Below are positions 1 to 64,000 of a stretch of 64,000 nt of DNA, in pieces; position 1 is the stretch's first letter, and each line of letters begins with the position of its first letter. Source of the DNA: Streptomyces piniterrae. Lineage in GTDB: Bacteria; Actinomycetota; Actinomycetes; Streptomycetales; Streptomycetaceae. The position numbers and the translations under genes are program-made. The stretch is from NCBI RefSeq assembly GCF_005048155.1, contig NZ_SUMB01000004.1, positions 1 to 64,000 of the forward strand, written 5' to 3'. A model generated the notes under the pieces. That model was not told the DNA's origin and ran no database searches. It saw only the letters and a list, made by a program, of their open reading frames with translations.

Positions 1-2
1 AG

Positions 3-242
3 GCACAACCGGGCTGCGCGGTACTGGTGGTCTCCAACACCGGACCGATGGTCCCGGCCTACGAGATCGAGAACCTCTTCGAGCCCTTCCGGCGGCTGCG
101 CACCGAGCGCACCGGCAGCGACAAGGGTGTCGGCCTCGGCCTGTCCATCGTGCGGTCCGTGGTGCGCGCACACGACGGCACCATCACCGCCGAGCCCCGC
201 GAAGGCGGCGGCCTGGTGGTGCGGGTCGTGCTTCCGCAGTAG
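3..242 (+). CDS. Sensor histidine kinase, C-terminal fragment
   Basis: The window opens inside this gene, leaving about the last 79 codons. They hold the end of an HATPase_c ATP-binding domain: an NLFEPF F-box-like segment, then the glycine-rich GVGLGLSIV box that closes the ATP lid, then VVRAHDGTI and a final beta-strand GGGLVVRVVLP. This is the standard carboxy end of two-component kinases, which autophosphorylate a His in the missing upstream part and pass the phosphate to a response regulator that would lie further left. A strong hairpin follows the stop. Signal and partner cannot be told from this piece. Confidence 0.85.
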   Translation, partial: AQPGCAVLVVSNTGPMVPAYEIENLFEPFRRLRTERTGSDKGVGLGLSIVRSVVRAHDGTITAEPREGGGLVVRVVLPQ

Positions 243-247
243 GAGTG

Positions 248-272
248 GGGCCCGGAAATCCCCTCCGGGCCC
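248..272 (+). terminator. Hairpin terminator after histidine kinase
   Basis: A perfect 9-bp inverted repeat (GGGCCCGGA / TCCGGGCCC, 7-nt loop) begins 6 nt after the kinase stop. There is no clear T-run, as is common in streptomycetes. The rest of the gap up to the GNAT gene shows no further gene I can support. Confidence 0.65.
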
Positions 273-549
273 TTCGAGGGGCGTTATATGTTTTTGCCAG
301 GCATATCTCCATGCTGACCTGCGAGCCTTCCCTGAGGTTTTCGCCACTCAGCGGATACAGGCATGTCCCCTTGCCCTTGGAGGCGAATCCGAGGGTTGTG
401 AACCGGCGCCCGGTTGAATCGTCCATGTAGTTTCCGAGGTGCCCAATACTCCAGCCGTAGCTGGTTATGTGCCTTGGTCTTGGGGCTGTCTGCCGGTGGC
501 GGAAACTCAGGTGACCTCAGCGCGCCATCCATCTGGGTACAGTCGGGCA

Positions 550-1050
550 GTGCCTGAGTTGAAGCGGCTGCATGCCGACGACGCCCCCGCGGTCCTGGCC
601 TTCGAGCTGGCGAACCGCGCCTACTTCGCTGCCTCGGTCTCCGACCGCGGTGACGAGTTCTTCGACCAGTTCGCCGACCGGTACAGCGCCCTGCTGGCTG
701 AGCAAGAGGCCGGCATCAGTGCCTTCTACGTGCTCGTCGCCGAGGATGGTTCGGTTCTGGGCCGGTTCAACCTGTACGACTTCGAGGACGGGACTGCTGA
801 GCTCGGCTACAGGGTCGCGCAGCATGTTGCCGGCCGCGGTGTGGCGACCGCGACCGTCCGGGAGCTGTGCCGGCTGGCGTCGGCGCGGCACGGGCTGCGC
901 ACACTGCGGGCGGGCACCTCCCGCGGCAATGCCGCGTCCCAGAGGGTGCTTGCCAAGGCCGGGTTCGTTCCGGTTGGCCCGGCCGACCCGGTTGACCTCG
1001 GTGGTAAGGCCGGCATCTGGTACCAGCGCGACCTGGTGCTCCAGCCGTAG
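550..1050 (+). CDS. GNAT family N-acetyltransferase (RimJ/RimL type)
   Basis: Acetyl-CoA-dependent N-acetyltransferase of the RimJ/RimL-like GNAT group; the acceptor is unknown. The protein opens with VPELKRLHADDAPAVLAFE (beta1-alpha1), carries the central strand VLGRFNLYDFEDGTAELGY, the acetyl-CoA pyrophosphate loop VAGRGVATA (family pattern Q/RxxGxG/A), and the terminal AGTSRGNAASQRVLAKAGF block usual for RimJ/L enzymes. The frame is open further upstream to 439, but the first 37 residues are unlike the family, so the GTG at 550 is preferred; this gives 166 residues, a normal length. It stands alone between the kinase terminator and an IS relic. Confidence 0.8.
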   Translation: MPELKRLHADDAPAVLAFELANRAYFAASVSDRGDEFFDQFADRYSALLAEQEAGISAFYVLVAEDGSVLGRFNLYDFEDGTAELGYRVAQHVAGRGVATATVRELCRLASARHGLRTLRAGTSRGNAASQRVLAKAGFVPVGPADPVDLGGKAGIWYQRDLVLQP

Positions 1051-1088
1051 ACCGTGATCTTGGTGGTGGAGTGGCCGCGGGCCACAGC

Positions 1089-1435
1089 GTGGACCCTGCC
1101 CGCTGGCAGGAGACGTTCGAGATCCTGATGGGCCGGGATAGCGGTCCGGTTCGCACGGGTCGAACTCCGATGCCGGGTGAGGGACTTGATACTGGGTCAG
1201 CTGTCGGATCTGCCACGTAAGAACTGCTGGAGCATCGCCGAGTGGGCCGGACAGGTCACGCCGGACGGCAATGCAGCATCTGCTCGGCCGGGCCAGGCGG
1301 GATACCTACGCCGTGCGCGACGACGTGCGCGAATACGTCCTGGAGCGCCTGCACGACGAGGATGTGGTGGTGGTCGACGAGACCGGGGACGTGAAGAGGG
1401 GTACGCACACCGTCGGTGTCCAGCGCCAGTGTTGA
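1089..1435 (+). pseudogene. IS701-family transposase remnant
   Basis: Degenerate DDE transposase N-terminus read across three frames. Frame one gives VDPARWQETFEILMGR; a shift then gives LILGQLSDLPRKNCWSIAEWAG and TPDG; a further shift (one extra A near 1270) gives MQHLLGRA, AVRDDVREYVLERLHDED and VVVDETGDVKRGTHTVGVQRQ before a TGA. These blocks match the start of IS701-type transposases, where DETGD contains the first catalytic Asp. About two thirds of the usual protein is missing, and I see no inverted repeats. It is a dead relic. The 150 bp after it up to the methyltransferase contain nothing recognisable. Confidence 0.8.
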
Positions 1436-1583
1436 TCACTCCGATTCGCCGGAGCACCCGCCCGCCCCCGGCAGGCGTACGGGCGGCGGCCAACCAGGTC
1501 ACCGGGAAGCCGCAACGGCAGCGGCAGCGCAGTGCGTCCTGGTCGCTCCGGTGCCATGCTGGATATGAGACGCGGAGGTCGCT

Positions 1584-2243
1584 ATGGGGTTCTATGCCGA
1601 GCGAGTCGTGCCGCGAATCGTCGACGTCGCCTGCGGGATGAAGGCTGCCGAGCCGCTACGACGCCGGGTCTGCGAGGGCCTGAGGGGCGAAATCGTCGAG
1701 ATCGGATTCGGTTCGGGGCACAACGTTCCCTTCTATCCGGCGGCCGTCACCGGTGTGGCCGCGGTCGAGCCTTCGGATGTCGGATGGAGACTTGCCGGCG
1801 AACGCATCGGGGCGACAAGCATCCCGGTGCGGCGCGCCGGTCTGGACGGTCAGTCGCTGCCCTTCGAGGACAGCAGTTTTGACGCCGCGCTGTCCACCTG
1901 GACGCTGTGCACCATCCCCGATGCCGATGCCGCTCTGCGAGAGGTGCGGCGCGTCCTCAAGCCCGGCGGGACCCTGCATTTCCTCGAACACGGACTGGCC
2001 CCGGCGGAGGATGTGAACGTACGCCGCTGGCAACGACGCCTCGAACCGCTGAACAAGCGGCTCTTCGCCGGGTGCCACCTCACGCGGCCCATCGTCGACA
2101 TGGTGAAGGCCGCCGGGTTCACCATCACGGACATCGACGTCTTCTACGAGAAGCGCGCACCGAAGCCCATGTGCGCCGACTCCCTCGGCGTCGCCCTGGC
2201 CGGGCGGCATGCGGCCGATCGGACGCCTCGCGCCGACGCCTGA
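1584..2243 (+). CDS. Class I SAM-dependent methyltransferase (UbiE/METTL7-like)
   Basis: A 219-residue methyltransferase. Motif I EIGFGSGHNVPFYP (about residues 38-51) binds SAM; the acidic post-I strand is VAAVEPS; motif II/III are seen in LPFEDSSFDAALSTWTLCTIPD and VRRVLKPGGTLHFLEHG. This arrangement is that of the Methyltransf_11/UbiE-like group, closest in style to METTL7-type proteins that methylate small thiols or lipids; the substrate here is unknown. The start ATG has GAGGTCGCT upstream. It faces the iron-uptake operon tail to tail with 30 bp between the stops and has no obvious partner gene. Confidence 0.85.
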   Translation: MGFYAERVVPRIVDVACGMKAAEPLRRRVCEGLRGEIVEIGFGSGHNVPFYPAAVTGVAAVEPSDVGWRLAGERIGATSIPVRRAGLDGQSLPFEDSSFDAALSTWTLCTIPDADAALREVRRVLKPGGTLHFLEHGLAPAEDVNVRRWQRRLEPLNKRLFAGCHLTRPIVDMVKAAGFTITDIDVFYEKRAPKPMCADSLGVALAGRHAADRTPRADA

Positions 2244-2273
2244 GCGACACGGCCATGCAGCGATGGTGCAGTA

Positions 2274-3101
2274 TCAGGCCGTTGCCGGTGTGGGGGTCGC
2301 CGGGTGGCGGGTTGGGCGCAGGAAGAGGAAGAGCACCGGTAGCAGGTACAGCACCCAGAAGATCGCCTGGAGCACGCTCGGGTTCGGCTGGAAGTTGAAG
2401 ATGCCCTTGAGCAGAGCGCCGTACCAGCTGTCCGGCGGGATGGTCGCGCTGATGTCGAACAGGCGGTTGTCCAGTCCGGGCAGGATGCTCGCTTCCTGCA
2501 GGTCGTGGACGCCGTACGCGAGGACGCCGGCAGCGATGACCACGAGCACGGCGCCGGTCCAGGTGAAGAACTTCGCGAGGTTGATCCGCAGGGCACCGCG
2601 GTAGAACAGCCAGCCGAGCACAACGGCCGAGAGCAGGCCGAGGACTGCGCCGGCCAGCGGGCGGGCTCCGTCGTCCGTGGCCTGCGCCGCCGACCAGACG
2701 AAGAGAGCGGTCTCCAGCCCCTCGCGGCCCACGGCGAGAAAGGCGGTGGCCACCAGGGCGCCGGTGCCGATGGCCAGGGCCTCGTCCAGCTTTCCGTGCA
2801 GCTCGGCCTTCAGATGGCGGGCGGTGCGTCGCATCCAGAAGACCATGGTGGTCACCAGGCCCACGGCGACGATGGACAGGACGCCGCCGAGCGCCTCCTG
2901 GGCTTCGAACGTCAGCTGGGTGGAGCCGAATTGCAACACCGCGCCCACGGTGAGGCTGAGGGCGACGGCGATGCCCACGCCGAGCCAGATCGGCGGCAGC
3001 TTGCTCCGGTTGCCGGTCTTGACCAGGTAGGCGACGAGGATGCAGACGACGAGAGTCGCTTCGAGGCCCTCGCGCAGGCCAATCAGGTAGTTGGCGAACA
3101 C
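2274..3101 (-). CDS. efeU: FTR1/EfeU-family high-affinity iron permease
   Basis: Polytopic membrane protein, 275 residues with about seven hydrophobic segments. Two REGLE motifs (residues 10-14 and 126-130) are the iron-coordinating signature of FTR1/OFeT permeases; the first lies in REGLEATLVV, the second in GREGLETALF. It should carry iron across the cytoplasmic membrane after handling by the periplasmic lipoprotein encoded upstream. GTG start with AAGGAGACC in front. It is the last gene of the operon starting at 4508, separated from the CopD-like gene by a 44-bp tandem repeat. The whole operon lies behind an iron box, so it is expected to be derepressed when iron is scarce. Confidence 0.9.
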   Translation of the reverse strand: MFANYLIGLREGLEATLVVCILVAYLVKTGNRSKLPPIWLGVGIAVALSLTVGAVLQFGSTQLTFEAQEALGGVLSIVAVGLVTTMVFWMRRTARHLKAELHGKLDEALAIGTGALVATAFLAVGREGLETALFVWSAAQATDDGARPLAGAVLGLLSAVVLGWLFYRGALRINLAKFFTWTGAVLVVIAAGVLAYGVHDLQEASILPGLDNRLFDISATIPPDSWYGALLKGIFNFQPNPSVLQAIFWVLYLLPVLFLFLRPTRHPATPTPATA

Positions 3102-3118
3102 ACGGTCTCCTTAAGACG

Positions 3119-3250
3119 TGGTCGTCAGGTCGGCAGGTCGGACCCGGCGTTGTCGTCAGGCCTGGTCGTCAGGCCGGCAGGTCGGACCCGCCGTTGTTGT
3201 CAGGCCTGGTCGTCAGGCCGGCAGGTCGGACCCGCCGTTGTTGTCAGGTC
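3119..3250. repeat. 44-bp tandem repeat, three copies
   Basis: Three adjacent 44-bp units (3119-3162, 3163-3206, 3207-3250), the last two differing by one base and the first by a few more. Each begins TGGTCGTCAGG and includes GGCAGGTCGGACCCG. They fill the gap between the stop of the CopD-like gene and the start of efeU. The unit is not a multiple of three and encodes nothing convincing. Confidence 0.9.
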
Positions 3251-3272
3251 GCGACCTGCTCTTGGCGTCGAG

Positions 3273-3893
3273 TCAGGACTGGCTGTTGAGGAAGCCGATG
3301 AGGCTGGCGCCCCACCAGCCGACCTGGCTGACGGAGGCGGCCACACCGGACTGGATGCGCAGGGGGCGCGGCACCCGGCCGTCCCGACACCCGTCGAGGC
3401 GCTGCCCGAGCCAATGGGCGTAGAGGCCGTTGAGGGTGATGGCCAGGACGAGTCCCAGCTTGAGCTGGGTCAGCGGTGATGCCAGGTCGGGGCGGAGGAA
3501 CAGGCCGGTGACGACCAGTCCGGCCAGTCCGAGCCAGATCGGGACCTGGAGGGCGCAGGCGGTGCGCAGGACGTCGGACAGTCGGCGCCGTCCGAGCATC
3601 CACAGCACGGCGAACCAGTCGACGGCGAGTACGGAGCCCAGTCCGACGATGAGCGACACGAGATGCAGGAAGCGGGCCGCGAGTTGGACGGGCGGGTCGG
3701 CGTGAACGTGGTCGGCCGCCCAGCAGGCGGCCACCAGGGTGGCGGAGCTCAGGACTCCCAGGGCGGCGAGTGCCCAGGCCGGTGTCGGTGGACGGTCGCC
3801 GGGCCCGCCGTCGTCGCCAGGCGCGGCCCACCCCGGTACCCCGGCCTGCCGGGATACCGGAGCGACCATCGGCCTGTCGGAGGTCGGGACCAC
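3273..3893 (-). CDS. CopD-like integral membrane protein in iron operon
   Basis: A 206-residue protein with a Pro-rich N-terminus and about four transmembrane helices (roughly residues 40-62, 72-98, 112-132, 140-162). The RFLHLVSLIVGLGSVLAVDW stretch, with a His inside the helix, and the later GLYAHWLGQRLDG loop resemble CopD/DUF2269-type membrane proteins, which handle copper or haem electrons. The GTG start sits 3 nt after the stop of the P19-like lipoprotein, so the two are translationally linked. Its place between the lipoprotein and the FTR1 permease suggests it is the membrane partner that oxidises or passes metal; this is inference from position. Confidence 0.7.
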   Translation of the reverse strand: MVPTSDRPMVAPVSRQAGVPGWAAPGDDGGPGDRPPTPAWALAALGVLSSATLVAACWAADHVHADPPVQLAARFLHLVSLIVGLGSVLAVDWFAVLWMLGRRRLSDVLRTACALQVPIWLGLAGLVVTGLFLRPDLASPLTQLKLGLVLAITLNGLYAHWLGQRLDGCRDGRVPRPLRIQSGVAASVSQVGWWGASLIGFLNSQS

Positions 3894-3896
3894 TGA

Positions 3897-4508
3897 TCAG
3901 TTCTCCGACTTGAGTTCCACGTTGCGGAAGGTGGCGGTGGTCTTCTCGCTCAGCGCGGGCTTCTCACCGCTGGCGCCGTGCCGCAGGAAGGTCGGCCGCT
4001 GCAGCGTGGCGCGCAGGGTGTACTTGCCGTCCTTGGGGATGGAGAAGTTGTTGGCGTAGTGGAAGAACTCGGCGTAATAGAAGTTCAGGTCCTGGGCCTG
4101 GACGACCTTGCCCTTGCTGTCGACGACCTCAAGACGGATCGGCACATCCGGGACGATGCGGCCGGTCTTGGCTTCCATCGGGATGATCTCGATGTGGTGG
4201 GTCTCGTCCTTGGCCGGCTCACGGTGGACGAGCTTGCCGTGCTCGCCGTGCTCGCCGTGGAACCACGGCTCGGCCGCCTCGACGATGTAGCCGATGCGGT
4301 ACTCGCCGGCCTTGGTCTCGCCGCCCTTTGCCTCGATCTCCGCCTCAAGGATGGTGTGCTGGTGCGCCACACCGGCCGGGGCGGTCTCCTTCGCCTGCCC
4401 CTTGGCGGGCGCCTTCTCCGCCTTGTCGGCATCTCCGCCGCCGCAGGCAGTCAGGGCGAGGGCGAGCGGCACGGCGAGAGCGAGCGAACGCAGCACGGTT
4501 CTAGGCAT
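3897..4508 (-). CDS. P19/Tpd-like periplasmic iron-transport lipoprotein
   Basis: Exported lipoprotein of 203 residues: basic start, hydrophobic core, lipobox LTAC with lipidated Cys22. The mature part carries HQHTILEAEIEAKGG, YRIGYIVEAAEPWFHG and the His-rich GEHGEHG, then IEIIPMEAKTGRIVPDVPI and FYYAEFFHYANNF, the pattern of the Iron_transport (PF10634) family, typified by Campylobacter P19 and E. coli FetP. Those proteins bind copper and iron and feed a partner permease (FetM or FTR1). Here it is first in an operon ending in an FTR1 permease. A near-consensus iron box lies 25-43 bp upstream of the start. Confidence 0.88.
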   Translation of the reverse strand: MPRTVLRSLALAVPLALALTACGGGDADKAEKAPAKGQAKETAPAGVAHQHTILEAEIEAKGGETKAGEYRIGYIVEAAEPWFHGEHGEHGKLVHREPAKDETHHIEIIPMEAKTGRIVPDVPIRLEVVDSKGKVVQAQDLNFYYAEFFHYANNFSIPKDGKYTLRATLQRPTFLRHGASGEKPALSEKTTATFRNVELKSEN

Positions 4509-4532
4509 GGCTGAAAACCTTCGGTTGGGGAG

Positions 4533-4551
4533 TAAGGTAAGGCGAACCTAA
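4533..4551. promoter_or_regulatory. Iron box (DmdR/IdeR/DtxR operator)
   Basis: TAAGGTAAGGCGAACCTAA matches the actinobacterial DtxR-family consensus TTAGGTTAGGCTAACCTAA at 16 of 19 positions, with both half-sites kept. It sits 25 bp upstream of the P19-like lipoprotein start, so Fe-loaded DmdR1/IdeR should shut the operon off. It could also act on the divergent EfeO-like gene, though that start is about 240 bp away. Confidence 0.88.
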
Positions 4552-4789
4552 AGTCGCACCATGCGCGAGTCAAGGCGTCTCGCGATGCGGACAGTAGTGA
4601 TATATCGGGCGCTCGCGATCGGTTCCCCCTGGTCGTAGGGAAGTTGACGGGGCATCAACGAGCCGTCGAGGCCATAAAAGGCCCGTAAAGAGCCAGCGGG
4701 AGGATCACTATCTGGACAACCCAGCCGTCCCCGCACCTACACTGCGCCCGCTTCCCTCGCTCGTCTATCGCCCCAGGAGACCGACCGCT

Positions 4790-5206
4790 ATGACCTCTCG
4801 GCCCACCCGCCTGACCCCGCCCGCCACCCTCGCCCTGCTCGCCGTCGGCCCCCTCGCCCTTCTGACCGCGTGCGCCGAAAAGGCCCCCGAGGCCGGCGGC
4901 GACGCGAAGTCGGGAGCCATCACCGTCCAGGCCACCGATGACGCCTGCAAGCTCTCCCGGACGTCGGCACCTGCCGGATCCATCGGCTTCAAGATCACAA
5001 ACGGGGGCAACAAGATCACCGAGTTCTACCTCTTCAGCCCGGACAACAAGGTGGTCAGCGAGGTCGAGGGCATCGGGCCCGGCACGTCCCGCTCGATGAC
5101 CGTGAAGGTCACGAAGGCCGGCTCGTACACCACGGCCTGCAAGCCGGGCATGGTCGGCGAAGGCATTCGCGGCAAGTTCACGGTGACAGCAAAGCGCCAC
5201 GGATGA
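4790..5206 (+). CDS. EfeO-type cupredoxin-domain lipoprotein (no M75 domain)
   Basis: A 138-residue lipoprotein with lipobox LTAC (Cys28) followed by a single cupredoxin-like domain: ITVQATDDACKLSRTSAPAG, then FKITNGGNKITEFYLF, VVSEVEGIGPG and the closing SYTTACKPGMVGEGIRG. These are the hallmarks of the EfeO N-terminal domain, where Cys, Glu and Met residues bind Cu/Fe. Full EfeO proteins (about 370 residues) add an M75 peptidase-like domain, absent here, as in stand-alone cupredoxins of other EfeU systems. It is transcribed away from the iron operon. The stop codon lies inside a 21-bp tandem repeat. Confidence 0.85.
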   Translation: MTSRPTRLTPPATLALLAVGPLALLTACAEKAPEAGGDAKSGAITVQATDDACKLSRTSAPAGSIGFKITNGGNKITEFYLFSPDNKVVSEVEGIGPGTSRSMTVKVTKAGSYTTACKPGMVGEGIRGKFTVTAKRHG

Positions 5207-5249
5207 ACGGCAAAGTGCCACGGTTGAACGGCAAAAGCACCATGGATGG
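5189..5249. repeat. 21-bp tandem repeat across a stop codon
   Basis: Units at 5189-5209 and 5210-5230 (GCAAAG then GCCACGG then TGAACG) plus a partial third to 5249. The 21-bp period keeps frame, so the true TGA (5204-5206) is repeated in frame at 5225-5227. Confidence 0.8.
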
Positions 5250-5298
5250 CTGACACGGCTTGAGGTCGCGTCAAGCTCAGGTCCACACCGCACGCGTC

Positions 5299-5336
5299 AG
5301 CAGGGCCGCCTCGCCAATCGGAGAGGCGGCCCTGCT
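5299..5336 (+). terminator. Hairpin terminator, 14-bp stem
   Basis: A perfect 14-bp inverted repeat (5299-5312 with 5323-5336, stem AGCAGGGCCGCCTC, 10-nt loop) about 90 bp after the EfeO-like gene. It may also end transcripts coming from the PepSY gene on the other strand. Confidence 0.8.
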
Positions 5337-5475
5337 CGTCGGCACTCAATGGCCCGTGTGTTGGTGACCGATCCCGACGTACTCGTCTGCGACGAAGTCA
5401 CCTCGCCCCGAGACGGCGGGACCGCTGCCGCCAGCGTTGACCCCACCGTCTCAGGGATGGTTGGCGTTACCTCGG

Positions 5476-7005
5476 TTACCTCGTCGAAGCGGTCATGTTG
5501 CGGCGACTGAGCCGGTAGCGCCGGATGAGGCCGACGGCGACGTCCGCAGCCAGGAAGCCGAGGAGGGTGACGCCGAGGACCGGCAAGGTCCACCCGATGG
5601 CCGCCACTGCCGGGGCACCGAGCAGAAGCACCGGCAGGGGCAGTTGGCGCCAGGCCCCGCGGACGGGCGGCTTGCCCAGCGGGGCATTGCGGTCGGCCCG
5701 GGTGGGGCGGCGCTGCCACCACATGCGGTAGCCCATGACGGTGATGAACAGCAGGCCAATGGCGGTGGCCGCGAGCAGGAGCTGATTGGCGAGGCCGAAC
5801 AGCACACCCATGTGGGCTTGAATGCCGAGTTTGGTCAGCTTGGCCAACAACGGGTAGTCGGACCACCGGTTGGCGGCGGTGACCTCGCGCTTGTCAGCGT
5901 CGACGGCCACCTGGTCCAGGTGAACCGGCCACACCTTGTCGTTCTGCGCAACGGACCAGGCGCTGTGCTCGTCGGCCGGCGGGGTCAGCTTGACGGTGCC
6001 GGTGAGTCCGGCCTGCCGTGCGGTGGCCAGAACCGGGCCGATGTCGGATACGGGATCGACCGACTGCTTCGACGAGCCCGACCCGCCGTGGTGCCCGTGC
6101 TGGCCCTGGGTGCCTCCGGGAGCGGAGGCCAGGGAGGTGTTCAGCTCGGGAGTACGGGAGTGGACCTTGTCCAGCAGTGTCTCGAAGCGGGCGCCCGCGT
6201 AGTTGGACCACGTCAGGCCGGTGGCACTGAGGAAGAACAGGCCCAGGGCCACCCACACGCCGGTGGCGGCGTGCCAGCTGCGGGTGCGGCGCACGCCGCG
6301 GGCACTGCGGTCGGGAAGCAGCGCCCGCCGGATCCGCTTGGCCCGCCGGGCGCGGGCACGAGACAGCCACAGCACCAGTCCGGCGGCGGCGATCACCCAC
6401 AGCCAGCTGGCGGCCGTCTCCGAGTACAGCCGGCCCGGCTCGCCGAGGTGCAGGTTGCGGTGCAGGTCGCCGAGCCACGTGGTCACGGGTGTGGAGTTGA
6501 ACGACGTGGTCAGCGCACCCTTGACCTCGTTGGTGTACGGGTCCACGAACACGGTGCGCTGCTTCTCGCCCAGCTCCGGAACGGCCAGTACGACGCGGGT
6601 GGTCTCCTCCGGATCGGCAGGGGTGATGACCGAGTCGAGTGTCCCCTCCGGGTGGTCGGCGCGGGCGGCGGCGACCTGGTCCGCCAGCGGGTGGGGCCTG
6701 CCCTCGACCTTCTCGACGGTCAGCTGGTCGCTGTAGACAAGCTGGTCGAGCTGCGGGGCGAAGGCGTAGGCGAGTCCGGTGAGAGCCGCCAGGATCAGGA
6801 ACGGCGCGACGAACACTCCCGCGTAGAAGTGCAGACGTGCCAGGAGGGCGCGAACTCCCTGCCGGGAACTGTTCGGCCGTGGGCTGTCGTTGTCGGAGGG
6901 GGGCGACGGTGCCGTTGCGGTTGCCGTGGCGACGCCCGTTTCGGATGGCTGGTCGGTCGGTTCGGCAGACGTTGTTTTGGGTGGGCCTTCGGGCGAAGTG
7001 GACAT
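5476..7005 (-). CDS. PepSY-associated transmembrane protein (putative iron reductase)
   Basis: A 509-residue membrane protein of the PepSY_TM family. After a disordered Ser/Pro/Thr-rich N-terminus (1-48) come a first helix at about 55-75 (LARLHFYAGVFVAPFLILAA), a periplasmic PepSY-like portion with GDLHRNLHLGEPGRLYSE, a helix pair around 185-205 and 245-265, a His-rich loop (GQHGHHGG) near residue 300, a second PepSY segment, and C-terminal helices. The helix-borne His residues resemble haem-binding membrane reductases such as FoxB/PiuB linked to siderophore iron release. Being next to the EfeUO-like genes, a role in iron or copper reduction is likely but inferred. Confidence 0.85.
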   Translation of the reverse strand: MSTSPEGPPKTTSAEPTDQPSETGVATATATAPSPPSDNDSPRPNSSRQGVRALLARLHFYAGVFVAPFLILAALTGLAYAFAPQLDQLVYSDQLTVEKVEGRPHPLADQVAAARADHPEGTLDSVITPADPEETTRVVLAVPELGEKQRTVFVDPYTNEVKGALTTSFNSTPVTTWLGDLHRNLHLGEPGRLYSETAASWLWVIAAAGLVLWLSRARARRAKRIRRALLPDRSARGVRRTRSWHAATGVWVALGLFFLSATGLTWSNYAGARFETLLDKVHSRTPELNTSLASAPGGTQGQHGHHGGSGSSKQSVDPVSDIGPVLATARQAGLTGTVKLTPPADEHSAWSVAQNDKVWPVHLDQVAVDADKREVTAANRWSDYPLLAKLTKLGIQAHMGVLFGLANQLLLAATAIGLLFITVMGYRMWWQRRPTRADRNAPLGKPPVRGAWRQLPLPVLLLGAPAVAAIGWTLPVLGVTLLGFLAADVAVGLIRRYRLSRRNMTASTR

Positions 7006-7211
7006 GCGGAACTCCAGGTGCGCGCGATCGGCGAGCCGAGGCGCTCAGGGGGAAGTCGGATGAGAGTGCCGCCGCTGTACAGCGACGTGGCGCAATACGC
7101 GACAGAAGTCGCGAAACCGACCTGACTCGCACACAAGGAAGGGCAGCATGCCGTACCCGCCCGCGGGCAACGGCGGCCGTGCGGGAGGGATGTGGGGGAA
7201 GCGGGCTGTCG

Positions 7212-7880
7212 TCAGGCCGGTCTCGGCGGCGGAGGGCCTCTGCGGGGCAGGGCACGAGCGAGCAGCACTCCGTACCTGGGGACCAGAACCCGCGGGCCGC
7301 CCGGCAACAGTTGCGGGGCGGCGGGCGGAAGTGGCGACAGCTGAAGGAAGCCGAGCCTCGGCCGGACCATTGCGGCCAGCCGTCGCACCAGCCGGTCTCC
7401 GTAGGCCAGACATACCGCCGTGATCAGGACCGCCGCGCCGTGCCCCAGCGTCATGGCCGCCGCTGTCGGATGGTGGCCGCCGCCGGAGACCGGGTCGACC
7501 ACCATTCCGCCGTGATGGTGCGCAAGGCCTACGTGGTGGTGCATAGAGCCCGCGTGGTCGTGCATAGGGCCAGCGACATGGTGCAGGCTGCCTGACGGCA
7601 TGGCCGCAGGCCCGGCCGCCGCCATCCCGGCCGCGTGGAACACGACATGCAGCACCAACTGGGCCGCACCCAGCACCAGCACCTGGACGTCGAAGCCCCG
7701 AGGCCTGCGGGCCAGCCCCACGCCCATGGCGGCGAGAAGCACGAACATGACGGAGAGCCACCCCGGCCCGGGAAGCCGCCCACCCGCTGAGACATGGCTC
7801 ACACAGCCGAGCAGCAGACACAGCAGCGCGGTCGTCAGGCCACGTATGGCCTGTCTGCCGCTGCTTCCCGGTATCCGCAC
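7212..7880 (-). CDS. His-rich membrane protein of unknown function
   Basis: A 222-residue protein with three or four hydrophobic helices (about 12-32, 40-58, 66-88, 140-160). Between them, around residues 95-140, is a run rich in His and Met (HHVAGPMHDHAGS, HHHVGLAHHHGG) that would sit outside the membrane and could bind Cu, Zn or Fe. GTG start. It follows the PepSY gene's promoter region in the same direction, with about 200 bp between, and similar His-rich membrane proteins commonly neighbour PepSY/copper genes in actinobacteria. No enzymatic motif is visible. A metal buffer or sensor is a guess. Confidence 0.65.
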   Translation of the reverse strand: MRIPGSSGRQAIRGLTTALLCLLLGCVSHVSAGGRLPGPGWLSVMFVLLAAMGVGLARRPRGFDVQVLVLGAAQLVLHVVFHAAGMAAAGPAAMPSGSLHHVAGPMHDHAGSMHHHVGLAHHHGGMVVDPVSGGGHHPTAAAMTLGHGAAVLITAVCLAYGDRLVRRLAAMVRPRLGFLQLSPLPPAAPQLLPGGPRVLVPRYGVLLARALPRRGPPPPRPA

Positions 7881-7998
7881 GGGGGCAACCTACATGGCCC
7901 CCATGCGTCATACGGCGCGGCGCCTTGACTTTCTCCCATCAGTACAACTTTGCGCCCCTAAAGCAGCGGTACGCCGTGAGCGGCCTCGGACACTGGAG

Positions 7999-9615
7999 TC
8001 AGTCGGCCGCCGCCAGCAGCCGTGCCTCGCCCTCCTCGTACCGTCGGCGGCTCTCCGTGCTCACCGCGGCGCGGTAGCGGCGGTCCAGTCGGCTGCCCAG
8101 CCAGCCGGCCAGATAGCCGACCGGGATGGAGATCAGCCCGGAGGTCTGCAGCGGGAACCACTGGAAGTCCATGTCCGGGAAGACGGCATCCGGCGATCCC
8201 GAAACCGCCTTGGAGAAGGCCATCACGAACAGGACGCTCGCGGTGCCGCCGTAGAGCGTGGCCAGCAGTCCGGTGCGGGTGTATCCCCGCCAGAACAGCG
8301 AGTAGGTGAGCGCGGGGGCCACCGCCGACGCTCCGACGCAGATGGCGGTCGTGGTCAGCACCCCCACGTTCCAGTCCTGCACCATCACGGCGAGCACGAT
8401 GGCCAGCGTTCCCACGGCGACGCTGGCCCATCCCGCCACGTTCATCTCGGTGCGCGGTCGTGCCCGGCCGGCCCGTATCACCCCGGCGAACAGGTCGTGG
8501 GCGAGGGAGTTGGCCGCGGCCAGGGTCATCCCCGCCACGGATGACAGCAGGGTGATGAAGACGGTGCCCGCCACGGCCGCGTAGAGCAGGGTCTCACCGA
8601 GCGAGGACGAGGCGCCCAGCACCCTGGACAACAGCAGCACGGATGTCCTGCCCTGGGGGTCGGCGGCGGTGATCTCGCGTGCCCCGACCAGGGCTGCGGC
8701 CCCCGTACCGATGAAGATGACCAGCAGGCAGAAGGTGGTGACCGCGCCGACCGCCCAGGACATCGACCGCCGTACGGCCTTGGCGTTCCGTGCCGAGTAG
8801 AGGCGCATGGTGATGTGCGGCAGGCAGCCCACCCCGAGCAGGATGGTGATCTGGAGGCTGATGAAGTCCAGCTTGGCGCTGCCCGACTGGCCGAGCTGCA
8901 CGCCCTGTTCGAGGTAGGCCGGGCCCGCTCCGCTGCCCCGCTGGGCGGTCTGGAGCAGGTCGTCGATGCTCCAGTCGAAGCGGTTCAGCACCAGGAAAGC
9001 CACGATCGCACTGGTGCCGAGCAGCAGCACAATCTTGATCATCTGGATGATGGCGGTTCCCCGCATTCCGCCGAGGGCCGCATAGATGATCATGAGGGTG
9101 CCGACGATGACGATACTCGCGGTCCTCGCACCGTCGAGCGGGATGTCCAGGATGAACGTCAGCAGCGATCCGGCGCCGGACAACTGGACGATCAGGAAGG
9201 GCACACTCGCGATGAGTGTGACGACGGACGACGCGATGCGCACCGACCGGCCGCTTCCGGGCACGGTGCGGCTGAGCACATCGCCCATCGTGTAGGTGCC
9301 GGCGTTGCGCAGTGGTTCGGCGAGCAGGAACATCAGCAACACCAGCGACAGCGCCGTGCTCATCGCCAGGAGGAAGCCGTCGTAGCCGGCCAGGGCGATG
9401 ATGCCGGTGGTGCTCAGCACGGTCGCCGCCGAGATGTAGTCACCCGCGATCGCGAGGCCGTTCTTGAACGGGGTGAGCGAGAGATAGCCGGTGTAGAAGT
9501 TCGGCAGGTCGTCGCGGTCCGGTCCGCTGATCACGCAGATCAGCAGTGTCAGCGTGACCAGCACCGTGAAGATCACCAGGACGGTGGACTGCGTCCCGGA
9601 GTCGAAGTCGGTCAC
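7999..9615 (-). CDS. actP: Sodium/solute (acetate) symporter, ActP-like
   Basis: A 538-residue sodium:solute symporter with about 13 transmembrane helices. Family signatures include NFYTGYLSLTPFKNGLAIAGDYISAA split over helices 2-3, the GIIALAGYDGF turn, and the conserved Gly/Ala-rich LGGMRGTAIIQMIKI segment. It most resembles ActP, which takes up acetate and other short carboxylates with Na+. Its start overlaps the stop of the DUF485 gene by 4 bp (ATGA), the usual DUF485-actP pairing. Since acyl-CoA ligase, SDR and thiolase-type genes lie just upstream, the substrate may be a longer or branched carboxylate. Confidence 0.88.
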   Translation of the reverse strand: MTDFDSGTQSTVLVIFTVLVTLTLLICVISGPDRDDLPNFYTGYLSLTPFKNGLAIAGDYISAATVLSTTGIIALAGYDGFLLAMSTALSLVLLMFLLAEPLRNAGTYTMGDVLSRTVPGSGRSVRIASSVVTLIASVPFLIVQLSGAGSLLTFILDIPLDGARTASIVIVGTLMIIYAALGGMRGTAIIQMIKIVLLLGTSAIVAFLVLNRFDWSIDDLLQTAQRGSGAGPAYLEQGVQLGQSGSAKLDFISLQITILLGVGCLPHITMRLYSARNAKAVRRSMSWAVGAVTTFCLLVIFIGTGAAALVGAREITAADPQGRTSVLLLSRVLGASSSLGETLLYAAVAGTVFITLLSSVAGMTLAAANSLAHDLFAGVIRAGRARPRTEMNVAGWASVAVGTLAIVLAVMVQDWNVGVLTTTAICVGASAVAPALTYSLFWRGYTRTGLLATLYGGTASVLFVMAFSKAVSGSPDAVFPDMDFQWFPLQTSGLISIPVGYLAGWLGSRLDRRYRAAVSTESRRRYEEGEARLLAAAD

Positions 9616-10109
9616 GCGCGCACCTCGCCGTTCGCTCTGTGCTTCCGTATGCGCGCCGCCAACGGGTCCACCGAACGCCGGGCGGTGCGCTCGTACCAGC
9701 GGACCGCGGCGTAGGTCAACACCAACTGGAATGGCCCCAGGGCCATGCCGAAGGTCACCTCACCGGCCACCCGGGCGCTCATCAGGTCCTTGGCGTAACA
9801 GGAAAGGATCACGCACAGGACGAAGTAGCCGAGGGCGGTGAGGGTGGAGACCCGGCGCAGGGTGCGATAGGCCGAGCGCAGGGAGGCCAGCTCGGCGGGG
9901 TGCCGTTGGGGTGCCGGGGGCCGTCGGGGTGCTGGGGGCCGTCGGGTTGGAGGCCGTCGGGGTGTCGGTTCCGTGCCCAGCTGAGGACCGGGCCGAGGAC
10001 CGGGTGGAGGGCCAGGTCGAGGGATTGGTTGAGCCCCCGTCAGGTCGTACCGATGCGGCGGCATTGGGGGTGGTTCCGGGGGATACCAGCTTTCCCCGTA
10101 GTGCGTCAT
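9612..10109 (-). CDS. DUF485 membrane protein, partner of the symporter
   Basis: 165 residues: an N-terminal Pro/Arg-rich tail of about 70 residues containing degenerate RRPPxPRRPPAPQ repeats, then the DUF485 domain (LRSAYRTLRRVSTLTALGYFVLCVILSCYA... and FGMALGPFQLVLTYAAVRWYE) with two transmembrane helices. DUF485 proteins are nearly always encoded immediately before ActP-type symporters, as here with a 4-bp overlap, and are thought to assist them. The Pro-rich extension is longer than usual. A palindrome 47 bp upstream of the start probably controls this two-gene operon. Confidence 0.85.
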   Translation of the reverse strand: MTHYGESWYPPEPPPMPPHRYDLTGAQPIPRPGPPPGPRPGPQLGTEPTPRRPPTRRPPAPRRPPAPQRHPAELASLRSAYRTLRRVSTLTALGYFVLCVILSCYAKDLMSARVAGEVTFGMALGPFQLVLTYAAVRWYERTARRSVDPLAARIRKHRANGEVRA

Positions 10110-10155
10110 GGCTCGACCTTCCGTGCGGGCGGAACGCGAGGGGGGGCTCGCGCAC

Positions 10156-10175
10156 CATACCGACTGGTTGGCATG
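10156..10175. promoter_or_regulatory. TetR-type palindrome upstream of DUF485-actP
   Basis: CATACCGACTGGTTGGCATG, a near-palindrome in the gap between the acyl-CoA ligase stop and the DUF485 start. Its reverse complement matches the palindrome at 14011-14030 at 16 of 20 positions, so one regulator probably binds both. Confidence 0.55.
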
Positions 10176-10230
10176 AAGGGAAAGCCGTCTGACGCGCCAT
10201 CTGTCGGGCGCTCACGAACTCGGGTGAGAG

Positions 10231-11742
10231 TCAGCCCCGGAGCCGGCGCTTGAGGATCTTGCCCGTGGAGCCCTTGGGCAGCTCGGGCAGCAGATGAATC
10301 TCGCGGGGGTACTTGTACGCCGCGAGCCGCTCCCGGCAGTACGCCGCCAACGCCTCGACATCTGCGTCGGCTCCGGGCTTCAGCGCGACATACGCCGCCA
10401 CCTCCTCGCCGAGCCGGTCGTCGGGACGGCCGACCACCGCGGCTTCGGCGACCGCCGGGTGCCCGTAGAGCACCTCCTCGACCTCCCGGGGGTACACGTT
10501 GTAGCCGCCGCGGATCACCAGGTCCTTGAGCCGGTCGACCACGAAGAAGTAGCCGTCGTCATCGCGGTAGCCCAGGTCACCGGTGCGGAACCAGCCGTCG
10601 CGGATCGCCTCGGCGGTGGCCTCGGGCTTCTTGTAATAGCCCTTCATGATGTTGTGGCCGCGGACGACGATCTCACCGACATGGTCCTCGCCGGGCGGCA
10701 GGTCCCTGCCGTCGGCGCCGACCACCCGCACCTGCACACCCCAGATGGGCTTGCCGATCGAGAGCACCTTGCGCTGCTCGGCGCTGATGTTGAATGTCGC
10801 GGTGCTCGCGGTCTCCGAGAGGCCGTAGCCCTCAAGCACGATCACGCCCGGGAACTTCTCCTCGAAGGCCCGGATCACCTCACCGGGGATCGACGCCCCG
10901 CCGGAGACCGCCGCGCGCAGGCTGGACAGGTCGCGGCCCGTGACGTCCAGCTGAAGCAGGGCGAAGTACATCGTCGGCACGCCGGAGAAGATCGTGACGC
11001 CATGCCGCTCGACGGCGTCGAGCACCGCCTCGGGCTCGAACCGCGGGATCAGTACGAGGCTGCTGCCGAAGCGCACCGTGACATTGAGGACGCTGGAGAG
11101 CCCGAACACATGGAAGAGCGGCAACACCGCGGCCGAGATGTCGGCCGACGAGACGCCGAACACCTCGCCCGACGCCGTGCAGTTCATATAGAGCTGAAAG
11201 TGGGTCAGTTCGGCGCCCTTGGGCTTGCCGGTGGTGCCGCTCGTGTAGAGCAGTACCGCGGTGTCGTCCGACGACGTCGGGTGGATCTCACCGGAGTCCT
11301 CGGCCGCGATGAGCTCCTCGAAGTCGCGCGTTCCGTCCGGCAGGGCGCCGTACGCGACGGCGTATGTCGGCACTCCCCCGGCCTCGCGCGCGCCTTGGGT
11401 CGCGGCCGCGGCGAACTGCTCGAAGGTGATGAGCAGGCGCGCGTCGCTGTCGGTCAGGTGGTAGGCCACCTCGGGTGCGGTGAGCAGCGGGTTGAGCGGC
11501 ACCACGACCAGGCCGGCCTTGAGGATGCCGAAGTAACCGAACAGGAACTGCGGCAGGTTGGGCAGCTGAATCGCCACCTTGTCGCCGGGCTCCAGGCCGA
11601 GGGCGAGCAGGCCGCTGGCGACCCGGCCGGAGATCTCGTCGACCTGGGCGTAGGTCAGGGAGTGTTCGCCGGCGTGGACGAGGGGCTTGTCCGGAGCCGT
11701 CTCGGCGGACTCACGCAGGATCGTCGCAAGATTGAAGGACAT
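10231..11742 (-). CDS. Fatty-acyl-CoA ligase (AMP-binding)
   Basis: ANL-superfamily ligase that activates a carboxylic acid as acyl-AMP, then acyl-CoA. Motifs in order: P-loop LLYTSGTTGKPKGAELTH, the central EGYGLSETAS (A5), the hinge region RTGDLGYRDDDGYFFVVDR (A7/A8), and the catalytic Lys region PKGSTGKILKRRL at the C-terminus (A10). About 503 residues, usual for medium/long-chain FadD-like enzymes. The ATG at 11742 is chosen; a GTG 15 bp upstream is in frame but overlaps the previous stub, and its AAGGAG would lie only 2 nt away. It ends the operon that includes HAD and SDR genes; the acid is unknown. Confidence 0.9.
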   Translation of the reverse strand: MSFNLATILRESAETAPDKPLVHAGEHSLTYAQVDEISGRVASGLLALGLEPGDKVAIQLPNLPQFLFGYFGILKAGLVVVPLNPLLTAPEVAYHLTDSDARLLITFEQFAAAATQGAREAGGVPTYAVAYGALPDGTRDFEELIAAEDSGEIHPTSSDDTAVLLYTSGTTGKPKGAELTHFQLYMNCTASGEVFGVSSADISAAVLPLFHVFGLSSVLNVTVRFGSSLVLIPRFEPEAVLDAVERHGVTIFSGVPTMYFALLQLDVTGRDLSSLRAAVSGGASIPGEVIRAFEEKFPGVIVLEGYGLSETASTATFNISAEQRKVLSIGKPIWGVQVRVVGADGRDLPPGEDHVGEIVVRGHNIMKGYYKKPEATAEAIRDGWFRTGDLGYRDDDGYFFVVDRLKDLVIRGGYNVYPREVEEVLYGHPAVAEAAVVGRPDDRLGEEVAAYVALKPGADADVEALAAYCRERLAAYKYPREIHLLPELPKGSTGKILKRRLRG

Positions 11743-11749
11743 CGCGCTC

Positions 11750-12028
11750 TCACTCACTTCTCCTTGAGGACGCGCCGTGGCACGTCGATGAACAGGGTGT
11801 CGGCACGGTGTGGGGCGCGGTGTCGGGCGCGGTGTGGGGCGCGGAATCGGGCGCGGTGTCGGTCTCTCGCCGGGTGACGTCGAGGCCTACGGCGGCGGCC
11901 GTGAAGCCGTCGGCGGCGAGCCGCGGAGCCACATTGAGGGCAAGCCGCTCTGCCGGGTTGGCGCCGGTGCCCCGGGCCGAGCCCGTGACGATGGTGGTGC
12001 GGGAGGTGGTGCGGGAGATGGTGGTCAC
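11750..12028 (-). pseudogene. SDR-like gene stub in acyl-CoA operon
   Basis: A 92-codon frame with GTG start 3 nt after the HAD stop and a stop 7 nt before the ligase ATG. The first half reads TIVTGSARGTGANPAERLA then APRLAADGFTAAAVGLDVTR, which looks like the Rossmann TGxxxGxG start of a short-chain dehydrogenase with a damaged glycine motif. Instead of the rest of the enzyme it runs into a 12-bp repeat coding TAPDTAPHTAPD. Catalytic Tyr and Lys are absent. It appears to be an internally deleted SDR gene that keeps its place in the coupled operon. Confidence 0.5.
11808..11862. repeat. 12-bp tandem repeat, about 4.6 copies
   Basis: Units at 11808, 11820, 11832, 11844 and a partial at 11856, each close to GTGTSGGGCGCG. 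It encodes the Thr-Ala-Pro-His/Asp repeats in the SDR stub. Confidence 0.85.
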
Positions 12029-12031
12029 GGG

Positions 12032-12688
12032 TCACTCCTGCGGTGAGAGCGCCAGGTCCGGGATGAGGGCCGCGATGGAGGCGCGGGTGGTGGCGGCATC
12101 GGTGTGCAGCAGCGCCTGCATCCCGACGGCCCGGGCGCCGAGCACATTGGGCTCGGCGTCGTCGACGAACAGCACCCGGTCTGCGGACGGTGCGGACAGG
12201 CCGAGGCGTTTGAGCACAAGTTGGTAGATGGGGGCGAGCGGCTTGCGCAGCCCGACCTCGCCGGAGATGACGACCGGGTCGAAGAGCCCGTCGATCTGCT
12301 CGCGCGGGTAGCTGTTGCCCCAGCTGTTCGAGAGCAGCCCCACCCGGATGCCACGGTCAAGCAGATCCTCGACCAGCTTGAACATCGCCGGGTCGGGGCC
12401 CATACCGGCGAACAGCCGGTCGAGCACCCCGACCGGGTCGACCGGGCCACCGTGGACGGTGGTCAGCTCGGCGGCGAGCAGGGCGTCGAACTCCGCGACG
12501 GACAGCTCACCGGTCTCCAGCCGGTGGATCGGGGTCCCGTCCTGACTGGTGCGGGAGAGCCAGGCCTTGAGCGTGCGGGAGAAGGACGCCGGCTCGATGC
12601 CGTCGGCGGCCAGCCAGGCCGCGATCGAGTGGCGAACCGGGGTGGTCAGCACACCGCCGTAGTCGAAGACGACCGCCTCGACGCTCAT
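12032..12688 (-). CDS. HAD-superfamily hydrolase (HAD-IA)
   Basis: A 218-residue haloacid-dehalogenase-type phosphatase. Motif I is VVFDYGGVL (the nucleophile Asp, with the usual acid/base Asp replaced by Gly after Tyr, as in HAD-IA epoxide-hydrolase N-terminal-like members), motif II RVGLLSNSWGN, motif III Lys in VGLRKPLAPIY, motif IV VLFVDDAEPNV. The alpha-helical cap lies between motifs I and II. The ATG at 12688 overlaps the stop of the small SDR-like stub (ATGA). HAD proteins of this type often occur in actinobacterial acyl-CoA gene clusters; the substrate is unknown. Confidence 0.85.
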   Translation of the reverse strand: MSVEAVVFDYGGVLTTPVRHSIAAWLAADGIEPASFSRTLKAWLSRTSQDGTPIHRLETGELSVAEFDALLAAELTTVHGGPVDPVGVLDRLFAGMGPDPAMFKLVEDLLDRGIRVGLLSNSWGNSYPREQIDGLFDPVVISGEVGLRKPLAPIYQLVLKRLGLSAPSADRVLFVDDAEPNVLGARAVGMQALLHTDAATTRASIAALIPDLALSPQE

Positions 12689-12822
12689 CGCGTGACCACC
12701 CCCGGTGCGACGGTGACGCCGTCGACACAAGCTCGGTTGGCGTAGGCACGGTCGATGACGTGCCCGGCGCCGGTCACGACGGCGCCTCGGCCGTTCACGT
12801 TCACTCGGCCGTTCACGTTCAC
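12685..12822 (-). pseudogene. 45-codon SDR-like stub overlapping both neighbours
   Basis: A tiny frame starting at GTG 12822 (overlapping the SDR stop as GTGA) and ending at TGA 12685-12687 (overlapping the HAD ATG). It reads VNVNGR twice and then RGAVVTGAGHVIDRAYANRA, resembling an SDR nucleotide-binding start (VVTGAGxGIGRAYA) with the third Gly lost, followed by DGVTVAPGVVTR. No catalytic residues fit in so short a protein. It seems to be a collapsed SDR gene still translationally coupled on both sides; family assignment is tentative. Confidence 0.4.
12787..12822. repeat. 18-bp tandem duplication across a stop codon
   Basis: TCGGCCGTTCACGTTCAC occurs twice in tandem (12787-12804 and 12805-12822). 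The copy at 12805-12822 contains the stop codon of the SDR gene (12819-12821, minus strand). Confidence 0.85.
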
Positions 12823-13571
12823 TCGACACCGCCGGTGAGGGTGACGCCGCCGTCGACGACCAGGAGCTGCCCGGTCATCCAGGCGGCATCGTCGGAGAGC
12901 AGGAAGGCGACGACGCTGCCGATGTCCTCAGGGACGCCGAGCCGTTTGAGCGGGTACGCCGCGGCGACCTCCGCCTCGCGGCCGTCGTACAGCGCGGTGG
13001 CGAATTGGGTCTTGACCACTGCCGGGGCGACCGCGTTGACGCGGATGTCCGGACCGAGCTCGACCGCGAGCTCCTGCGTGATGTGGGTGAGCATCGCCTT
13101 GCTGGCGCCGTAGAAGCCGATCCCCGGCGCGGGTCGGATGCCGGCCACCGACGAGACGTTGACGACCGCGCCGCCGTGCTCCTTCATCCAGGCATGGTGC
13201 GCCTGCTGCACCCACGACAGTGCGGCGAGGCAGTTGACCTCGACGATCTTGCGGGCCGCGGCCAGGTCCAGCTCGACCATCGGTCCGTAGGTCGGGTTGA
13301 TGCCGGTGTTGTTCACCAGCAGGTCGGCGCTGCCGAAGGTGTCGATCGCGCGCTTGAGGACCTCGGCCTGGTGGTCCACGTCGTCGGCGTGGCCGGCCAC
13401 GCCGATCGCGTGCTCGGGACCGCCCAGCTGGGCGACCGCCTCGTCGAGCGCCTCCTGCTTGCGGGCGGTGACGACGACCTTGGCGCCGTCGGCCACCAGC
13501 CGCTCGGCTACGGCCAGCCCGATCCCCCGGCTGGCTCCGGTCACGATCGCCGTACGTCCTGCGAACCTCAT
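12819..13571 (-). CDS. Short-chain dehydrogenase/reductase (FabG-like)
   Basis: A 250-residue classical SDR: cofactor motif TGASRGIGLAVAERL (residues 12-26), NNTG (NNAG variant) near residue 88, catalytic Ser in VVNVSSVAG, YGASK active site (YxxxK), then the FabG-like end DDAAWMTGQLLVVDGGVTL. Probably NAD(P)-dependent 3-hydroxyacyl or 3-oxoacyl oxidoreductase in the acyl-CoA operon. The ATG at 13571 has CGAGGTGGAC upstream. It is the first intact gene after the thiolase stub and is coupled through GTGA to the small stub downstream. Confidence 0.9.
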   Translation of the reverse strand: MRFAGRTAIVTGASRGIGLAVAERLVADGAKVVVTARKQEALDEAVAQLGGPEHAIGVAGHADDVDHQAEVLKRAIDTFGSADLLVNNTGINPTYGPMVELDLAAARKIVEVNCLAALSWVQQAHHAWMKEHGGAVVNVSSVAGIRPAPGIGFYGASKAMLTHITQELAVELGPDIRVNAVAPAVVKTQFATALYDGREAEVAAAYPLKRLGVPEDIGSVVAFLLSDDAAWMTGQLLVVDGGVTLTGGVE

Positions 13572-13608
13572 GTCCACCTCGTCGTCCTGCCTCTCATGCG
13601 CCCTGCCT

Positions 13609-13645
13609 CTCATCCACCCCGCCCTCATCCACCCCGCCCTCATCC
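13609..13645. repeat. 15-bp tandem repeat across a stop codon
   Basis: CTCATCCACCCCGCC at 13609-13623 and 13624-13638, then a partial CTCATCC from 13639 that contains the stop codon (13640-13642, minus strand) of the thiolase stub. Confidence 0.8.
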
Positions 13646-13789
13646 GTCCTGACGCAGGGAGTTGATCAACGTGCTGGTGATGCGGGCGTCGGTCACGCCG
13701 ATCGCGCGCTCGACCGCGATCGCGCAGCCGTCGACGTTGAGCGGGCAGTGGCGACGATGACCGGCCGCTTCCGGCATCGGCACCGGCAT
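13640..13789 (-). pseudogene. Thiolase C-terminal stub
   Basis: A 49-codon frame with a good ribosome-binding site (GGAAGGAAG, 5 nt before ATG 13789). After a short MPVPMPEAAGHRRH start it reads CPLNVDGCAIAVERAIGVTD and ARITSTLINSLR, which lines up with the thiolase carboxy-terminal block NVxGGAIAxGHPxGxTGAR. The catalytic His motif GHP is replaced by ERA, and all of the N-terminal thiolase domain, with its nucleophilic Cys, is gone. It would be first in the acyl-CoA operon. The original enzyme presumably cleaved or formed 3-oxoacyl-CoA. Confidence 0.6.
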
Positions 13790-13806
13790 CGGCACTTCCT
13801 TCCACG

Positions 13807-13824
13807 TACTAAGCGGTTGCTCAG
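13807..13824. promoter_or_regulatory. Candidate operator at head of acyl-CoA operon
   Basis: TACTAAGCGGTTGCTCAG, an imperfect palindrome (CTAAGC / GCTCAG arms) 18 bp upstream of the thiolase-stub ATG. Location and form suit a TetR-family acyl-CoA-responsive operator; no cognate regulator gene is adjacent. Confidence 0.45.
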
Positions 13825-14010
13825 GGTGCGGGATGAGGTTCACCCTGCACCGGGCGGACGGAAGCGTCAACCAGCGGTCTCGTGAGACGACCGTCACACC
13901 GGCGGGGCCTAGGGGCGGGCGTGCAGAGGCTCACCCCTACGATCACCGGAGATCCACAACCAGCCCCACCCTTGCCCTGCGTCACCCCCTGGGACTAGCC
14001 TCACGACGTC

Positions 14011-14030
14011 CATACCGACCAGTCGGTGCG
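14011..14030. promoter_or_regulatory. TetR-type palindrome upstream of MDR gene
   Basis: CATACCGACCAGTCGGTGCG contains a perfect 14-bp palindrome, ACCGACCAGTCGGT (14014-14027). It lies about 120 bp upstream of the oxidoreductase at 14152 and closely matches the site at 10156-10175. Confidence 0.65.
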
Positions 14031-14151
14031 CCGAGCCCGAGCGAGGCCGACCGGTCCCCGCCACAGCAAGGCGGCCCTGCGACAGCCCACCGCCGCACGC
14101 ACGGCACCGCCCCGCCCACGGGTCAGCGCCGACAGTTGAGGAGCCCTCCAC

Positions 14152-15183
14152 ATGAGCCGCACCAATCACCAGTACCGGCTTGCCGCGCGACCGGTCGGGC
14201 TGCCCAGGCCCACCGATTGGGAGTACGTCGAAGAGCCGGTCGGCGAGCCGGGCGAGGGCGAGCTGCTGATCGAGGTGATCCACCTGTCGCTGGACCCGGC
14301 CATGCGCGGCTGGATGAACGAGGGCAAGTCCTACATCCGCCCCGTGGAGATCGGGGAGGTCATGCGCGCGGGCGGCGTGGGCCGGGTGATCGCCTCCCAC
14401 AACCCGCGCTTCGCCGTGGGCGACTACGTGTCGGGCACGCTCGGCGTGCAGGAGTACTGCCTGTCGGACGGCCGCGACCTGACCAAGGTCGATCCGGCGC
14501 TGGCACCACTGCCGGTGTACCTGGGCGTCCTGGGCATGACGGGCATGACCGCCTACTTCGGGCTGCTCGACATCGGACAGCCCGAGCCAGGGCAGACCGT
14601 CGTGGTTTCCGGTGCGGCCGGTGCGGTCGGCAGCGTGGTGGGCCAGATCGCCAAGATCAAGGGCTGCCGGGTCATCGGCATCGCCGGTGGTGAGCGCAAG
14701 TGCCGTCTGGTTGTGGAGGAGTTCGGGTTCGACGCCTGCATCGACTACAAGTCCCAGGACGTGCGGAAGGCTCTGCGCGAGGTGGCGCCCGAGGGCGTGG
14801 ACGTCTACTTCGACAACGTCGGCGGTGACGTCCTCGACGCCGTGCTGACCCGTCTGGCGCGGGGCGCCCGTATCGTCATCTGCGGCGCGATCTCGCAGTA
14901 CAACGCGACCGACCAGGTCAAGGGCCCGGCCAACTACATGTCGCTGCTGGTGAACCGCGCCTCCATGACCGGGATGGTGGTCTTCGACTACGCCGACCGG
15001 TACCCCGAGGCCACCGCCGAGCTTGCCCAGTGGCTGTCGGAAGGGAAGCTGCGGTCGCTGGAGGACGTGGTGGACGGTGGCGTGCGGGCGTTCCCTGACG
15101 CGCTGCTGCGGCTGTTCAAGGGCGATAACACCGGAAAGCTCGTTCTCAAGGTGGCGGACGAGGTCAAGGCGGCCGACGAGTGA
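14152..15183 (+). CDS. NADP-dependent MDR-family oxidoreductase (leukotriene B4 dehydrogenase-like)
   Basis: A 343-residue zinc-free medium-chain reductase. LSLDPAMRGWMNEGKSY (around residue 45-60) is the signature of the prostaglandin reductase/CurA branch; the nucleotide-binding motif GAAGAVGSVVGQIAKIKG (about 158-175) and YFDNVGGDVLDAVL, then ICGAISQYN are also typical. Such enzymes reduce alpha,beta-unsaturated ketones or enoyl compounds with NADPH. ATG with GTTGAGGAGCC in front. It leads a two-gene unit with the SDR at 15290 (106-bp gap) and is transcribed away from the acyl-CoA operon; the upstream palindrome links it to the actP unit. Confidence 0.9.
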   Translation: MSRTNHQYRLAARPVGLPRPTDWEYVEEPVGEPGEGELLIEVIHLSLDPAMRGWMNEGKSYIRPVEIGEVMRAGGVGRVIASHNPRFAVGDYVSGTLGVQEYCLSDGRDLTKVDPALAPLPVYLGVLGMTGMTAYFGLLDIGQPEPGQTVVVSGAAGAVGSVVGQIAKIKGCRVIGIAGGERKCRLVVEEFGFDACIDYKSQDVRKALREVAPEGVDVYFDNVGGDVLDAVLTRLARGARIVICGAISQYNATDQVKGPANYMSLLVNRASMTGMVVFDYADRYPEATAELAQWLSEGKLRSLEDVVDGGVRAFPDALLRLFKGDNTGKLVLKVADEVKAADE

Positions 15184-15289
15184 GAGCCGCCCGCTCACCC
15201 CACGGGCCTGTGCGGGTTGTCCGCACCAGACCGCCCGCAGCCACGGCCACATTCAGGGCCACATTCACGGCCATAGGAGGGACACCGCC

Positions 15290-16072
15290 ATGGAGCTGAA
15301 GGACGCCGCCGTCGTCGTCACCGGAGCCGGCTCGGGCATCGGTGCCGCCCTCGCCCGCCGGTTCGCCGCCGCGGGCGCCCGTCTGGTCGTGAACGACCTG
15401 GACGCGGCTGCCGTGGCGCGCGTGGCCGAGGAGATCGGCGCTACCGCCGTTCCCGGTGACGCCTCCGCCGAGCGGGACGTGGCCGCCCTGGTGACCGCCG
15501 CCCGCACCCACCTCGGCGAGATCGACCTGTTCTGCGCCAATGCCGGTATCGAGCCCGGGGGCGGGGCCGACGCGCCGGAGCAGGTCTGGGAGCGCGCCTG
15601 GCAGGTGAACGTGATGAGCCACATCCGGGCTTCCCAGCAGCTGCTCGGGCCATGGCTCGCGCGCGGGCGGGGCCACTTCCTGGCCACGGTCTCCTCCGCG
15701 GGCCTGCTCACCCACCCCGCCGCCGCGCCGTACGCGGTGAGCAAGCACGGGGCGCTCGCCTTCGCCGAATGGCTCGCGGCCACCTATGGCGACCGGGGCA
15801 TCACCGTTCAGGCGCTGTGCCCGATGGGTGTGCGCACCGAGATGTACGAGCGCAGCGACCCCGCCGCGAAGGCAGCCCTGGACGGGGCGGTCCTCACCCC
15901 GGACGAGGTCGCCGACACCGTCGTGGAGGCACTGGCCGACGGGAAGTTCCTCATCCTCCCGCACCCCGAGGTACGCGATCACTACGCGCTGCGCGCCACC
16001 GACACCGACCGCTGGCTGACGGGCATGCAGCGGCTGCGGCGCCGGATGGAGGACATCCCCACCGAGGCGTAG
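15290..16072 (+). CDS. Short-chain dehydrogenase/reductase
   Basis: A 260-residue classical SDR: TGAGSGIGAALARRFAAAG (cofactor), NDLDA after beta2 with Asp suggesting NAD(H) preference, CANAG (NNAG variant), Ser in TVSSAGLL, YAVSK catalytic motif, then ALCPMGVRTEM. Start ATG follows AGGAGGGACACCGCC. The C-terminus (HYALRATDTDRWLTGM) is like that of SDRs paired with MDR reductases and acyl-CoA dehydrogenases in catabolic islands. It probably oxidises a secondary alcohol in the same pathway as the preceding reductase; substrate unknown. Confidence 0.88.
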   Translation: MELKDAAVVVTGAGSGIGAALARRFAAAGARLVVNDLDAAAVARVAEEIGATAVPGDASAERDVAALVTAARTHLGEIDLFCANAGIEPGGGADAPEQVWERAWQVNVMSHIRASQQLLGPWLARGRGHFLATVSSAGLLTHPAAAPYAVSKHGALAFAEWLAATYGDRGITVQALCPMGVRTEMYERSDPAAKAALDGAVLTPDEVADTVVEALADGKFLILPHPEVRDHYALRATDTDRWLTGMQRLRRRMEDIPTEA

Positions 16073-16230
16073 GGCATAGCCGGGGGAACGGTGACGGTCC
16101 GGCGTCGCCGCTCCCCCAGCGGCCCGGTGCCGCGGTGCCCCGTGCCCCGGTACCCCGGTGCCGGCACGAGCGCGGCTCGGCCACCGAGCACGTACAGATG
16201 CCGCAGGCCCCAGCCCGCCCGCCGGGCGCG

Positions 16231-16278
16231 CGCCTCAGCTCACGTCACGGCTCACGTCACGGCTCACGCCTCAGCTCA
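16231..16278. repeat. 12-bp tandem array (4 units) across a stop codon
   Basis: Units at 16231, 16243, 16255 and 16267: the outer two are CGCCTCAGCTCA, the inner two CGTCACGGCTCA. The stop of the DUF1801 gene (16271-16273, minus strand) lies in the last unit. Confidence 0.85.
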
Positions 16279-16723
16279 CCGCCTGTTTCACGAGCGCACC
16301 GATCCGCGCCTCCACCTCGGCCGTGACCTCGGTAAGAGCGAAAGCGGCCGCCCACATCGTGCCCTCGTCCAGCTTCGCCTGGTCGCTGAACCCGAGCGTC
16401 GCGTAGCGCGACTTGAACTTCCCTGCGCTCTGGAAGAAGCAGACAACCTTGCCGTCCCGCGCGTAGGCGGGCATCCCGTACCAGAGCTTCGGCGCGAGGG
16501 CCGGGGCGCTGGCCGTGATGACGGCATGGACGCGCTCGGCCATGATCCGGTCCGAGTCCTGCATCTCGGCGATCTTCGCGAGGACGTCCCGTTCCTCCTC
16601 CGCCGCCTTGTCCGCGCGCGAGCGGCGGCGCGCTGCCGTCTTCAGCTCTTGCGCGTGCTCCTTCATCGCGGCCCGCTCCTCGGCCGTGAATCCCTCGTGC
16701 GTACCGCCTTCGGTGCTGCTCAT
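16271..16723 (-). CDS. DUF1801 / YdhG-like protein
   Basis: A 150-residue protein. The first half is charged and helical ([20 protein letters not shown]); the second half carries the DUF1801 fold with [21 protein letters not shown] and [13 protein letters not shown]. Proteins of this family include frataxin-like B. subtilis Fra/YdhG, proposed iron chaperones, but most actinobacterial members have no proven role. The ATG at 16723 follows an AGATCTGCC leader; a longer frame upstream is rejected as non-homologous. It stands alone. Its stop codon is embedded in a 12-bp tandem array. Confidence 0.82.
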
Positions 16724-17124
16724 GGCAGATCTCCCCGTTGAGAATCTTGATGTCCAGGATCTTGAGGGGACCTTACGCCGGCCCACTGACACCGGGCCCA
16801 CCGTCCAGTGCTCACCGTCCAGTGCTCTTCGTCCATCCGGCACAGCGACGGCGCGGCAAACACAACTCCGGGGCCTCTCCCAGCCATACCCCCAGCATGC
16901 GCCCGCTGCTCCCCGCCGCCTCGGGCTCACGCCTCGGCGGACGCGTCCTCTCCATCCGCCGCCGCGTCCGCGCGCGTGCCAACGTCACATCTCCCCTGAC
17001 ATCACGCGGGGCGTAGGAAATGTTGCGGACGGTGATCAACCGAGGTGAAGCTGAGCTGGATGCACCGGATCCCAGTAAGCGCGGACGAAACCGCGCAGGT
17101 CGCGGTGCGCGAGGAGAGCGCGCG
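16724..17124. other. Intergenic region, no gene found
   Basis: About 400 bp between two divergent genes. It includes a small direct repeat (CACCGTCCAGTGCT) near 16800 and no frame that I can support as coding. It must hold both promoters. Confidence 0.5.
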
Positions 17125-17412
17125 ATGCGGATGATGATGAAGGCTCGTATGGACACCCAGATGTCGAATGAGGTGACAAAGGGCGGAACGATGCCCGACT
17201 CGCTGAAGTCGACCATCGAGCGACTGAAGCCGGAGGCCGCCTACTTCACCCCCGAGGGCGGGCGCTCCATGATTCTCGTATTCGACATGCAGGACAGCTC
17301 GCAGTTGCCCTCCATCGCCGATCCGTTCTTCCAGGAGATGGGCGCGGAGGTCACGTTCGAGCCGGTCATGAACCTCGACGATTTGCAGAGGGGCCTTGCC
17401 GCCCTTAAGTAG
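17125..17412 (+). CDS. Small conserved actinobacterial protein
   Basis: A 95-residue soluble protein beginning MRMMMKARMDTQMSNEV, followed by LKPEAAYFTPEGGRSMILVFDM, FFQEMGAEVTFEPVMNLDDL. The alternation of strands and helices and the MNxxDLQxGL ending resemble ferredoxin-like, DUF3303-type dimeric alpha+beta barrels found in many Streptomyces. ATG 17125 with GAGGAGAGCGCGCG upstream; Met-rich start. No catalytic residue is evident, and no neighbour suggests a role. Confidence 0.72.
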   Translation: MRMMMKARMDTQMSNEVTKGGTMPDSLKSTIERLKPEAAYFTPEGGRSMILVFDMQDSSQLPSIADPFFQEMGAEVTFEPVMNLDDLQRGLAALK

Positions 17413-17464
17413 GCCGAGCCGAACAAGCTCAGGAAAATCTACGGAACACATGCGGTACCGAGAC

Positions 17465-17488
17465 CATGCCTGATGTCATCAGGGCATG
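17465..17488. promoter_or_regulatory. Palindrome overlapping the pentapeptide gene start
   Basis: CATGCC TGATG T CATCA GGGCATG: an 11-bp perfect core with near-perfect outer arms, the right arm containing the ATG at 17486. It may be an operator or an mRNA hairpin limiting translation. Confidence 0.35.
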
Positions 17489-19078
17489 GGCACGGCGACA
17501 CCACCCCCGTGGCCGCATTGCGGCCACGGATCCTCGAGCGACGATCCTGTCGGATGCCGCGGCAGGAAGATTCGCAGCCACGCGGAATGTCTCCGGCACC
17601 TCCGTCCGGATCAGCGGGATGCCTTCGTGAGCGGGCTCCAGCCAGGGATGGACATTGATCTGCGCGGTACAGAGTTGAGCACAGCGCTTGTGGAGTCCCT
17701 GCTCACCTCTCTCCGGGACCCGGCGACCTGGCAGCCGCGTTTGGGAGACGCACTCTTTGCGGGTGCCGAGTTCGTGGGTCAGGCGCCCTTCAGACGAGTG
17801 GAGTTTCGACGTGCCTCGTTTGACGGTGCGGTGTTCCGCGATGGTGCCCACTTCACCGGAGCGGTCTTCGCAGGAGCGCCCGGGTCCGCACGGGCCCTTT
17901 CGTTCAAGGATGCGCGATTTCACGGCGACGCCAACTTCGCGGGCGCCGTCCTTGCCGACGGGGCCCTGTTCAGCGGAACGGCTTTCACGGGCAAGGCCAA
18001 CTTCGACTATGCCGAATTCGGCGGGTCGGCCCTGTTCCACGGTGCGCGCTTCGCCGAGGGGCCGTGGTTCATGGAAGCCCGCGGCATCTCGTTTCTCGGC
18101 CTCACCGAAGCAGTGATCACGGAGCCCACCGTGTCCCAGATATCCGCCGAGCGCATCGACTGGACCGCAGCCCGATTCGAGGCCGCGGTGACGTTGAAGG
18201 TCGAGGCGGCACGCATGGATTTCAGCCGCGCCGTCTTCGCCGAACGGTGCACGATCGCTTCGATGGAACATCACGTCGCCGACGCGGGCATACCCGCCAT
18301 CCCCAGCCAGCGCACGAGTTCGCTCCGGCCCAGCGTCATCTCGCTCGCCGGTGTCGACGCCTCCATGGTGCTGCTGTTCGACGTGGATCTCGCGGAGTGC
18401 AGCTTCGCCGGGGCACACAACCTGGACCAACTGCAGATCGAAGGTTCATGCACCTTCGCGTTCCCGCCGAGGAATCGACGCTGGGCGCGGCGAAACGTCA
18501 TCGCCGAAGAGGCCCGATGGCGAGGATGGCAGACGAACGGGGCGCCGGCGAAACCAGCTGCGCTTGCGCACACGTACCGACAACTACGCAAGGCCCGCGA
18601 GGACGCGAAGGACGAGCCGGGCGCTGCGGACTTCTATTACGGCGAGATGGAGATGCGCCGGCAGAGCCAGGGCTGGAGCACGGGCGAACGCTGGCTGCTC
18701 CAGGCGTACTGGCTGCTGTCCGGCTACGGGCTACGGGCATCGCGTGCCCTGGGCTGGCTTGCTGCGGCCATGATGATGACCATCGTGTTGATGATGGGGT
18801 TCGGCATCCCTGATGAGCCGGGCCGCCCCTACCCGGCAAGCTCGGGCGTCATCGGCAAGCAGGACCCTCGCATCCAGCGGGAGTTCACGGACCGCTTCAC
18901 CAGCGACCGCGCCGCAAAAGCCGCGGACATCGTCATCAACTCGGTCGTATTCCGCTCCAGCGGCCAAGGACTGACCACAATCGGCCGATACATCGAGATG
19001 GCGTCCCGCTTCACCGAACCCATCCTGCTCGGCCTCGCCGCCCTGGCGATCAGGGGCCGTGTCAAGCGCGGGGGTTGA
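17486..19078 (+). CDS. Pentapeptide-repeat protein with C-terminal membrane domain
   Basis: 530 residues in three parts. Residues 1-50 contain PHCGHG, GCRG and HAECLRHL, a Cys/His set that could hold zinc. Residues about 85-260 are degenerate pentapeptide repeats of the A(D/N)LxF type (AEFVGQAPFRRVEFRRASF, DANFAGAVLADGALF, TGKANFDYAEFGG), predicting a right-handed quadrilateral beta-helix. The last 130 residues have a hydrophobic helix (LGWLAAAMMMTIVLMMGFG), an extracytoplasmic loop and a final helix, like the membrane portion of ion-channel-linked pentapeptide proteins. The FYYGEMEMRR motif before it is a common bridge. Function unknown; the fold hints at gyrase or membrane scaffolding. Confidence 0.82.
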   Translation: MGTATPPPWPHCGHGSSSDDPVGCRGRKIRSHAECLRHLRPDQRDAFVSGLQPGMDIDLRGTELSTALVESLLTSLRDPATWQPRLGDALFAGAEFVGQAPFRRVEFRRASFDGAVFRDGAHFTGAVFAGAPGSARALSFKDARFHGDANFAGAVLADGALFSGTAFTGKANFDYAEFGGSALFHGARFAEGPWFMEARGISFLGLTEAVITEPTVSQISAERIDWTAARFEAAVTLKVEAARMDFSRAVFAERCTIASMEHHVADAGIPAIPSQRTSSLRPSVISLAGVDASMVLLFDVDLAECSFAGAHNLDQLQIEGSCTFAFPPRNRRWARRNVIAEEARWRGWQTNGAPAKPAALAHTYRQLRKAREDAKDEPGAADFYYGEMEMRRQSQGWSTGERWLLQAYWLLSGYGLRASRALGWLAAAMMMTIVLMMGFGIPDEPGRPYPASSGVIGKQDPRIQREFTDRFTSDRAAKAADIVINSVVFRSSGQGLTTIGRYIEMASRFTEPILLGLAALAIRGRVKRGG

Positions 19079-19270
19079 GCAATCCGGTAGGCGGTCAGGC
19101 CTTCGCCCGTGTCCGCCCCGGCTGACGGCGGGTCATTTTCCGTAGCTGGTTCTCGCTCTGCATGATCGCCTTGACTCTGTTCGCCGAGTCCCCCGGGCTG
19201 CTGATGCTCGGCCTGCTCCTCCGGGGCGGACTGGGGGCGACGACCCGGCGCCGGAACTGCCCTCGGACGC

Positions 19271-21679
19271 CTACACCTGGGCCACCGCTCCGGCGGTGGA
19301 TATCAGCTCGGTGAGGGTGCCGGCGAACGTCGGCAGCAGCTGGAGACAGACGGACCATGCCTCGACATTGCCGCCCAGGTGGCGGTCGGTGAGGGCGGTG
19401 ACCTGGGACCGGAGGGCCTGGCGGTCAGCGGGCGGCAAGCTGCTGACGGCATGGTCGAGGTGGCTCAGGGCCGCCTGTGCGGGGGCGGCGTGGGTCAGGA
19501 CCTCCTCGGGGGTGAGGGTGCCTTGTTCCAGCCCCGTGGTGACCCAGTGGTGGTTACGGCGTTGGTGATGGACCTCCGGCAGTGTGATGCTGGGCAACGC
19601 CTCCACCAGGATCTCGGGCGGGCAGCCCGGAAACTCCGTCAAGGTGCGCAGGGCGTTGTCCGGCAGACTCCCGGCCCGCAGCGCTTCGATCATCGCGGGC
19701 CAGGGAATCGCGATCTGGTCGCCGGCGAGCTTCTGCGGTGGGTGGCCGATCAGCTTCGCCGGCGCTTCCTGCTCAGCGAGCCGGTCGCGCAGCCGGTCCA
19801 GTCCGTCCGGGGTGTCCAGGAGCTTCTCGGTCTGACGGCGCAGGGTGGCCGGGAGGCGGTCCATGGCCAGGATCTCGCGGACGGCGTCCGGGCCGCCGCG
19901 CTCCCAGACGGCGACGAGCAGCCGCAGCCGTGTCGCCGGTATCTGGAGCCTGAGGCGGCCGACGATCTTACGGGCCACACCGAGATCGCCGGATTCCAGA
20001 CCCGCCATCAGCCAGTGCCGGTAGTGACCGAGATTGACCTCGTCGAGTGCGTCGAGGAGTTCCTCGGGCACGGCCGTGCGCGTACCGCCGCCGCGTAGCC
20101 GCCCGGCGAGCAGCCGCTCCCGCTCTTTCTGGTCGATATGGCAGTGGGCGAACAGGTTGGCGTCGACGGCCGGTTCGTCGAGGTCGAAGAGGTAGTCGAC
20201 GGTGGCGGCGGGCAGCTTGCGGCTGGACGCGTACGAGGCGAGGGCCGGTACACCGTGCGCGGCCACGATCGCCTCCCGGACGGCCGGGGAGGGATCGCCG
20301 TACACCAGGAAGTGCTGTACGGCGCGGGCGTCCAGATGCGGTACGACGGCGATCTGCGCCGCCTCCGGGGCGCAGCCGAGGACGTTCAGGAACACGGCGC
20401 GCGAATCCCTCGGCGCGGTGACGGGGAACACCGCGTCCAGGGGGCGGGGCCAGGTGGTGGTGCGCTTCTTCGGAGAGTCGACCGCGACGGCATCGGCGAT
20501 CAACTCGGGGGCGGTGCCGTCGGTGCGTCCCATGCGCGCGTAGAACGTCAGCCAGTTGACCGGGTCCGTGCCCAGCGGGGCGAGGACAGCGGCGATGGCC
20601 TCGCGGGTCGGCTCATGGTGGGAGGGGAGGGCGTCCAGAACGTCCCGGGCCGGTGTCAGTTCGGTCAGAATGCGGTCGACATGCCCCATGAGGGCACCGC
20701 GCCTGACGATCTCGTCGCTGCGGCCCCTCTTTGCGTTCCACACCCTGACCAGTTCCTCGAAGGGCATCCGGGCGCCGGCGTCGAGGACTGCCCAGAAGTT
20801 GTCCGGAAGGCACTCCCCGATCAGCTCTTCCGGGCAGCCGTCCCAACCGACGATGCAGACCAGGGGGTCCATGTACCGGTTCTCGGGAGGAGTTCGCTTC
20901 CCGCCGAAGGGCCGCCGGTCGTGCTCGCGCAGGATGAGTTCCCAGCCGAGGCCGGCCGGTTGCTGGACGTCGCGTTCCCGGAGGCGCACCCGCAGCAGGG
21001 CGTGGGCATGCGCCGGGTCCGTCCACTCCTCGGCCGGCCGCTGCTCCTGGAGGAAGGCGGACGGGTCCGGGGCCGCGGCGGCGGTGTGCAGCAGCTCGGC
21101 CAGTCCCGGGTGGGCGAGCTCGTCGGCCGTCGCCTCGACGCGTTTGGCGAGTTCCCCGACACCGGCGGCTCCGGCCAGGTCGGCCAGATGGTGGCAGGCG
21201 TCGAGCACGACCGGCAGCGGCAGTTCCGGCCCCAGCTGCATGACGGCGTGTTCGACCAGTTCGGGGAAAGGGCCGTGCAAGGCCGGTTCGAGGGCGAGGT
21301 CGGCGGTCATTTCCAGGACCGCCGGAACGAGCCCGCCCGCCGCATACCAGCGCGGATCCGCGGGGTCGGCGGCGGCCAGGATCACCGCAAGGAGCTGGGG
21401 GCTGCGACGGTGCCGTTCGACGTAGAGCAGCCGGGCGACGTCCGGATCGCCCGACGCGACCGCGCGCCCCTGGAACCCCGCGACATCATCGGTCATGGCG
21501 CGCCACAGCCCCTGCTCCTCCCAGGCCGTCAGAGGCTCGACCGCCGCCGTCGGCACACGGTGTCGTTCGGCCACCGCGGCCACGAGCTGCGGACCCAGCC
21601 GCTCGATGAGCGCGTCCGTGGTGTCCGGGCCGGCGAGTTGCACGGCGAGACGGAGGGCGGTGGACCAGCTGACGGTCAC
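19271..21679 (-). CDS. Large helical-repeat protein of unknown function
   Basis: An 802-residue cytoplasmic protein, no signal peptide or transmembrane helix. It is rich in Leu, Ala, Glu and Arg and shows recurring helix pairs ending in GCPEELI, GCAPEAAQI, GCPPEILVEALPS, a pattern like variant leucine/HEAT-type solenoids. I recognise no enzymatic motif. Similar very long solitary proteins are common in Streptomyces and uncharacterised. ATG 21679 follows GGGAACGCCAAG. Just upstream are three 23-bp iterons, suggesting direct regulation. The gene is transcribed towards the pentapeptide-repeat gene, 192 bp away, with no gene in the gap. Confidence 0.75.
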   Translation of the reverse strand: MTVSWSTALRLAVQLAGPDTTDALIERLGPQLVAAVAERHRVPTAAVEPLTAWEEQGLWRAMTDDVAGFQGRAVASGDPDVARLLYVERHRRSPQLLAVILAAADPADPRWYAAGGLVPAVLEMTADLALEPALHGPFPELVEHAVMQLGPELPLPVVLDACHHLADLAGAAGVGELAKRVEATADELAHPGLAELLHTAAAAPDPSAFLQEQRPAEEWTDPAHAHALLRVRLRERDVQQPAGLGWELILREHDRRPFGGKRTPPENRYMDPLVCIVGWDGCPEELIGECLPDNFWAVLDAGARMPFEELVRVWNAKRGRSDEIVRRGALMGHVDRILTELTPARDVLDALPSHHEPTREAIAAVLAPLGTDPVNWLTFYARMGRTDGTAPELIADAVAVDSPKKRTTTWPRPLDAVFPVTAPRDSRAVFLNVLGCAPEAAQIAVVPHLDARAVQHFLVYGDPSPAVREAIVAAHGVPALASYASSRKLPAATVDYLFDLDEPAVDANLFAHCHIDQKERERLLAGRLRGGGTRTAVPEELLDALDEVNLGHYRHWLMAGLESGDLGVARKIVGRLRLQIPATRLRLLVAVWERGGPDAVREILAMDRLPATLRRQTEKLLDTPDGLDRLRDRLAEQEAPAKLIGHPPQKLAGDQIAIPWPAMIEALRAGSLPDNALRTLTEFPGCPPEILVEALPSITLPEVHHQRRNHHWVTTGLEQGTLTPEEVLTHAAPAQAALSHLDHAVSSLPPADRQALRSQVTALTDRHLGGNVEAWSVCLQLLPTFAGTLTELISTAGAVAQV

Positions 21680-21715
21680 TTGGCGTTCCCTTCACGGAGC
21701 GGGAGGAGGCGGTCG

Positions 21716-21776
21716 TCGGTACGCAAACGCTGCGGTCCTCGGTACGCAAACGCTGCGGTGGTCGGTACGCAAACGA
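21716..21776. repeat. Three 23-bp direct repeats (iterons) upstream of 802-aa gene
   Basis: Units at 21716-21738 and 21739-21761 and a 15-bp partial from 21762, each starting TCGGTACGCAAACG. They lie 37-97 bp upstream of the gene start, in the promoter zone; the spacing is about two helical turns. Confidence 0.85.
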
Positions 21777-21932
21777 TCGTGCCACGGACCACTGACAACG
21801 CCGCTGCGGGAGCCTCGGAGGGAGAGCCTCGACCGGGCGGGATCGGAGGGGCAGGAGCGGACGGACTCCTCGAGATCGCGGGCCGAACTGGTGGGATACG
21901 CCAGGGGCTTGGCCGGAACCCCCTCCTCGGCT

Positions 21933-22598
21933 TCACACGCCGACGAAGCTCACTGTTTCTGTCATGTCCGCCCGCCCGGTGCGCAGCCGTGGCACGCCTT
22001 CCTCCTCGAATCCCACCGAGACACCGCAGAACAGTGTGAGCCCGTCGTCGGCTCCGACTATCCGGCCGACGGTCTCGCGATACATCGTCCACATCACCTG
22101 AGGGCAGCTGTGCAGCCCTTCCGCCCTCAGCAACAGCATGACCGTCTGCAGGTACATCCCCGCGTCCCCCCACTGACCGGGCCCCATCGTCCGGTCGAGG
22201 TAGCAGAACAGTACGACCGGCGCCCCGAACGCCTCCGAGTTCAAGGCGGCGATCTTCATGGGCCTCTCGGGGTCGTCGCGCTCGATTCCCAGCGCTTCGT
22301 ACCGCTGAGCGGCCGCGGCGGAAAAGCGGTCCAGATACGGCGAGGGCAGTTCGGCCGGATACATCGGATACTCCCGCTCGTCACCCGGGTCCCCCGCCAG
22401 TGCCCTGGCCGTCGCACGCCTCTTCAGTTCGGCCAAGGGCTCGCCGGTCACGACATACACATGCCACGGCTGGAGATTGCCGCTCGACGGAGCCCGCGTC
22501 GCCGCAGCCAGCACTCTCTCAAGTACCTCTTTGGATACCGGCTCATCGCTGAACGCCCGCACGGCCCGGCGACTGTCCACGGCCTCATACACATCCAC
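21933..22598 (-). CDS. Nitroreductase-family protein
   Basis: A 221-residue FMN-dependent nitroreductase. The N-terminus DSRRAVRAFSDEPV gives the FMN-phosphate RR...R motif, RAPSSGNLQPWHVYV is the second conserved block, WGDAGMYLQTVMLLLRAEGL the dimer helix, and the end GFEEEGVPRLRTGRADM closes the FMN site. Enzymes of this type reduce nitroaromatics, quinones or flavins with NAD(P)H. GTG start at 22598. It stands by itself, followed by 250 bp of non-coding DNA. The real substrate cannot be inferred. Confidence 0.87.
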   Translation of the reverse strand: MDVYEAVDSRRAVRAFSDEPVSKEVLERVLAAATRAPSSGNLQPWHVYVVTGEPLAELKRRATARALAGDPGDEREYPMYPAELPSPYLDRFSAAAAQRYEALGIERDDPERPMKIAALNSEAFGAPVVLFCYLDRTMGPGQWGDAGMYLQTVMLLLRAEGLHSCPQVMWTMYRETVGRIVGADDGLTLFCGVSVGFEEEGVPRLRTGRADMTETVSFVGV

Positions 22599-22978
22599 GC
22601 CTTCTCGTCCTCTCGCTCAACGAACAACCACCTCTTCACCGTCTTCAGCATGCACACGAGGCAGCGAGATGATCCGCCCGTGAGGGAGGACCAATGAGGG
22701 AGGGCCGACGGTTCCCGGCCCTCCCCCACGCCCGTCACAGGGCATCAGCGAAGCTGCAGCGCCTTGCGGATGGTGGTGAAGAGGTCGGTCTGGTTCGTGA
22801 TGCCCAGGGCGCGGCAGGAGCAGGTGAACACCGCATGGCGTACCGGTTGCGCGCTACCCGGGCAGACGACGACGCCCACGCAGCCTTCCTCGGCTTCGCG
22901 GCCTCTGCCTGGCGGCAGCTCGTCGCAGGTGAAGTTGAGCAGCTACCCAGCGGCGACACGGCACGATGCGCACCGTGG
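22599..22978. other. Intergenic region, no gene found
   Basis: About 380 bp between the nitroreductase start and the TetR stop. A minus-strand frame ending in NQTDLFTTIRKALQLR (stop about 22746) looks faintly gene-like but has no start, no homology I recognise and no ribosome-binding site, so it is not called. Confidence 0.4.
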
Positions 22979-23695
22979 TCATCGAGCGCGCTGGTCGATG
23001 AGTGCGGCCAAGCCGTCCAAGATGCGTTGTAGGCCGAACTCCCATGCCTGATCCTGCCCGCCGGATCGGGCTGCCGAGGAGAGGGCCGAGGTGAGCGCGG
23101 GGAATCGCTCGCCGTGTGCCTGCATCAGCTCGCCGAGGATGGCCCCGAGCTGTGCCTCGGGGTTTCCCCCGGAGCCGGCTGCGCGGGCCTGCTGGGTGAT
23201 GCCGCGCACGTGACCGACCAGCAGGACAGCCGAGTCCATCCGCTCGGCACCGCTCAGCCCCGTACCGTCCAGTGCGGAGACGGCACGCTCCAGCCAGGAC
23301 AACTCCCCGGGCCCCATGACCCGCGGGCCGATGGTGGCCTCCAGTACCCATGGGTGTTGGCGGAAGAGGGCGATCAGCCGGCGGGCCCATTCCTCCAACT
23401 GTTCCCGCCAGCCACCACGCGCCCTCTTCGCTGTCGGGTAGGGGCCGATCGCAGCGTCGACCATCAGCGCGACCAGTTCGGCTTTGCCCGGCACGTACCG
23501 GTACAGCGCCATCTTGGTGACGCCGAGTTGCGCGGCGACCCGCTGCATGGAGACATCGGACAACCCGTCCGCGTCGGCGATCTCGATGCCGGCGCGCGCG
23601 ATGCGGTCCAGGTCGAGTTTCGGCCTGGGGCCCCGCGCGGGCTTGGGGTGCGGCCCCCATAGGAGCCGCACCGTCTCGGCGTGCTCGTCGGCCAC
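22979..23695 (-). CDS. TetR/AcrR-family regulator
   Basis: A 238-residue repressor. The DNA-binding domain runs from about residue 27: LDLDRIARAGIEIADADGLSDVSMQRVAAQLGVTKMALYRYVPGK, split here as helix 1, then VSMQRVAAQLGV (helix-turn) and MALYRYV (recognition helix). The C-terminal ligand domain (from about 90) has EEWARRLIALFRQHPW and the TetR_C_1-like layout of tetracycline-type repressors. It is divergent from the FAD monooxygenase at 23813; two 15-bp GTGT-N7-ACAC palindromes lie between and are its likely operators. The ligand is probably an aromatic drug-like compound handled by the monooxygenase. Confidence 0.88.
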   Translation of the reverse strand: MADEHAETVRLLWGPHPKPARGPRPKLDLDRIARAGIEIADADGLSDVSMQRVAAQLGVTKMALYRYVPGKAELVALMVDAAIGPYPTAKRARGGWREQLEEWARRLIALFRQHPWVLEATIGPRVMGPGELSWLERAVSALDGTGLSGAERMDSAVLLVGHVRGITQQARAAGSGGNPEAQLGAILGELMQAHGERFPALTSALSSAARSGGQDQAWEFGLQRILDGLAALIDQRAR

Positions 23696-23748
23696 GCTCC
23701 CCTCCTTGCCTGCCTTGTCGAACTACCTGCCTTGTCGAACCCATCCAA

Positions 23749-23791
23749 CTGTGTCTATGGTACACAGTAATTATTAGTGTCCAGTGGACAC
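23749..23791. promoter_or_regulatory. Twin TetR operators
   Basis: Two palindromes of identical form, GTGTCTATGGTACAC (23751-23765) and GTGTCCAGTGGACAC (23777-23791; perfect about its central G), 26 bp centre to centre, between the divergent TetR and monooxygenase genes. The second ends 21 bp before the monooxygenase start. A 14-bp direct repeat (CTGCCTTGTCGAAC) lies at about 23710-23740. Confidence 0.8.
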
Positions 23792-23812
23792 AGTTTATGG
23801 AAAGAGGAGCCC

Positions 23813-25024
23813 GTGAACAGGAACGTCGTCAGGAACGTCCTCATCTCCGGCGCGAGCGTCGCCGGCCCGGCACTGGCCTACTGGCTGGGACGCCACGGCT
23901 TCAACCCCACCGTCGTCGAACTGGCCCCGGCCCTGCGCGAGGGCGGTCAGGCCGTCGACTTCCGCGGCGAGACACACCTGACCGTCCTGGAACGCATGGG
24001 CCTGCTTCCTGAACTGCGCCGCATCCAGACCGGCGGCAGCCCGATGCGCTTCGTCGACAAACGCGACCGAACCCTGCTGCACCTGCCGGCCGAGTTCGCC
24101 GGCGGCGACATAGAGGTCCTCCGCGGAGACCTGGCCCGGATGCTGTACGAGCACAGCGCCCCCTACGCCGAGTACGTCTTCGGCGACTCGATCACCGGCC
24201 TCACCGAGACCTCCTCCGGCGTGCGGGTCGACTTCCAAAGCGGCGCCGCACGCGACTTCGACCTTGTGATCGGAGCGGACGGGCTGCACTCCAACGTCCG
24301 CCGTCTCGCCTTCGGTCCGGAGGAGAACTACGTCAGCCACCTCGGCTACTACGCCGCCACATGGCAGTTGCCCAACGACAACTACGCGGGTGTCGAAAAA
24401 GGCTCGGCCGGCTACAACGTGCCGGGACGGTTCGCCTCCATCGGCGCCGACCACCGGGACTCGGCACGGGCAGGGGCGTTCTTCGTCTTCGCCGCACCCG
24501 AGTTGTCGTATGACCGGCATGACCCCGAACAGCAGAAGAAGTTGATCGTCGACGCCTTCTCCGGTCTCGGCTGGGAGGTGCCCCGCCTGCTCGCCTCCCT
24601 TCACCAGGCGCCCGACCTGTACTTCGATTCGATCAGCCGGGCGGACGTGGACAGCTGGTCCACAGGGCGAGTGTGCCTCGTCGGCGATGCCGCCTGCGGG
24701 GCCACCATCGGCGGTATGGGCACGGGAACCGCGATGGTTGCCGCTTACGTGCTGGCCGGCGAGCTCGCACGAGCTCAGGGCGAGTATCGGACGGCCTTCA
24801 CCCGGTACGAGAACAGACTCCGGAAGTACGCCGAGGGCTGCCAGGCAGGCGGTGACCGTACCGGGAAGTTCCTCGCCCCCGGCACCGCCACCGGCATACG
24901 CTTCCGCAACACCCTGCTGTCCCGCCCCCTGTTCCTGAAGGGAATGCTCAAGCTGGGCGAGAAAGTCAGCAGCATCGCGGCTCTGCCTGACTATCCCGCC
25001 AACTCCAGCCGCGCCAGTGGGTGA
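23813..25024 (+). CDS. FAD-dependent monooxygenase (TetX/aromatic hydroxylase type)
   Basis: A 403-residue group A flavoprotein monooxygenase. The Rossmann motif is GASVAGPALAYWLGRHG (GxGxxG form) near residue 12, the middle DG motif is DLVIGADGLHSNVR, and the second FAD site is VCLVGDAACGATIGGMGTG, where the usual His after GDAA is Cys. Such enzymes hydroxylate aromatic polyketides or inactivate antibiotics such as tetracycline or rifampicin, using NADPH and O2. GTG 23813 is chosen because AAAGAGGAG lies 5 nt upstream. Control by the divergent TetR protein is very likely. The drug or substrate is unknown. Confidence 0.88.
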   Translation: MNRNVVRNVLISGASVAGPALAYWLGRHGFNPTVVELAPALREGGQAVDFRGETHLTVLERMGLLPELRRIQTGGSPMRFVDKRDRTLLHLPAEFAGGDIEVLRGDLARMLYEHSAPYAEYVFGDSITGLTETSSGVRVDFQSGAARDFDLVIGADGLHSNVRRLAFGPEENYVSHLGYYAATWQLPNDNYAGVEKGSAGYNVPGRFASIGADHRDSARAGAFFVFAAPELSYDRHDPEQQKKLIVDAFSGLGWEVPRLLASLHQAPDLYFDSISRADVDSWSTGRVCLVGDAACGATIGGMGTGTAMVAAYVLAGELARAQGEYRTAFTRYENRLRKYAEGCQAGGDRTGKFLAPGTATGIRFRNTLLSRPLFLKGMLKLGEKVSSIAALPDYPANSSRASG

Positions 25025-25551
25025 CCGGCACGATCTTCCGCAAGGGCGGCCACGCCACGACGTGGAGATCGGGCGCCGGGCAAGGGCGGAGCGCCTCTCG
25101 ACATCGCGCGTGATCGTGATTTCGACGTCGTAGGTGTCGTTCATCACGATGTCGAAGGTCAGGACGGCCTGTTGCCGTGCCACCCGGGTGCCCGAGTAGG
25201 GTCGGGGGCTGCGTGTTGGCTGACGGCTGCACCCTGGCCTTCCGGCCCTTGTGAGGGCACATGCGTGAGTGGTCTTCCCGGCCCCACCCGGGAAGGGCGC
25301 ATGGCATGCGCAAGTACGGGAACCCTCCGTAGGCGCCGGGCACCGGGATGCGGCTCCGAGGTCTCACGGGCAGTACGGCGGACCCCCGGGTCCGTCCCCC
25401 CACACACAAAGAGTCGCGCGTGCGCGGCCGCAGATCAGGAGCACCAGTGCAGGGCATCCCCCACATAGCCAGCACACCGGACGACGGGCGATCGTCGTCG
25501 CCACCCCCTGCCCGCAGGGAGGAGTACCCGGCGCAGCCCACGGGGCGGGAC
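25025..25551 (+). other. Structured leader region upstream of matAB-like operon
   Basis: A 527-bp gap without a supportable gene. It holds an 8-bp perfect hairpin (CTTCCCGG / CCGGGAAG, 25274-25295) and several further GC-rich inverted segments towards 25350. It could be the monooxygenase terminator plus a long 5' leader for the exopolysaccharide genes. A minus-strand frame from 25183 (VARQQAVLTFDIVMNDTYDV) is not supported further on. Confidence 0.4.
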
Positions 25552-25956
25552 ATGACACAGCGCATGCCGCACCGGGTCGCTGCGCCTCACGTGACCCAGG
25601 CGGCACGGCATCCCCAGGACGCCGACCCCCAACTCCCTGTCTTCATCGATGAGTCGGGCTGGCGCAGGCGGGCGCTGCAAGGCATGGCGCTGGCCGTGGG
25701 CTGCGCCTGCCTCGGGTATCTGCTGTTCGTCGGAACGCTGGTCAGCGGACTCCGGCAGCCCGTCGGCACGCAGCCGCCGAGTTTGAGCGGACCGGTGCCT
25801 TCCGGGCCGGTCACCGGCAAGTCGCAGCATGGCTACGCCGCACCGGGCCGAGCCGAGGCGCACCGGCCGCCGGCCAGGACCCAAGCGGACCGCGGCGACC
25901 ACCGCCCGCCGTCCGGCAGATCCGCCCCGCCGCCGGCCGGAGGCCTGAAGCAGTGA
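25552..25956 (+). CDS. Small membrane protein preceding MatB-like synthase (MatA-like position)
   Basis: 134 residues with one transmembrane helix (about 44-66: ALAVGCACLGYLLFVGTLVSG) and a Pro/Gly/Ser-rich extracellular tail; the N-terminus (about 43 residues) is cytoplasmic. It overlaps the next gene by 4 bp (GTGA), so it is coupled to the polysaccharide synthase. In Streptomyces a small protein gene (matA) precedes matB, which makes poly-N-acetylglucosamine for pellet formation; this gene has that position, but I cannot confirm homology from sequence alone. It may help assemble or export the polymer. Confidence 0.7.
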   Translation: MTQRMPHRVAAPHVTQAARHPQDADPQLPVFIDESGWRRRALQGMALAVGCACLGYLLFVGTLVSGLRQPVGTQPPSLSGPVPSGPVTGKSQHGYAAPGRAEAHRPPARTQADRGDHRPPSGRSAPPPAGGLKQ

Positions 25957-28070
25957 GTCGGCGTACCGCTGTCCGCCGCCCGCCGCGCGGACACTGGATC
26001 GTCCTCCTGCTGGTCCTTCTGGTGGTCGCCGTCGCCCTCCTCTTCGAGGGCTGGACGACCCACCAGGTCGACGCCGCGCGCACCAAACCGCCGTGCACCC
26101 GGCCGATTCCGCGCGACGTGGACGACGGGAAGCCGCTGCTGCGGTTCGGCCCGAAGGGGGTCACCACCGCGGCCATGCCGCCGGGGACCGTCGCGCTCAC
26201 CTTCGACGGCGGGTTCGACCCGGTGTGGACGCCGCGCCTGCTCGACCTGCTGCACAGGCACCACGCGCGGGCCACCTTCTTCGTCTACGGGAAGGACGCG
26301 GCCGAGCACCCGAAGCTGATGAAGCGGATCCTGTACGAGGGCCACGAGATCGGCTCGTACACCTACAGCGGCGGCGACCTCGGTGCCGCCTCCTCGCTGC
26401 GTGCGCACCTTGAACTGTCGCTCACCCAGACCGCTTTCGCGGGCGCGGCCGGCCTCAACACCACCCTGCTGCGGCTGCCGCACACCACGGCCGCGGACAC
26501 GCTCTGCGGACCCGAGTGGCCGGCGGCGAAGCGTGCGGCGGCGCAGGGGTATCTGGTGGTCGCCTCGGACCACAAGGACCGCAAGCCGTGGCGGGGGCTC
26601 GTGACGCAGCACAGCCAGACCGACCTCGGCTACCACGAGGCCGAGGATCTGCTGCAGGACCGCAGCGTGAAACGATTCACCACGATCAGCGGCGGCCTCG
26701 GCCGCCCTTCCTTCCTCAACGAGGTCCCGGTTGCCCAGGAGATCAAGGGCGAAGGCCTGATCTTGTCGCAGCGGCTCGGGCACGCCTTCCTCACCGTGAT
26801 GGTGTGGACGCTGACCCTCACGGGCGTCCTCGGCGTGCTGCGGATGCTCCTGTTCGCGGTGTTCGCCCGGCTCCACGTGCGCAGACTGCACCGGTACCGG
26901 CCCGGCGCACCACGGCTGCGCGCGGTGCGGGACCCGGTGACGGTCCTGGTGCCCGCGTACAACGAGGAGGCCGGCATCGCCTCCACCGTGTACTCGTTGC
27001 TCGTTTCCACCCACCCGCAGTTGCAGATCATCGTGATCGACGACGGCTCGACCGACGCCACCGCCGACATCGCCGAGCAGATCGACGACCCGCGGGTGAC
27101 GGTGATCCGGCAGCCCAACGGCGGCAAGCCCAGCGCCCTCAACACCGGCCTGGCGCATGCCCGGCACGACATCGTCGTCATGGTCGACGCGGACACCATC
27201 TTCGAGCCCGAGGCGCTGGCCCGGCTGGTCCAGCCGCTCGCCCATCCGGCGGTCGGTGCGGTCAGCGGCAACACCAAGGTCGGCAACCGGCGCCGCCTGC
27301 TGGGCAAATGGCAGCATCTGGAGTACGTCCTCGGCTTCAACCTCGACCGGCGGATGTTCGAGGTCCTGGAGTGCATGCCGACGGTGCCGGGGGCGATCGG
27401 CGCGTTCCGCAGGGACGCACTGATGGGCGTCGGCGGCGTCAGCGACGAGACCCTGGCCGAGGACACCGACCTCACGATGGCGCTCTGGCAGGCCGGCTGG
27501 CGTGTCGTCTACGAGGAGTCGGCGGTCGCCTGGACCGAAGTGCCCAGCACCGTGCGGCAGTTGTGGCGCCAGCGCTACCGCTGGTGCTACGGCACCCTCC
27601 AGTCGATGTGGAAGCACCGTCACGCGGTGACGGAGGTCGGCCCCGCCGGACGCTTCGGCCGTCGTGTGCTGCTCTACGTCACGCTGTTCCAGATCGTGCT
27701 GCCGCTGTGCGCACCGGTCGTGGACATGTTCGCCCTGTTCGGGGCGCTGTTCCGGGACCCATTGGAGGCGGCCCTCGTCTGGTTCGGGTTCCTCTCCGTC
27801 CAGCTGGTCACCGCCGCGTACGCGCTGCGGCTCGACCGCGAACGGCTGCGCGTGCTGTGGGTGCTGCCGCTCCAGCAGTTCGTCTACCGGCAGTTGATGT
27901 ACCTGGTGGTCATCCACTCCGTGACCACGGCGCTGCTCGGCACCCGCCTGAAGTGGCACAGCATGAAGCGCACCGGAACCGCCGACCCGTATCTGCTCGA
28001 AGCGCCGCCCGCGGAGACATCCGGAGATCCGCTCGACGAGCCGCTTCCGCGGCGGAGCCTGCCGTCGTAG
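25953..28070 (+). CDS. MatB-type bifunctional polysaccharide deacetylase / GT2 glycosyltransferase
   Basis: 705 residues. One transmembrane helix (about 15-32) precedes a NodB-type deacetylase domain (about 78-250); then helices near 280-300, a processive GT2 domain (about 325-580) and two C-terminal helices. GT2 motifs are complete: VLVPAYNEEAGI, VIDDGSTDAT, MVDADTIFEP (DxD), EDTDLTMAL and QRYRW (QxxRW). The deacetylase site is not: TFDDG has become TFDGG (residues 83-87) and the metal-binding HTxxH appears as YTYSG (136-140). So polymer synthesis, probably of beta-1,6-GlcNAc as for MatB, should work while deacetylation probably does not. GTG start overlaps the previous gene. Confidence 0.88.
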   Translation: MSRRTAVRRPPRGHWIVLLLVLLVVAVALLFEGWTTHQVDAARTKPPCTRPIPRDVDDGKPLLRFGPKGVTTAAMPPGTVALTFDGGFDPVWTPRLLDLLHRHHARATFFVYGKDAAEHPKLMKRILYEGHEIGSYTYSGGDLGAASSLRAHLELSLTQTAFAGAAGLNTTLLRLPHTTAADTLCGPEWPAAKRAAAQGYLVVASDHKDRKPWRGLVTQHSQTDLGYHEAEDLLQDRSVKRFTTISGGLGRPSFLNEVPVAQEIKGEGLILSQRLGHAFLTVMVWTLTLTGVLGVLRMLLFAVFARLHVRRLHRYRPGAPRLRAVRDPVTVLVPAYNEEAGIASTVYSLLVSTHPQLQIIVIDDGSTDATADIAEQIDDPRVTVIRQPNGGKPSALNTGLAHARHDIVVMVDADTIFEPEALARLVQPLAHPAVGAVSGNTKVGNRRRLLGKWQHLEYVLGFNLDRRMFEVLECMPTVPGAIGAFRRDALMGVGGVSDETLAEDTDLTMALWQAGWRVVYEESAVAWTEVPSTVRQLWRQRYRWCYGTLQSMWKHRHAVTEVGPAGRFGRRVLLYVTLFQIVLPLCAPVVDMFALFGALFRDPLEAALVWFGFLSVQLVTAAYALRLDRERLRVLWVLPLQQFVYRQLMYLVVIHSVTTALLGTRLKWHSMKRTGTADPYLLEAPPAETSGDPLDEPLPRRSLPS

Positions 28071-28148
28071 TGAGGGGGCGGAGGGGAGGGAGGGAACCGG
28101 CGAGCTGCCGCGCGAGTCGGACCTGGGACGTGACCAAGGGAGTTGACC

Positions 28149-29540
28149 ATGACAGACCCGCTTGACCAGCGGGCCGGACGCACCACACCCACGGGGGAAC
28201 AGGGCTGGAACGACGACGCCGGGAGCCGTCCCGTGCACCAGGGGCCGGTGCAGGTGACGGGCGATCTGTGGCGCCCGGAGCCGGGCGGCGGCCGGGGGCC
28301 GCACGTCGGCCCTGTGCTGTACGCGGATCCGGATCCGTACGCCGATCCTGATCCGTACCCCGGCCAGCGCTCGTACGCGGCCCCGGAAGACGGCTCCGAC
28401 GCGCGTGAGCGGTTCGCCGATCGCCCCAGCTCGCGCTACGGGCCCCGGCGCGCCCACGCCCGGCAGCCGAAGAAGCGCAGGAGGCTGCGGCGGGCGGTGC
28501 TCGTCCTGCTGGGCGTTGTGGTCGTCGCGGCGGGCGGCACGTACGGCTGGGCCGAGACCCGGCTCCAACGTGACGTCGACCTCAGCGCGTACGGGGACCG
28601 TCCGCCGCCCGGCGAAGGCACCAACTACCTCATCGTGGGCTCGGACAGCCGCGACGGGCTCTCCGAGGGCGACGTGAAGGACCTGCACGCCGGCGGGGGC
28701 GGCGGGCGGCGCACCGACTCGATGATGCTGCTGCACACCGGGGCCCACGGGACCAGCATGGTCAGCCTGCCGCGTGACTCCTGGGTCACCCTGCCCGGCC
28801 GTCTCGACACGCTGACGGGCAAGACCAAGCGGCCCGAAGGGGACAAGCTGAACGCCGCCTTCTCCTACGGCGGCCCCGAACTGCTGGTGCACACCGTCGA
28901 GAAGAACACCGGGCTGCGCATCGACCACTATGCGGAGATCGGGTTCGCGGGGTTCGTGAACATCGTCGACGCCATCGGCGGCGTTCGGATGTGCCTGGAC
29001 CGGGACATCAAGGACGAGAAGTCGGGCGCCGATCTGCGCAAGGGCTGTCACACCCTGAGCGGCAAGCAGGCGCTCGCCTTCGTCCGCCAGCGGCACCAGG
29101 AGAAGGAGGGCGACCTGGGCCGGTCGAAGAACCAGCAGAAGTTCCTGTCGACCCTCGCCCACCAGGCCGCCCGGCCCGACACCCTCTTCGACCCGATGGA
29201 GATCGGCCCGGCCGTGGAGGCCGGGCTCGACACGCTCATCGTCGACGAGGACATGAGCCTGCAGGATCTCACCAGGATCTTCCGCGCCGTGCAGAACGTC
29301 ACGGGCGGACACGGCAAGCAGATCAACGTGCCCGTGTCCGGCATCGGCGTCCCGACCTCCAAGGGCAACGTACTGAAGTGGGACGCCAGGAGGTCGGCCC
29401 GGCTCTTCGACGACCTGCGGCACGACCGGCCGGTGAAGGAGACGGGGAAGACATCCCGGCACCGGGGCGGTGCCGCCAGCCGCGCGCCGAAGCGTGGTGG
29501 CCGCCCACAGCAGCAGGAACAGCAGCGGGCCGGACGGTGA
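28149..29540 (+). CDS. LytR-CpsA-Psr (LCP) family phosphotransferase
   Basis: 463 residues: a disordered acidic/Pro-rich N-terminus (1-100) with ADPDPYADPDPY repeats, a transmembrane helix (about 115-135), then the extracellular LCP domain. LCP landmarks: NYLIVGSDSRDG, GRRTDSMMLLH, SLPRDSWV, KLNAAFSYGGPELLVHTVE, DHYAEIGFAGFVNIVDAIGGV, ALAFVRQRH. LCP enzymes move lipid-linked glycopolymers onto peptidoglycan. Being 78 bp after matB-type synthase, it may anchor that polymer to the wall or a related teichulosonic/teichuronic polymer. ATG 28149 with AAGGGAG upstream; a TTG two codons earlier is less likely. Confidence 0.88.
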   Translation: MTDPLDQRAGRTTPTGEQGWNDDAGSRPVHQGPVQVTGDLWRPEPGGGRGPHVGPVLYADPDPYADPDPYPGQRSYAAPEDGSDARERFADRPSSRYGPRRAHARQPKKRRRLRRAVLVLLGVVVVAAGGTYGWAETRLQRDVDLSAYGDRPPPGEGTNYLIVGSDSRDGLSEGDVKDLHAGGGGGRRTDSMMLLHTGAHGTSMVSLPRDSWVTLPGRLDTLTGKTKRPEGDKLNAAFSYGGPELLVHTVEKNTGLRIDHYAEIGFAGFVNIVDAIGGVRMCLDRDIKDEKSGADLRKGCHTLSGKQALAFVRQRHQEKEGDLGRSKNQQKFLSTLAHQAARPDTLFDPMEIGPAVEAGLDTLIVDEDMSLQDLTRIFRAVQNVTGGHGKQINVPVSGIGVPTSKGNVLKWDARRSARLFDDLRHDRPVKETGKTSRHRGGAASRAPKRGGRPQQQEQQRAGR

Positions 29541-29543
29541 AAT

Positions 29544-29578
29544 CGATGGTCCCGGCCTCTCTCAGGTCGGGACCATCG
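29544..29578. terminator. Hairpin terminator between LCP and P450 genes
   Basis: Perfect 11-bp inverted repeat (CGATGGTCCCG / CGGGACCATCG, 13-nt loop) directly after the LCP stop. It can serve the convergent P450 operon too. Confidence 0.8.
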
Positions 29579-29645
29579 TGCTGTCGGGTCGTGTCGTGTC
29601 GGATCGCGTTGTGTTGGGCGCCGACTCACGCCGGCATTGCGGTTC

Positions 29646-30833
29646 CTACCAGGCGACCGGCAGGCGCTCGGGGATGCGCTTCATAAAGCGGGTGCGCCAT
29701 ACGAGTTGGTCGACGGGGACGGCCAGATGCAGGCCGGGTATACGGGTGGTGAGTGCCTCGATCGCTATCTCGATGTGCTTCTTGCCGAGCGGTACGGCTG
29801 GGCAGTAGTGCCCGCCGTAGCCGAACGAGAGGTGAGCGGCCGCGTTGGGCCGGTCGATGTCGATGGTGTGCGGGTCGGGGAACACGCTCTCGTCGGTGTT
29901 GGCGGCCTCGACCAGGACGAGGACGAGTTCACCCTTCTTGATCTCCGTGTCGCCGAGCTGCATGTCTTCCATGGCCAGGCGGGGCAGTCCGTCGGCGATG
30001 GACAGGTTCACACGCAGCAGTTCATCTACGGCGGCCGGTATCTTGCCGGGCTCCGCGCACAGCTGCTCCCACACATCGGGGTTCTGAAGGAGCGTGAACA
30101 CCGCCATGGTCAAGGCTCCCATGGTGGAGATGACTCCGGCACCGAACATGGTGACGCCGACGGTGGCAAGCATCTCGTCGGTGAGGTGCGCATAGTCGGG
30201 GTCCCCACGGAGGGCGGCGAGTTCGGCCATGAGCCCGTCGGTGGCGGGGTCGTTGAGCCGCCCGGTCATGTAGGCGATGTCCCGATCCCAGTTCAGGCGC
30301 GCCCCGGTGATGGGGCATGCCGAGTTCATGAACGCGATGTCGAGACTGGACGCCAACAGCGGTGCGTCATCGCGGGGTATGCCGAGGATGTGGCAGTGCA
30401 GGTGCTCGGCGTAGGGGTTGGCGAACTGTCCGCGCAGGTCGACCGGCGGGCCGTAGCCGAGGATCCCGTCGACCAGGTGGGCGGCGTGGTCGGTCATCCA
30501 CTCCGGCAGGCCACCGACCCTGGGGTTGATCGCCTTGAGTACGGCCTTCCGCAGTCCGGCGCCGGTGATGTTGCCCATGTTGTTGACCACCTCGGGCGGG
30601 ATGGTCAGCGCGTACTGCCGGGGGACGCCTGGGGCGGACGTGTCCTTGAGGCTGAAGCGTGGGTCTTCGAGCACCTGTCTGCAGAGCTCGTAGGAGGAGA
30701 CGAGCCACGCCTCGTCCCCGGCGATGGTGCGCACCCGCGTGACCGGGGTGGCGCGAAGCTGCTCGATCTCCTGGGGCAGGCGGTCGCCGCGCGCGGAGAA
30801 CGGGAAGTCGATCAGGCTCGGGGCGGTCGTCAC
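29646..30833 (-). CDS. CYP121-like cytochrome P450 (cyclodipeptide oxidase, mycocyclosin synthase type)
   Basis: 395 residues, closely resembling M. tuberculosis CYP121 (396) as I recall it: PFSARGDRLP, EAWLVSSYELCRQVLEDPRF, PPEVVNNMGNITGAGLRKAV, NWDRDIAYM (Trp182), FGAGVISTMGAL with Ser236 in the I-helix (Ser237 of CYP121), and the end QLVWRTRFMKRIPERLPVAW. The haem loop is HLSFGYGGHYCPAVPLG, with Cys344 as thiolate. CYP121 couples the two Tyr rings of cyclo(Tyr-Tyr) to mycocyclosin. Two substrate-site residues differ: CYP121 Gln385-Arg386 are Met384-Lys385 here. It overlaps the CDPS gene by 4 bp and is the second gene of the operon. Confidence 0.93.
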   Translation of the reverse strand: MTTAPSLIDFPFSARGDRLPQEIEQLRATPVTRVRTIAGDEAWLVSSYELCRQVLEDPRFSLKDTSAPGVPRQYALTIPPEVVNNMGNITGAGLRKAVLKAINPRVGGLPEWMTDHAAHLVDGILGYGPPVDLRGQFANPYAEHLHCHILGIPRDDAPLLASSLDIAFMNSACPITGARLNWDRDIAYMTGRLNDPATDGLMAELAALRGDPDYAHLTDEMLATVGVTMFGAGVISTMGALTMAVFTLLQNPDVWEQLCAEPGKIPAAVDELLRVNLSIADGLPRLAMEDMQLGDTEIKKGELVLVLVEAANTDESVFPDPHTIDIDRPNAAAHLSFGYGGHYCPAVPLGKKHIEIAIEALTTRIPGLHLAVPVDQLVWRTRFMKRIPERLPVAW

Positions 30834-31543
30834 TGGTCGTTTCCTTCGGTGAGATTGCCGGCGGGGGTGATCACGGCGTGGCCCTGGTTGCGTGTGGCGC
30901 GCAGGCCATGCCCGCGTGAGTAGAGGAGATCGGCCATCGGCAGTGCCTGGTGGTAGCAGTTGAGCGACGAGGGGACGCCCATGATTGCGGGGGTGTCGAT
31001 GAACAGCGGCGCTTCGGCACAGATGTAGTCGAGGCAGACCTGACGCTGACGGTCCGTGGGCTGCTGCCCGTGGAGAACCTTGCTGGTGAGGAACTGGACC
31101 ACGAGCTGTTCACAGACCTCGCGGAACGCCGGGTCGGTGGACAGCCGATCGTCGAGGCTCTCGCGTATGACCCGATAGGCGGGGATGTCCAGCAGCGCGG
31201 ACATGGGGCGGCCGCGGAGCCGGGAGCCGTCCGGATCCAGCGCGGCAACGGCGGCGGTCACCTTGGCCCGTACACCGCGCAGGTTCTTCACGGCCTTGCG
31301 CTGGGCGTCGATGGCCGGATAGCCGAGCGCCTCATACATGTCGGCGACATGCAGATCCGTATAGATGAGATCGACCTGACGGAAGGTCTCCAATCCCCAG
31401 GCGGCGAGGCTGAGGACTCGCTGATGGGTGAAGTAGGAGTTCCCCGGAGAGATGCCGATGACGGCGTGATCACCTTCGTCGGTGATGACTTGGCAGTGCG
31501 GGGTGTACGGACGGACGTGAAAAGTTTCGGTCGCTGTCGTCAA
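30830..31543 (-). CDS. tRNA-dependent cyclodipeptide synthase (NYH subfamily, Rv2275-like)
   Basis: A 237-residue CDPS, which joins two aminoacyl-tRNAs into a diketopiperazine. The nucleophile lies in GISPGNSYF: Ser32 with Asn35; the second-site residues are Tyr173 and Glu177 in DYICAEAPLF, and Tyr197-His198 in CYHQ. These are the AlbC residues Ser37, Asn40, Tyr178, Glu182, Tyr202, His203 with a constant offset of 5, which places it in the NYH group. Blocks such as VRPYTPHCQVI, YTDLHVADMYEALG, KAVKNLRGVRAK and LRATRNQGHAVITP match the cyclodityrosine synthase Rv2275. The likely product is cyclo(Tyr-Tyr), passed to the coupled P450. First gene of the operon. Confidence 0.94.
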   Translation of the reverse strand: MTTATETFHVRPYTPHCQVITDEGDHAVIGISPGNSYFTHQRVLSLAAWGLETFRQVDLIYTDLHVADMYEALGYPAIDAQRKAVKNLRGVRAKVTAAVAALDPDGSRLRGRPMSALLDIPAYRVIRESLDDRLSTDPAFREVCEQLVVQFLTSKVLHGQQPTDRQRQVCLDYICAEAPLFIDTPAIMGVPSSLNCYHQALPMADLLYSRGHGLRATRNQGHAVITPAGNLTEGNDQ

Positions 31544-31812
31544 GAGACGATGTCCCTACGTGCCGCTAGTCCCTGGGAACCCCGTGTTCCCGGTGTGGCG
31601 GCGACACCGGAAACCTACCTGACTGTCGGTTCTGAATGATGTAGAACCAGGCAGTAACTCGCAGGTCAGACCGCATAGTTGAGTTCATATCGCGTTCACA
31701 AGCACGGCCTGACAATGGCGAACGAGCTCGCCGCCAAGCCGCTCAGGCCGAACCCGCCGGGCGGGGAACGCGCACCGTTCCCCGCCATCCCCCGTCATTC
31801 CCCGCCTGTCCG

Positions 31813-31863
31813 CGCCTGTCCACGGCTGTCCGCGGCTGTCCGCGGCTGTCCGCGGCTGTCCGC
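31813..31863. repeat. 10-bp tandem repeat
   Basis: Four to five copies of GGCTGTCCGC (with CGCCTGTCCGC and CACGGCTGTCC variants) just downstream of the glycosyltransferase stop. Confidence 0.8.
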
Positions 31864-31866
31864 GCC

Positions 31867-31881
31867 GGGGGCTCCGCCCCC
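31867..31881. terminator. Short hairpin after glycosyltransferase
   Basis: GGGGGC TCC GCCCCC, a 6-bp G:C stem with 3-nt loop, 11 bp downstream of the glycosyltransferase stop (minus strand). Confidence 0.55.
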
Positions 31882-31891
31882 CGACTGTCGA

Positions 31892-33085
31892 TCAGCCCAC
31901 CGGCTCCTCCACAAGCTGCTCCTCGATCAGATCCACGGCCCGACGCGTACCGCCCTCGGTGCGCACCTCGGCCCACAGCCATGCCGAGCGTGCGGCGACC
32001 TGTGAATCGCCGATGAGTTCCATCAGGGCGGTGCGCAGCGCCGCCGCCGTGACGTCCGCGGTGTCGATCCGACGGGCGACACCCAGTTCGACGAGCCGGT
32101 CGGCGTAGAGGCACTGGTCGGCCCCGTGCGGTACCGCGATCATCGGCACACCGGCGTACAGGCCCTCACTACTGCTCCCCATCCCGGTGTGCGTCACCCA
32201 TGCGTCCACCTGTTCAAGGATCGTCAACGGCGGCACCCACGGCAGCACTTCGAAGTTGGGAGGAATCCGTTCCCCCTTCTTGGCCGGATCGCTGCCACCG
32301 CCGGTCTGGAGCACCACATGCCAGCCCGGAAGATCCGCGAAGGCCGCCACACACTGCCCGTAGATCTCCCGCTGCCCGGGATAGGCCGAGCCGCCCAGCG
32401 ACACCAGCAGCACTTTCTCCGCACCGGCCGGCCGCTTCCAGCCGCTCTGCTTTTCACCGGTGCCGCAGCACGGGCCGACGAACGTCACCGCCTCGGTGTC
32501 GACCCGGTCCGCATGTGGCTGCATGGCGCGCGGGATCAGGGCCAGCACCCGCGGCGGCCGACCTGTGAACTCCTCCACGTTCGTGGTCACCGCACCGCAC
32601 CGGGCCAGCCAGGCCGCGAACCGCTCTCGGTGGGCGGGACCTCCGGGCAGCCCCGCAAACGCCGCACCCATCTCCTCCTGGGCCCCCTCCCAGGCCACAT
32701 GCGTCGGCGACAGCTGGACGAGGCCGCGGCCCTGCGCCTCAGCCAGCGCGCGGCCCGCGTACGCGCCGATGTCGTAGAGGTAGAGGTCGGCGGGGCTCTC
32801 GTCGTACGCGGCGTGCAGCTGTGGCAGTACGGCCATCGCCTCATCGAGGAAGAGGGAGGCGGCGGCGATGGGATCCTGCGGCCAGTCGCCGGCGGCGGCC
32901 GGCAGAGTGGAGGTCAAGCGGACCAGCTCCGCACCGGTGTCGGTAACCAGCTCGGCGACGTGGTCGGCGTTGGCGTACGTCACGCGATGGCCGCGGGCCA
33001 CCAGCTCACGGATGATCTCCAGGCTGGGCAGCACATGGTCGACCATAGGCGTGCCGATCATAGCGATATGGGCTGGAAGAGGCAT
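31892..33085 (-). CDS. Macrolide-type (MGT/OleD-like) UDP-glycosyltransferase
   Basis: A 397-residue GT1-family enzyme. The N-terminal acceptor domain begins MPLPAHIAMIGTPMVDHVLPSLEIIRELV split by its GHRVTYA strand; the C-terminal donor domain has VLLVSLGGSAYPGQ, FEVLPWVPPLTILEQVDAWVTHTG (the His of the UDP-binding site) and GVPMIAVPHGADQCLYADRLVELGVAR. Relatives such as Mgt of S. lividans and OleD attach glucose to macrolides, inactivating them, and accept many aglycones. ATG 33085 follows CCAAGGAAGTTTCCGAT. It could glycosylate a foreign macrolide or a local phenolic such as a cyclodityrosine product; the latter is speculation from proximity. Confidence 0.88.
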   Translation of the reverse strand: MPLPAHIAMIGTPMVDHVLPSLEIIRELVARGHRVTYANADHVAELVTDTGAELVRLTSTLPAAAGDWPQDPIAAASLFLDEAMAVLPQLHAAYDESPADLYLYDIGAYAGRALAEAQGRGLVQLSPTHVAWEGAQEEMGAAFAGLPGGPAHRERFAAWLARCGAVTTNVEEFTGRPPRVLALIPRAMQPHADRVDTEAVTFVGPCCGTGEKQSGWKRPAGAEKVLLVSLGGSAYPGQREIYGQCVAAFADLPGWHVVLQTGGGSDPAKKGERIPPNFEVLPWVPPLTILEQVDAWVTHTGMGSSSEGLYAGVPMIAVPHGADQCLYADRLVELGVARRIDTADVTAAALRTALMELIGDSQVAARSAWLWAEVRTEGGTRRAVDLIEEQLVEEPVG

Positions 33086-33149
33086 ATCGGAAACTTCCTT
33101 GGATAGAGGTCTACGGCAGGTAAACGCCGAGGGCGCGAATGGGCAACGC

Positions 33150-33554
33150 GGCAGTACGCAACACGGCGACGCGGCGCGCAGCGGCCGGGACGCTGGGAAG
33201 GCACGCGCTCGGCAGCTCGCGGGCGACCGCGTCGAGGTCCGCTCCGCCGGCTCGGTCCCCGCCGACCAGGTCAACCCGGCCGCCGTCGAGGCGATGCGGG
33301 AGCTCGGCATCGACATCTCCGAGCAGGAGCCGAAGGTCCTCACCACCGAGGCCGTCCAGGCATCCGACTACGTCATCACCATGGGCTGCGGCGACGCCTG
33401 CCCGATCTTCCCCGGCAAGAAGTACCTCGACTGGGCACTGGAGGACCCGGCGGGCAAGGGCGTCGAGTCCGTCCGCCCTATCCGTGACGAGATCAAGACG
33501 CGCATCGAGGCCCTGATCACCGAAATCGACGCCAAGCACGAGGACCGAGACTGA
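33150..33554 (+). pseudogene. Arsenate reductase (LMW-phosphatase type) fragment
   Basis: From about 33220 the frame reads QLAGDRVEVRSAGSVPADQV, NPAAVEAMRELGIDI, KVLTTEAVQASDYVITMGCG, DACPIFPGKKYLDWALEDP and VRPIRDEIKTRIEALITEI, a near-perfect match to thioredoxin/mycothiol-linked ArsC proteins of the arginine-kinase-free LMW-PTP fold. The required first 25 residues with the P-loop nucleophile (CxxNxxRS) are missing: the DNA upstream reads ARSGRDAGKARAR, and no in-frame start is present. So it is a 5'-truncated relic rather than an active reductase. The stretch before it carries the glycosyltransferase promoter. Confidence 0.75.
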
Positions 33555-33588
33555 GTCCTGCGTGGACCGGCGTGCCGTGAGGCAGCGG

Positions 33589-33633
33589 ACGCGTATGCGT
33601 ACGTGCATGTGTATGTGTACGTGTATGTGTGTG
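33589..33633. other. 45-nt alternating purine-pyrimidine tract (Z-DNA-prone)
   Basis: Every base from 33589 to 33633 alternates purine and pyrimidine (GCGTATGCGTACGTGCATG then GTGT/GTAT steps). It lies between the convergent ArsC relic and TetR gene and may absorb supercoiling. Confidence 0.75.
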
Positions 33634-33642
33634 GCCGAGGCC

Positions 33643-34281
33643 TCACTTGACGCTGTCGTCCCTCGTCAGGGTCTCGAATGCTGTGCACAGGAGCCTGACG
33701 CTTCGCTGGAACTTCTCGTCCTGGCTCAGGCGGGGCATCTGCTCCATGACGAGCGGGAAGCGGGCGCGTAGCTCGCCGTAGGTCTCCGCGGTGACGGTCG
33801 GCGTCTGGGGCTCGGCCTGCTCCTGGAGTACGAAGCCTGTGACGTGGCTCAGGAGGGTGTCGGCCGCGATGCCGCAGTGCTCGGCGGGGACACCGGCGTC
33901 GAGAAGGGTTTCGAGGAGGCGTTCCATCAGGGACAGGCCACCAGTGCTCAGCGTTCCGGGGCTGTCAGCGAGCAAGAGTGCGCCGCCCGGGTGCTGTTGG
34001 ATGCTCCGACGCAGTTCTGCGGCTTGAACCTCGATCTTTTCCTGCCATGTCACGTCGGGCGGGAGCGCGGCCAGGGCGGTGCCGGCGGCGTCGTACGCAT
34101 GCCGGCTGACACGGTCGGCCATCAGCGCGAGCAGTTCGTCCTTGCTGCGTACGTGGTAGTAGAGGCTGCCCGCGTGGGCGCCGAGCCGCTCGGCCACTTG
34201 GCGCATGGACAGGCCGTGGTACCCGGTCTCGGCGAACGTGGCCATGCCGGCGTCGACGATTCGCTCCTTGGTGAGCTTCAT
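33643..34281 (-). CDS. TetR-family regulator
   Basis: A 212-residue repressor. The N-terminal HTH spans residues 1-50: LTKERIVDAGMATFAETGYHG, then LSMRQVAERLGAHAGSLYYHV with the LYYHV recognition helix. The C-terminal part (EKIEVQAAELRRSIQQHPGGALLLADS...) is typical of TetR_C-type ligand domains with a conserved QHP. It is divergent from the rhomboid-like gene; copies of GAACACTGTT in the gap are the likely operators. The inducer is unknown. Confidence 0.88.
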   Translation of the reverse strand: MKLTKERIVDAGMATFAETGYHGLSMRQVAERLGAHAGSLYYHVRSKDELLALMADRVSRHAYDAAGTALAALPPDVTWQEKIEVQAAELRRSIQQHPGGALLLADSPGTLSTGGLSLMERLLETLLDAGVPAEHCGIAADTLLSHVTGFVLQEQAEPQTPTVTAETYGELRARFPLVMEQMPRLSQDEKFQRSVRLLCTAFETLTRDDSVK

Positions 34282-34303
34282 GGGTCCACCGTAGCAACTT
34301 TTT

Positions 34304-34359
34304 GAACACTGTTTGAAAAGCTGTGCTAGCGTCGCGGCCGACCGATTTCGAACACTGTT
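34304..34359. promoter_or_regulatory. Duplicate TetR operator half-palindromes
   Basis: GAACACTGTT (containing the AACA-C-TGTT palindrome) occurs at 34304-34313 and again at 34350-34359, in the 100-bp gap between the divergent TetR and rhomboid-like genes. The second is 22 bp before the rhomboid ATG. Confidence 0.65.
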
Positions 34360-34381
34360 GGATCAGAGGGGTACGGGGGAC

Positions 34382-35101
34382 ATGGACGGACTGCTCTTCA
34401 ACGCGACCACGGCCGCATTGATGGTGATGATGATCAATAGCGGGCTCGGCGCAGTGGGGCGCGACTCGCTGCGTGGGCGGCCTGTTCCGTGGGTCGCGGT
34501 CGGCCTGACCGTGGTGGCGGTGGCCGGCGTCATCCTCCAGCTGTGCTGGGCGGGGGCGATGGCCGCCCTCGACAACGATCCCACCCGGACGGGCTGGTGG
34601 CGGGTGTTCACCTCGGTCTTCATGCAGAACGGCGGCGTCGCCGGCGCGGCCTGGAACATCGCCACCCTCGCCTTCGTGGCGGCGCTCGCACAGTGGCTTT
34701 GGGGTGGTCCCCTGACGGCGCTCCTCTTCGTCGCCGGCATCCTTCTGCCGGAACAGATCGACGCCCTGTTCGGCCTGGGCGGCGGGCCCAGCACCGACCC
34801 CCGCAACTTCGCGGGCAGTTCCGGCGCCACCTACTTCCTGGGAGCGACCCTCGCCGCGTTCCTCCTGACGCGCACCCGGGCCAGGAAAGAGCAGGCCCTC
34901 GCAGCCGGCGTCCCGGCGCTCGGGCTGCTGATGTGGTTCGCGCAGGACAACGGCCACGGCCTCGTCGCCGTATACGGCTTCGTGCTCGGCACTCTCATCT
35001 GGGCGGCACTCCGCTGGACGTCACATTCGGGGGTGCAACAGCCCGCGGCGGAGACCCGATCCCCCAGCGCGCACCGGCTCAAGCGCTCATCCGCCAAGTG
35101 A
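34382..35101 (+). CDS. Rhomboid-family intramembrane serine protease-like protein
   Basis: A 239-residue membrane protein with six to seven helices. The rhomboid dyad is present: GSSG (residues 145-148, nucleophile Ser147) at the start of a helix continuing ATYFLGATLAAF, and His192 in AQDNGHGLVAVYGFVLG, spaced normally. FTSVFMQNGGVAGAAWNIA corresponds to the L1/TM2 region, where rhomboids carry FxHxxxxHxxxN; its helix-2 His residues are missing, so activity is likely but not certain. ATG 34382 with AGAGGGGTACGGGGGAC in front. Regulated by the divergent TetR protein. Substrate unknown. Confidence 0.75.
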   Translation: MDGLLFNATTAALMVMMINSGLGAVGRDSLRGRPVPWVAVGLTVVAVAGVILQLCWAGAMAALDNDPTRTGWWRVFTSVFMQNGGVAGAAWNIATLAFVAALAQWLWGGPLTALLFVAGILLPEQIDALFGLGGGPSTDPRNFAGSSGATYFLGATLAAFLLTRTRARKEQALAAGVPALGLLMWFAQDNGHGLVAVYGFVLGTLIWAALRWTSHSGVQQPAAETRSPSAHRLKRSSAK

Positions 35102-35171
35102 ACGTCAGCGACATCGACCAATTCTCTACCGATTCTCGACCGCTACTCGACCGATTCCCGGCCGGCAACGC

Positions 35172-36059
35172 TCACGCACGGCTCAGCGCATCGGTAAGGA
35201 GAGTGCGCATCCGTTCCACGAGCGGGTTGGCGTCGTCGGCCCGCCAGACCAGGTGCAGGGTGGTCGAGGTATCGGCCAGTGGCCGCGGGGTCACGCCGAT
35301 GCGGCGCAGCGCACGGTGCGAGTCGGCGAGCACCGCGGCGCCGAACTTGGCCGCGACCAGGGCCAGTAGCGTCTGCACACTGCGGCCCTCGGCGCCGATC
35401 TTCGGTACGACTCCGGCGCTGTGGCAGAGCGCGATGATCTCGTCGTAGGAGCGGGGAGAGACGTCCCTGGGCCACATGACCAGGGGAATCTGGCCCAGGG
35501 CCGCGAGCGGGGCGGGTTCGGAGGGGTAGGCCAGTGGGTGGCCGGCGGGCAGGAACAGAGTCAGCGGTTCTCGCCACCAGACCTGGGTGGAGAGTCGGGC
35601 ATCGCGCATCGGGAGGCGCTGGACCGCGAGGTCGAAGCGGCCTTCCAGTACGCCGGTCGACATCTCGGCATCGTTGAAACTCTCCGCCAACTGCAGGTCG
35701 ACCCGGGGTAGTTCACGCCGCACCCGGCTCAGCGCGCCACCGAGCGGTCCGTTGATACCCGAACCGGCGAAGGTCACGGTCAGTCGTCCGGTCATGCCCT
35801 GTGCGGCCAGTCGTACGTCCTCCAGCACGGCATCCGCCTCGGCGAGCAGGGTGATCGCACGCCGTACCAGGACCTGCCCGGCCGGCGTCGGCGTAAGTCC
35901 GCGCCCCTCCCTGGAGAACAGTTTTGTGCCCAACTGCCTTTCCATTTCGCGCAGTTGGCGGCTGAGTGTGGGCTGTGTCAGATGCAGCCGCCGCGCCGCG
36001 CCACTGATACTGCCCTCTTCCGCGATCGCGACCGCATAGCCGAGTAGCCGTAGCTCCAT
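35172..36059 (-). CDS. LysR-family transcriptional regulator
   Basis: A 295-residue LTTR. The wHTH at residues 1-60 reads ELRLLGYAVAIAEEGSISGA, ARRLHLTQPTLSRQLREMER and LGTKLFSREGRGLTPTPAG. The effector domain follows from about 90 (GRLTVTFAGSGINGPLG ... LVMWPRDVSPRSYDEIIALC). It is divergent from the CMD-family gene; an AGGCAT-N17-ATGCCT inverted repeat lies between. LTTRs usually activate the divergent gene when an aromatic or small acid ligand binds. The start at 36059 gives the normal family length. Confidence 0.9.
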   Translation of the reverse strand: MELRLLGYAVAIAEEGSISGAARRLHLTQPTLSRQLREMERQLGTKLFSREGRGLTPTPAGQVLVRRAITLLAEADAVLEDVRLAAQGMTGRLTVTFAGSGINGPLGGALSRVRRELPRVDLQLAESFNDAEMSTGVLEGRFDLAVQRLPMRDARLSTQVWWREPLTLFLPAGHPLAYPSEPAPLAALGQIPLVMWPRDVSPRSYDEIIALCHSAGVVPKIGAEGRSVQTLLALVAAKFGAAVLADSHRALRRIGVTPRPLADTSTTLHLVWRADDANPLVERMRTLLTDALSRA

Positions 36060-36070
36060 CCATACCTCCC

Positions 36071-36099
36071 AGGCATGGGAACTATAGCCAGTAATGCCT
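36071..36099. promoter_or_regulatory. Candidate LysR binding site
   Basis: Inverted repeat AGGCAT (36071-36076) and ATGCCT (36094-36099) in the 125-bp gap between the divergent LysR and CMD genes. Confidence 0.55.
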
Positions 36100-36184
36100 G
36101 CAGAGCAGATCTGGGCGCCTTTCGGGCCAGGGTGGAGACATCGCACCGGACGGCCCGGGGCGGATACCTGACCTGGGGAGAACC

Positions 36185-36586
36185 ATGAACCGCGAAGAGC
36201 GCTACGGGTACGGCATGAAGGTGCTGGAGCGGGTGGACGGTGAAGCGGGGCAGCGGATCGTCGACTCCCTCGCCGACACCTCGCCGGAGCTGGGCCACCA
36301 GGTGGTGGCGTGGGCATTCGGCGACATGTACGACCGCCCCGAACTTCCACCGCGTGACCGGCAGTTGGTCACCCTGGGTGTGCTATCGGCGCTCGGCGGC
36401 TGCGAGATCCAGCTCGAAGTGCACATCAACGCCGCGCTCAACGTCGGCCTGACCGCCACCGAGATCGCCGAGGCGCTGCTGCACTCGGCCGTGTACTGCG
36501 GAATGCCGCGTTCGATCAACGCCACGCTCGTCGCCAAGAAGGTCTTCGCCGAACGTGGACTGCTCCCCATCACCAATCTCGGCTGA
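36185..36586 (+). CDS. Carboxymuconolactone decarboxylase (CMD) family protein
   Basis: A 133-residue all-helical CMD protein. The core is MYDRPELPPRDRQLVTLGVLSALGG and CEIQLEVHINAALNVGLTATEIAEALLHSAVYCG, split here. The catalytic His in EVHINAA is kept; the AhpD-type CxxC is not present (one Cys only), so a peroxidase role is unlikely and PcaC-type gamma-lactone decarboxylation or an unknown hydrolytic role fits better. ATG preceded by GGGGAGAACC. Probably the target of the divergent LysR regulator. Confidence 0.87.
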   Translation: MNREERYGYGMKVLERVDGEAGQRIVDSLADTSPELGHQVVAWAFGDMYDRPELPPRDRQLVTLGVLSALGGCEIQLEVHINAALNVGLTATEIAEALLHSAVYCGMPRSINATLVAKKVFAERGLLPITNLG

Positions 36587-36642
36587 CCGCAAATGGCCAT
36601 GAGCGGACGGCCGTGGCTGTTCGCCTGCCGAGCGCGCGGCAG

Positions 36643-36711
36643 CGGCGGGTCGAAGGGGCCCGCATCGCGCTCCATGGGGAGGCCCTGCGGGATGGGAACC
36701 GTTTGACTCAT
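36643..36711 (-). pseudogene. Cytochrome P450 N-terminal stub
   Basis: A start ATG at 36711 with GAGGAA 6 nt upstream begins MSQTVPIPQGLPMERDAGPF and DPP, the typical opening of Streptomyces class I P450s (PMxRxxGPFDPP). After about 23 codons similarity ends. The remainder of the P450 is missing, so only a promoter, ribosome-binding site and stub remain. Confidence 0.5.
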
Positions 36712-36997
36712 CGGAGTTCCTCTCGTGGCGGTCGTTGCGGCCACGATCGCGCCGACGGACCAGACATACACTGACACCGCTCGGAGACCGCTCTCGAACG
36801 GCTCTGACGCGGCTCAGCCAGGGCGTGTCTGTGAGTGTCCGCCTCTGCTGCCGCGCCGGGCTGAAGCAGCCTCGATAAACCCTTTGCTGCCTCTGGGCGG
36901 AAGCGGCTACCTTCTGCGGGCCGTCGGCCGCCCAGGCCGGCGCCATCACCATCGCCGTCGCCATCATCGCCGCCGTCGCCAAGGAGGTGTGCAGCAC

Positions 36998-37090
36998 ATG
37001 CGCACGACCGGTCAGCAGTCGACCTCAGGTCCTGGCAACTTCCCCCTCTCAACGACGGAGACACCTTGTCCGTTCGCATCACCGCGCTGA
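36998..37090 (+). CDS. Possible 30-residue leader peptide
   Basis: ATG 36998 lies 8 nt after a very strong AAGGAGGTG. The frame (MRTTGQQSTSGPGNFPLSTT and ten more residues) ends at 37090, overlapping the first 25 bp of the GNAT gene that starts at TTG 37066 in another frame. This is the layout of a coupled leader. The peptide resembles nothing I know. Confidence 0.4.
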   Translation: MRTTGQQSTSGPGNFPLSTTETPCPFASPR

Positions 37091-37953
37091 CCGACCCCGA
37101 CACCAACCCGGCCGGCCGCCGCCTGGCGTGGCTGGCATCCGACGCCGACGGGATCCCCGTCGGGTCTGCGTTCCTGCGTCTCTACACCAAGGCCGGGCAG
37201 GAGCACCTCGCCGCTCTGGAACTCCACGTCCACCCGGCCGAGCGGCGAAACCGCATCGGCACCCGGCTCCTGGACGCGGCCGTGGCCGCTGCACACCAGG
37301 ACGGCCGACGCTGCATCATCACCCAGGCCGAGGCCGGCTCTCACGGCGACCGGTTCCTCCCGGCCCGCGGCTTCCGCAAGGTCCTGACCCTGATCTACAC
37401 CCGGCTCTCGCTGGCCGAGGCGGACCTCACCACTCTCACCGAGATCACCGAACGGCCGCATCCCGGCTACCGACTGACGTCGTGGGAGGGCACAGTCCCC
37501 GACGACCTCGCCGAGACGTTCGTCACCTCGCGTCATGCCATGGACGACATGCCGATGGGCGGCACCGACTTCGGCACGGTGGTGTGGGATCTGGACCGGG
37601 TCCGGGCCGCAGCGGCGGCCGTTGAACAGCGTGGCGACCTGCTGCACACCGTCGTTGCCATCGATGAGTCGGACGGCTCGATCGCCGGCTTCACCGAACT
37701 GGTCGTCCCTGGCGACGGCAAGGGCGATGGCCAGCACTACGGCACCGGCGTCCTGCCCGAGCACCGCGGGCACGGCCTCGGACGCTGGATGAAGGCCGCC
37801 TCGATTCTGCAAGCTCGTGAGCGGCACCCGTCCCTCGGCGGCCTGCTGACCGACACCGCCGGCAACAACCCGCACATGAGGCATATCAACGACGCGCTGG
37901 GCTACGCACCGATCCACACGGCATTTGAGTATCAGCTCGATCTCCAGGGCTGA
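37066..37953 (+). CDS. Tandem GNAT N-acetyltransferase
   Basis: 295 residues with two GNAT folds. The first (1-130) has AALELHVHPAERRNRIGTRLLDAAVAA split by the R/QxxGxG/A acetyl-CoA loop RRNRIG; the second (140-295) has YGTGVLPEHRGHGLGRWMKAA with HRGHGLG and the closing NNPHMRHINDALGY. Two-domain GNATs of this kind include mycothiol synthase-like and antibiotic-acetylating enzymes, where one domain is often inactive. TTG start with GGAGACACC upstream; alternatively initiation may depend on the overlapping leader. Substrate unknown. Confidence 0.85.
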   Translation: MSVRITALTDPDTNPAGRRLAWLASDADGIPVGSAFLRLYTKAGQEHLAALELHVHPAERRNRIGTRLLDAAVAAAHQDGRRCIITQAEAGSHGDRFLPARGFRKVLTLIYTRLSLAEADLTTLTEITERPHPGYRLTSWEGTVPDDLAETFVTSRHAMDDMPMGGTDFGTVVWDLDRVRAAAAAVEQRGDLLHTVVAIDESDGSIAGFTELVVPGDGKGDGQHYGTGVLPEHRGHGLGRWMKAASILQARERHPSLGGLLTDTAGNNPHMRHINDALGYAPIHTAFEYQLDLQG

Positions 37954-38064
37954 CGGGGCCCGGGTGACCATGTAGGCGACCGCGCCCACCGGCTTTCGAT
38001 CAGGTCGCCGGTCTCGGCGATCTCCTCACCCGAGGGCCACCACCTCCCTCGCCAGCTTGGCCAC

Positions 38065-38101
38065 CACCGCGGCAGCCGGCGTCTCGCCGGCTGCCGCGGT
38101 G
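38065..38101. terminator. Bidirectional terminator, 16-bp stem
   Basis: Perfect inverted repeat CACCGCGGCAGCCGGC / GCCGGCTGCCGCGGTG with 5-nt loop, between the converging tandem-GNAT and EF-Tu genes. Confidence 0.85.
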
Positions 38102-38144
38102 TGCCGTCCGCAGCGTGCCGGGGTGCTGCACGAGGTGTGGGCGC

Positions 38145-39341
<1,197 letters not shown>

Positions 39342-40042
39342 GATGATCCCTTCCCGCGCAGGCCCCCGAGTGGCGCTCACCATGCTCCTCGTGCCTCCGC
39401 ACGGCCGCGTACCGCCCGGTAGAGCCATACCGCCATTCGGGTGACGGTGGAACGTGGAGTCACCCCTGGTGCACGGAGAGCACGCAGGTCATCGCCATGG
39501 TCACCAGCGTTGGTCCGCCCGGCAATCCGACCCTCGGCTGCCGCGCGATGTACGCCTTCACGCTCGACCTCGTAGTCAGCAGCGCTTCGATTCGGCGTCG
39601 GCCCCAGATGAACTGCCCTGATAGGCGAGGACTGCAACTCCTCCTATCCAACATCGACAGGACAACGACAGGATCCGGTCGGCTTCCGCGACCGGATCGC
39701 CGGTACGACGCACCGGGTTCCGGTGGCGCGGCTGCGCTCCCTCGTGGAACTCACCGCTGTCGATGAGCTCGACCCGGGGGAACGCAACCCCGAGTTCAAG
39801 CATGCGCACGGCCGCGATCTGGTGGCGCTGTTCTCCCGTTCCCGGGGGGGCTGCTGAGTGCTGCCGCAGCGACGGGCCGCGTCCGGGTTCTGGGTCCCGA
39901 CGCCCGCTGAAACCGATGCATTGCGGCCAGGCGGATGACCGGCTCCCCCGTTGGCCGTCTGCCGCGGCGCGCGGTGCTCACCTATCGTCGGCGCCGCTGG
40001 CGCAAGGTCGTGGACGCAAGAGGAGGACGGGAGGGCGGGGCC
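39342..40042. other. Intergenic region with possible gene remnant
   Basis: About 700 bp between the divergent EF-Tu and 2OG-oxygenase genes. The EF-Tu promoter must be near 39350-39450. From about 39672 to a TGA at 39855-39857 the plus strand reads DPVGFRDRIAGTTHRVPVAR, LRSLVELTAVDELDPGER and GRDLVALFSRSRGGC, which looks like real coding usage but lacks a start codon or known family; it may be the 3' end of a lost gene. Confidence 0.4.
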
Positions 40043-40867
40043 GTGAAGTACCCGATGTCTGAGCTGGTGGACCTGGAGACATATCCCGTCGACGCCCTGG
40101 ACGGCGAGCCGGGGCAGGCGCTGCTGAACAGGGCCCGTGCGGAGTTCAACCGGACCAGCCTGACGGTGCTGGGCGGGTTCCTCGTTCCGCAGGCCGTCGC
40201 GCGGGTGGTGACGCGGGTGCGGGAGGACGCCGGGACCCTGGGCTATCGGTTCCGGGGCGCGAACAATGTGTTCCTCGGGACGGCCGCAGAGGCCGGTGGG
40301 GCAGCCGGCGATGCAGACGGGGCAGCCGGTTCCGCGCAACTGGGCCGGACGCATACCAAGAGCACGCTGGCCTACGACCGTATCGATCCCGGCTCCCCGC
40401 TCAGGGCCCTCTACCACTGGGAGCCGTTGTTGAAGTTCGTCTCCGCGGTTGTCGGCCGGCCGGTGTTCCGCTCGGCCGACCCGCTCGGGGCCATGACGAT
40501 CCATGTCCACCACGAACGCGATGAACAGGACTGGCACTTCGATGTGTCGGAGTACACGATCGTTTTGCATCTCCTCGCGCCCGAGAAGGGCGGGGTCCTG
40601 GAGTATGTGCCGCGTTCGCGGGCCGCGGTGGAACAGGACCGCGACGCCTTGCGCGCCATCGCCGCCGGAGAGCGGCATTCGCTGACCCGCGACCTGGTCA
40701 CCACACCCGGCACGCTGGTCCTGCACTCGGGCCGGGTCTCCCTCCACCGGGTCACCCCGGTATCGGGCCCCACCCCGCGCATCAGCGCCACTCTGTCGTA
40801 CAACTCCGTTCCTGGTGGGCTGCTCAACTCCTATACCCGCAGCCTGTACTTCGGAAGGACCGGGTGA
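40043..40867 (+). CDS. 2-oxoglutarate/Fe(II)-dependent oxygenase (ArpA/BesD-like family)
   Basis: 274 residues. Opening SELVDLETYPVDALDG and LTVLGGFLVP are typical of ArpA-like proteins, a family that includes BesD/HalD amino-acid halogenases. The metal site reads HFDVSEYTIVLHL (HxD motif), with the distal His in SLHRVTP and the 2OG-binding Arg in PRISATLSYNS. Halogenases replace the Asp by Gly to make room for chloride; here Asp is kept, so hydroxylation of a free amino acid or similar is expected. GTG 40043 fits the GGGAGG 8 nt upstream better than the ATG at 40055. It faces the M28 gene. Confidence 0.8.
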   Translation: MKYPMSELVDLETYPVDALDGEPGQALLNRARAEFNRTSLTVLGGFLVPQAVARVVTRVREDAGTLGYRFRGANNVFLGTAAEAGGAAGDADGAAGSAQLGRTHTKSTLAYDRIDPGSPLRALYHWEPLLKFVSAVVGRPVFRSADPLGAMTIHVHHERDEQDWHFDVSEYTIVLHLLAPEKGGVLEYVPRSRAAVEQDRDALRAIAAGERHSLTRDLVTTPGTLVLHSGRVSLHRVTPVSGPTPRISATLSYNSVPGGLLNSYTRSLYFGRTG

Positions 40868-40948
40868 CCACCGCCCCGCTCCTCTACACGGCCGGAGGCG
40901 GTGGGAAATGTTGCTCGCCGACCCGCCCGGGTCAGCGGCCGGTGTGCG

Positions 40949-40991
40949 CCGGAGGGGCAGGCGGCGGTGTGCAGGTGCCGTGCCCCTCCGG
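40949..40991. terminator. Hairpin between oxygenase and aminopeptidase genes
   Basis: CCGGAGGGGCA / TGCCCCTCCGG, 11-bp perfect stem with 21-nt loop, in the gap of the convergent genes. Confidence 0.7.
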
Positions 40992-41002
40992 GTGGTTGGG
41001 GG

Positions 41003-42766
41003 TCAGCCGGTCTGCAGGGCTGCGTCGTCGATGACGAAGCTGGTCTGGAGGCTGGCGTCTTCGGTGGCGGTGAAGGTCAGGGTGATCTGCTGTCCGATGT
41101 AGGGGGTCAGGTCCAGGGTGCGCTGGGTGTATCCGGTCGCGGCGTCGGTGTTGGAGAGGGTTGTCAGGGTGGTGTTGCCCACCTTGACCCTGAAGGTGTC
41201 GTAGGCGACGCGGTCGGTCTCGTCGGTGTCGATGTGCAGCCAGTAGGTCAGGGTGGCCTTGGCGCACCCGGAGGGCACGGTCACCGACTGGCTGAGGGAG
41301 TCGGTGGCGGAGGAGCCGTAGCCGCCGAGCCAGGCGAACCGGCTGCCGCTGTGGGCGGACCGGCCCGAGTGGGCACCGATCGCGCCGGTGTCACCCGTCC
41401 AGGGTGCGGTGCCGTTCTCGAACCCTCCGTTGGCGAGGAGCTGTTGGCCGGTGCAGCTGCCGGTCCCCTTGACCGTCAGGGTGAAGGTCGTGCTGTGGGC
41501 GACGGATCCGGTGCCGGTGAGGGTGAGGGGGTAGGTGCCGGGGGCCGTGCTCGACGCCGTGGCGACGGTCATGGTGGAGCTGCCGCCCGAGGTCACCGAG
41601 GCGGGGTTGAAGGAGACGGTGACGCCTGCCGGGGCGCCGGATGCCGACAGCTTCACGGTCTGAGCGGAGCCCTTGGTGGTCGCCGTCGAGACCGTGCTGG
41701 TGGCCGTGCCGCCCGGGTCGACGCTGCCCGTGGTGGGGGCGACGGCCAGGGAGAAGTCGTTCGCGGGGGTGGAGTTGGCGACGGCGAGCTTCCAGAGGGT
41801 GTAGGCGATGCCGTCCACGCTGCGGTTCAGTCCGGTGCTGTTGATGTTGCCGGTGGTGTCGCAGGACTGGTGGTAGCAGGGGTCGTAGGAGCGATTGGCC
41901 GTGCCGCCCCATTTGGCCGCCTGCGCGGAGGTCTTCCTCGCGCCGGCTCCCATCGCGTACCCGGAAGTCGCGATGCCCGCCTGCTCGAAGGAGTAGTCGT
42001 CGGAGCGGCCGGCGCCCTCGGTGTTCTCCTCCGGCTGGAGGTTGAGGGAGTCCCAGTACGCCTTCATCGGCTGGGCGGCGCCGGAGTTGACGTGGTTGAT
42101 GAAGTAGCCGCCGTTGGTCGAGGCGATCATGTCGAAGTTGTAGTACGCCTTGATCTTTGAGCGCTCGGTGCCGGACAGGGAACTGACGTAGAAGTCGGAG
42201 CCGTTGAGGCCCTGTTCCTCGTCCGTCCACCAGCCGAAGCGGACCCGGGCCGCCATGGCGGGGTTCTGCTGCGCGAGGGTGAGAGCCGTTTCCAGCAGTG
42301 CGGCCGAGCCGGAGCCGTTGTCGTTGATGCCGGGTCCGGCCCCGACGCTGTCGAGGTGGGAGCCGAACATGTACACCGTGCCGGCGTCGCCCTGGGGCCA
42401 TTCGGCTATCAGGTTGGGTCCGGCGCCGCTGGAGCAACCGGAGGTGCAGGGCTGCTCGGTGACCGTGTAGCCGGCCGCCTGGAGCTTGTTCTTGACGTAG
42501 GCGACGGAGTCCCGGTAGCCCTGACCGCTGGATTTACGGGTGCCGCCGTTGCGGGTCGCGATGGCGTTCAGCTCGGTGAGATGTGCCTGGACCTTGGCCA
42601 CGTCGATGTCCGGGGCGTCGCCGACCGCGGCCCCGCCGACGACGGATGGGGTGGTGGCCGGTTGCGCGTGCGGTGCGGCCGATGCCGTGGGTGCTGCGGT
42701 CAGCACCGCCGTTCCGAGGGTGATGGCGAGCGATACACCGGCCACCGCGAGTCTTCGTAACACCAT
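41003..42766 (-). CDS. Secreted M28 aminopeptidase (S. griseus aminopeptidase-like)
   Basis: 587 residues. Signal peptide [18 protein letters not shown]... with AxA cleavage near residue 30. The dizinc peptidase domain (about 50-345) has [19 protein letters not shown] (His and Asp ligands), [15 protein letters not shown] (catalytic Glu and Glu ligand), NFDMIAS (Asp) and CYHQSCD (His), as in SGAP. It is followed by an Ig-like NEAT/PKD-type segment with Thr/Ser-rich strands (about 355-445) and a C-terminal carbohydrate-binding-like jelly roll ([14 protein letters not shown] ...). It should release N-terminal hydrophobic residues from peptides outside the cell. ATG with CAAGGAGCC upstream. Confidence 0.92.
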
Positions 42767-43151
42767 GGCTCCTTGAGGGGGTAGCGAGTTCTCCGACGGA
42801 GGTTCTGGTGGAACGCCGGGTCGGGGCAGCGTCCTGTCGTCGTCCTGCTGTCTCCGACGAGGTGGGGCTGGACACGGCAGGCGGACGACATACCGATGAC
42901 CGAGGACGACATGTCCATGACCGGGCGGCCGTACCATCACATCGAGACAGGCTCGGCGTCAACGGAAGTTCCATCGCGGAGCGGTGTTTGTCGGAAAATG
43001 GCAGGTGGCGCCCGATATCCGGGCACTCGCCGGTGGGCGCCGGCCGGTCGGGGCGGCTGCTGCGACGCTCCGATACTTCGAGGGCCCGCGACGCATCCAC
43101 TGCGTCTAGGGTCTTTCCGAGCCCGACCCATCGGACTTTCTGCGTCGGTGG
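42767..43151. other. Intergenic region, no gene found
   Basis: About 385 bp upstream of the aminopeptidase and downstream of the TnpB relic. It should contain the aminopeptidase promoter and the former right end of the IS605-type element; I could not place either. Confidence 0.4.
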
Positions 43152-43800
43152 CTAGGCCTCCGCGCAGAGGACCGGCCCGACCCTGTGCAGGACGTTTAAG
43201 GCGCCCACTACGTCTGCGTTCTCAACGAAGCCGCAGGAGAAACATTCGAACTTTGCGAAAGGTGTTGCGGGCGTCTACCGGGATCACTCGGCGAGCGGCA
43301 CTCTCAGCCTTCTGCGCCAGGATTCCGAAGAACATCCCCCAACCCGCATCCAGGATGCTGCGGTTCGGCCCAGCCTTCGCAGCAGGGCCGTTCGGGAGGA
43401 ACGCGCCGGCATTGTCGCGGTCGGGCTTGGGTGCAGGCGCCTTCGTCATGCCCGCTGGTTCAGCCGCTCGTACCCGATCACATCATGCTCGCGGATCAGC
43501 GCGTTCGCGGTCTTGTGGTGGTGGTCGAGATGTTGACGCCGGATCTCGGCGTGCAGCTTCGCGACCTTACGTGCTGCTGCGCCCTGCTTCCTCGACCACC
43601 TGCGGGTGCGTTTGGGGAAACGTCGCCAGCACACGCTGGGCCTCGGCCAGCTCCTCGCCCAAACGCTCCAGGAAGCACGCATTCTCGACGTACTCACCGT
43701 TGGACGTGGTCAGAAAGTGCACGGTGCCGATGTCGATACCGCCTCCTTCTTCCAGGAGCGCTCCCACTGCGTGTCTATACACGCTGCACCGTGTCAGCCG
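43152..43800 (-). pseudogene. IS605/IS1341-type TnpB (OrfB) remnant
   Basis: Broken RuvC-like nuclease gene. Successive frames read GIDIGTVHFLTTSNGEYVEN (first RuvC Asp), AARKVAKLHAEIRRQHLDHH and ANALIREHDVIGYERLNQ, then after a frameshift near 43446 MTKAPAPKPDRDNAGAFLPN and RSILDAGWGMFFGILAQKAE with AARRVIPVDARNT, then after another shift FECFSCGFVENADVVGALNV and LHRVGPVLCAEA before a TAG. The zinc-finger Cys residues after DARNT are partly lost, and the N-terminal RNA-binding half is missing. No TnpA was seen. Certainly inactive as a protein. Confidence 0.82.
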
Positions 43801-43985
43801 AGACAGCGCCGACCGAGGCCGCGAAGTATGACGACGACCACAAGGTGGGGAGCAGTGTCTTCAGTTGTGGGAACTCCTCCAGCACCACGCGGGAGGTGAA
43901 GCCCTTGCCGGCGGATCATGACTGGGACGCAGTGGTCTGGCACGCCCATCTAGGCGTCCTCTGGTGCGGGAGGAGAATGCGCGGC

Positions 43986-44969
43986 ATGACCATGGTGAAA
44001 GACATCGATGTCCGCGGAATGCAGCACTGCGAGACGACGGCGCTGGGCGTGCTGCTGCGGCATGAGGGACTCGACTTGTCCGAGCCCATGCTGTTCGGGC
44101 TTGGCTCCGGGCTGTCCTTCATCTACTGGGACAGCAAAGGCATGGGCTTTCCCTTCCTGGGAGGCCGGGTCAAGCCGTTTGAGCTCACCAGGAACCTGGC
44201 CGCCGCACTCGGACTTGAGCTGCTGGTCGGGGAGACCACCTCCCCGCGCAAGGCGTGGCAGAACGTGGCGGGCCCCATCGACGCCGGTCGACCGGTCGGC
44301 CTTCAGCTCGACAGCTGCCACCTGGACTACTTCAGCACCAAGGTGCACTTCGGCGGGCACGTCGTGGCCATGTATGGCTACGACGAACAGGACGCCTACC
44401 TTGTGGACACCAGCCCGCAGGGCGGAGCCGTCTCGACCAGCCTCGCCAGCCTGGCCAGGGCCAGAGCCGAGCGCGGCCCCATGACCGCCAAACACCGCTC
44501 CTTCACCATCACAGCGCCCAGCAACCCGACGTCACCGCAGGACCGGATCACCCCCGCGATCAAGACTTGCGCCGAAGCCTTCCTGAACCCGCCCATCGCG
44601 AACCTGGGCCACCGGGGCATCGAGAAGACCGCCAGGCAAGTGACGAAATGGCTGCAGCGCAGCGACAATCCGCAGGAGGACCTACCACGGGCCGCCGTCC
44701 TCATGGAGAAGGCCGGCACCGGTGGCGCCCTGTTCCGCAATCTCTACCGGGACTTCCTCGCCGAGTGTGCCCAGCTGATCGACAGCAGCCACCTGCGCAC
44801 TGGCCACAGCCTGTATACCGAGGCCGCCGCCCTCTGGACAGAGGTGGCCGCACTCATCGCTACAGCAGGCCAATCCGGCGACGCGAAGAACCTCATGCAG
44901 GCCGGCTCCCTCCTCCACGAGCTCTCGCGCATCGAACGCGATGCGATGCAGGCGCTCGGCATGCTCTAG
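43986..44969 (+). CDS. BtrH_N / DUF4872 domain protein
   Basis: 327 residues. The N-terminal BtrH-like domain begins with HCETTALGVLLRHEGLDLSE, where Cys15 is the presumed nucleophile, followed by MLFGLGSGLSF and later VHFGGHVVAMYGYDE (His/Asp), a papain-like C39-type fold. The C-terminal 130 residues are the helical DUF4872 domain. In butirosin biosynthesis BtrH transfers an acyl chain from an ACP; lone BtrH_N-DUF4872 proteins in Streptomyces are uncharacterised and may be acyltransferases or cysteine hydrolases. No ACP or aminoglycoside gene lies nearby. ATG 43986 is about 10 nt after GGAGGAG; another ATG at 43977 is too close to it. Confidence 0.85.
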   Translation: MTMVKDIDVRGMQHCETTALGVLLRHEGLDLSEPMLFGLGSGLSFIYWDSKGMGFPFLGGRVKPFELTRNLAAALGLELLVGETTSPRKAWQNVAGPIDAGRPVGLQLDSCHLDYFSTKVHFGGHVVAMYGYDEQDAYLVDTSPQGGAVSTSLASLARARAERGPMTAKHRSFTITAPSNPTSPQDRITPAIKTCAEAFLNPPIANLGHRGIEKTARQVTKWLQRSDNPQEDLPRAAVLMEKAGTGGALFRNLYRDFLAECAQLIDSSHLRTGHSLYTEAAALWTEVAALIATAGQSGDAKNLMQAGSLLHELSRIERDAMQALGML

Positions 44970-44978
44970 AAGTATTGA

Positions 44979-45149
44979 TCAGGACTCGCCAGCCTGAACA
45001 ACGCTCGTGATCTCCCTGGGGTTGGCCTCGTGGTGCGCAGGGGTCCCGTCGGTGAAGTACATCTTCTCCAGCAGACCAGGGAGGCCGCCGAGAACGTGCG
45101 GCATCGTGTGACCTGCCATGCCGTTGCCGGCGCTCACGTCGATGGGCAC
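44979..45149 (-). CDS. Possible small protein, 56 residues
   Basis: Open frame from GTG 45149 to TGA 44979-44981: PIDVSAGNGMAGHTMPHVLG, GLPGLLEKMYFTDGTPAHHE and NPREITSVVQAGES. Codon positions look protein-like with G/C at third bases, but no strong ribosome-binding site or known family. It lies 27 bp downstream of the DUF6082 gene on the same strand and could be a remnant of a longer gene. Confidence 0.35.
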   Translation of the reverse strand: MPIDVSAGNGMAGHTMPHVLGGLPGLLEKMYFTDGTPAHHEANPREITSVVQAGES

Positions 45150-45176
45150 GGGCGTGATGCCACTGAGTCTGAACTT

Positions 45177-45938
45177 CTAGGTACGAGGACGCGACTGTCG
45201 TCGTCCGAGGAGGGCATGCGCTGTGCGGGGTGACGGCAGCGGGCGGGGCCGTGCCCTGGACACATGACGGGGATCTGCGTCGTTGCGTCGCGCGGCCGGT
45301 GACGGGAGGAAGACATCCGCAGCAGGTGGGCCGGCGGATACGGCCGCCGCATAGCGCTCCTGCGTCAGGCGGACGAAGGCCGAGTCCCGCCTGTCCCCCG
45401 CTTTCATGGTGCGCAGCCAACTTGAGCCATCGCGCTGCCACTGCTCGCGTGCGATCTCATGACGAAAATGCGAGTCGAGCTTCACTGTCAGCTTGGCGGT
45501 GGAAAGGTGCCCGATGCGGAACCGGTGCAGAAGCTCGCCCAGCGCCAGCGAGGAAACAATGTGCTGTTGATGGCGCAGCAGGGTGACCGGCTCGGCAGGC
45601 GGCGACCAGGCCCGCAGCAGTTCCGGGTCGTCGAAGACAAGAGAGGTGAGCTGGAGGTGGCTGTCTCTGACGGCTTGCTCGTCGCTCGTGCGGGCCTGGC
45701 GGAGCTGGAACACAAGCGACAGGACGACTCCCGCCAAGGCCGCACTTGAAATCAGAATCGACACCGCCGCATAGACCTGGCTGATGTCACTGAGTTTGTT
45801 CCAGTCGTAGCCGGCCGGCGCAATGGCGGACAGGGCGAAGGGCGTTGCCACCAGCAGGCCCAGCATGCCGGCCAGGGCAACGACGGCCCAGAGCACGACC
45901 GAGGACACCCGCCACCCGCTGTTGCGCCTGCCGAACAT
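45177..45938 (-). CDS. DUF6082-type membrane protein
   Basis: 253 residues. Two transmembrane helices at the N-terminus (about 12-38 and 52-78: SSVVLWAVVALAGMLGLLVA; AAVSILISSAALAGVVLSLV), then a cytoplasmic helical domain with FQLRQARTSDEQAVRDSHLQ and LTSLVFDDPELLRAW, the DUF6082 pattern seen in many Streptomyces. The last 50 residues are Pro/Arg-rich and unlike the family, so the true C-terminus may have been altered by a frameshift near 45300. The function of DUF6082 is unknown. Confidence 0.75.
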   Translation of the reverse strand: MFGRRNSGWRVSSVVLWAVVALAGMLGLLVATPFALSAIAPAGYDWNKLSDISQVYAAVSILISSAALAGVVLSLVFQLRQARTSDEQAVRDSHLQLTSLVFDDPELLRAWSPPAEPVTLLRHQQHIVSSLALGELLHRFRIGHLSTAKLTVKLDSHFRHEIAREQWQRDGSSWLRTMKAGDRRDSAFVRLTQERYAAAVSAGPPAADVFLPSPAARRNDADPRHVSRARPRPLPSPRTAHALLGRRQSRPRT

Positions 45939-46142
45939 GAGACTCCCGACTCCTCGATACCCAGCAGGATAGTAAGCCCGACCAAGCCACTGCAGGAGGC
46001 GTTTTCGCAGGTCCGAGGGGTCGGGGTGTTACACAACCGTTTGCCACCGTACGCCGGAGTGGGGCTGCCGGCGGCGTCGCCGAGGAGGCCGCCGACAGCC
46101 CTGTTGGGTAAGGCTGTTGCCCGTGGTGTCCGTTACCTGCCG

Positions 46143-46937
46143 TCAGATGCGGTTGTCGCGGAGGAAGTCGCAAATGAGGGTGGCCCATTCCTCCGGCTGC
46201 TCGACGAAGGGGAGATGCCCGGTGGCCAGTTCGGCGTAGCGCGCGCCGGGGATGGCGTCGGCGAGCTGTCGGTGGTGGTGTGGGGTGACGAGCTGATCGA
46301 GCGTGGTGGAGACGACCAGGGTCGGCACGGCGAGCGCGGCGAGGTCGGCCCGGACGTCGATGTGGTCGATGAGCAGGTCGAGGTGCTCCGGCGTACCGGG
46401 CGGGATGGTGGCCGCGGTGGTCTTGAGGGCGGTGTCGAGGTCGTCCTGGGCGATGGCGTCCAGGGCCGGGGCGCTGAGGCCGATCAGGGACACGAGGGCG
46501 GCCAGGTGCTCCAGGTCGCCCGCGCGGAGCATGTCGCGCCACAGTCGGGCCGCCAGCAGGAACCGCGGGTTGGGGTGGGCGAAGCCGGCGGTGAGGACCA
46601 GGGCGGTGACACGCTCGGGGTGACGGGTCGCGGCCCGGATGGCGACCGGGGTGCCCAGCGAGTATCCGGCGATGGCGAAGGTGTTCAGGCCCTCTTCGAC
46701 GGCGGTGGCGACCAGTTCGTCGGCCAGGGCGTCAAGGGCGAGCGGTGCCTTGGCGCGCGGGGTGCGGCCGGTGCCGGGGTAATCCGGGCCGACGACGGTG
46801 TGCTGTGCGGCCAACGTGTCCAGGATGGGGCCGTAGTTGGCGTCGATGCCGCCGCCGGCGCCGTGGGCGAGCAGCAGGCCGGGGCCGGTGCCGCGCACCA
46901 CGCGGCCGAGGTTGGAGGTGGGCAGAGCAATAGTCAT
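46143..46937 (-). CDS. Alpha/beta-fold hydrolase
   Basis: 264 residues. Oxyanion region LLAHGAGGGIDANYG, beta4-turn GPDYPGTGRTPRA, nucleophile elbow IAGYSLGTPVAIR (GYSLG, Ser about 93), acid residue in STTLDQLVTPHHHRQL and catalytic His in TGHLPFVEQPEEW. A generic esterase/lipase-like hydrolase; substrate unknown. ATG with AAGGAGACAAGAAAC upstream. It lies directly downstream of the collapsed MFS gene on the same strand, and so may have formed a drug-exporter plus hydrolase operon under the MerR regulator at 47731. Confidence 0.87.
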   Translation of the reverse strand: MTIALPTSNLGRVVRGTGPGLLLAHGAGGGIDANYGPILDTLAAQHTVVGPDYPGTGRTPRAKAPLALDALADELVATAVEEGLNTFAIAGYSLGTPVAIRAATRHPERVTALVLTAGFAHPNPRFLLAARLWRDMLRAGDLEHLAALVSLIGLSAPALDAIAQDDLDTALKTTAATIPPGTPEHLDLLIDHIDVRADLAALAVPTLVVSTTLDQLVTPHHHRQLADAIPGARYAELATGHLPFVEQPEEWATLICDFLRDNRI

Positions 46938-46980
46938 GTTTCTTGTCTCCTTCGGGTTCCGGCAGTGGTTGAGTAGTTGG

Positions 46981-47671
46981 TCACTGCTGGTTGGTGCGGT
47001 GTTGGGGGGCGGTTGCAGTCGCAGTTGCCGTAGTTGTGGCTGCGGTTGCGGTTGCGGTTGCGGTTGCGGTTGCGAGGAGGACGGCGCCGGGGGCGAGCAG
47101 GGCGCCGATCCAGGGCAGATCGGTCAGGGTGAGGCCGAAGGTGAGGGCCTGTCGGCCGAGTTGGGAACCGCCGGCGACGCCGAGGTTGAACGCGGAGGCG
47201 CTGATCGCGGTGACCAGGGTGGGCGCGGCGGGCGCAGCGGCCAGAGCCCGGCCCACGGGGTGCGGTCGGCCAGGCGGCCGCCGAGGATGTTGCCCGCGAC
47301 CGCGCCGAGCCCGTCCCCGGAGCCGGTGTGCGGCGTGGACGGCCGGACGAACACGGCCACGGCCACGGCGCACAGGATGACAACAACGAGCGCGGCGATT
47401 GCCGTACGCGACGCCGCGTCAGACGCAGCATCATGACCGTCACCAGCGGCCCGGCGACCGTGACCACGAGGGCGTACCAGGTCACCAGAGATCCGGTGAT
47501 CGGCAGCGGCTGGTGCAGATCGGCGGACAGCTGCGGCAGCCCGACCATGACCCACTCGGCGGTGCCCACGGCGAACACGCTCGCGGTGAGCACCGCCAGG
47601 GCGGTACTCCGGCGCAGCGCAGACGGGACGGGGCTGGTCACGGCCGTGGAGGACGCTGTGCTGGTGGTCAT
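46981..47671 (-). pseudogene. MFS transporter remnant
   Basis: Fragments of a 12-helix major-facilitator drug exporter in three frames. From ATG 47671: ALAVLTASVFAVGTAEWVMV, GLPQLSADLHQPLPITGSLV and ALVVTVAGPLVTVMMLRLTR (TM1-2); then VGNILGGRLADRTPWAG-like text (VAGNILGGRLADRTPWAG) in another frame; then PTLVTAISASAFNLGVAGGS, RQALTFGLTLTDLPWIGALL (TM11-12) in a third, ending TNQQ. The middle third of the protein is deleted and a GGTTGC microsatellite near the end codes for alternating Ala-Thr. It is nonfunctional. Confidence 0.82.
47044..47073. repeat. GGTTGC hexanucleotide repeat
   Basis: Five perfect GGTTGC units with degenerate ones on both sides, inside the MFS relic. Confidence 0.85.
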
Positions 47672-47687
47672 GACCGGCACGCTAAAG

Positions 47688-47705
47688 TCTCACATCACTG
47701 TGAGA
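47688..47705. promoter_or_regulatory. MerR-type palindrome
   Basis: TCTCAC-ATCACT-GTGAGA, perfect 6-6-6 dyad between the divergent MFS relic and the MerR gene, 26 bp before the MerR start; a typical MerR-promoter operator. Confidence 0.7.
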
Positions 47706-47730
47706 GTCAACGTGGTGAGGTGCAGATCAC

Positions 47731-48105
47731 GTGCGCATCGGGGAGATGGTCCGCCGTACGGGAGTGAGCGAGCGGCTGCTGCGCTACTACGAGGAACAGG
47801 GCTTGCTCGCGCCGACGCGGCTGCCGAGCGGCTACCGGGTCTACGACGACGCGGACGTGGACACGGTCCGGCGCATCCGCACCCTGCTCGCAGCGGGCCT
47901 TCCGACCGCCACCATCGTCCAGGTCCTGCCGTGCGTCCGCGACGACGGCCCGAACCTCGTGCCGGTGTGCTCCGACCTGGTGGCCGAGCTGCGCCGGGAG
48001 CGCGAGCGCATCACCCACGCGATCAATGACCTCCAGGCGTCACGGGGGATGCTCGACGCGGTCATCGCGGCCGGCCCGGCTGACGCCGAAGCAATGGTCC
48101 AGTAG
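47731..48105 (+). CDS. MerR-family regulator
   Basis: 124 residues. Winged HTH at residues 1-70: RIGEMVRRTGVSERLLRYYE, EQGLLAPTRLPSGYRVYDDA, DVDTVRRIRTLLAAGLPTAT. The C-terminal coiled coil (RRERERITHAINDLQASRGM) mediates dimerisation. There is one Cys pair-like CVRDDGPNLVPVC segment near residues 68-80, which could bind a metal or thiol-reactive ligand. GTG start. It is divergent from the MFS relic, so its original target is broken; the hydrolase beyond may remain under its control. The stop codon starts a 25-bp tandem repeat. Confidence 0.87.
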   Translation: MRIGEMVRRTGVSERLLRYYEEQGLLAPTRLPSGYRVYDDADVDTVRRIRTLLAAGLPTATIVQVLPCVRDDGPNLVPVCSDLVAELRRERERITHAINDLQASRGMLDAVIAAGPADAEAMVQ

Positions 48106-48150
48106 CCACGGTCAGGAGGCTGCCGAGTAGCCGCAGTCAGGAGGCTGCTG
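48101..48150. repeat. 25-bp tandem duplication across a stop codon
   Basis: Units 48101-48125 and 48126-48150, both AGTAGCC then GTCAGGAGGCTGC with three differences. The MerR stop TAG (48103-48105) lies in the first copy. Confidence 0.85.
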
Positions 48151-48348
48151 CCGACCGAGACCCGGCGGCACCGGCCGCCCGCCGTTGCCCCGGAACGCCG
48201 GCCGCCGGCCGCCGCCGCTGTAGTGGGTCACCGGGAGACTCAGCGCACCGGTGACCCACCGAGGAATTGGCTACCCACGCGGGCATCGGCCCCCGTGCGC
48301 TCCGGGCCCGCCCTGCACCATCGGACCGGCCCCATCGGACAGGCGGCC

Positions 48349-50589
48349 CTATCGGTCTCCCGCCTCCTCCAATCCCCCGAGCTCCTCGGGGAGATCGCCG
48401 GTGTGCAGCACCCCGAGGTGCTGGGTGGCGCGGGTCAGCGCGACGTACAGATCACTCACGCCGTACTCGGCCGGTTCCACGATCAGCACCGTGTCGAACT
48501 CCAGCCCCTTCGCCTGCCGTACGTCCAGCAGCACCACGTCCCGGGTGAGGTCGGGCGCGGGCCCGTGACCCACGTCCGGCAGCTCCGCGAGGAGTGCCGC
48601 GTGCAGCGCCGTCGGGGCGATGACCGCGACCCGTCCCCCGCCGCGGGCCGCCGCGGTCTCCCGTGCCACGGCGGCGGCGAGGCCGCCCGCGGCGACTCGC
48701 AGCGCCCAGGGCCGCACCCCGGTCGACCGCACCGAGCCGGGCGGCTCGAACGACGGGTCGTGCGCCCGCAGGAATCCGGCCGCCACCTCCATGATCTCGG
48801 CGGGCGTACGGTAGTTGACCCCCAGCCGTACATGCTCCCAGCGGTCGTCCACGTACGGCTCCAGGATGCGTTCCCAGGAGCCGAGCCCGGCCAACTCGGC
48901 GGTCTGCGCCGGGTCTCCGACCAGCGTCATGGAGCGTGTCGGAATGCGCCGCATCAGCAGCCGCCAGGCCATCGCCGAGAGCTCCTGCGCCTCGTCGACG
49001 ACGATGTGGCCGAACGCCCAGGTCCGGTCGGCCGCCGCCCGCTCGGCAGCGCTGCGGTGGTCGGCCTCCTCATGCCGTTCGGCCATCCGCTCGGCGTCGA
49101 TGATGTCGTGTGCCGCGAGGACTTCGGACTCCTCGTCCTCGAACTCGTATGTCTCCGAGCCGGCGGACAGGTCCAACACGCCCTGTGCGTAGGCGATCCG
49201 CTCCTGGCGCTCGGCCTCGGCCGCGGCGCGGGCCGCGCTGTCGTCCTCGCCCAGCAGTTCGGCGGCCTCGTCGAGGAGCGGAACGTCGGCCTGGGTCCAC
49301 GCCCCGCCCTGCCGCTGGATCAGCTCGGCCGACTCGGCGTCGAGGTGGACCGGCTCGGCGAGGAAGTCCGCGACGAACTGCTGCGGGGTGAGCTGCGGCC
49401 ACAGCTCGTCGATGGCCGCGTGGACCTCCCGGCTTGTCGCGATCTCCTTGCCCATCTGGGCGATGTCGTCGGGCCCCAGCAGATTGGGCCCGCCGAACGG
49501 GTCGGCGCCGATCCGCTCGGCCAGTTGCGCGGTGAGCGCGTCGATGACGTGGAATGCGAAGACGGGCCTGGCCAGGTTGTGGGGCAGCCCGCTCTCACGC
49601 GCCTGCCAGCGCGCGTCCTCGGCCATGGCCCGCTCCAGTTGGAGTGTCCCGTATCCGTCGTGGTCGATCTCCGTCGCCCACTCGGGCACCGTCTGCCGGT
49701 CCCGCAGCGCCTTCGCCAGCACGCCGGCCATCGCGGCACGCCCCTTGACCTCGGCGGCGGCCGGACTGTCGGTGCCGGTGGCGCGTACACCGGGGAAGAG
49801 TTCGCCGATGGTGGCCAGCAGCACCCCGGTCTCTCCCAGGGACGGCAGCACGTCGCCGATGTAGCTCAGGAAGGCCGGATTCGGGCCGACGATCAGCACT
49901 GCGCGACGGGCCAGCAGTTCCCGGTGTTCGTACAGCAGATAGGCCGCCCGGTGCAGCGCGACGACGGTCTTCCCGGTGCCGGGGCCGCCCTCGACGACCA
50001 TGACGCCCTGGTGGGGCGCCCGGATGATGCGGTCCTGCTCGGCCTGGATGGTCCGGACGATGTCGTGCATCCGCCCCGTGCGGGCCGTGTCCAGCGCGGC
50101 CAGCAGGACCTCGTCGGCGTCCGCGCCCTCGTGCCCTGTGCGGGTCGGGTCCCTGAGGTCCATCAGCTCGTCGTGGAGCGCGGTGACGGTGCGCCCCTCG
50201 GTGGTGATGTGCCGCCTGCGCCGGAGGCCCATCGGGGAATGACCGGTGGCGAGATAGAAGGGGCGGGCCATGTCGGCCCGCCAGTCGAGCACCAAGGGCG
50301 TACGGGACGGGTCGTCCTGCCGAATTCCGATGCGCCCGATGTGGTAAGTACGGCCGTCCCGGAAGTCGAGGCGTCCGAAACAGAGCCCGTTCTCCCCCGC
50401 CTGGATAGCACTGAGCAGCCCGGACTGCTCCGCCACCAGCACATCCCGCTCAAGCCTGGCCTGGAAACCGCTTCCGACCTGTACGAGCGCGCCGCGCACC
50501 GACTCCTCGGCCTGCTCCCTGAGTTGATCGAGCCGAGTGTAGAGGCCGGTGATGAATTGCTGTTCCTGCCGCATTTCCTCGGTTGACAA
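48349..50589 (-). CDS. HelD/HelR-like RNA polymerase-associated helicase
   Basis: About 746 residues of the HelD group of superfamily 1. An N-terminal coiled coil (STEEMRQEQQFITGLYTRLD ...) probes the polymerase secondary channel; then Walker A VVEGGPGTGKTVVALHRAAY, motif II IVVDEAQELSAM, GDPAQTAEL (III), GVNYRTPAEI (IV), and VVLLDVRQAKGLEFDTVLIV plus LYVALTRATQHLGVLH (V, VI). HelD proteins free stalled RNA polymerase; HelR of Streptomyces and mycobacteria displaces rifamycin and gives resistance. TTG 50589 (6 nt after AGGAG) is chosen over GTG 50595. Neighbour is a beta-lactamase, transcribed the same way with a terminator between. Confidence 0.9.
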   Translation of the reverse strand: MSTEEMRQEQQFITGLYTRLDQLREQAEESVRGALVQVGSGFQARLERDVLVAEQSGLLSAIQAGENGLCFGRLDFRDGRTYHIGRIGIRQDDPSRTPLVLDWRADMARPFYLATGHSPMGLRRRRHITTEGRTVTALHDELMDLRDPTRTGHEGADADEVLLAALDTARTGRMHDIVRTIQAEQDRIIRAPHQGVMVVEGGPGTGKTVVALHRAAYLLYEHRELLARRAVLIVGPNPAFLSYIGDVLPSLGETGVLLATIGELFPGVRATGTDSPAAAEVKGRAAMAGVLAKALRDRQTVPEWATEIDHDGYGTLQLERAMAEDARWQARESGLPHNLARPVFAFHVIDALTAQLAERIGADPFGGPNLLGPDDIAQMGKEIATSREVHAAIDELWPQLTPQQFVADFLAEPVHLDAESAELIQRQGGAWTQADVPLLDEAAELLGEDDSAARAAAEAERQERIAYAQGVLDLSAGSETYEFEDEESEVLAAHDIIDAERMAERHEEADHRSAAERAAADRTWAFGHIVVDEAQELSAMAWRLLMRRIPTRSMTLVGDPAQTAELAGLGSWERILEPYVDDRWEHVRLGVNYRTPAEIMEVAAGFLRAHDPSFEPPGSVRSTGVRPWALRVAAGGLAAAVARETAAARGGGRVAVIAPTALHAALLAELPDVGHGPAPDLTRDVVLLDVRQAKGLEFDTVLIVEPAEYGVSDLYVALTRATQHLGVLHTGDLPEELGGLEEAGDR

Positions 50590-50680
50590 TTCCACTCCTG
50601 ACGCGATATGCTCTGCTTCGCAGAAGACTTTTCTTCATGCCTATTTCGCGAAGGCATGAAGGATTAAATATACGCGGGAA

Positions 50681-50712
50681 CAAGCCCCGGATGTCAATTC
50701 ATCCGGGGCTTG
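50681..50712. terminator. Rho-independent terminator after beta-lactamase
   Basis: CAAGCCCCGGAT / ATCCGGGGCTTG, 12-bp perfect stem with 8-nt loop, 42 bp downstream of the beta-lactamase stop. On the plus strand it is followed by CTTCTTTT. Confidence 0.85.
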
Positions 50713-50753
50713 CTTCTTTTGGGGAATCGCTCCCGGGAGAAGGTGGGCTGGAA

Positions 50754-51668
50754 CTAGGTGAGAGCGGAGATGATCTGCTTTGCCGTTTCGGCGATCAGGG
50801 AGTCCTTGGGCGGGGTGTGGTACCCGGGCCGGTCGGACATGATGGCCAGCACGAGCGGAGTGCCATGGGGCGGCCATGCGACGGCGATGTCGTTGGCCCT
50901 GCCGTAGTCGCCGGTTCCGGTCTTGTCGGCCACCGTCCATCCCTTGGGCAGCCCGGCCCGGATGCGCTTGGCTCCGGTGATGTTGCGTTCGAGCCAGTCT
51001 TTGAGCAGGGCCCGTTTATCGGTGCTCAGCGCGTCGCCCAGTACGAGTTTGCGGTAGTCGGCTGCGATAGCCCGGGGAGTGGTGGTGTCGCGGGGATCTT
51101 GCGGGCGGACTCTGTTCAGCTCGGGCTCGTAGTGGTCCATGCGGCTGACGCTGTCTCCGAGTCCGCGTAGATAGGCGGTTAACCGCGTCGGACCGCCGAT
51201 GTCGCGCATCAGCAGGTTGCCGGCCGTGCCATCGCTGTAGCGGATGGCGGCATCACACAACTGCCTGATCGTCATTCCCGTCGCAATGTGATCCTTGGTG
51301 ATCGGCGATATGGAGTTGACGTCGGCCTCGGTGTAGGTGACGCGTTTGTCCAGGTGGCCGAGTGGGTTTCGGTGCAGGACCGCAGCCGCGGCGAGTGTCT
51401 TGAAGGTGGAACAGAACGCAAAACGCTCGTCCGCACGGTAGGCCACCGTGGCGCCCGTTCCGGTTGCCAGGGCGTACACGCCCAGACGGGCACCATGCTT
51501 GCGTTCGAGCGCCGCGAACTGCGGGTCCCTTGCGTCGGCAGAGCGGCGACTCGACGCCGAGGGGGACCCGGAGGCCGGGCGATCGCCGCCGCCGCACCCT
51601 GTCAGTGGCAGGAGAGCTGCTGCCAGCAGCAGAGCACGGCGGGATGGGCCGGGCTGCTCAATGTGCAT
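50754..51668 (-). CDS. bla: Class A beta-lactamase (lipoprotein)
   Basis: 304 residues. Lipobox LTGC (Cys25) predicts membrane anchoring outside. The serine nucleophile motif is CSTFK (Ser87, Lys90), the second motif SDG (145-147) in RYSDGTAGN, as in other Streptomyces enzymes instead of SDN, the omega-loop EPELN holds the general base Glu181, and the third motif is DKTGTGDYG. The Cys before Ser87 is usual for actinobacterial enzymes. It should hydrolyse penicillins. ATG 51668. No BlaR/BlaI genes are adjacent; the MerR gene upstream is 243 bp away. Confidence 0.94.
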   Translation of the reverse strand: MHIEQPGPSRRALLLAAALLPLTGCGGGDRPASGSPSASSRRSADARDPQFAALERKHGARLGVYALATGTGATVAYRADERFAFCSTFKTLAAAAVLHRNPLGHLDKRVTYTEADVNSISPITKDHIATGMTIRQLCDAAIRYSDGTAGNLLMRDIGGPTRLTAYLRGLGDSVSRMDHYEPELNRVRPQDPRDTTTPRAIAADYRKLVLGDALSTDKRALLKDWLERNITGAKRIRAGLPKGWTVADKTGTGDYGRANDIAVAWPPHGTPLVLAIMSDRPGYHTPPKDSLIAETAKQIISALT

Positions 51669-51910
51669 GTGTACTGCCTGCTTTCACCTCATGGCGCCCA
51701 TTGTGACGAAGCACCTCGCGGATGACCTCGACATCCCGATCCCGCCGGATGGGCCTGCGGCCGTCCGGCGACAGTGTCCAGCAGCTCTCATACCTCCTCC
51801 GCCACCACCAGGTCGGGTGCTTCCAAGGGGACCATGTGGCCGCCGCCTTCGGCTCACAGGTGTCGCCCTGGGCTGGGGGTGGCACTTGTTCCGGCCGGCG
51901 CCACACCCGC
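51669..51910. other. Gap with possible hydrolase tail
   Basis: On the minus strand near 51860-51800 the DNA reads AEGGGHMVPLEAPDLVVAEE followed by V and a stop, resembling the end of an alpha/beta hydrolase (GGHMVPLE). No start or body is present, so it may be a relic. The beta-lactamase promoter should lie here. Confidence 0.3.
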
Positions 51911-52852
51911 CTATCGCTGCATCCGGGCGCGCAGCGCCTGCACGGTCCAGGTGAGCACCGGCGCCAGGCTCTCCCGGGCCGGCCAGCCATTGATGACGGC
52001 GAGCAGCTCGAAGTACCGGTCACTGCGGGGGTCGTTCATGGTCTCCAGGCGGGCCACCAGGCGTCGGCGGAGCTCGGCGTCGGCAGGGCGGTCGAGGATG
52101 TGTGCGTAGTGCGTGGTGAGCGCCTCGATGATCGGATCGGCCTGGGGCGAGGCAGAGTTGATGCCGGCTGCCAGCATCGGTTCGACCTGGGCACGGACGG
52201 CTTCGGCAAGGATGGGAGGCAGGCCCATGCTGTCGTCCCGGGCCCGGTCGGTCGCCAGGTCCTGGACCATCCGGTGCAGAGTGGAGCGGAAATCCGGGTC
52301 CTGGAACAGTTCGGCCAGTTCCACCCACGCCGTGACCTGCTCCGCCTCGGGATCGTCGGGCAGTTGGGGGGTCATGGAGCGGATGACCGCCGCGAATGCG
52401 GGGTGGTCGTGCAGCCCGTCGAAGACGGTGCCGAGAAAGTCGTCGATCAGACGCTGTCGTTCGTCCTCGGACAGCTTGGCCAGCTTGTGCATGAGATCCA
52501 ACTCCTCAGGGCCGGAGCCGCGTCGGGCCACCGCTGTCAGCACCGCGCGCCGTAGGCGCAGGGTGCGGATCTGCGCTTCCAGGGCTTCGGCGTGCGCCGC
52601 AGCGACCTGCGGTAGCGAGATCTCCCGGTCCACGACCTTCCTGATCGTGGGCAGGTCCAGGCCCAGGTCGCGCAGGGTGCGCACGAGGTCCAGGCGTGCG
52701 ACGGCGTCGATGCCGTAGCGGCGGTAGCCGGCGGGGCTGCGTTCGGTCGGCGGCACGATCCCGGAGTCGGAGTAGAACCGAATGGCCTTGACCGTCAGGC
52801 CGGTCCGCCGGGCCAGATCCCCGATCGAGTAGAGCGTGCCGTCGTCGTTCAT
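51911..52852 (-). CDS. MerR-family regulator with effector domain
   Basis: 313 residues. The MerR wHTH (8-75) reads YSIGDLARRTGLTVKAIRFY, SDSGIVPPTERSPAGYRRYG, LVRTLRDLGLDLPTIRKVVD. A dimerisation helix (AQIRTLRLRRAVLTAVARRG) is followed by about 190 residues of helical effector domain (DLMHKLAKLSEDERQRLIDD ... TWTVQALRARM), the pattern of TipAS-like multidrug-binding or DUF-type MerR proteins. ATG 52852. Target unknown; the nearest downstream gene is the beta-lactamase. Confidence 0.88.
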   Translation of the reverse strand: MNDDGTLYSIGDLARRTGLTVKAIRFYSDSGIVPPTERSPAGYRRYGIDAVARLDLVRTLRDLGLDLPTIRKVVDREISLPQVAAAHAEALEAQIRTLRLRRAVLTAVARRGSGPEELDLMHKLAKLSEDERQRLIDDFLGTVFDGLHDHPAFAAVIRSMTPQLPDDPEAEQVTAWVELAELFQDPDFRSTLHRMVQDLATDRARDDSMGLPPILAEAVRAQVEPMLAAGINSASPQADPIIEALTTHYAHILDRPADAELRRRLVARLETMNDPRSDRYFELLAVINGWPARESLAPVLTWTVQALRARMQR

Positions 52853-52947
52853 GCCCCCACCCTCCCGTCTCCCCTTACCGGAGACTCAAGCACGGCCGCT
52901 GAGCCTGTGTTTCATGATCTGGCACGGTGATGGGGGCGGGAGAGAAG

Positions 52948-53856
52948 TCACCGCTCGGCGACGTTGTCCTCAGCGGTGACCGGCTCGACCGGCTCACGTG
53001 ACCATGACGAAGGATCGGGAAGTGGCGGTGTGGTGAGGCCGGCCAGGAGCTGGAGGGTGGCAGCGGCCTCGGATCCGGATGGTGCGCTGTAGATCATCAT
53101 GGTCATGTCGGGGTCGTCGGGGGCTCGCATGGCGACATAGTCGAGGGCGAGTTCGCCGAGTTGGGGGTGGGCGAACCGTTTGCGGCCGCGGGTCCTGCCG
53201 CGAACGTTGTGGTCGGCCCACAGGCGGCGGAAGTCGGCGCTTCCCAACGAGAGTTCACCGACCAAGGTGGCCAGCTGCGGATCGTCGGCGTGGCGGCCGG
53301 CATCGAGACGGAGGTTGGAGACGGTGTCGCGGGCCTTGGTCTCCCAGTCGGGGTAGAGATCTTTGGACGCGTGGTCGAGGAAGACCAGGCGGGCCATGTT
53401 CCGCTCGGCCGCGGGCAGGGCCGGGAAGTCGGCGATCAACGCCCGAGCCAGCTCGTTCCAGGCCAGGACGTCCAGACGGCGTCCGATGATGTAGGCGGGA
53501 ACGGAGGAGAGGGCCTCCAGTGCCTGGCGCATCTCACGGCCGACCCGCTGTGGGCGGCCGGTGGGCTTGCGGGTGCCGGTGGGCTTGGCGAGGTTGTGCA
53601 GGTGGGCGCGCTCATCGGTGTCGAGGCGGAGAGCCTGGGCGACGGCGTCCAGAATGGCGGGGGACACGTTGCGGGCCCGGCCTTGTTCCAGGCGGGTGTA
53701 GTAGTCGACGCTCACCCCGGCCAGCAGTGCCAGTTCCTCGCGGCGCAGACCCGGCACGCGCCGTTGGCTGCCGAAGTCGCTCACGCCCACGTCGTCGGGA
53801 CGGAGGCGGGCTCGCCGGGCCTTGAGGAACTCGCTGAGCTGTTGTGCACGGTCCAT
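52948..53856 (-). CDS. XRE-family regulator with MmyB-like ligand domain
   Basis: 302 residues. The HTH_31 domain (1-75) reads LSEFLKARRARLRPDDVGVS, RVPGLRREELALLAGVSVDY and YTRLEQGRARNVSPAILDAV. From about 105 comes the MmyB-like ligand-binding PAS fold: PAYIIGRRLDVLAWNELARA, RNMARLVFLDHASKDLYPDW, FAHPQLGELALDYVAMRAPD. MmyB-type regulators bind fatty acids and repress or activate the adjacent gene. It is divergent from the ABM gene; GGTTCTGCC-N7-GGCAGAACC between them is the expected operator. Confidence 0.9.
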   Translation of the reverse strand: MDRAQQLSEFLKARRARLRPDDVGVSDFGSQRRVPGLRREELALLAGVSVDYYTRLEQGRARNVSPAILDAVAQALRLDTDERAHLHNLAKPTGTRKPTGRPQRVGREMRQALEALSSVPAYIIGRRLDVLAWNELARALIADFPALPAAERNMARLVFLDHASKDLYPDWETKARDTVSNLRLDAGRHADDPQLATLVGELSLGSADFRRLWADHNVRGRTRGRKRFAHPQLGELALDYVAMRAPDDPDMTMMIYSAPSGSEAAATLQLLAGLTTPPLPDPSSWSREPVEPVTAEDNVAER

Positions 53857-53883
53857 GGCCCCAAGTGTCGGTCACGGATGCTC

Positions 53884-53908
53884 GGTTCTGCCTGGTCCTG
53901 GCAGAACC
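53884..53908. promoter_or_regulatory. Operator for XRE/MmyB-type regulator
   Basis: Perfect 9-bp dyad GGTTCTGCC / GGCAGAACC with 7-bp centre, 28 bp upstream of the regulator start and 119 bp upstream of the ABM gene. An overlapping CCTG...CAGG dyad extends it to the right. Confidence 0.75.
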
Positions 53909-54026
53909 AGGCAGGGTGGACCCGGGCCGAGGAGAGCTCTGGGTGGCCCTGGACCGGGCCCGCAGGGTGGACGTCGTTCACCAGTGAGCATCGGCTCAAG
54001 TTGCGCCAGCAGACCAGGAGTTTCCC

Positions 54027-54326
54027 ATGCCCAACGCCCTGACGATCGTCGCCGCCTTCACCGCCAAGCCGGGCGAGGAGCAGCGTCTGCGCGATGAGTT
54101 GAACGCGATGATCGCGCCGTCCTTGGCAGAGGAAGGCTGCCTCGGCTACCAGCCGTTCGTTGACCCGAACCGCGCCGACCGCGTGATCATCGTTGAGGAG
54201 TGGGCCAGCAGCGCGGCCCTGGAGCACCACTTCTCACTGCCGCACTTCAAGCACGTCGCCCAGGTCCTGGACGAGATCCTCGCCGAGCCGTTCACCCTGC
54301 GCCGCCTGACCGACGCCCCCGCCTGA
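54027..54326 (+). CDS. Antibiotic biosynthesis monooxygenase (ABM/YgiN-like)
   Basis: 99 residues with the ABM dimeric alpha+beta barrel pattern: LTIVAAFTAKPGEEQRLRDE, EEGCLGYQPFVDPNRADRVI, IVEEWASSAALEHHFSLPHF. Cofactor-free quinol or anthrone oxygenases have this form, though many members are general quinone-handling proteins. ATG 54027 follows CCAGGAGTTTCCC. Its promoter region contains the operator of the divergent XRE/MmyB protein, which probably controls it. Confidence 0.85.
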   Translation: MPNALTIVAAFTAKPGEEQRLRDELNAMIAPSLAEEGCLGYQPFVDPNRADRVIIVEEWASSAALEHHFSLPHFKHVAQVLDEILAEPFTLRRLTDAPA

Positions 54327-54416
54327 GACATCCCGCCCCAACGGGTGCCCCGGCGAACCGCCCGAAGGACTGTCCTCCCCACCACCCAACCACCGGTGAA
54401 CCTCCGGCTCAGGTCA

Positions 54417-56297
54417 TCACAGCGTGTCCCAGTAACTACGCAGCCACTCGCCGTCCGGTGCGTCCCCGAGAGCCTTTCCCGCGCTCCTGGGGTCCGGTAC
54501 GACATCGAGCTCGCCCCAGCGCACCGGCCAGGCCAGACGCTCGTCCACTGTCCAGGCGAGGACCGCCTCCAACGACTCCCTTCCCCGACCGTCCGGGGCG
54601 ATGACCACCCCCTCCTCGAACAGCGCGCACCATGCCGCGTCATCCGGCGCGAAGTGCCTCTTTTCGAAGAACCAGTAGTTGTTGCCCAGCGGCTTTGGGA
54701 GCCGCGGTTTGTGGAGGAAGGTGAAGTCGCCGAGGATCTCGCCGGATCCGGCCTGGAGGAACCGCAGGGAGGTGGGGCTCATCGCGACCAGGACATCGTC
54801 GGCGCCCCACACCAGCACAGCGGCCTCGGGCGGGACGTCCAGGGTGCGCAGCCGCTGCGGCTCGTCCCCGTTCAGCGCCCACACCTCTGCCCGCCCGTCG
54901 GCCGTGAGCCAGGCTCCCGCGTCGCCGGACGGGGCCCAGGCCCAGGAATCGGCGTAGACCATGCCCTCTTCCACGGGCGTGACGTCGAGGCGGTAGCGGA
55001 ACCGGTCCTCGTCATAGATGAGGACACCCGGCTGTGTGCCGGAGGCGTTGCCCTCGCCCACCAGGGCCGCCAGCCGCGGCACATCGCCCCGCGTGCCCCA
55101 TTGCAACGCCGAAACGCCCTGGTGCCCGGTCTCCTTCCCGTTCGGCTTGCCGGTCACCGCGTCGAGGAAGCGCAGCCCCTCGTCGTAGTGCACCAGCAAC
55201 CGGTCATCCGGGCTCCACACGGCGAGCTCGCCGATCCGGGCCAGCCAGCTCACCTGCCCCGACGCGACGTCGATGACGAATGCCTCGGCCTGTCCCCTGC
55301 TCTCGCCCCGCGCCTGCAACCGGGTGCCGTCCCGCGACCAGCGGACCCAGCCGTCGGCCTGGAGCGTGACGCCGTCGTGCGCGTCCATCTCCTCGGTGCG
55401 CAGATCCTCCCGGAGCCGTTCGGCCAGCAGGAACGGGTGCGCGGGCGTGGCGTCCCGGGACGTCCAGGTCAGCTCGCCGCTGTCCAAAGGGACGATGCAG
55501 CCACCCACCTCGCACGGAGACCCGGAATTCACGAAGACCCGTCTCCCGTCGGGCGCCAGCGCCCAGGGCACCGGCCGGGGCGCGCCGTCCGTGATCATGC
55601 ACTCGGCGAGAGTGACGGACCCGAGATAGGGGCTGAACGGATCGAAGGCACCGAGGAGGTGGGTGTTGTACGCGAGGCCGATGCGGCGGCTGTCGGCCGA
55701 CCATTGAATACTGCGCTCGTAGCCGGGCCGGCCGATGCCGCCCTGAATACCGATGACATTGACGCAGCGTCCGGTGGCCATTTCCCAGATCTGCAAGGCG
55801 CCGCCATAGTCGTCGCCGGTCACGGTGCCGGTGGCCAGATAGCGGCCGCAGGGGCTGAGCGCGTAGTCGTTGATCTCCGCCTTATGGCCGTACGGATGAC
55901 GCAGGATTGCCCCGTGTTCCTCGCGGACCTCTCGCGTGGCGGCGCGATGCTCCTCGGTGATGCCCTGCTCGCGCTCCAGCTTGAGCAGCCGCGTCCGCAG
56001 GGCCACCAGATCCCAAACCGCACCGGCCTGAGGCTCGCCGCGGTGGTCGGATTCGTCCTCATCGGCGAGCAGGGCCCGCAGCGCCTTGTCGTCGAATATC
56101 GGGAGGTTGCGCCTCCGTGCCTCCTGGAGCTTCCTTCCCTCGTTGTAGCGGGGACTGTCCACGAAGACCAGTTGCGTCCGGCTGGTCACCGAACCCGTCA
56201 CCCGGGCGCCCAGCTCCTCCAGCCGTCGCTGCGCCTCGTCCTGGCGGAAGCCCTCGAAGCGGCCGATGAGCACGATCGTCTTCCCTCGTACGTCCAT
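54417..56297 (-). CDS. BRCT-domain / beta-propeller fusion protein
   Basis: 626 residues. Residues 1-80 form a BRCT domain like that of DNA ligase/RFC: VRGKTIVLIGRFEGFRQDEA, LEELGARVTGSVTSRTQLVF, VDSPRYNEGRKLQEARRRNL, PIFDD. A linker with LRTRLLKLEREQG follows, then about 430 residues of WD40-like blades (INDYALSPCGRYLATGTVTG, ALQIWEMATGRCVNVIG, IQWSADSRRIGLAYN, LAVWSPDDRLLVHYDEGLRF, WAWAPSGDAGAWLTADG). No enzyme motif. BRCT modules bind phosphopeptides or DNA ends, so this may be a scaffold in DNA-damage response. ATG 56297. It stands alone, convergent with the ABM gene. Confidence 0.82.
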   Translation of the reverse strand: MDVRGKTIVLIGRFEGFRQDEAQRRLEELGARVTGSVTSRTQLVFVDSPRYNEGRKLQEARRRNLPIFDDKALRALLADEDESDHRGEPQAGAVWDLVALRTRLLKLEREQGITEEHRAATREVREEHGAILRHPYGHKAEINDYALSPCGRYLATGTVTGDDYGGALQIWEMATGRCVNVIGIQGGIGRPGYERSIQWSADSRRIGLAYNTHLLGAFDPFSPYLGSVTLAECMITDGAPRPVPWALAPDGRRVFVNSGSPCEVGGCIVPLDSGELTWTSRDATPAHPFLLAERLREDLRTEEMDAHDGVTLQADGWVRWSRDGTRLQARGESRGQAEAFVIDVASGQVSWLARIGELAVWSPDDRLLVHYDEGLRFLDAVTGKPNGKETGHQGVSALQWGTRGDVPRLAALVGEGNASGTQPGVLIYDEDRFRYRLDVTPVEEGMVYADSWAWAPSGDAGAWLTADGRAEVWALNGDEPQRLRTLDVPPEAAVLVWGADDVLVAMSPTSLRFLQAGSGEILGDFTFLHKPRLPKPLGNNYWFFEKRHFAPDDAAWCALFEEGVVIAPDGRGRESLEAVLAWTVDERLAWPVRWGELDVVPDPRSAGKALGDAPDGEWLRSYWDTL

Positions 56298-56474
56298 GCC
56301 GCAGACCGTAGCGGCAGCCACTGACAACGGCCTTGCCGCGCTGTTCAACCACCTCGCGGGAGAGGGGAGTTGAGGTAGGCGAGGACACCGAAGACCTCGT
56401 CGGCCGTTACGTCCCCAGCCGCCGCGGCCTACTGGGGACCCGGCTCGTTCGCCACCGCGGCGCTCCGGCCGGTT

Positions 56475-57326
56475 TCAGAAGGGCCGAGGCAGGCCGATGG
56501 GATTGGGGAACGGCAGCACGTTCGCCTCCACCACCTGCCGGGCGGGGCCCTCCAGGGCGGCGAGCAGCGCGTCCGCTGTGCGATCGGCGAGGGGACGCAG
56601 AAGCCGCGCGGCCAGGCGGTCGGTGGTCTCCTCGATCCGGGCACGTTCCTCGCCGCCGTGAACAGTGGCTCGCGCCTCCGCGTCCAGCAGGCCCCTGGAG
56701 CGCAACCGGTCCTCGGCGGCCGCCCACTCCTCCTCGCTCCAGCCGCGGTCCAGGCGAATGCCGTCCCGAGGAACCCGGTCGGTGGCGGCGGCCATCACCA
56801 GGGCCTCGCAGCCGTCCAGCCCATGGTCGGCCAGCGCGGCGGCATGCGCGTCGCCCCGGAACTCGCGTAGACACGTGGTCAGTTGCCACAGCCGCTCGAC
56901 CGGATCATCGTGGTCGCACCTTGCGCGGTTGGCGGCGAACAGCGGTCGGGCGAGTGGCGGCGCGTCCTCCACCATGGCCGCAAGCGGTGCGGCCAGCTTC
57001 GCGGCGTGGTCGTCGATACCGGGAACAATCGCTCGCAGCGCCGCCGCGGCCCGTCCGGCCCGTTCGTCGACGATCTCCTCCGGGGCGACGGTGGACCAGG
57101 CGGCGGGCAGGGCACGCGCCACCATGCCTGGTGCGAAGACGGCGAGTACGGCGGTCGCGAGCGAGGATTCCACCGCTCCCATGGGTGCCAGGCGGGCAGC
57201 GAAGTAGCCCATCCAGAAGCCTTTGAGGCCCAGGGCTTTACCCATCCCGCGGCACTGTTCATCGAAGTAGATCACTGCATGAAGTGGTTCGGTACGCTGC
57301 CACAGCGTGCGGGCTCTGAGCTCCAT
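56475..57326 (-). CDS. SCO6745-family protein
   Basis: 283 residues, helical, no signal peptide. It opens ELRARTLWQRTEPLHAVIYF and has CRGMGKALGLKGFWMGYFAA, RAAPMGAVESS (here RLAPMGAVESSLATAVLAVF), LRAIVPGIDDHAA and the C-terminal WSEEEWAAAEDRLRSRGLLD, DRLAARLLRPLADRTADALL. This is the pattern of a helix-turn-helix-associated actinobacterial family named after SCO6745, without a proven function. The WSxxEWxxAxxxLxxRGL part looks like a winged-helix. ATG 57326. It faces no partner. Confidence 0.8.
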   Translation of the reverse strand: MELRARTLWQRTEPLHAVIYFDEQCRGMGKALGLKGFWMGYFAARLAPMGAVESSLATAVLAVFAPGMVARALPAAWSTVAPEEIVDERAGRAAAALRAIVPGIDDHAAKLAAPLAAMVEDAPPLARPLFAANRARCDHDDPVERLWQLTTCLREFRGDAHAAALADHGLDGCEALVMAAATDRVPRDGIRLDRGWSEEEWAAAEDRLRSRGLLDAEARATVHGGEERARIEETTDRLAARLLRPLADRTADALLAALEGPARQVVEANVLPFPNPIGLPRPF

Positions 57327-57890
57327 GCCCCCGGAGGTTACCGTCAGGTATGTGTCGTCCGCTGCGGTTCGGATCTCCGGGGCCGCGAGGACGGCGAAGA
57401 CGAGCCAGGACACGTGAGAGCTGAAGGTGGATACCGAGCACCGGCACACGGCGATCCAGCTCCCCGAGGGGCCCTGGTGGGACTGGGAGGTCATCGCCTG
57501 GGACACCGGCCAGTCTGAAGCGGTATGGATTCCGGTGCATCGGACCCGAGCGCCCACGCGAGCGCCCAGACCGGGTCCGGGGGCGCAGGGCGCAGGACTC
57601 CCGCAAGAACCACCCCGACTGAGCGCAGCCGTCAACGGGTGACCTGACCAGCGTTTTCACAACACGGCCTGGGTGCCGGACCGGCTCGCACAGGAGCCAC
57701 CAGCACACCCAAGGAGCTGCCCCGGCTCTCGTCATGCGGGCTGATCGGACGCGGTCGCGAGCACCCGATCGGGGCAGTTCCGCCGTACGGCGGCCGCGCT
57801 TCCCCGGCCGCCGGGTGGCCGCCCGCCCATGCTGTCCGAGTCCCGGGCGTCCCCCACCCGGGTCCGGCCTACCGAAGGACAGCTCGAAGC
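57327..57890. other. Intergenic region, no gene found
   Basis: About 560 bp between divergent genes. I see no supportable frame, repeat or strong hairpin. It holds the promoters of the SCO6745-family gene and of the hydrolase at 57891. Confidence 0.45.
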
Positions 57891-59063
57891 ATGGCAATCA
57901 CCACCACCGACCATGCGGTGCCTCACAAATCCCAGCTCCCCCTCAACAGCGGCCAGACCGTGAACCTCTTCGTGCGGGAGCGCGACGGGACGCGGCCGGG
58001 CGGCGACCGGACGGCCGTGCTCATGGTGAACGGCCGCAGCGTCCCGGTCCTGCCCGGCGCCGACCTGGGCACCGGCAAGTACAACTGGATGCTGTCGCTG
58101 GCCAAGGCGGGCTTCGACGTGTTCGCCATGGACCTCCAGGGCCACGGCCGCTCACCCCGGCCGGATGTGATGCAGCAGCCCTGCAACACCTCCAAGGCCC
58201 AGCAGCAGGTGCTGCTCGGCGGCAACCCGCTGACATCGGTATGCACCCCGGTCTACGACCGTCAGCTCGGCGATTCCCGCAGCGACTGGTCCGAGGTGCA
58301 CACCGTCGTCGAGTTCATCAAGAAGCGGCACGGCGTCTCGAAGGTCGCGCTCATGGGCTGGTCCGCGGCATCCCTCGCGCTCGGTCCGTACGCCATCCAG
58401 AACCCGAAGAACGTGACGAGTCTGTTCCTGCTGGCGCCGGTGTTCGGACCCAACTACCAGGCGAGCGCCCCGGGCACCGACTGGGATCCGCCCTTGCCGC
58501 TGCCCGTGTCGGGCAGCACCGATGCCAAGTGGGGCTTCCCCATGAATCTCCTCAGCCGGGAGGGTTTCGAGAGGGCCTGGAACAGGGAGCTGGGCTGTCC
58601 CGAGCAGCGGGAGGAGGGCATGGTCGACACCGTGTGGGACGCGATCATGGACAGCGACATTTTCGGCAGCAACTGGGGCGCCAAGAAACATGGGGTGCCG
58701 CAGGGAGTGCTGCGCTTCCGGAACGCCTTCTGGTGGGGCTGGAACAAGACCGGGGTGAAGGTGAAGAAGATCCTCGGTAACAAGGTGCCGGTGCTCATCA
58801 TGTACGGGGAGCACGACAGGACGGTGAACAGCGCAGTGGGCGCCGACCCGTTCCTTTCGGTGCCGGAGCTCTACAAGGCCATTCCGGGCAAGCGCAAGCT
58901 GATGTTCAAGGTGGCCTGCTCCGGCCACCAGCTGCAGTGGGAGCCGGCGTCCGCGCATCTGCACCGGCTGTCCCGCAAGTGGCTCAAGCACACCGCTGTC
59001 GACGGGCACACCACCGGCAGCTTCGAGATGGACGAGGACGGTGACTGCACCCCCGTGCCCTGA
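57891..59063 (+). CDS. Alpha/beta hydrolase of unknown specificity
   Basis: 390 residues, no signal peptide. The alpha/beta core shows AVLMVNGRSVPVLPGADLG, GFDVFAMDLQGHGRSPRPD, nucleophile elbow VALMGWSAASLALGP (GWSAA, Ser about 158), a long cap with FWWGWNKTGVKVKKI, acid residue near IMYGEHDRTVN, and catalytic His in ACSGHQLQWEP. It resembles large bacterial alpha/beta hydrolases that act on esters of bulky molecules; some are secreted by other routes. ATG 57891 has GACAGCTCGAAGC upstream. It is convergent with the M20 peptidase, 21 bp apart. Confidence 0.83.
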   Translation: MAITTTDHAVPHKSQLPLNSGQTVNLFVRERDGTRPGGDRTAVLMVNGRSVPVLPGADLGTGKYNWMLSLAKAGFDVFAMDLQGHGRSPRPDVMQQPCNTSKAQQQVLLGGNPLTSVCTPVYDRQLGDSRSDWSEVHTVVEFIKKRHGVSKVALMGWSAASLALGPYAIQNPKNVTSLFLLAPVFGPNYQASAPGTDWDPPLPLPVSGSTDAKWGFPMNLLSREGFERAWNRELGCPEQREEGMVDTVWDAIMDSDIFGSNWGAKKHGVPQGVLRFRNAFWWGWNKTGVKVKKILGNKVPVLIMYGEHDRTVNSAVGADPFLSVPELYKAIPGKRKLMFKVACSGHQLQWEPASAHLHRLSRKWLKHTAVDGHTTGSFEMDEDGDCTPVP

Positions 59064-59084
59064 CCATCCATGGCAGGCCGGGAT

Positions 59085-60485
59085 CTAACCGGGGAAACGG
59101 GCGCCCAGCTCGTGGAGGAAGGCCACAGCTGTCCGGGTTCCGCGGTGGAAGCAGCTGATGGAGAGTCGTTCGCCCGGGGCGTGCATCCGATCGTCGGGGA
59201 GGGCGAACCCCATGAGTACGACAGGCAGGTCGCGCCGGCGTGCCAGTTCGGCCACGACCGGGATCGTGCCGCCGGAACGGAGCAGCACGGGGCGGCGGCC
59301 GAAGCCCTGCCGGAGGGCCGCGACCGCCGCCTCGACAGCCGGGCCGCGGGTGGGCAGTTCGACCGGCGGTGCGGCGGACAGGCGACGCAGGCGGACCCGG
59401 ACTCCGGCGCGGGCTGTCGCTCGGAGGTGCTGCCGCAACGCTTCCTCGACCACAGCGGGATCCTGGAAGGGGGCCAGGCGCACATTGATACGGGCGGTTG
59501 CCGAGGAGGGCACGATGCTCTGCCTTCCGGGGCCGGTGTAGCCGGCTTGCAGACCGGTGATGACGCAGGCCGGCCGGATCGTGGTGCGCTCGTACGCCGA
59601 CCATCCGGGCTCAACCGTTCCCGGGCCCGGCCGGTGGGCGCGGGCGAGGGCCAGGAGTTCGTTGTCGGACGGTCCGGACCGGGCCGATACTCGGCGGGCG
59701 GACTCGGTCAAGGCTCGCGTTCCCCATCGTAGTTGCGGCAGCGGCGTGCCGTCGGCCAGGTGGAGGCCGGCGACGATCCGGCACAGCTCGCGGGCGGGGT
59801 CGGCCAGCGCACCGCCGTAGGTTCCGGAGTGCACGTGGGTGGTTGCCCCGTTGACGGTGAGCTCCAGGTTCAGCGAGCCCCGCAAGGAGACGGTGAGCGC
59901 CGGCGTGGTGGCGTCGCGCATCCGGGTGTCGCTCACCACCGCGACATCCGGCTGCCATCGGGCCCAGTGCCGGTCCAGAAAGGCCGGCAGGTGCGGGCTG
60001 CCGGCCTCCTCCTCGCCCTCGAAGACGCAGCGGACGTTCACCGGGAGGCGGCCGACTGAGGCGAGCCAGCTCTCCACGGCGGCGACGTGGGTGAGCAGTT
60101 GCCCCTTGTTGTCCGAGACGCCGCGTCCGACGAGCAGGTCGCCGCGCCGTGTTGGGCGGAACGGCGGGCTCGACCAGGCGGCGAGAGGTTCGGCCGGCTG
60201 CACGTCGTAGTGCCCATAAATCAGCAGGGTGGGGCGCCCCGGCCGGTTTCCCCAGCCGGCGGTCACCACTGGGTGACCGCCCGTCGCCACGACGCGGGCG
60301 TCCTGCAGCCCGGCGCGGCGTAGCCGGCGGGCCAGCAGCCGGGCCGCCCGCCGGACATCCGAGCGATGCGCCGGCTGGGTGCTGACGCTGGGGATGGCGG
60401 CCAGTTCGACGACGTCGTCCAGGAAGCGGGCCCGGTGGCGATGGGCGTACCGGAGGGCGGCGGCCAGCGGGGCGGGCGTCCCCAT
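59085..60485 (-). CDS. M20-family metallopeptidase (dipeptidase-like)
   Basis: 466 residues. The first metal motif is LLIYGHYDVQPAEPL (His and Asp), the second GRGVSDNKGQLL (bridging Asp), then FEGEEEAGSPHL (catalytic Glu plus ligand) and VVSDTRM (Asp); the lid domain has GTYGGALADPA and the last His is in RMHAPGERLS (HAPGE). These are complete for an active co-catalytic M20 exopeptidase of the CNDP/PepV group. ATG 60485. It lies 125 bp downstream of the three-gene unknown operon and might be its fourth gene, but the gap makes this uncertain. Confidence 0.9.
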   Translation of the reverse strand: MGTPAPLAAALRYAHRHRARFLDDVVELAAIPSVSTQPAHRSDVRRAARLLARRLRRAGLQDARVVATGGHPVVTAGWGNRPGRPTLLIYGHYDVQPAEPLAAWSSPPFRPTRRGDLLVGRGVSDNKGQLLTHVAAVESWLASVGRLPVNVRCVFEGEEEAGSPHLPAFLDRHWARWQPDVAVVSDTRMRDATTPALTVSLRGSLNLELTVNGATTHVHSGTYGGALADPARELCRIVAGLHLADGTPLPQLRWGTRALTESARRVSARSGPSDNELLALARAHRPGPGTVEPGWSAYERTTIRPACVITGLQAGYTGPGRQSIVPSSATARINVRLAPFQDPAVVEEALRQHLRATARAGVRVRLRRLSAAPPVELPTRGPAVEAAVAALRQGFGRRPVLLRSGGTIPVVAELARRRDLPVVLMGFALPDDRMHAPGERLSISCFHRGTRTAVAFLHELGARFPG

Positions 60486-60609
60486 GCGGGGCACCACCCG
60501 GGTGGGCTCATCCCAGGTCAGCGGCGGGGCGGGCCGCCTGACGCCGGTCACCGGCGGTGGGCGCGGGGCAGCGAGCGCCCGGAGGCGGGCCGAGCCACAG
60601 CCACGCCCA

Positions 60610-61836
60610 CTATCGCGGCACCCGGGTGCGGGGGCGGCGGTCCGCCGGCATTCCACTGCCCCGGTACACGCCGAGTCCGCCCCTTCGGCTGTGCGCCGGC
60701 CGAGTGCTGCGCCGGGGGACGGCGTCGGCGCCCGCGGCGACACCGACGGGCCGGTGCCGGTCCCAGGGCAGCACCCGCTCGGCCTCGGTCCTGTTGGCGA
60801 GGCCCAGAGACTGGGCGGAGGTGATCCATTCCTCCGCGCTCTCGGCGATCTCCAGCAGCAGGGTCTCGAACTCGGCCCTAGTGGACTCGAGGATGTGCGG
60901 TGCGGCGAGCCAGCGCATCACCTGGCGTCCGGTGACACCCATACGCTGGCGCGGCGAGGTGACCAGCCGCTGGTCGAAGTAGCGGATGAGGACTTCGTCG
61001 ACCACATCCCAGGCGTTGTCCGCGCCGAACAGCTTCTTCACGTCTTCGGAGCCGAGGATCCGGAATGCCTCGTCGAGCAACTGCATGACTTCCACGCGCA
61101 GCACGTTGAGGTGGCCGTAGGAGGTGAACTTCAGGTTGTTGCGCAGGTCGAGACCGGCGCGGCGGACGATCGCGATGCTGCCGAAGCTCGGGTCGTATGC
61201 GCGCATCCGGATCACGTCCGAGATGCGCTTGTCCCGCCAGAACAGCGCTACCTGGTTGTTGAAGTGGGTGAACAGCGTGTGGAAGTCGGTGTTGGGACGG
61301 GAGCCCGCCGCGCCCGCGCCGCGCCCGTAGCCGAGGATCCGCCGGTAGGCGGCCATCCGGTCCTTGCGGGTGTAGCGCAGCACATCGCGCCGGTCGAACT
61401 TGTACAGGCCGAAGGCACCCGGTCCGTCCGACAGCCGCAGCGCGCCGCCCTGGAACAGCTCCTGGAGTTTCTGCACGACCTTGAACACGCCGATTTTCTC
61501 GTGTTGGTAGAGGTAGTAGAGGTCGCCGACCGCGTGGACGCGCTCCGAGGCGACTGTCTCGTCGTAGGCCTCGACCCCCGACGGCATACGTGTCGCGCCC
61601 AGCTCCTGTGCGGCCTGCGGGCCGAGGCCGGTCAGCTGTGCCAGGCCTCCGTCGGGTGGCGCGGGTTTGGCCTGGTCGGACTTCTCGACGTTCTGGAGCA
61701 TGTCGTCGAGTTGCTTGACCAGCGCGTCGCCGAGTTGTGGATTGACGGTGAGTTCGTTGGCGAGGCGGCTGGCGACCTGCTGGCGCAGCGCGGCGACGCG
61801 GTCGTAGAGGTCTCGGTACTCCTGCTCGGTGGCCAT
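60610..61836 (-). CDS. Unknown protein, third gene of uncharacterised operon
   Basis: 408 residues, soluble. It begins with a coiled-coil helix (EQEYRDLYDRVAALRQQVAS), followed by QLTGLGPQAAQELGATRMPS and YLYQHEKIGVFKVVQKLQEL, LYKFDRRDVLRYTRKDRMAA, FHTLFTHFNNQVALFWRDKR. The helical core (to about 360) has no motif I know; the last 50 residues are basic, Pro-rich and likely disordered. ATG 61836 with GAAGGAGAACCCG upstream, 75 bp after the preceding gene, so it belongs to its operon. Aromatic- and Arg-rich surface patches suggest protein interaction. Confidence 0.7.
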   Translation of the reverse strand: MATEQEYRDLYDRVAALRQQVASRLANELTVNPQLGDALVKQLDDMLQNVEKSDQAKPAPPDGGLAQLTGLGPQAAQELGATRMPSGVEAYDETVASERVHAVGDLYYLYQHEKIGVFKVVQKLQELFQGGALRLSDGPGAFGLYKFDRRDVLRYTRKDRMAAYRRILGYGRGAGAAGSRPNTDFHTLFTHFNNQVALFWRDKRISDVIRMRAYDPSFGSIAIVRRAGLDLRNNLKFTSYGHLNVLRVEVMQLLDEAFRILGSEDVKKLFGADNAWDVVDEVLIRYFDQRLVTSPRQRMGVTGRQVMRWLAAPHILESTRAEFETLLLEIAESAEEWITSAQSLGLANRTEAERVLPWDRHRPVGVAAGADAVPRRSTRPAHSRRGGLGVYRGSGMPADRRPRTRVPR

Positions 61837-61910
61837 CGGGTTCTCCTTCGTCCCGGGTGCCGGTCGGTGGGACGGGCCGGCTACTTCTGCTTCGGGCGGC
61901 GGGCGGGTGC

Positions 61911-63494
61911 CTACGCGTCCTTGTTGGCAGCCTTCTTGGCCGGCTGTTTTTCGGCGGCTTTTTCTACGAACACATGGATCCAGTCGTCCACCTGCACCGG
62001 GGGCCAGGAATCGCCGGGCCTGCTCTCGTAGACCGCGAGCTCGTAGGGGCCCGGTGTCAGCGGGTATTCACGATTGTGCTTGCACAGGTCGAACTCGACC
62101 CGCAGCTGCCCCGAGCTGTCGTCGCACGACTGGGGTGTCCCTTCCAGGATGTCGCCGCCGGGCTCGAGGATGGCAACTTTGTGCAGGCCGGGCAGGAAGC
62201 CCGATCCGGTCAGCAACAGCTGCTCTTCGCGCCCGAGTTGGAGGACGTTGGGTTTGGCGTTGGCGATCCTGACCGTGATGTGTCGGTGCACGGTGCGTGC
62301 GGTGTCCCGGGCCTGGCGGAGGTACTGGTACAGCTCCAGGACGGCCATCTGGACACGGGCGGAGTAGAAGCCGGGCGGCTTGTGGCCTTCCGGATCCATA
62401 CAGACGACGATCCGGCCGTTGCCAGACGGGTAGGCGCTGAGAATGTGGCATAGCAGGAGCCTGGACAGCTGGTCGAGTACGGGGGAAACAGCCATTTCCA
62501 CCGCATCCTTGCCCCCGCTCTGGATGACCTTCTTGGCCTCGTGCGTCGCGAATTCATGGATCCAGCGCAGCAGGCCTTCAAGGGTGAGCGAGGTGTCCTT
62601 CAGCGGGATCGTCTGCCGTTCGCCAGCGTTGAGGTAGACCGAGTCGAACGCGGACCACACCGACTCCACCTGCCCGCTCACCGCGGCGAGCTCCTGGGAG
62701 AGCAGGACCAGGGTCGTGCCGAGGAAGCCGCCGGTGGTGCCCTGCCCGATGATCTGGGGACGCTGCTGCTTCCAGCTCGCATGGAGGGAGAGCACCCAGT
62801 CCTGCAGGGTGAGGAAGCTCGTCTGGATGCGTTCCTCCTCGATGGTGTTGACGTTGTCCCCGGTGAGTCCGAACTGCTCCCTCAGGGCCGCGAGATGGCT
62901 GCCTGCCGGAAGGCTCTTGGCATCGGTATACGCGTACTCGCTCCCGTTTCCGCATCCGGGGCTGCCGGCGACCGACGGCAGACCGGTGAGCAGCGACAGC
63001 AGGTTGTCCACGCGCTCGGGCCTGATGATCGGTGATTCCAGTTCCCTGAGGAGTTCCTCGAGTTCGTGGCGCACCAGGGAGCGGAACGCCTCGGCGTCCT
63101 GCACGTCCGGGTCGACCCGCAGCGGGACGAGGGAGTCGAGCAGGGGCAGCGCGTCGCGCACCGCGGTACGGGCTCGTGCGGCGAGCGACGCCTGGCCGCC
63201 GGTGACCTGGCCCAGATCCGCCTGTACGGCGTGGCCGCGCGGGGTCCAGACGGCCTCGTTGTGGCCCTCGACGCGTTTGAGCTGGAAGCTCCCGGTCAGC
63301 GCCGCGACGAATCCCTCGACGTCCTGGCCGCGTGCTCGCCAGCCCAGTACGTCGCTGATCGTCTGCTCGGCCAGCCGGCCCAGGTCCCCGTCAGCCGATC
63401 CGGTGGTGGCGCCGGGCCGGACCTCCTGGGTCAGCACGGGGAACGGGGATTCGCCTTCTGCGATGTCGATGCAATTCGGGGGTTTCGCGTTCAT
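61911..63494 (-). CDS. Unknown protein with C-terminal IPT/TIG-like domain, second gene of operon
   Basis: 527 residues, no signal peptide. A long helical part (about 30-400) includes HELEELLRELESPIIRPERV, DNLLSLLTGLPSVAG, QTSFLTLQDWVLSLHASWKQ and LLRWIHEFATHEAKKVIQSG. The last 130 residues form a beta-sandwich with PNVLQLGREEQLLLTGSGFL and GPYELAVYESRPGDSWPPVQ, where LTGSGF is characteristic of IPT/TIG Ig-like domains; the tail is Lys/Ala-rich. ATG 63494 has GAGGGAGGTCGAG in front, 12 bp after the stop of the previous gene. TIG-like domains in bacteria often belong to surface, phage-tail or injection-apparatus proteins; function unknown. Confidence 0.7.
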   Translation of the reverse strand: MNAKPPNCIDIAEGESPFPVLTQEVRPGATTGSADGDLGRLAEQTISDVLGWRARGQDVEGFVAALTGSFQLKRVEGHNEAVWTPRGHAVQADLGQVTGGQASLAARARTAVRDALPLLDSLVPLRVDPDVQDAEAFRSLVRHELEELLRELESPIIRPERVDNLLSLLTGLPSVAGSPGCGNGSEYAYTDAKSLPAGSHLAALREQFGLTGDNVNTIEEERIQTSFLTLQDWVLSLHASWKQQRPQIIGQGTTGGFLGTTLVLLSQELAAVSGQVESVWSAFDSVYLNAGERQTIPLKDTSLTLEGLLRWIHEFATHEAKKVIQSGGKDAVEMAVSPVLDQLSRLLLCHILSAYPSGNGRIVVCMDPEGHKPPGFYSARVQMAVLELYQYLRQARDTARTVHRHITVRIANAKPNVLQLGREEQLLLTGSGFLPGLHKVAILEPGGDILEGTPQSCDDSSGQLRVEFDLCKHNREYPLTPGPYELAVYESRPGDSWPPVQVDDWIHVFVEKAAEKQPAKKAANKDA

Positions 63495-63505
63495 CTCGAC
63501 CTCCC

Positions 63506-63982
63506 TCAATGGGTCATGACTACGTCGTCGGTCGCCGCGTCGGCCAGCTCACCCAGGCAGCGCAGCAGGATCGTGTCCACCGCCCGCAGCGGCTCGGCGC
63601 AGCGGGCGATCCCGGCCCGCAGCCCGTGGGCCCACGCCTGCCACTCGTGGCCGGACTCCCGGCGCGCGGCGCCCTGGACGGCGCGGAGCACGGCGCCGAC
63701 GGCCCCGAACGAGCACAGGTCCTCGTAGTAGCGGCGCCGCATCCGATCCAGCGGGCAGGCCGCCTGGGACAGCGCATGCCCCGGGGCCGGGCGGTCCAGC
63801 TGTGCGAGGGCCTCGTCGAGATCGCCCCGGCCGTCCGCGATCACCTCGGCGATTCGGTCCGCCGCGGCCAGCCCGGCGCCGGGCGGGCGGTCCTCGTCGG
63901 CGGTTACGGCCAGTTCGCGCCAGGCGGTGTGGAGCCGCTGCACCGCTGCGCGGAGTTCCTGGACTTCTCGGGTGAGACTCAT
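63506..63982 (-). CDS. Unknown helical protein, first visible gene of operon
   Basis: 158 residues, helical, without signal peptide: SLTREVQELRAAVQRLHTAW, DEALAQLDRPAPGH, RMRRRYYEDLCSFGAVGAVL and LRAVDTILLRCLGELADAA. Its stop is 12 bp before the ATG of the next gene. ATG 63982 is only 19 bp from the window's right end, so further genes of the operon may lie beyond. I recognise no family; small Glu/Arg-rich helical proteins of this kind commonly act as adaptors or chaperones. Confidence 0.65.
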   Translation of the reverse strand: MSLTREVQELRAAVQRLHTAWRELAVTADEDRPPGAGLAAADRIAEVIADGRGDLDEALAQLDRPAPGHALSQAACPLDRMRRRYYEDLCSFGAVGAVLRAVQGAARRESGHEWQAWAHGLRAGIARCAEPLRAVDTILLRCLGELADAATDDVVMTH

Positions 63983-64000
63983 GGGGTCACCGCCTCGCCA

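What the first reader, a model, noticed from the sequence alone, without database searches (positions are those of the whole stretch)
60610..63982. Uncharacterised three-gene operon with a TIG-like protein
Three tightly spaced genes (158, 527 and 408 residues) without recognisable families except an IPT/TIG-like domain. Size, lack of signal peptides and tight order suggest a cytoplasmic complex, possibly phage-tail or injection-system derived. The operon continues beyond the window.
Basis: inference. Interest (0 to 1): 0.55.

Follow-up and report, generated by a model that had tools for sequence, protein, structure and literature searches.

The report
Unnamed mobile protease-and-effector gene cassette
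The three unknown genes are the tail end of a larger, unnamed gene cassette found in distantly related bacteria, with a probable protease, acid-tagged proteins and a slot where different enzymes, some of them likely toxins, are exchanged; what it does is still a hypothesis.

Summary
The three genes are real (minus strand: A 63982-63506, B 63494-61911, C 61836-60610) and belong to a conserved cassette that continues beyond the window: GerE/LuxR-type regulator (divergent), E1, E2, Z, A, B, C, M20 peptidase. E1/E2 carry acidic-aromatic repeats; Z keeps HExxHN...ExxxD in 21 of 21 sequences. A genome scan with C gave 29 loci in six phyla at 56-74% identity. Z-B-C are collinear in 26 of 30 loci, and a full set sits on a Paraburkholderia megaplasmid. 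This genome's A, B, C, Z, E1 and E2 match no Pfam family above cut-off; Foldseek finds no solved fold for the B and C models. The slot after C varies: M20, M35, M15 and trypsin peptidases, Het-C, GIY-YIG nuclease; in four loci one constant N-terminal domain precedes different C-termini. Acid tags: 5 of 22 slot ORFs, 1 of 181 others. Best reading (0.42): a tag-organised effector cassette of bacterial conflict, delivery unknown. Phage-tail derivation is not supported, though contractile-injection genes occur elsewhere in 12 of 21 carrier genomes tested. This genome's slot holds only an M20.

The parts
63506..63982 (-). gene A, 158 aa, small core protein between Z and B; genes upstream of it lie beyond the window (Z 63987-65540, E2 65416-66204, E1 66205-67578 on minus; GerE regulator 67708-68238 on plus, window numbering continued)
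   Evidence: ORF; 25-37% identity in 10 of 29 loci; upstream genes
61911..63494 (-). gene B, 527 aa, helical core plus C-terminal beta (TIG-like) domain
   Evidence: ORF; family in 27 of 30 loci; model; relatives with PASTA, TIG, CarboxypepD_reg above cut-off
60610..61836 (-). gene C, 408 aa, most conserved core protein, all-helical model
   Evidence: ORF; 29 loci at 56-74% identity; alignment; model
59085..60485 (-). M20-family peptidase, occupant of the slot after C in this genome (start at 60485 inferred; longest frame begins 60743)
   Evidence: Pfam Peptidase_M20 E 3.6e-26 and M20_dimer E 2.3e-13; M20 follows C in 13 of 30 loci

Best explanation
An effector cassette of bacterial conflict, organised by an acid tag. 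Shown: a conserved gene order across phyla; an invariant HExxH-type pattern in Z; acidic-aromatic repeats on E1/E2, on the C end of C in some lineages and on some slot proteins; and a variable slot that in other genomes holds nuclease, peptidase and wall-acting domains, once as a constant N-terminal domain with different C-termini. Inferred: E1/E2 form a membrane-active scaffold (their acid repeats alternate with amphipathic, glycine-rich segments), A-B-C form the core, swapped Ig-like or PASTA domains of B bind a surface, the acid tag docks cargo, and Z cuts E1/E2 or cargo to arm the assembly. Not known: whether it acts on rivals outside or kills the own cell when infected, and how anything would leave the cell.
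For: Gene order: Z-B-C collinear in 26 of 30 loci; an E-type gene before Z in 25 of 25 loci with DNA there (24, L005); regulator family in 20 of 30. Transfer: complete set on a Paraburkholderia plasmid; C tree mixes phyla. Z: H223, E224, H227, N228, E266, D270 invariant in 21 sequences. Slot: GIY-YIG L032 and M35 L007, M15 plus PG-binding L081, trypsin L030 and PG-binding/OmpA L022, Het-C L009, all above Pfam cut-offs; constant N-terminus with different C-termini in L019, L025, L032, L082. Tag: 5 of 22 slot ORFs against 1 of 181 others (Fisher p 5e-5). Distant relatives of C beside S8 peptidases and of Z beside CHAT proteins.
Against: No activity is shown. The own slot, and 12 other cassettes, hold an M20 peptidase, which is an ordinary enzyme type; several have an amidohydrolase. 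Only L032 of the four constant-N-terminus proteins has a named toxin-like end. Motif and slot rule for the tag count were set after a first look, and 17 of 22 slot ORFs lack the tag. No immunity gene was sought, no export machine found, and no NTPase as in described conflict systems was recognised.
Confidence: 0.42

Rival explanations
1. A peptide-degrading or peptide-processing assembly for nutrition or turnover: Z, M20 and amidohydrolase act in sequence, and E1/E2 hold them together.
For: M20 follows C in 13 of 30 loci; amidohydrolase family in 5 loci, Pfam-confirmed in L038 and L080.
Against: Nuclease (L032), Het-C (L009) and wall-acting slot domains; membrane-active-looking segments in E1/E2 (by eye); no transporter recognised.
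Confidence: 0.2
2. A helper or cargo set that works with contractile injection systems encoded elsewhere in the genome.
For: Sheath and tube in 12 of 21 carriers tested; cyanobacterial carriers 5 of 9 against 31 of 288; GerE regulators also beside eCIS loci.
Against: 9 of 21 carriers have neither family; the association is not size-matched and from one phylum; the own E-[FY]-E pattern is confined to E1/E2 and not near the own tube gene.
Confidence: 0.12
3. E1/E2 are precursors of membrane-active peptides: acid spacers mask short amphipathic segments that Z cuts out.
For: E1-type proteins repeat short segments such as FLGGLAKIAGSLLGEGE between acid stretches; a protease is next door.
Against: No exporter recognised; E1/E2 also have a conserved C-terminal domain and basic tail, unlike simple precursors; does not explain A, B, C.
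Confidence: 0.1
4. A complex derived from phage tails.
For: Tight operon, no signal peptides, Ig-like domains on B as on tail proteins.
Against: No match in phage records, viral contigs, PHROGs or BFVD; no tail family recognised in the cassette.
Confidence: 0.05

Closest known systems
Polymorphic toxin systems (PMC3482391, passages seen)
   Same: Constant N-terminal domain with exchanged C-terminal domains; toxin-like domains; processing peptidases
   Different: Seen in 4 loci only, not in this genome; no described export marker found; immunity genes not sought; core proteins unrelated by family searches
Extracellular contractile injection systems, eCIS (PMC8213781 and PMC11297309, passages seen)
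   Same: Cargo enzymes of many kinds, GerE regulator, environmental hosts
   Different: No sheath, tube or baseplate in the cassette; 9 of 21 carriers lack sheath and tube
NTP-dependent conflict systems of multicellular bacteria (PMC7159879, passages seen)
   Same: Similar host groups, peptidases, Trypco2-like protein beside a distant C relative (L040, sub-threshold E 0.0098)
   Different: No NTPase recognised in the own cassette; different core
Bacterial gasdermin plus protease (recalled, from no call)
   Same: A protease next to a possible membrane-active substrate
   Different: No sequence link tested or seen; E1/E2 are acidic repeat proteins

Membership tests
Polymorphic toxin system | Constant N-terminal part with different C-terminal toxin domains | tested here: inconclusive
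   Seen in L019, L025, L032, L082; only L032's end is a named toxin-like domain (GIY-YIG); not in the own copy
Polymorphic toxin system | Immunity gene beside the toxin | not tested
   No search made
Contractile injection system or phage tail | Sheath, tube and baseplate genes in the cluster | tested here: not met
   None among own cassette genes; tube and sheath lie on other contigs or far away in the genome
Contractile injection system or phage tail | Tail-protein fold of B or C | tested here: inconclusive
   No significant Foldseek match in PDB or BFVD; VIA second look middling only
IPT/TIG domain (B) | Pfam TIG match | tested here: inconclusive
   Own B none at E<=1; beta domain in model; TIG above cut-off in relative L023
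HExxH zinc metallopeptidase (Z) | HExxH plus downstream acidic ligand, conserved | tested here: met
   H223, E224, H227, E266, D270 invariant in 21 of 21; 29 loci not all included
HExxH zinc metallopeptidase (Z) | Match to a named peptidase family or measured activity | tested here: not met
   Pfam gives only T6SS_FHA_C at E 0.0039, below cut-off; no related PDB sequence; activity not testable here
NTP-dependent conflict system | MoxR, STAND or other NTPase in the operon | tested here: not met
   No NTPase family among the own cassette genes
M20 peptidase (59085-60485) | M20 core and dimerisation domains above cut-off | tested here: met
   E 3.6e-26 and 2.3e-13

The most novel reading that the evidence does not exclude
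A protein-only delivery or self-killing particle unrelated to phage tails: E1/E2 perforate membranes, A-B-C form the body, B's swapped domains choose the target, acid-aromatic tags load exchangeable enzymes, and protease Z arms it.
Probability: 0.22. Interest if true: 0.9.

Novelty: categorically new. Interest (0 to 1): 0.64.

Why it matters
A six-gene core without a catalogued family in the libraries searched, present in seven phyla (Paraburkholderia included) and on a plasmid, points to a shared weapon, defence or machine that annotation has missed. The acid-aromatic tag gives a handle that can be tested directly by fusing it to a reporter. 'Categorically new' rates the gene set, not a shown mechanism: if the slot reading is right, the cargo side belongs to a known kind (polymorphic toxins) and only the core is new.

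Tried and rejected
C's profile against PDB sequences gave a type III antifreeze hit at E 0.0023; its two pieces have i-E 2.1 and 8.8, so I treat it as chance. Z's and B's best PDB-sequence rows are designed helical proteins, E 0.012 and 0.028, also taken as chance. Second looks by VIA: B best Z 10.2 (rmsd 3.3, 118 aligned; helical bundles, Cas12a and alpha-pore toxins among the rows), C best Z 5.9 (rmsd 3.1, 56 aligned). Both lie within what the tool reports for unrelated helical models, so no likeness to pore toxins is claimed; folds not listed there are not excluded. By eye I took a Tolypothrix protein (L039 16309-17619) for a B relative; profile comparison gave probability 0.0%, so I dropped it. 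In the distant gene sets only C (97.4-98.7%) and Z (E 2.2e-38 and 2.3e-24) are confirmed. The absence of membrane segments does not hold for the whole cassette: 16 of 27 Z-family ORFs reach a Kyte-Doolittle mean of 1.6 (the ORF ends are not curated). Literature: five tag letter strings gave 0 papers; the other searches listed no title that names this cassette. One search listed 12 of 20. Only open-licence papers are held, and I saw listings, abstract starts and passages of four papers, no whole text.
Full report
Observation. The three ORFs are at the stated coordinates on the minus strand, 158, 527 and 408 residues long, with Shine-Dalgarno-like stretches before B and C. Transcription runs A, B, C from right to left, so the operon continues upstream, to the right of the window. 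None of the three matches Pfam at E<=1, or NCBIfam or PADLOC at E<=0.1; PHROGs gives one weak row for A, E 0.079.

The rest of the operon. The window is bases 1-64000 of contig C22, so its numbering can be carried on: Z 63987-65540 (longest frame; relatives suggest a later start), E2 65416-66204, E1 66205-67578, then on the other strand a regulator 67708-68238 with a GerE domain, E 1.2e-14. Z, E1 and E2 have no Pfam match above cut-off; Z has one sub-threshold row, T6SS_FHA_C, E 0.0039. Downstream of C lies an M20 peptidase. Its longest frame overlaps C, but homology begins only near residue 107, so the ATG at 60485 is more likely.

Spread. A back-translated scan of the species-genome collection with C found 29 loci at 56-74% identity in Actinomycetota, Acidobacteriota, Chloroflexota, Cyanobacteriota, Planctomycetota and Armatimonadota, several of them metagenome bins. 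It is rare: 1 of 41 relatives (own only), 1 of 396 genomes of the own phylum (own only; at most four candidates per genome are shown as scored), and 6 of 292 in the phylum of L031, a Scytonema, two of them distant at 36% and 30%. A set of E, E, Z, A, B, C, an M20-like gene, an amidohydrolase and the regulator lies on a 2.4 Mb Paraburkholderia plasmid. In the C tree of 29 rows cyanobacteria form one group, but actinobacteria need 4 changes (at least 2 forced by well-supported branches) and Chloroflexota 4 (at least 3 forced). Two identical Streptomyces rows and a Streptosporangiaceae row group with a Chloroflexota row (98/92), while the own protein groups with Saccharopolyspora (94/91). This fits transfer between phyla.

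Gene order. Of 30 loci, own included, Z-B-C are collinear in 26. L008 and L023 are cut by contig ends, L012 has B by tblastn, L029 has C alone. Z is found in 27 loci; 25 of these have DNA before it, and each has an E-type gene there (24, L005). The regulator family occurs in 20 of 30, an M20 after C in 13 of 30 (12, L016). Of five further loci taken from the cyanobacterial sample, L080, L081 and L082 have E, Z, B and C; L079 has E, Z and C in divergent form; L083 has only a distant C, E 1.6e-23, and a weak E match.

The proteins. C is modelled all-helical (mean pLDDT 71), best Foldseek match in the PDB E 0.35. B has a confident helical core and strands at 417-512 (mean pLDDT 76), best match E 0.27. 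B relatives carry PASTA (L030) or TIG (L023), and CarboxypepD_reg (L016, L017), above Pfam cut-offs, domains known from cell-surface proteins (established knowledge); six of the ten B relatives had no match above cut-off. Z keeps H223, E224, H227, N228, E266 and D270 in 21 of 21 sequences, a zinc-peptidase pattern. Among 44 E-type ORFs the median first half is 25.5% acidic and the last 80 residues 23% basic; short amphipathic and glycine-rich segments lie between the acid repeats (by eye). The dense E-[FY]-E DNA pattern occurs 4 times in the own genome, all in E1/E2. Of 17 carrier genomes 16 have it; by my count from the listing 118 of 126 hits lie at cassette coordinates and 8 on other contigs of G444, G446 and G447, which were not followed.

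The slot. What follows C on the same strand varies: M20 (13 of 30); M35 aspzincin L007 and GIY-YIG L032; M15 plus PG-binding L081; trypsin L030, DUF2272 L027 (its CHAP match is sub-threshold), PG-binding plus OmpA L022, OmpA L019; Het-C L009; further E-type genes in L024 and L026. Scanned slot genes without a match above cut-off: L019 second gene, L020, L028 and the second gene of L027, L025 and the second of L007, L082 and three of L080, one with a sub-threshold GIY-YIG row. L019, L025, L032 and L082 share a conserved N-terminal domain and then differ. Acid tags sit in 5 of 22 slot ORFs (L007 twice, L019, L022, L025; in L019 at residue 128) and in 1 of 181 other ORFs of the same loci, core families left out of both counts (Fisher p 5e-5). 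ORFs were picked by rule, not curated, and the rule was set after a first look, so the p-value is optimistic. The W-L-F-E-[AT]-P tag occurs 3 times in G642, all in its cassette; of 12 other carriers 10 lack it and 2 have it on other contigs, and the reversed control pattern occurs once each in two genomes. That variant is therefore not general.

Wider relations. The central domain of C recurs beside S8 peptidases on Tolypothrix and Burkholderia pyrrocinia plasmids (profile probability 97.4-98.7%). Distant Z relatives stand beside CHAT genes on two rhizobial plasmids, one also with patatin, phospholipase D and M4 peptidase genes. This resembles the company of described conflict systems (PMC7159879, passages), but no NTPase was recognised in the own cassette.

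Is it a phage-tail machine? C and B have no relative in 50,697 phage records, C none in IMG/VR, and the B model's best BFVD match has E 0.16. Tube and sheath families lie elsewhere in 12 of the 21 carrier genomes that I tested, the same 12 for both, and in none of the other 9; other carriers were not tested. In cyanobacteria 5 of 9 carriers have the tube family against 33 of 292 in the phylum sample, or 31 of 288 without four carriers (p 0.0018; one phylum, not size-matched). So the cassette does not contain such a machine and does not need one everywhere, but an association in some hosts stays open.

Verdict. The finding points at a real conserved gene set for which the libraries and paper searches named here gave no name. 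I hold a tag-organised effector cassette to be the likeliest reading (0.42), ahead of a peptide-degrading assembly (0.20), a helper set of contractile injection systems (0.12), peptide precursors (0.10) and a tail derivative (0.05); the rest is left for something else. No function was tested.

Noticed in passing
G000:C23:328567-329841: The own genome carries a tube gene and, next to it, a sheath-family match on another contig: a likely contractile injection system, separate from the cassette.
   Followed up: no
L040:3326-19483 (Burkholderia pyrrocinia plasmid pBPJTT): An unannotated gene set with two C-domain proteins, an S8 peptidase, a 1,254-residue amidase and four look-alike hypothetical proteins.
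   Followed up: partly
L077:8076-24916 (Bradyrhizobium quebecense plasmid) and L078:4806-14633 (Sinorhizobium terangae plasmid): Distant Z relatives beside CHAT-domain genes; in L077 also patatin, phospholipase D, GMC oxidoreductase and M4 peptidase genes.
   Followed up: partly
L003:12110-13933 (G000:C22 near 74110-75933): A long run of N inside an open frame of the own contig, a withheld stretch.
   Followed up: no
L080:11055-16469: Three slot genes with a W-L-F-E-[AT]-P N-terminus, the only three in that genome.
   Followed up: partly
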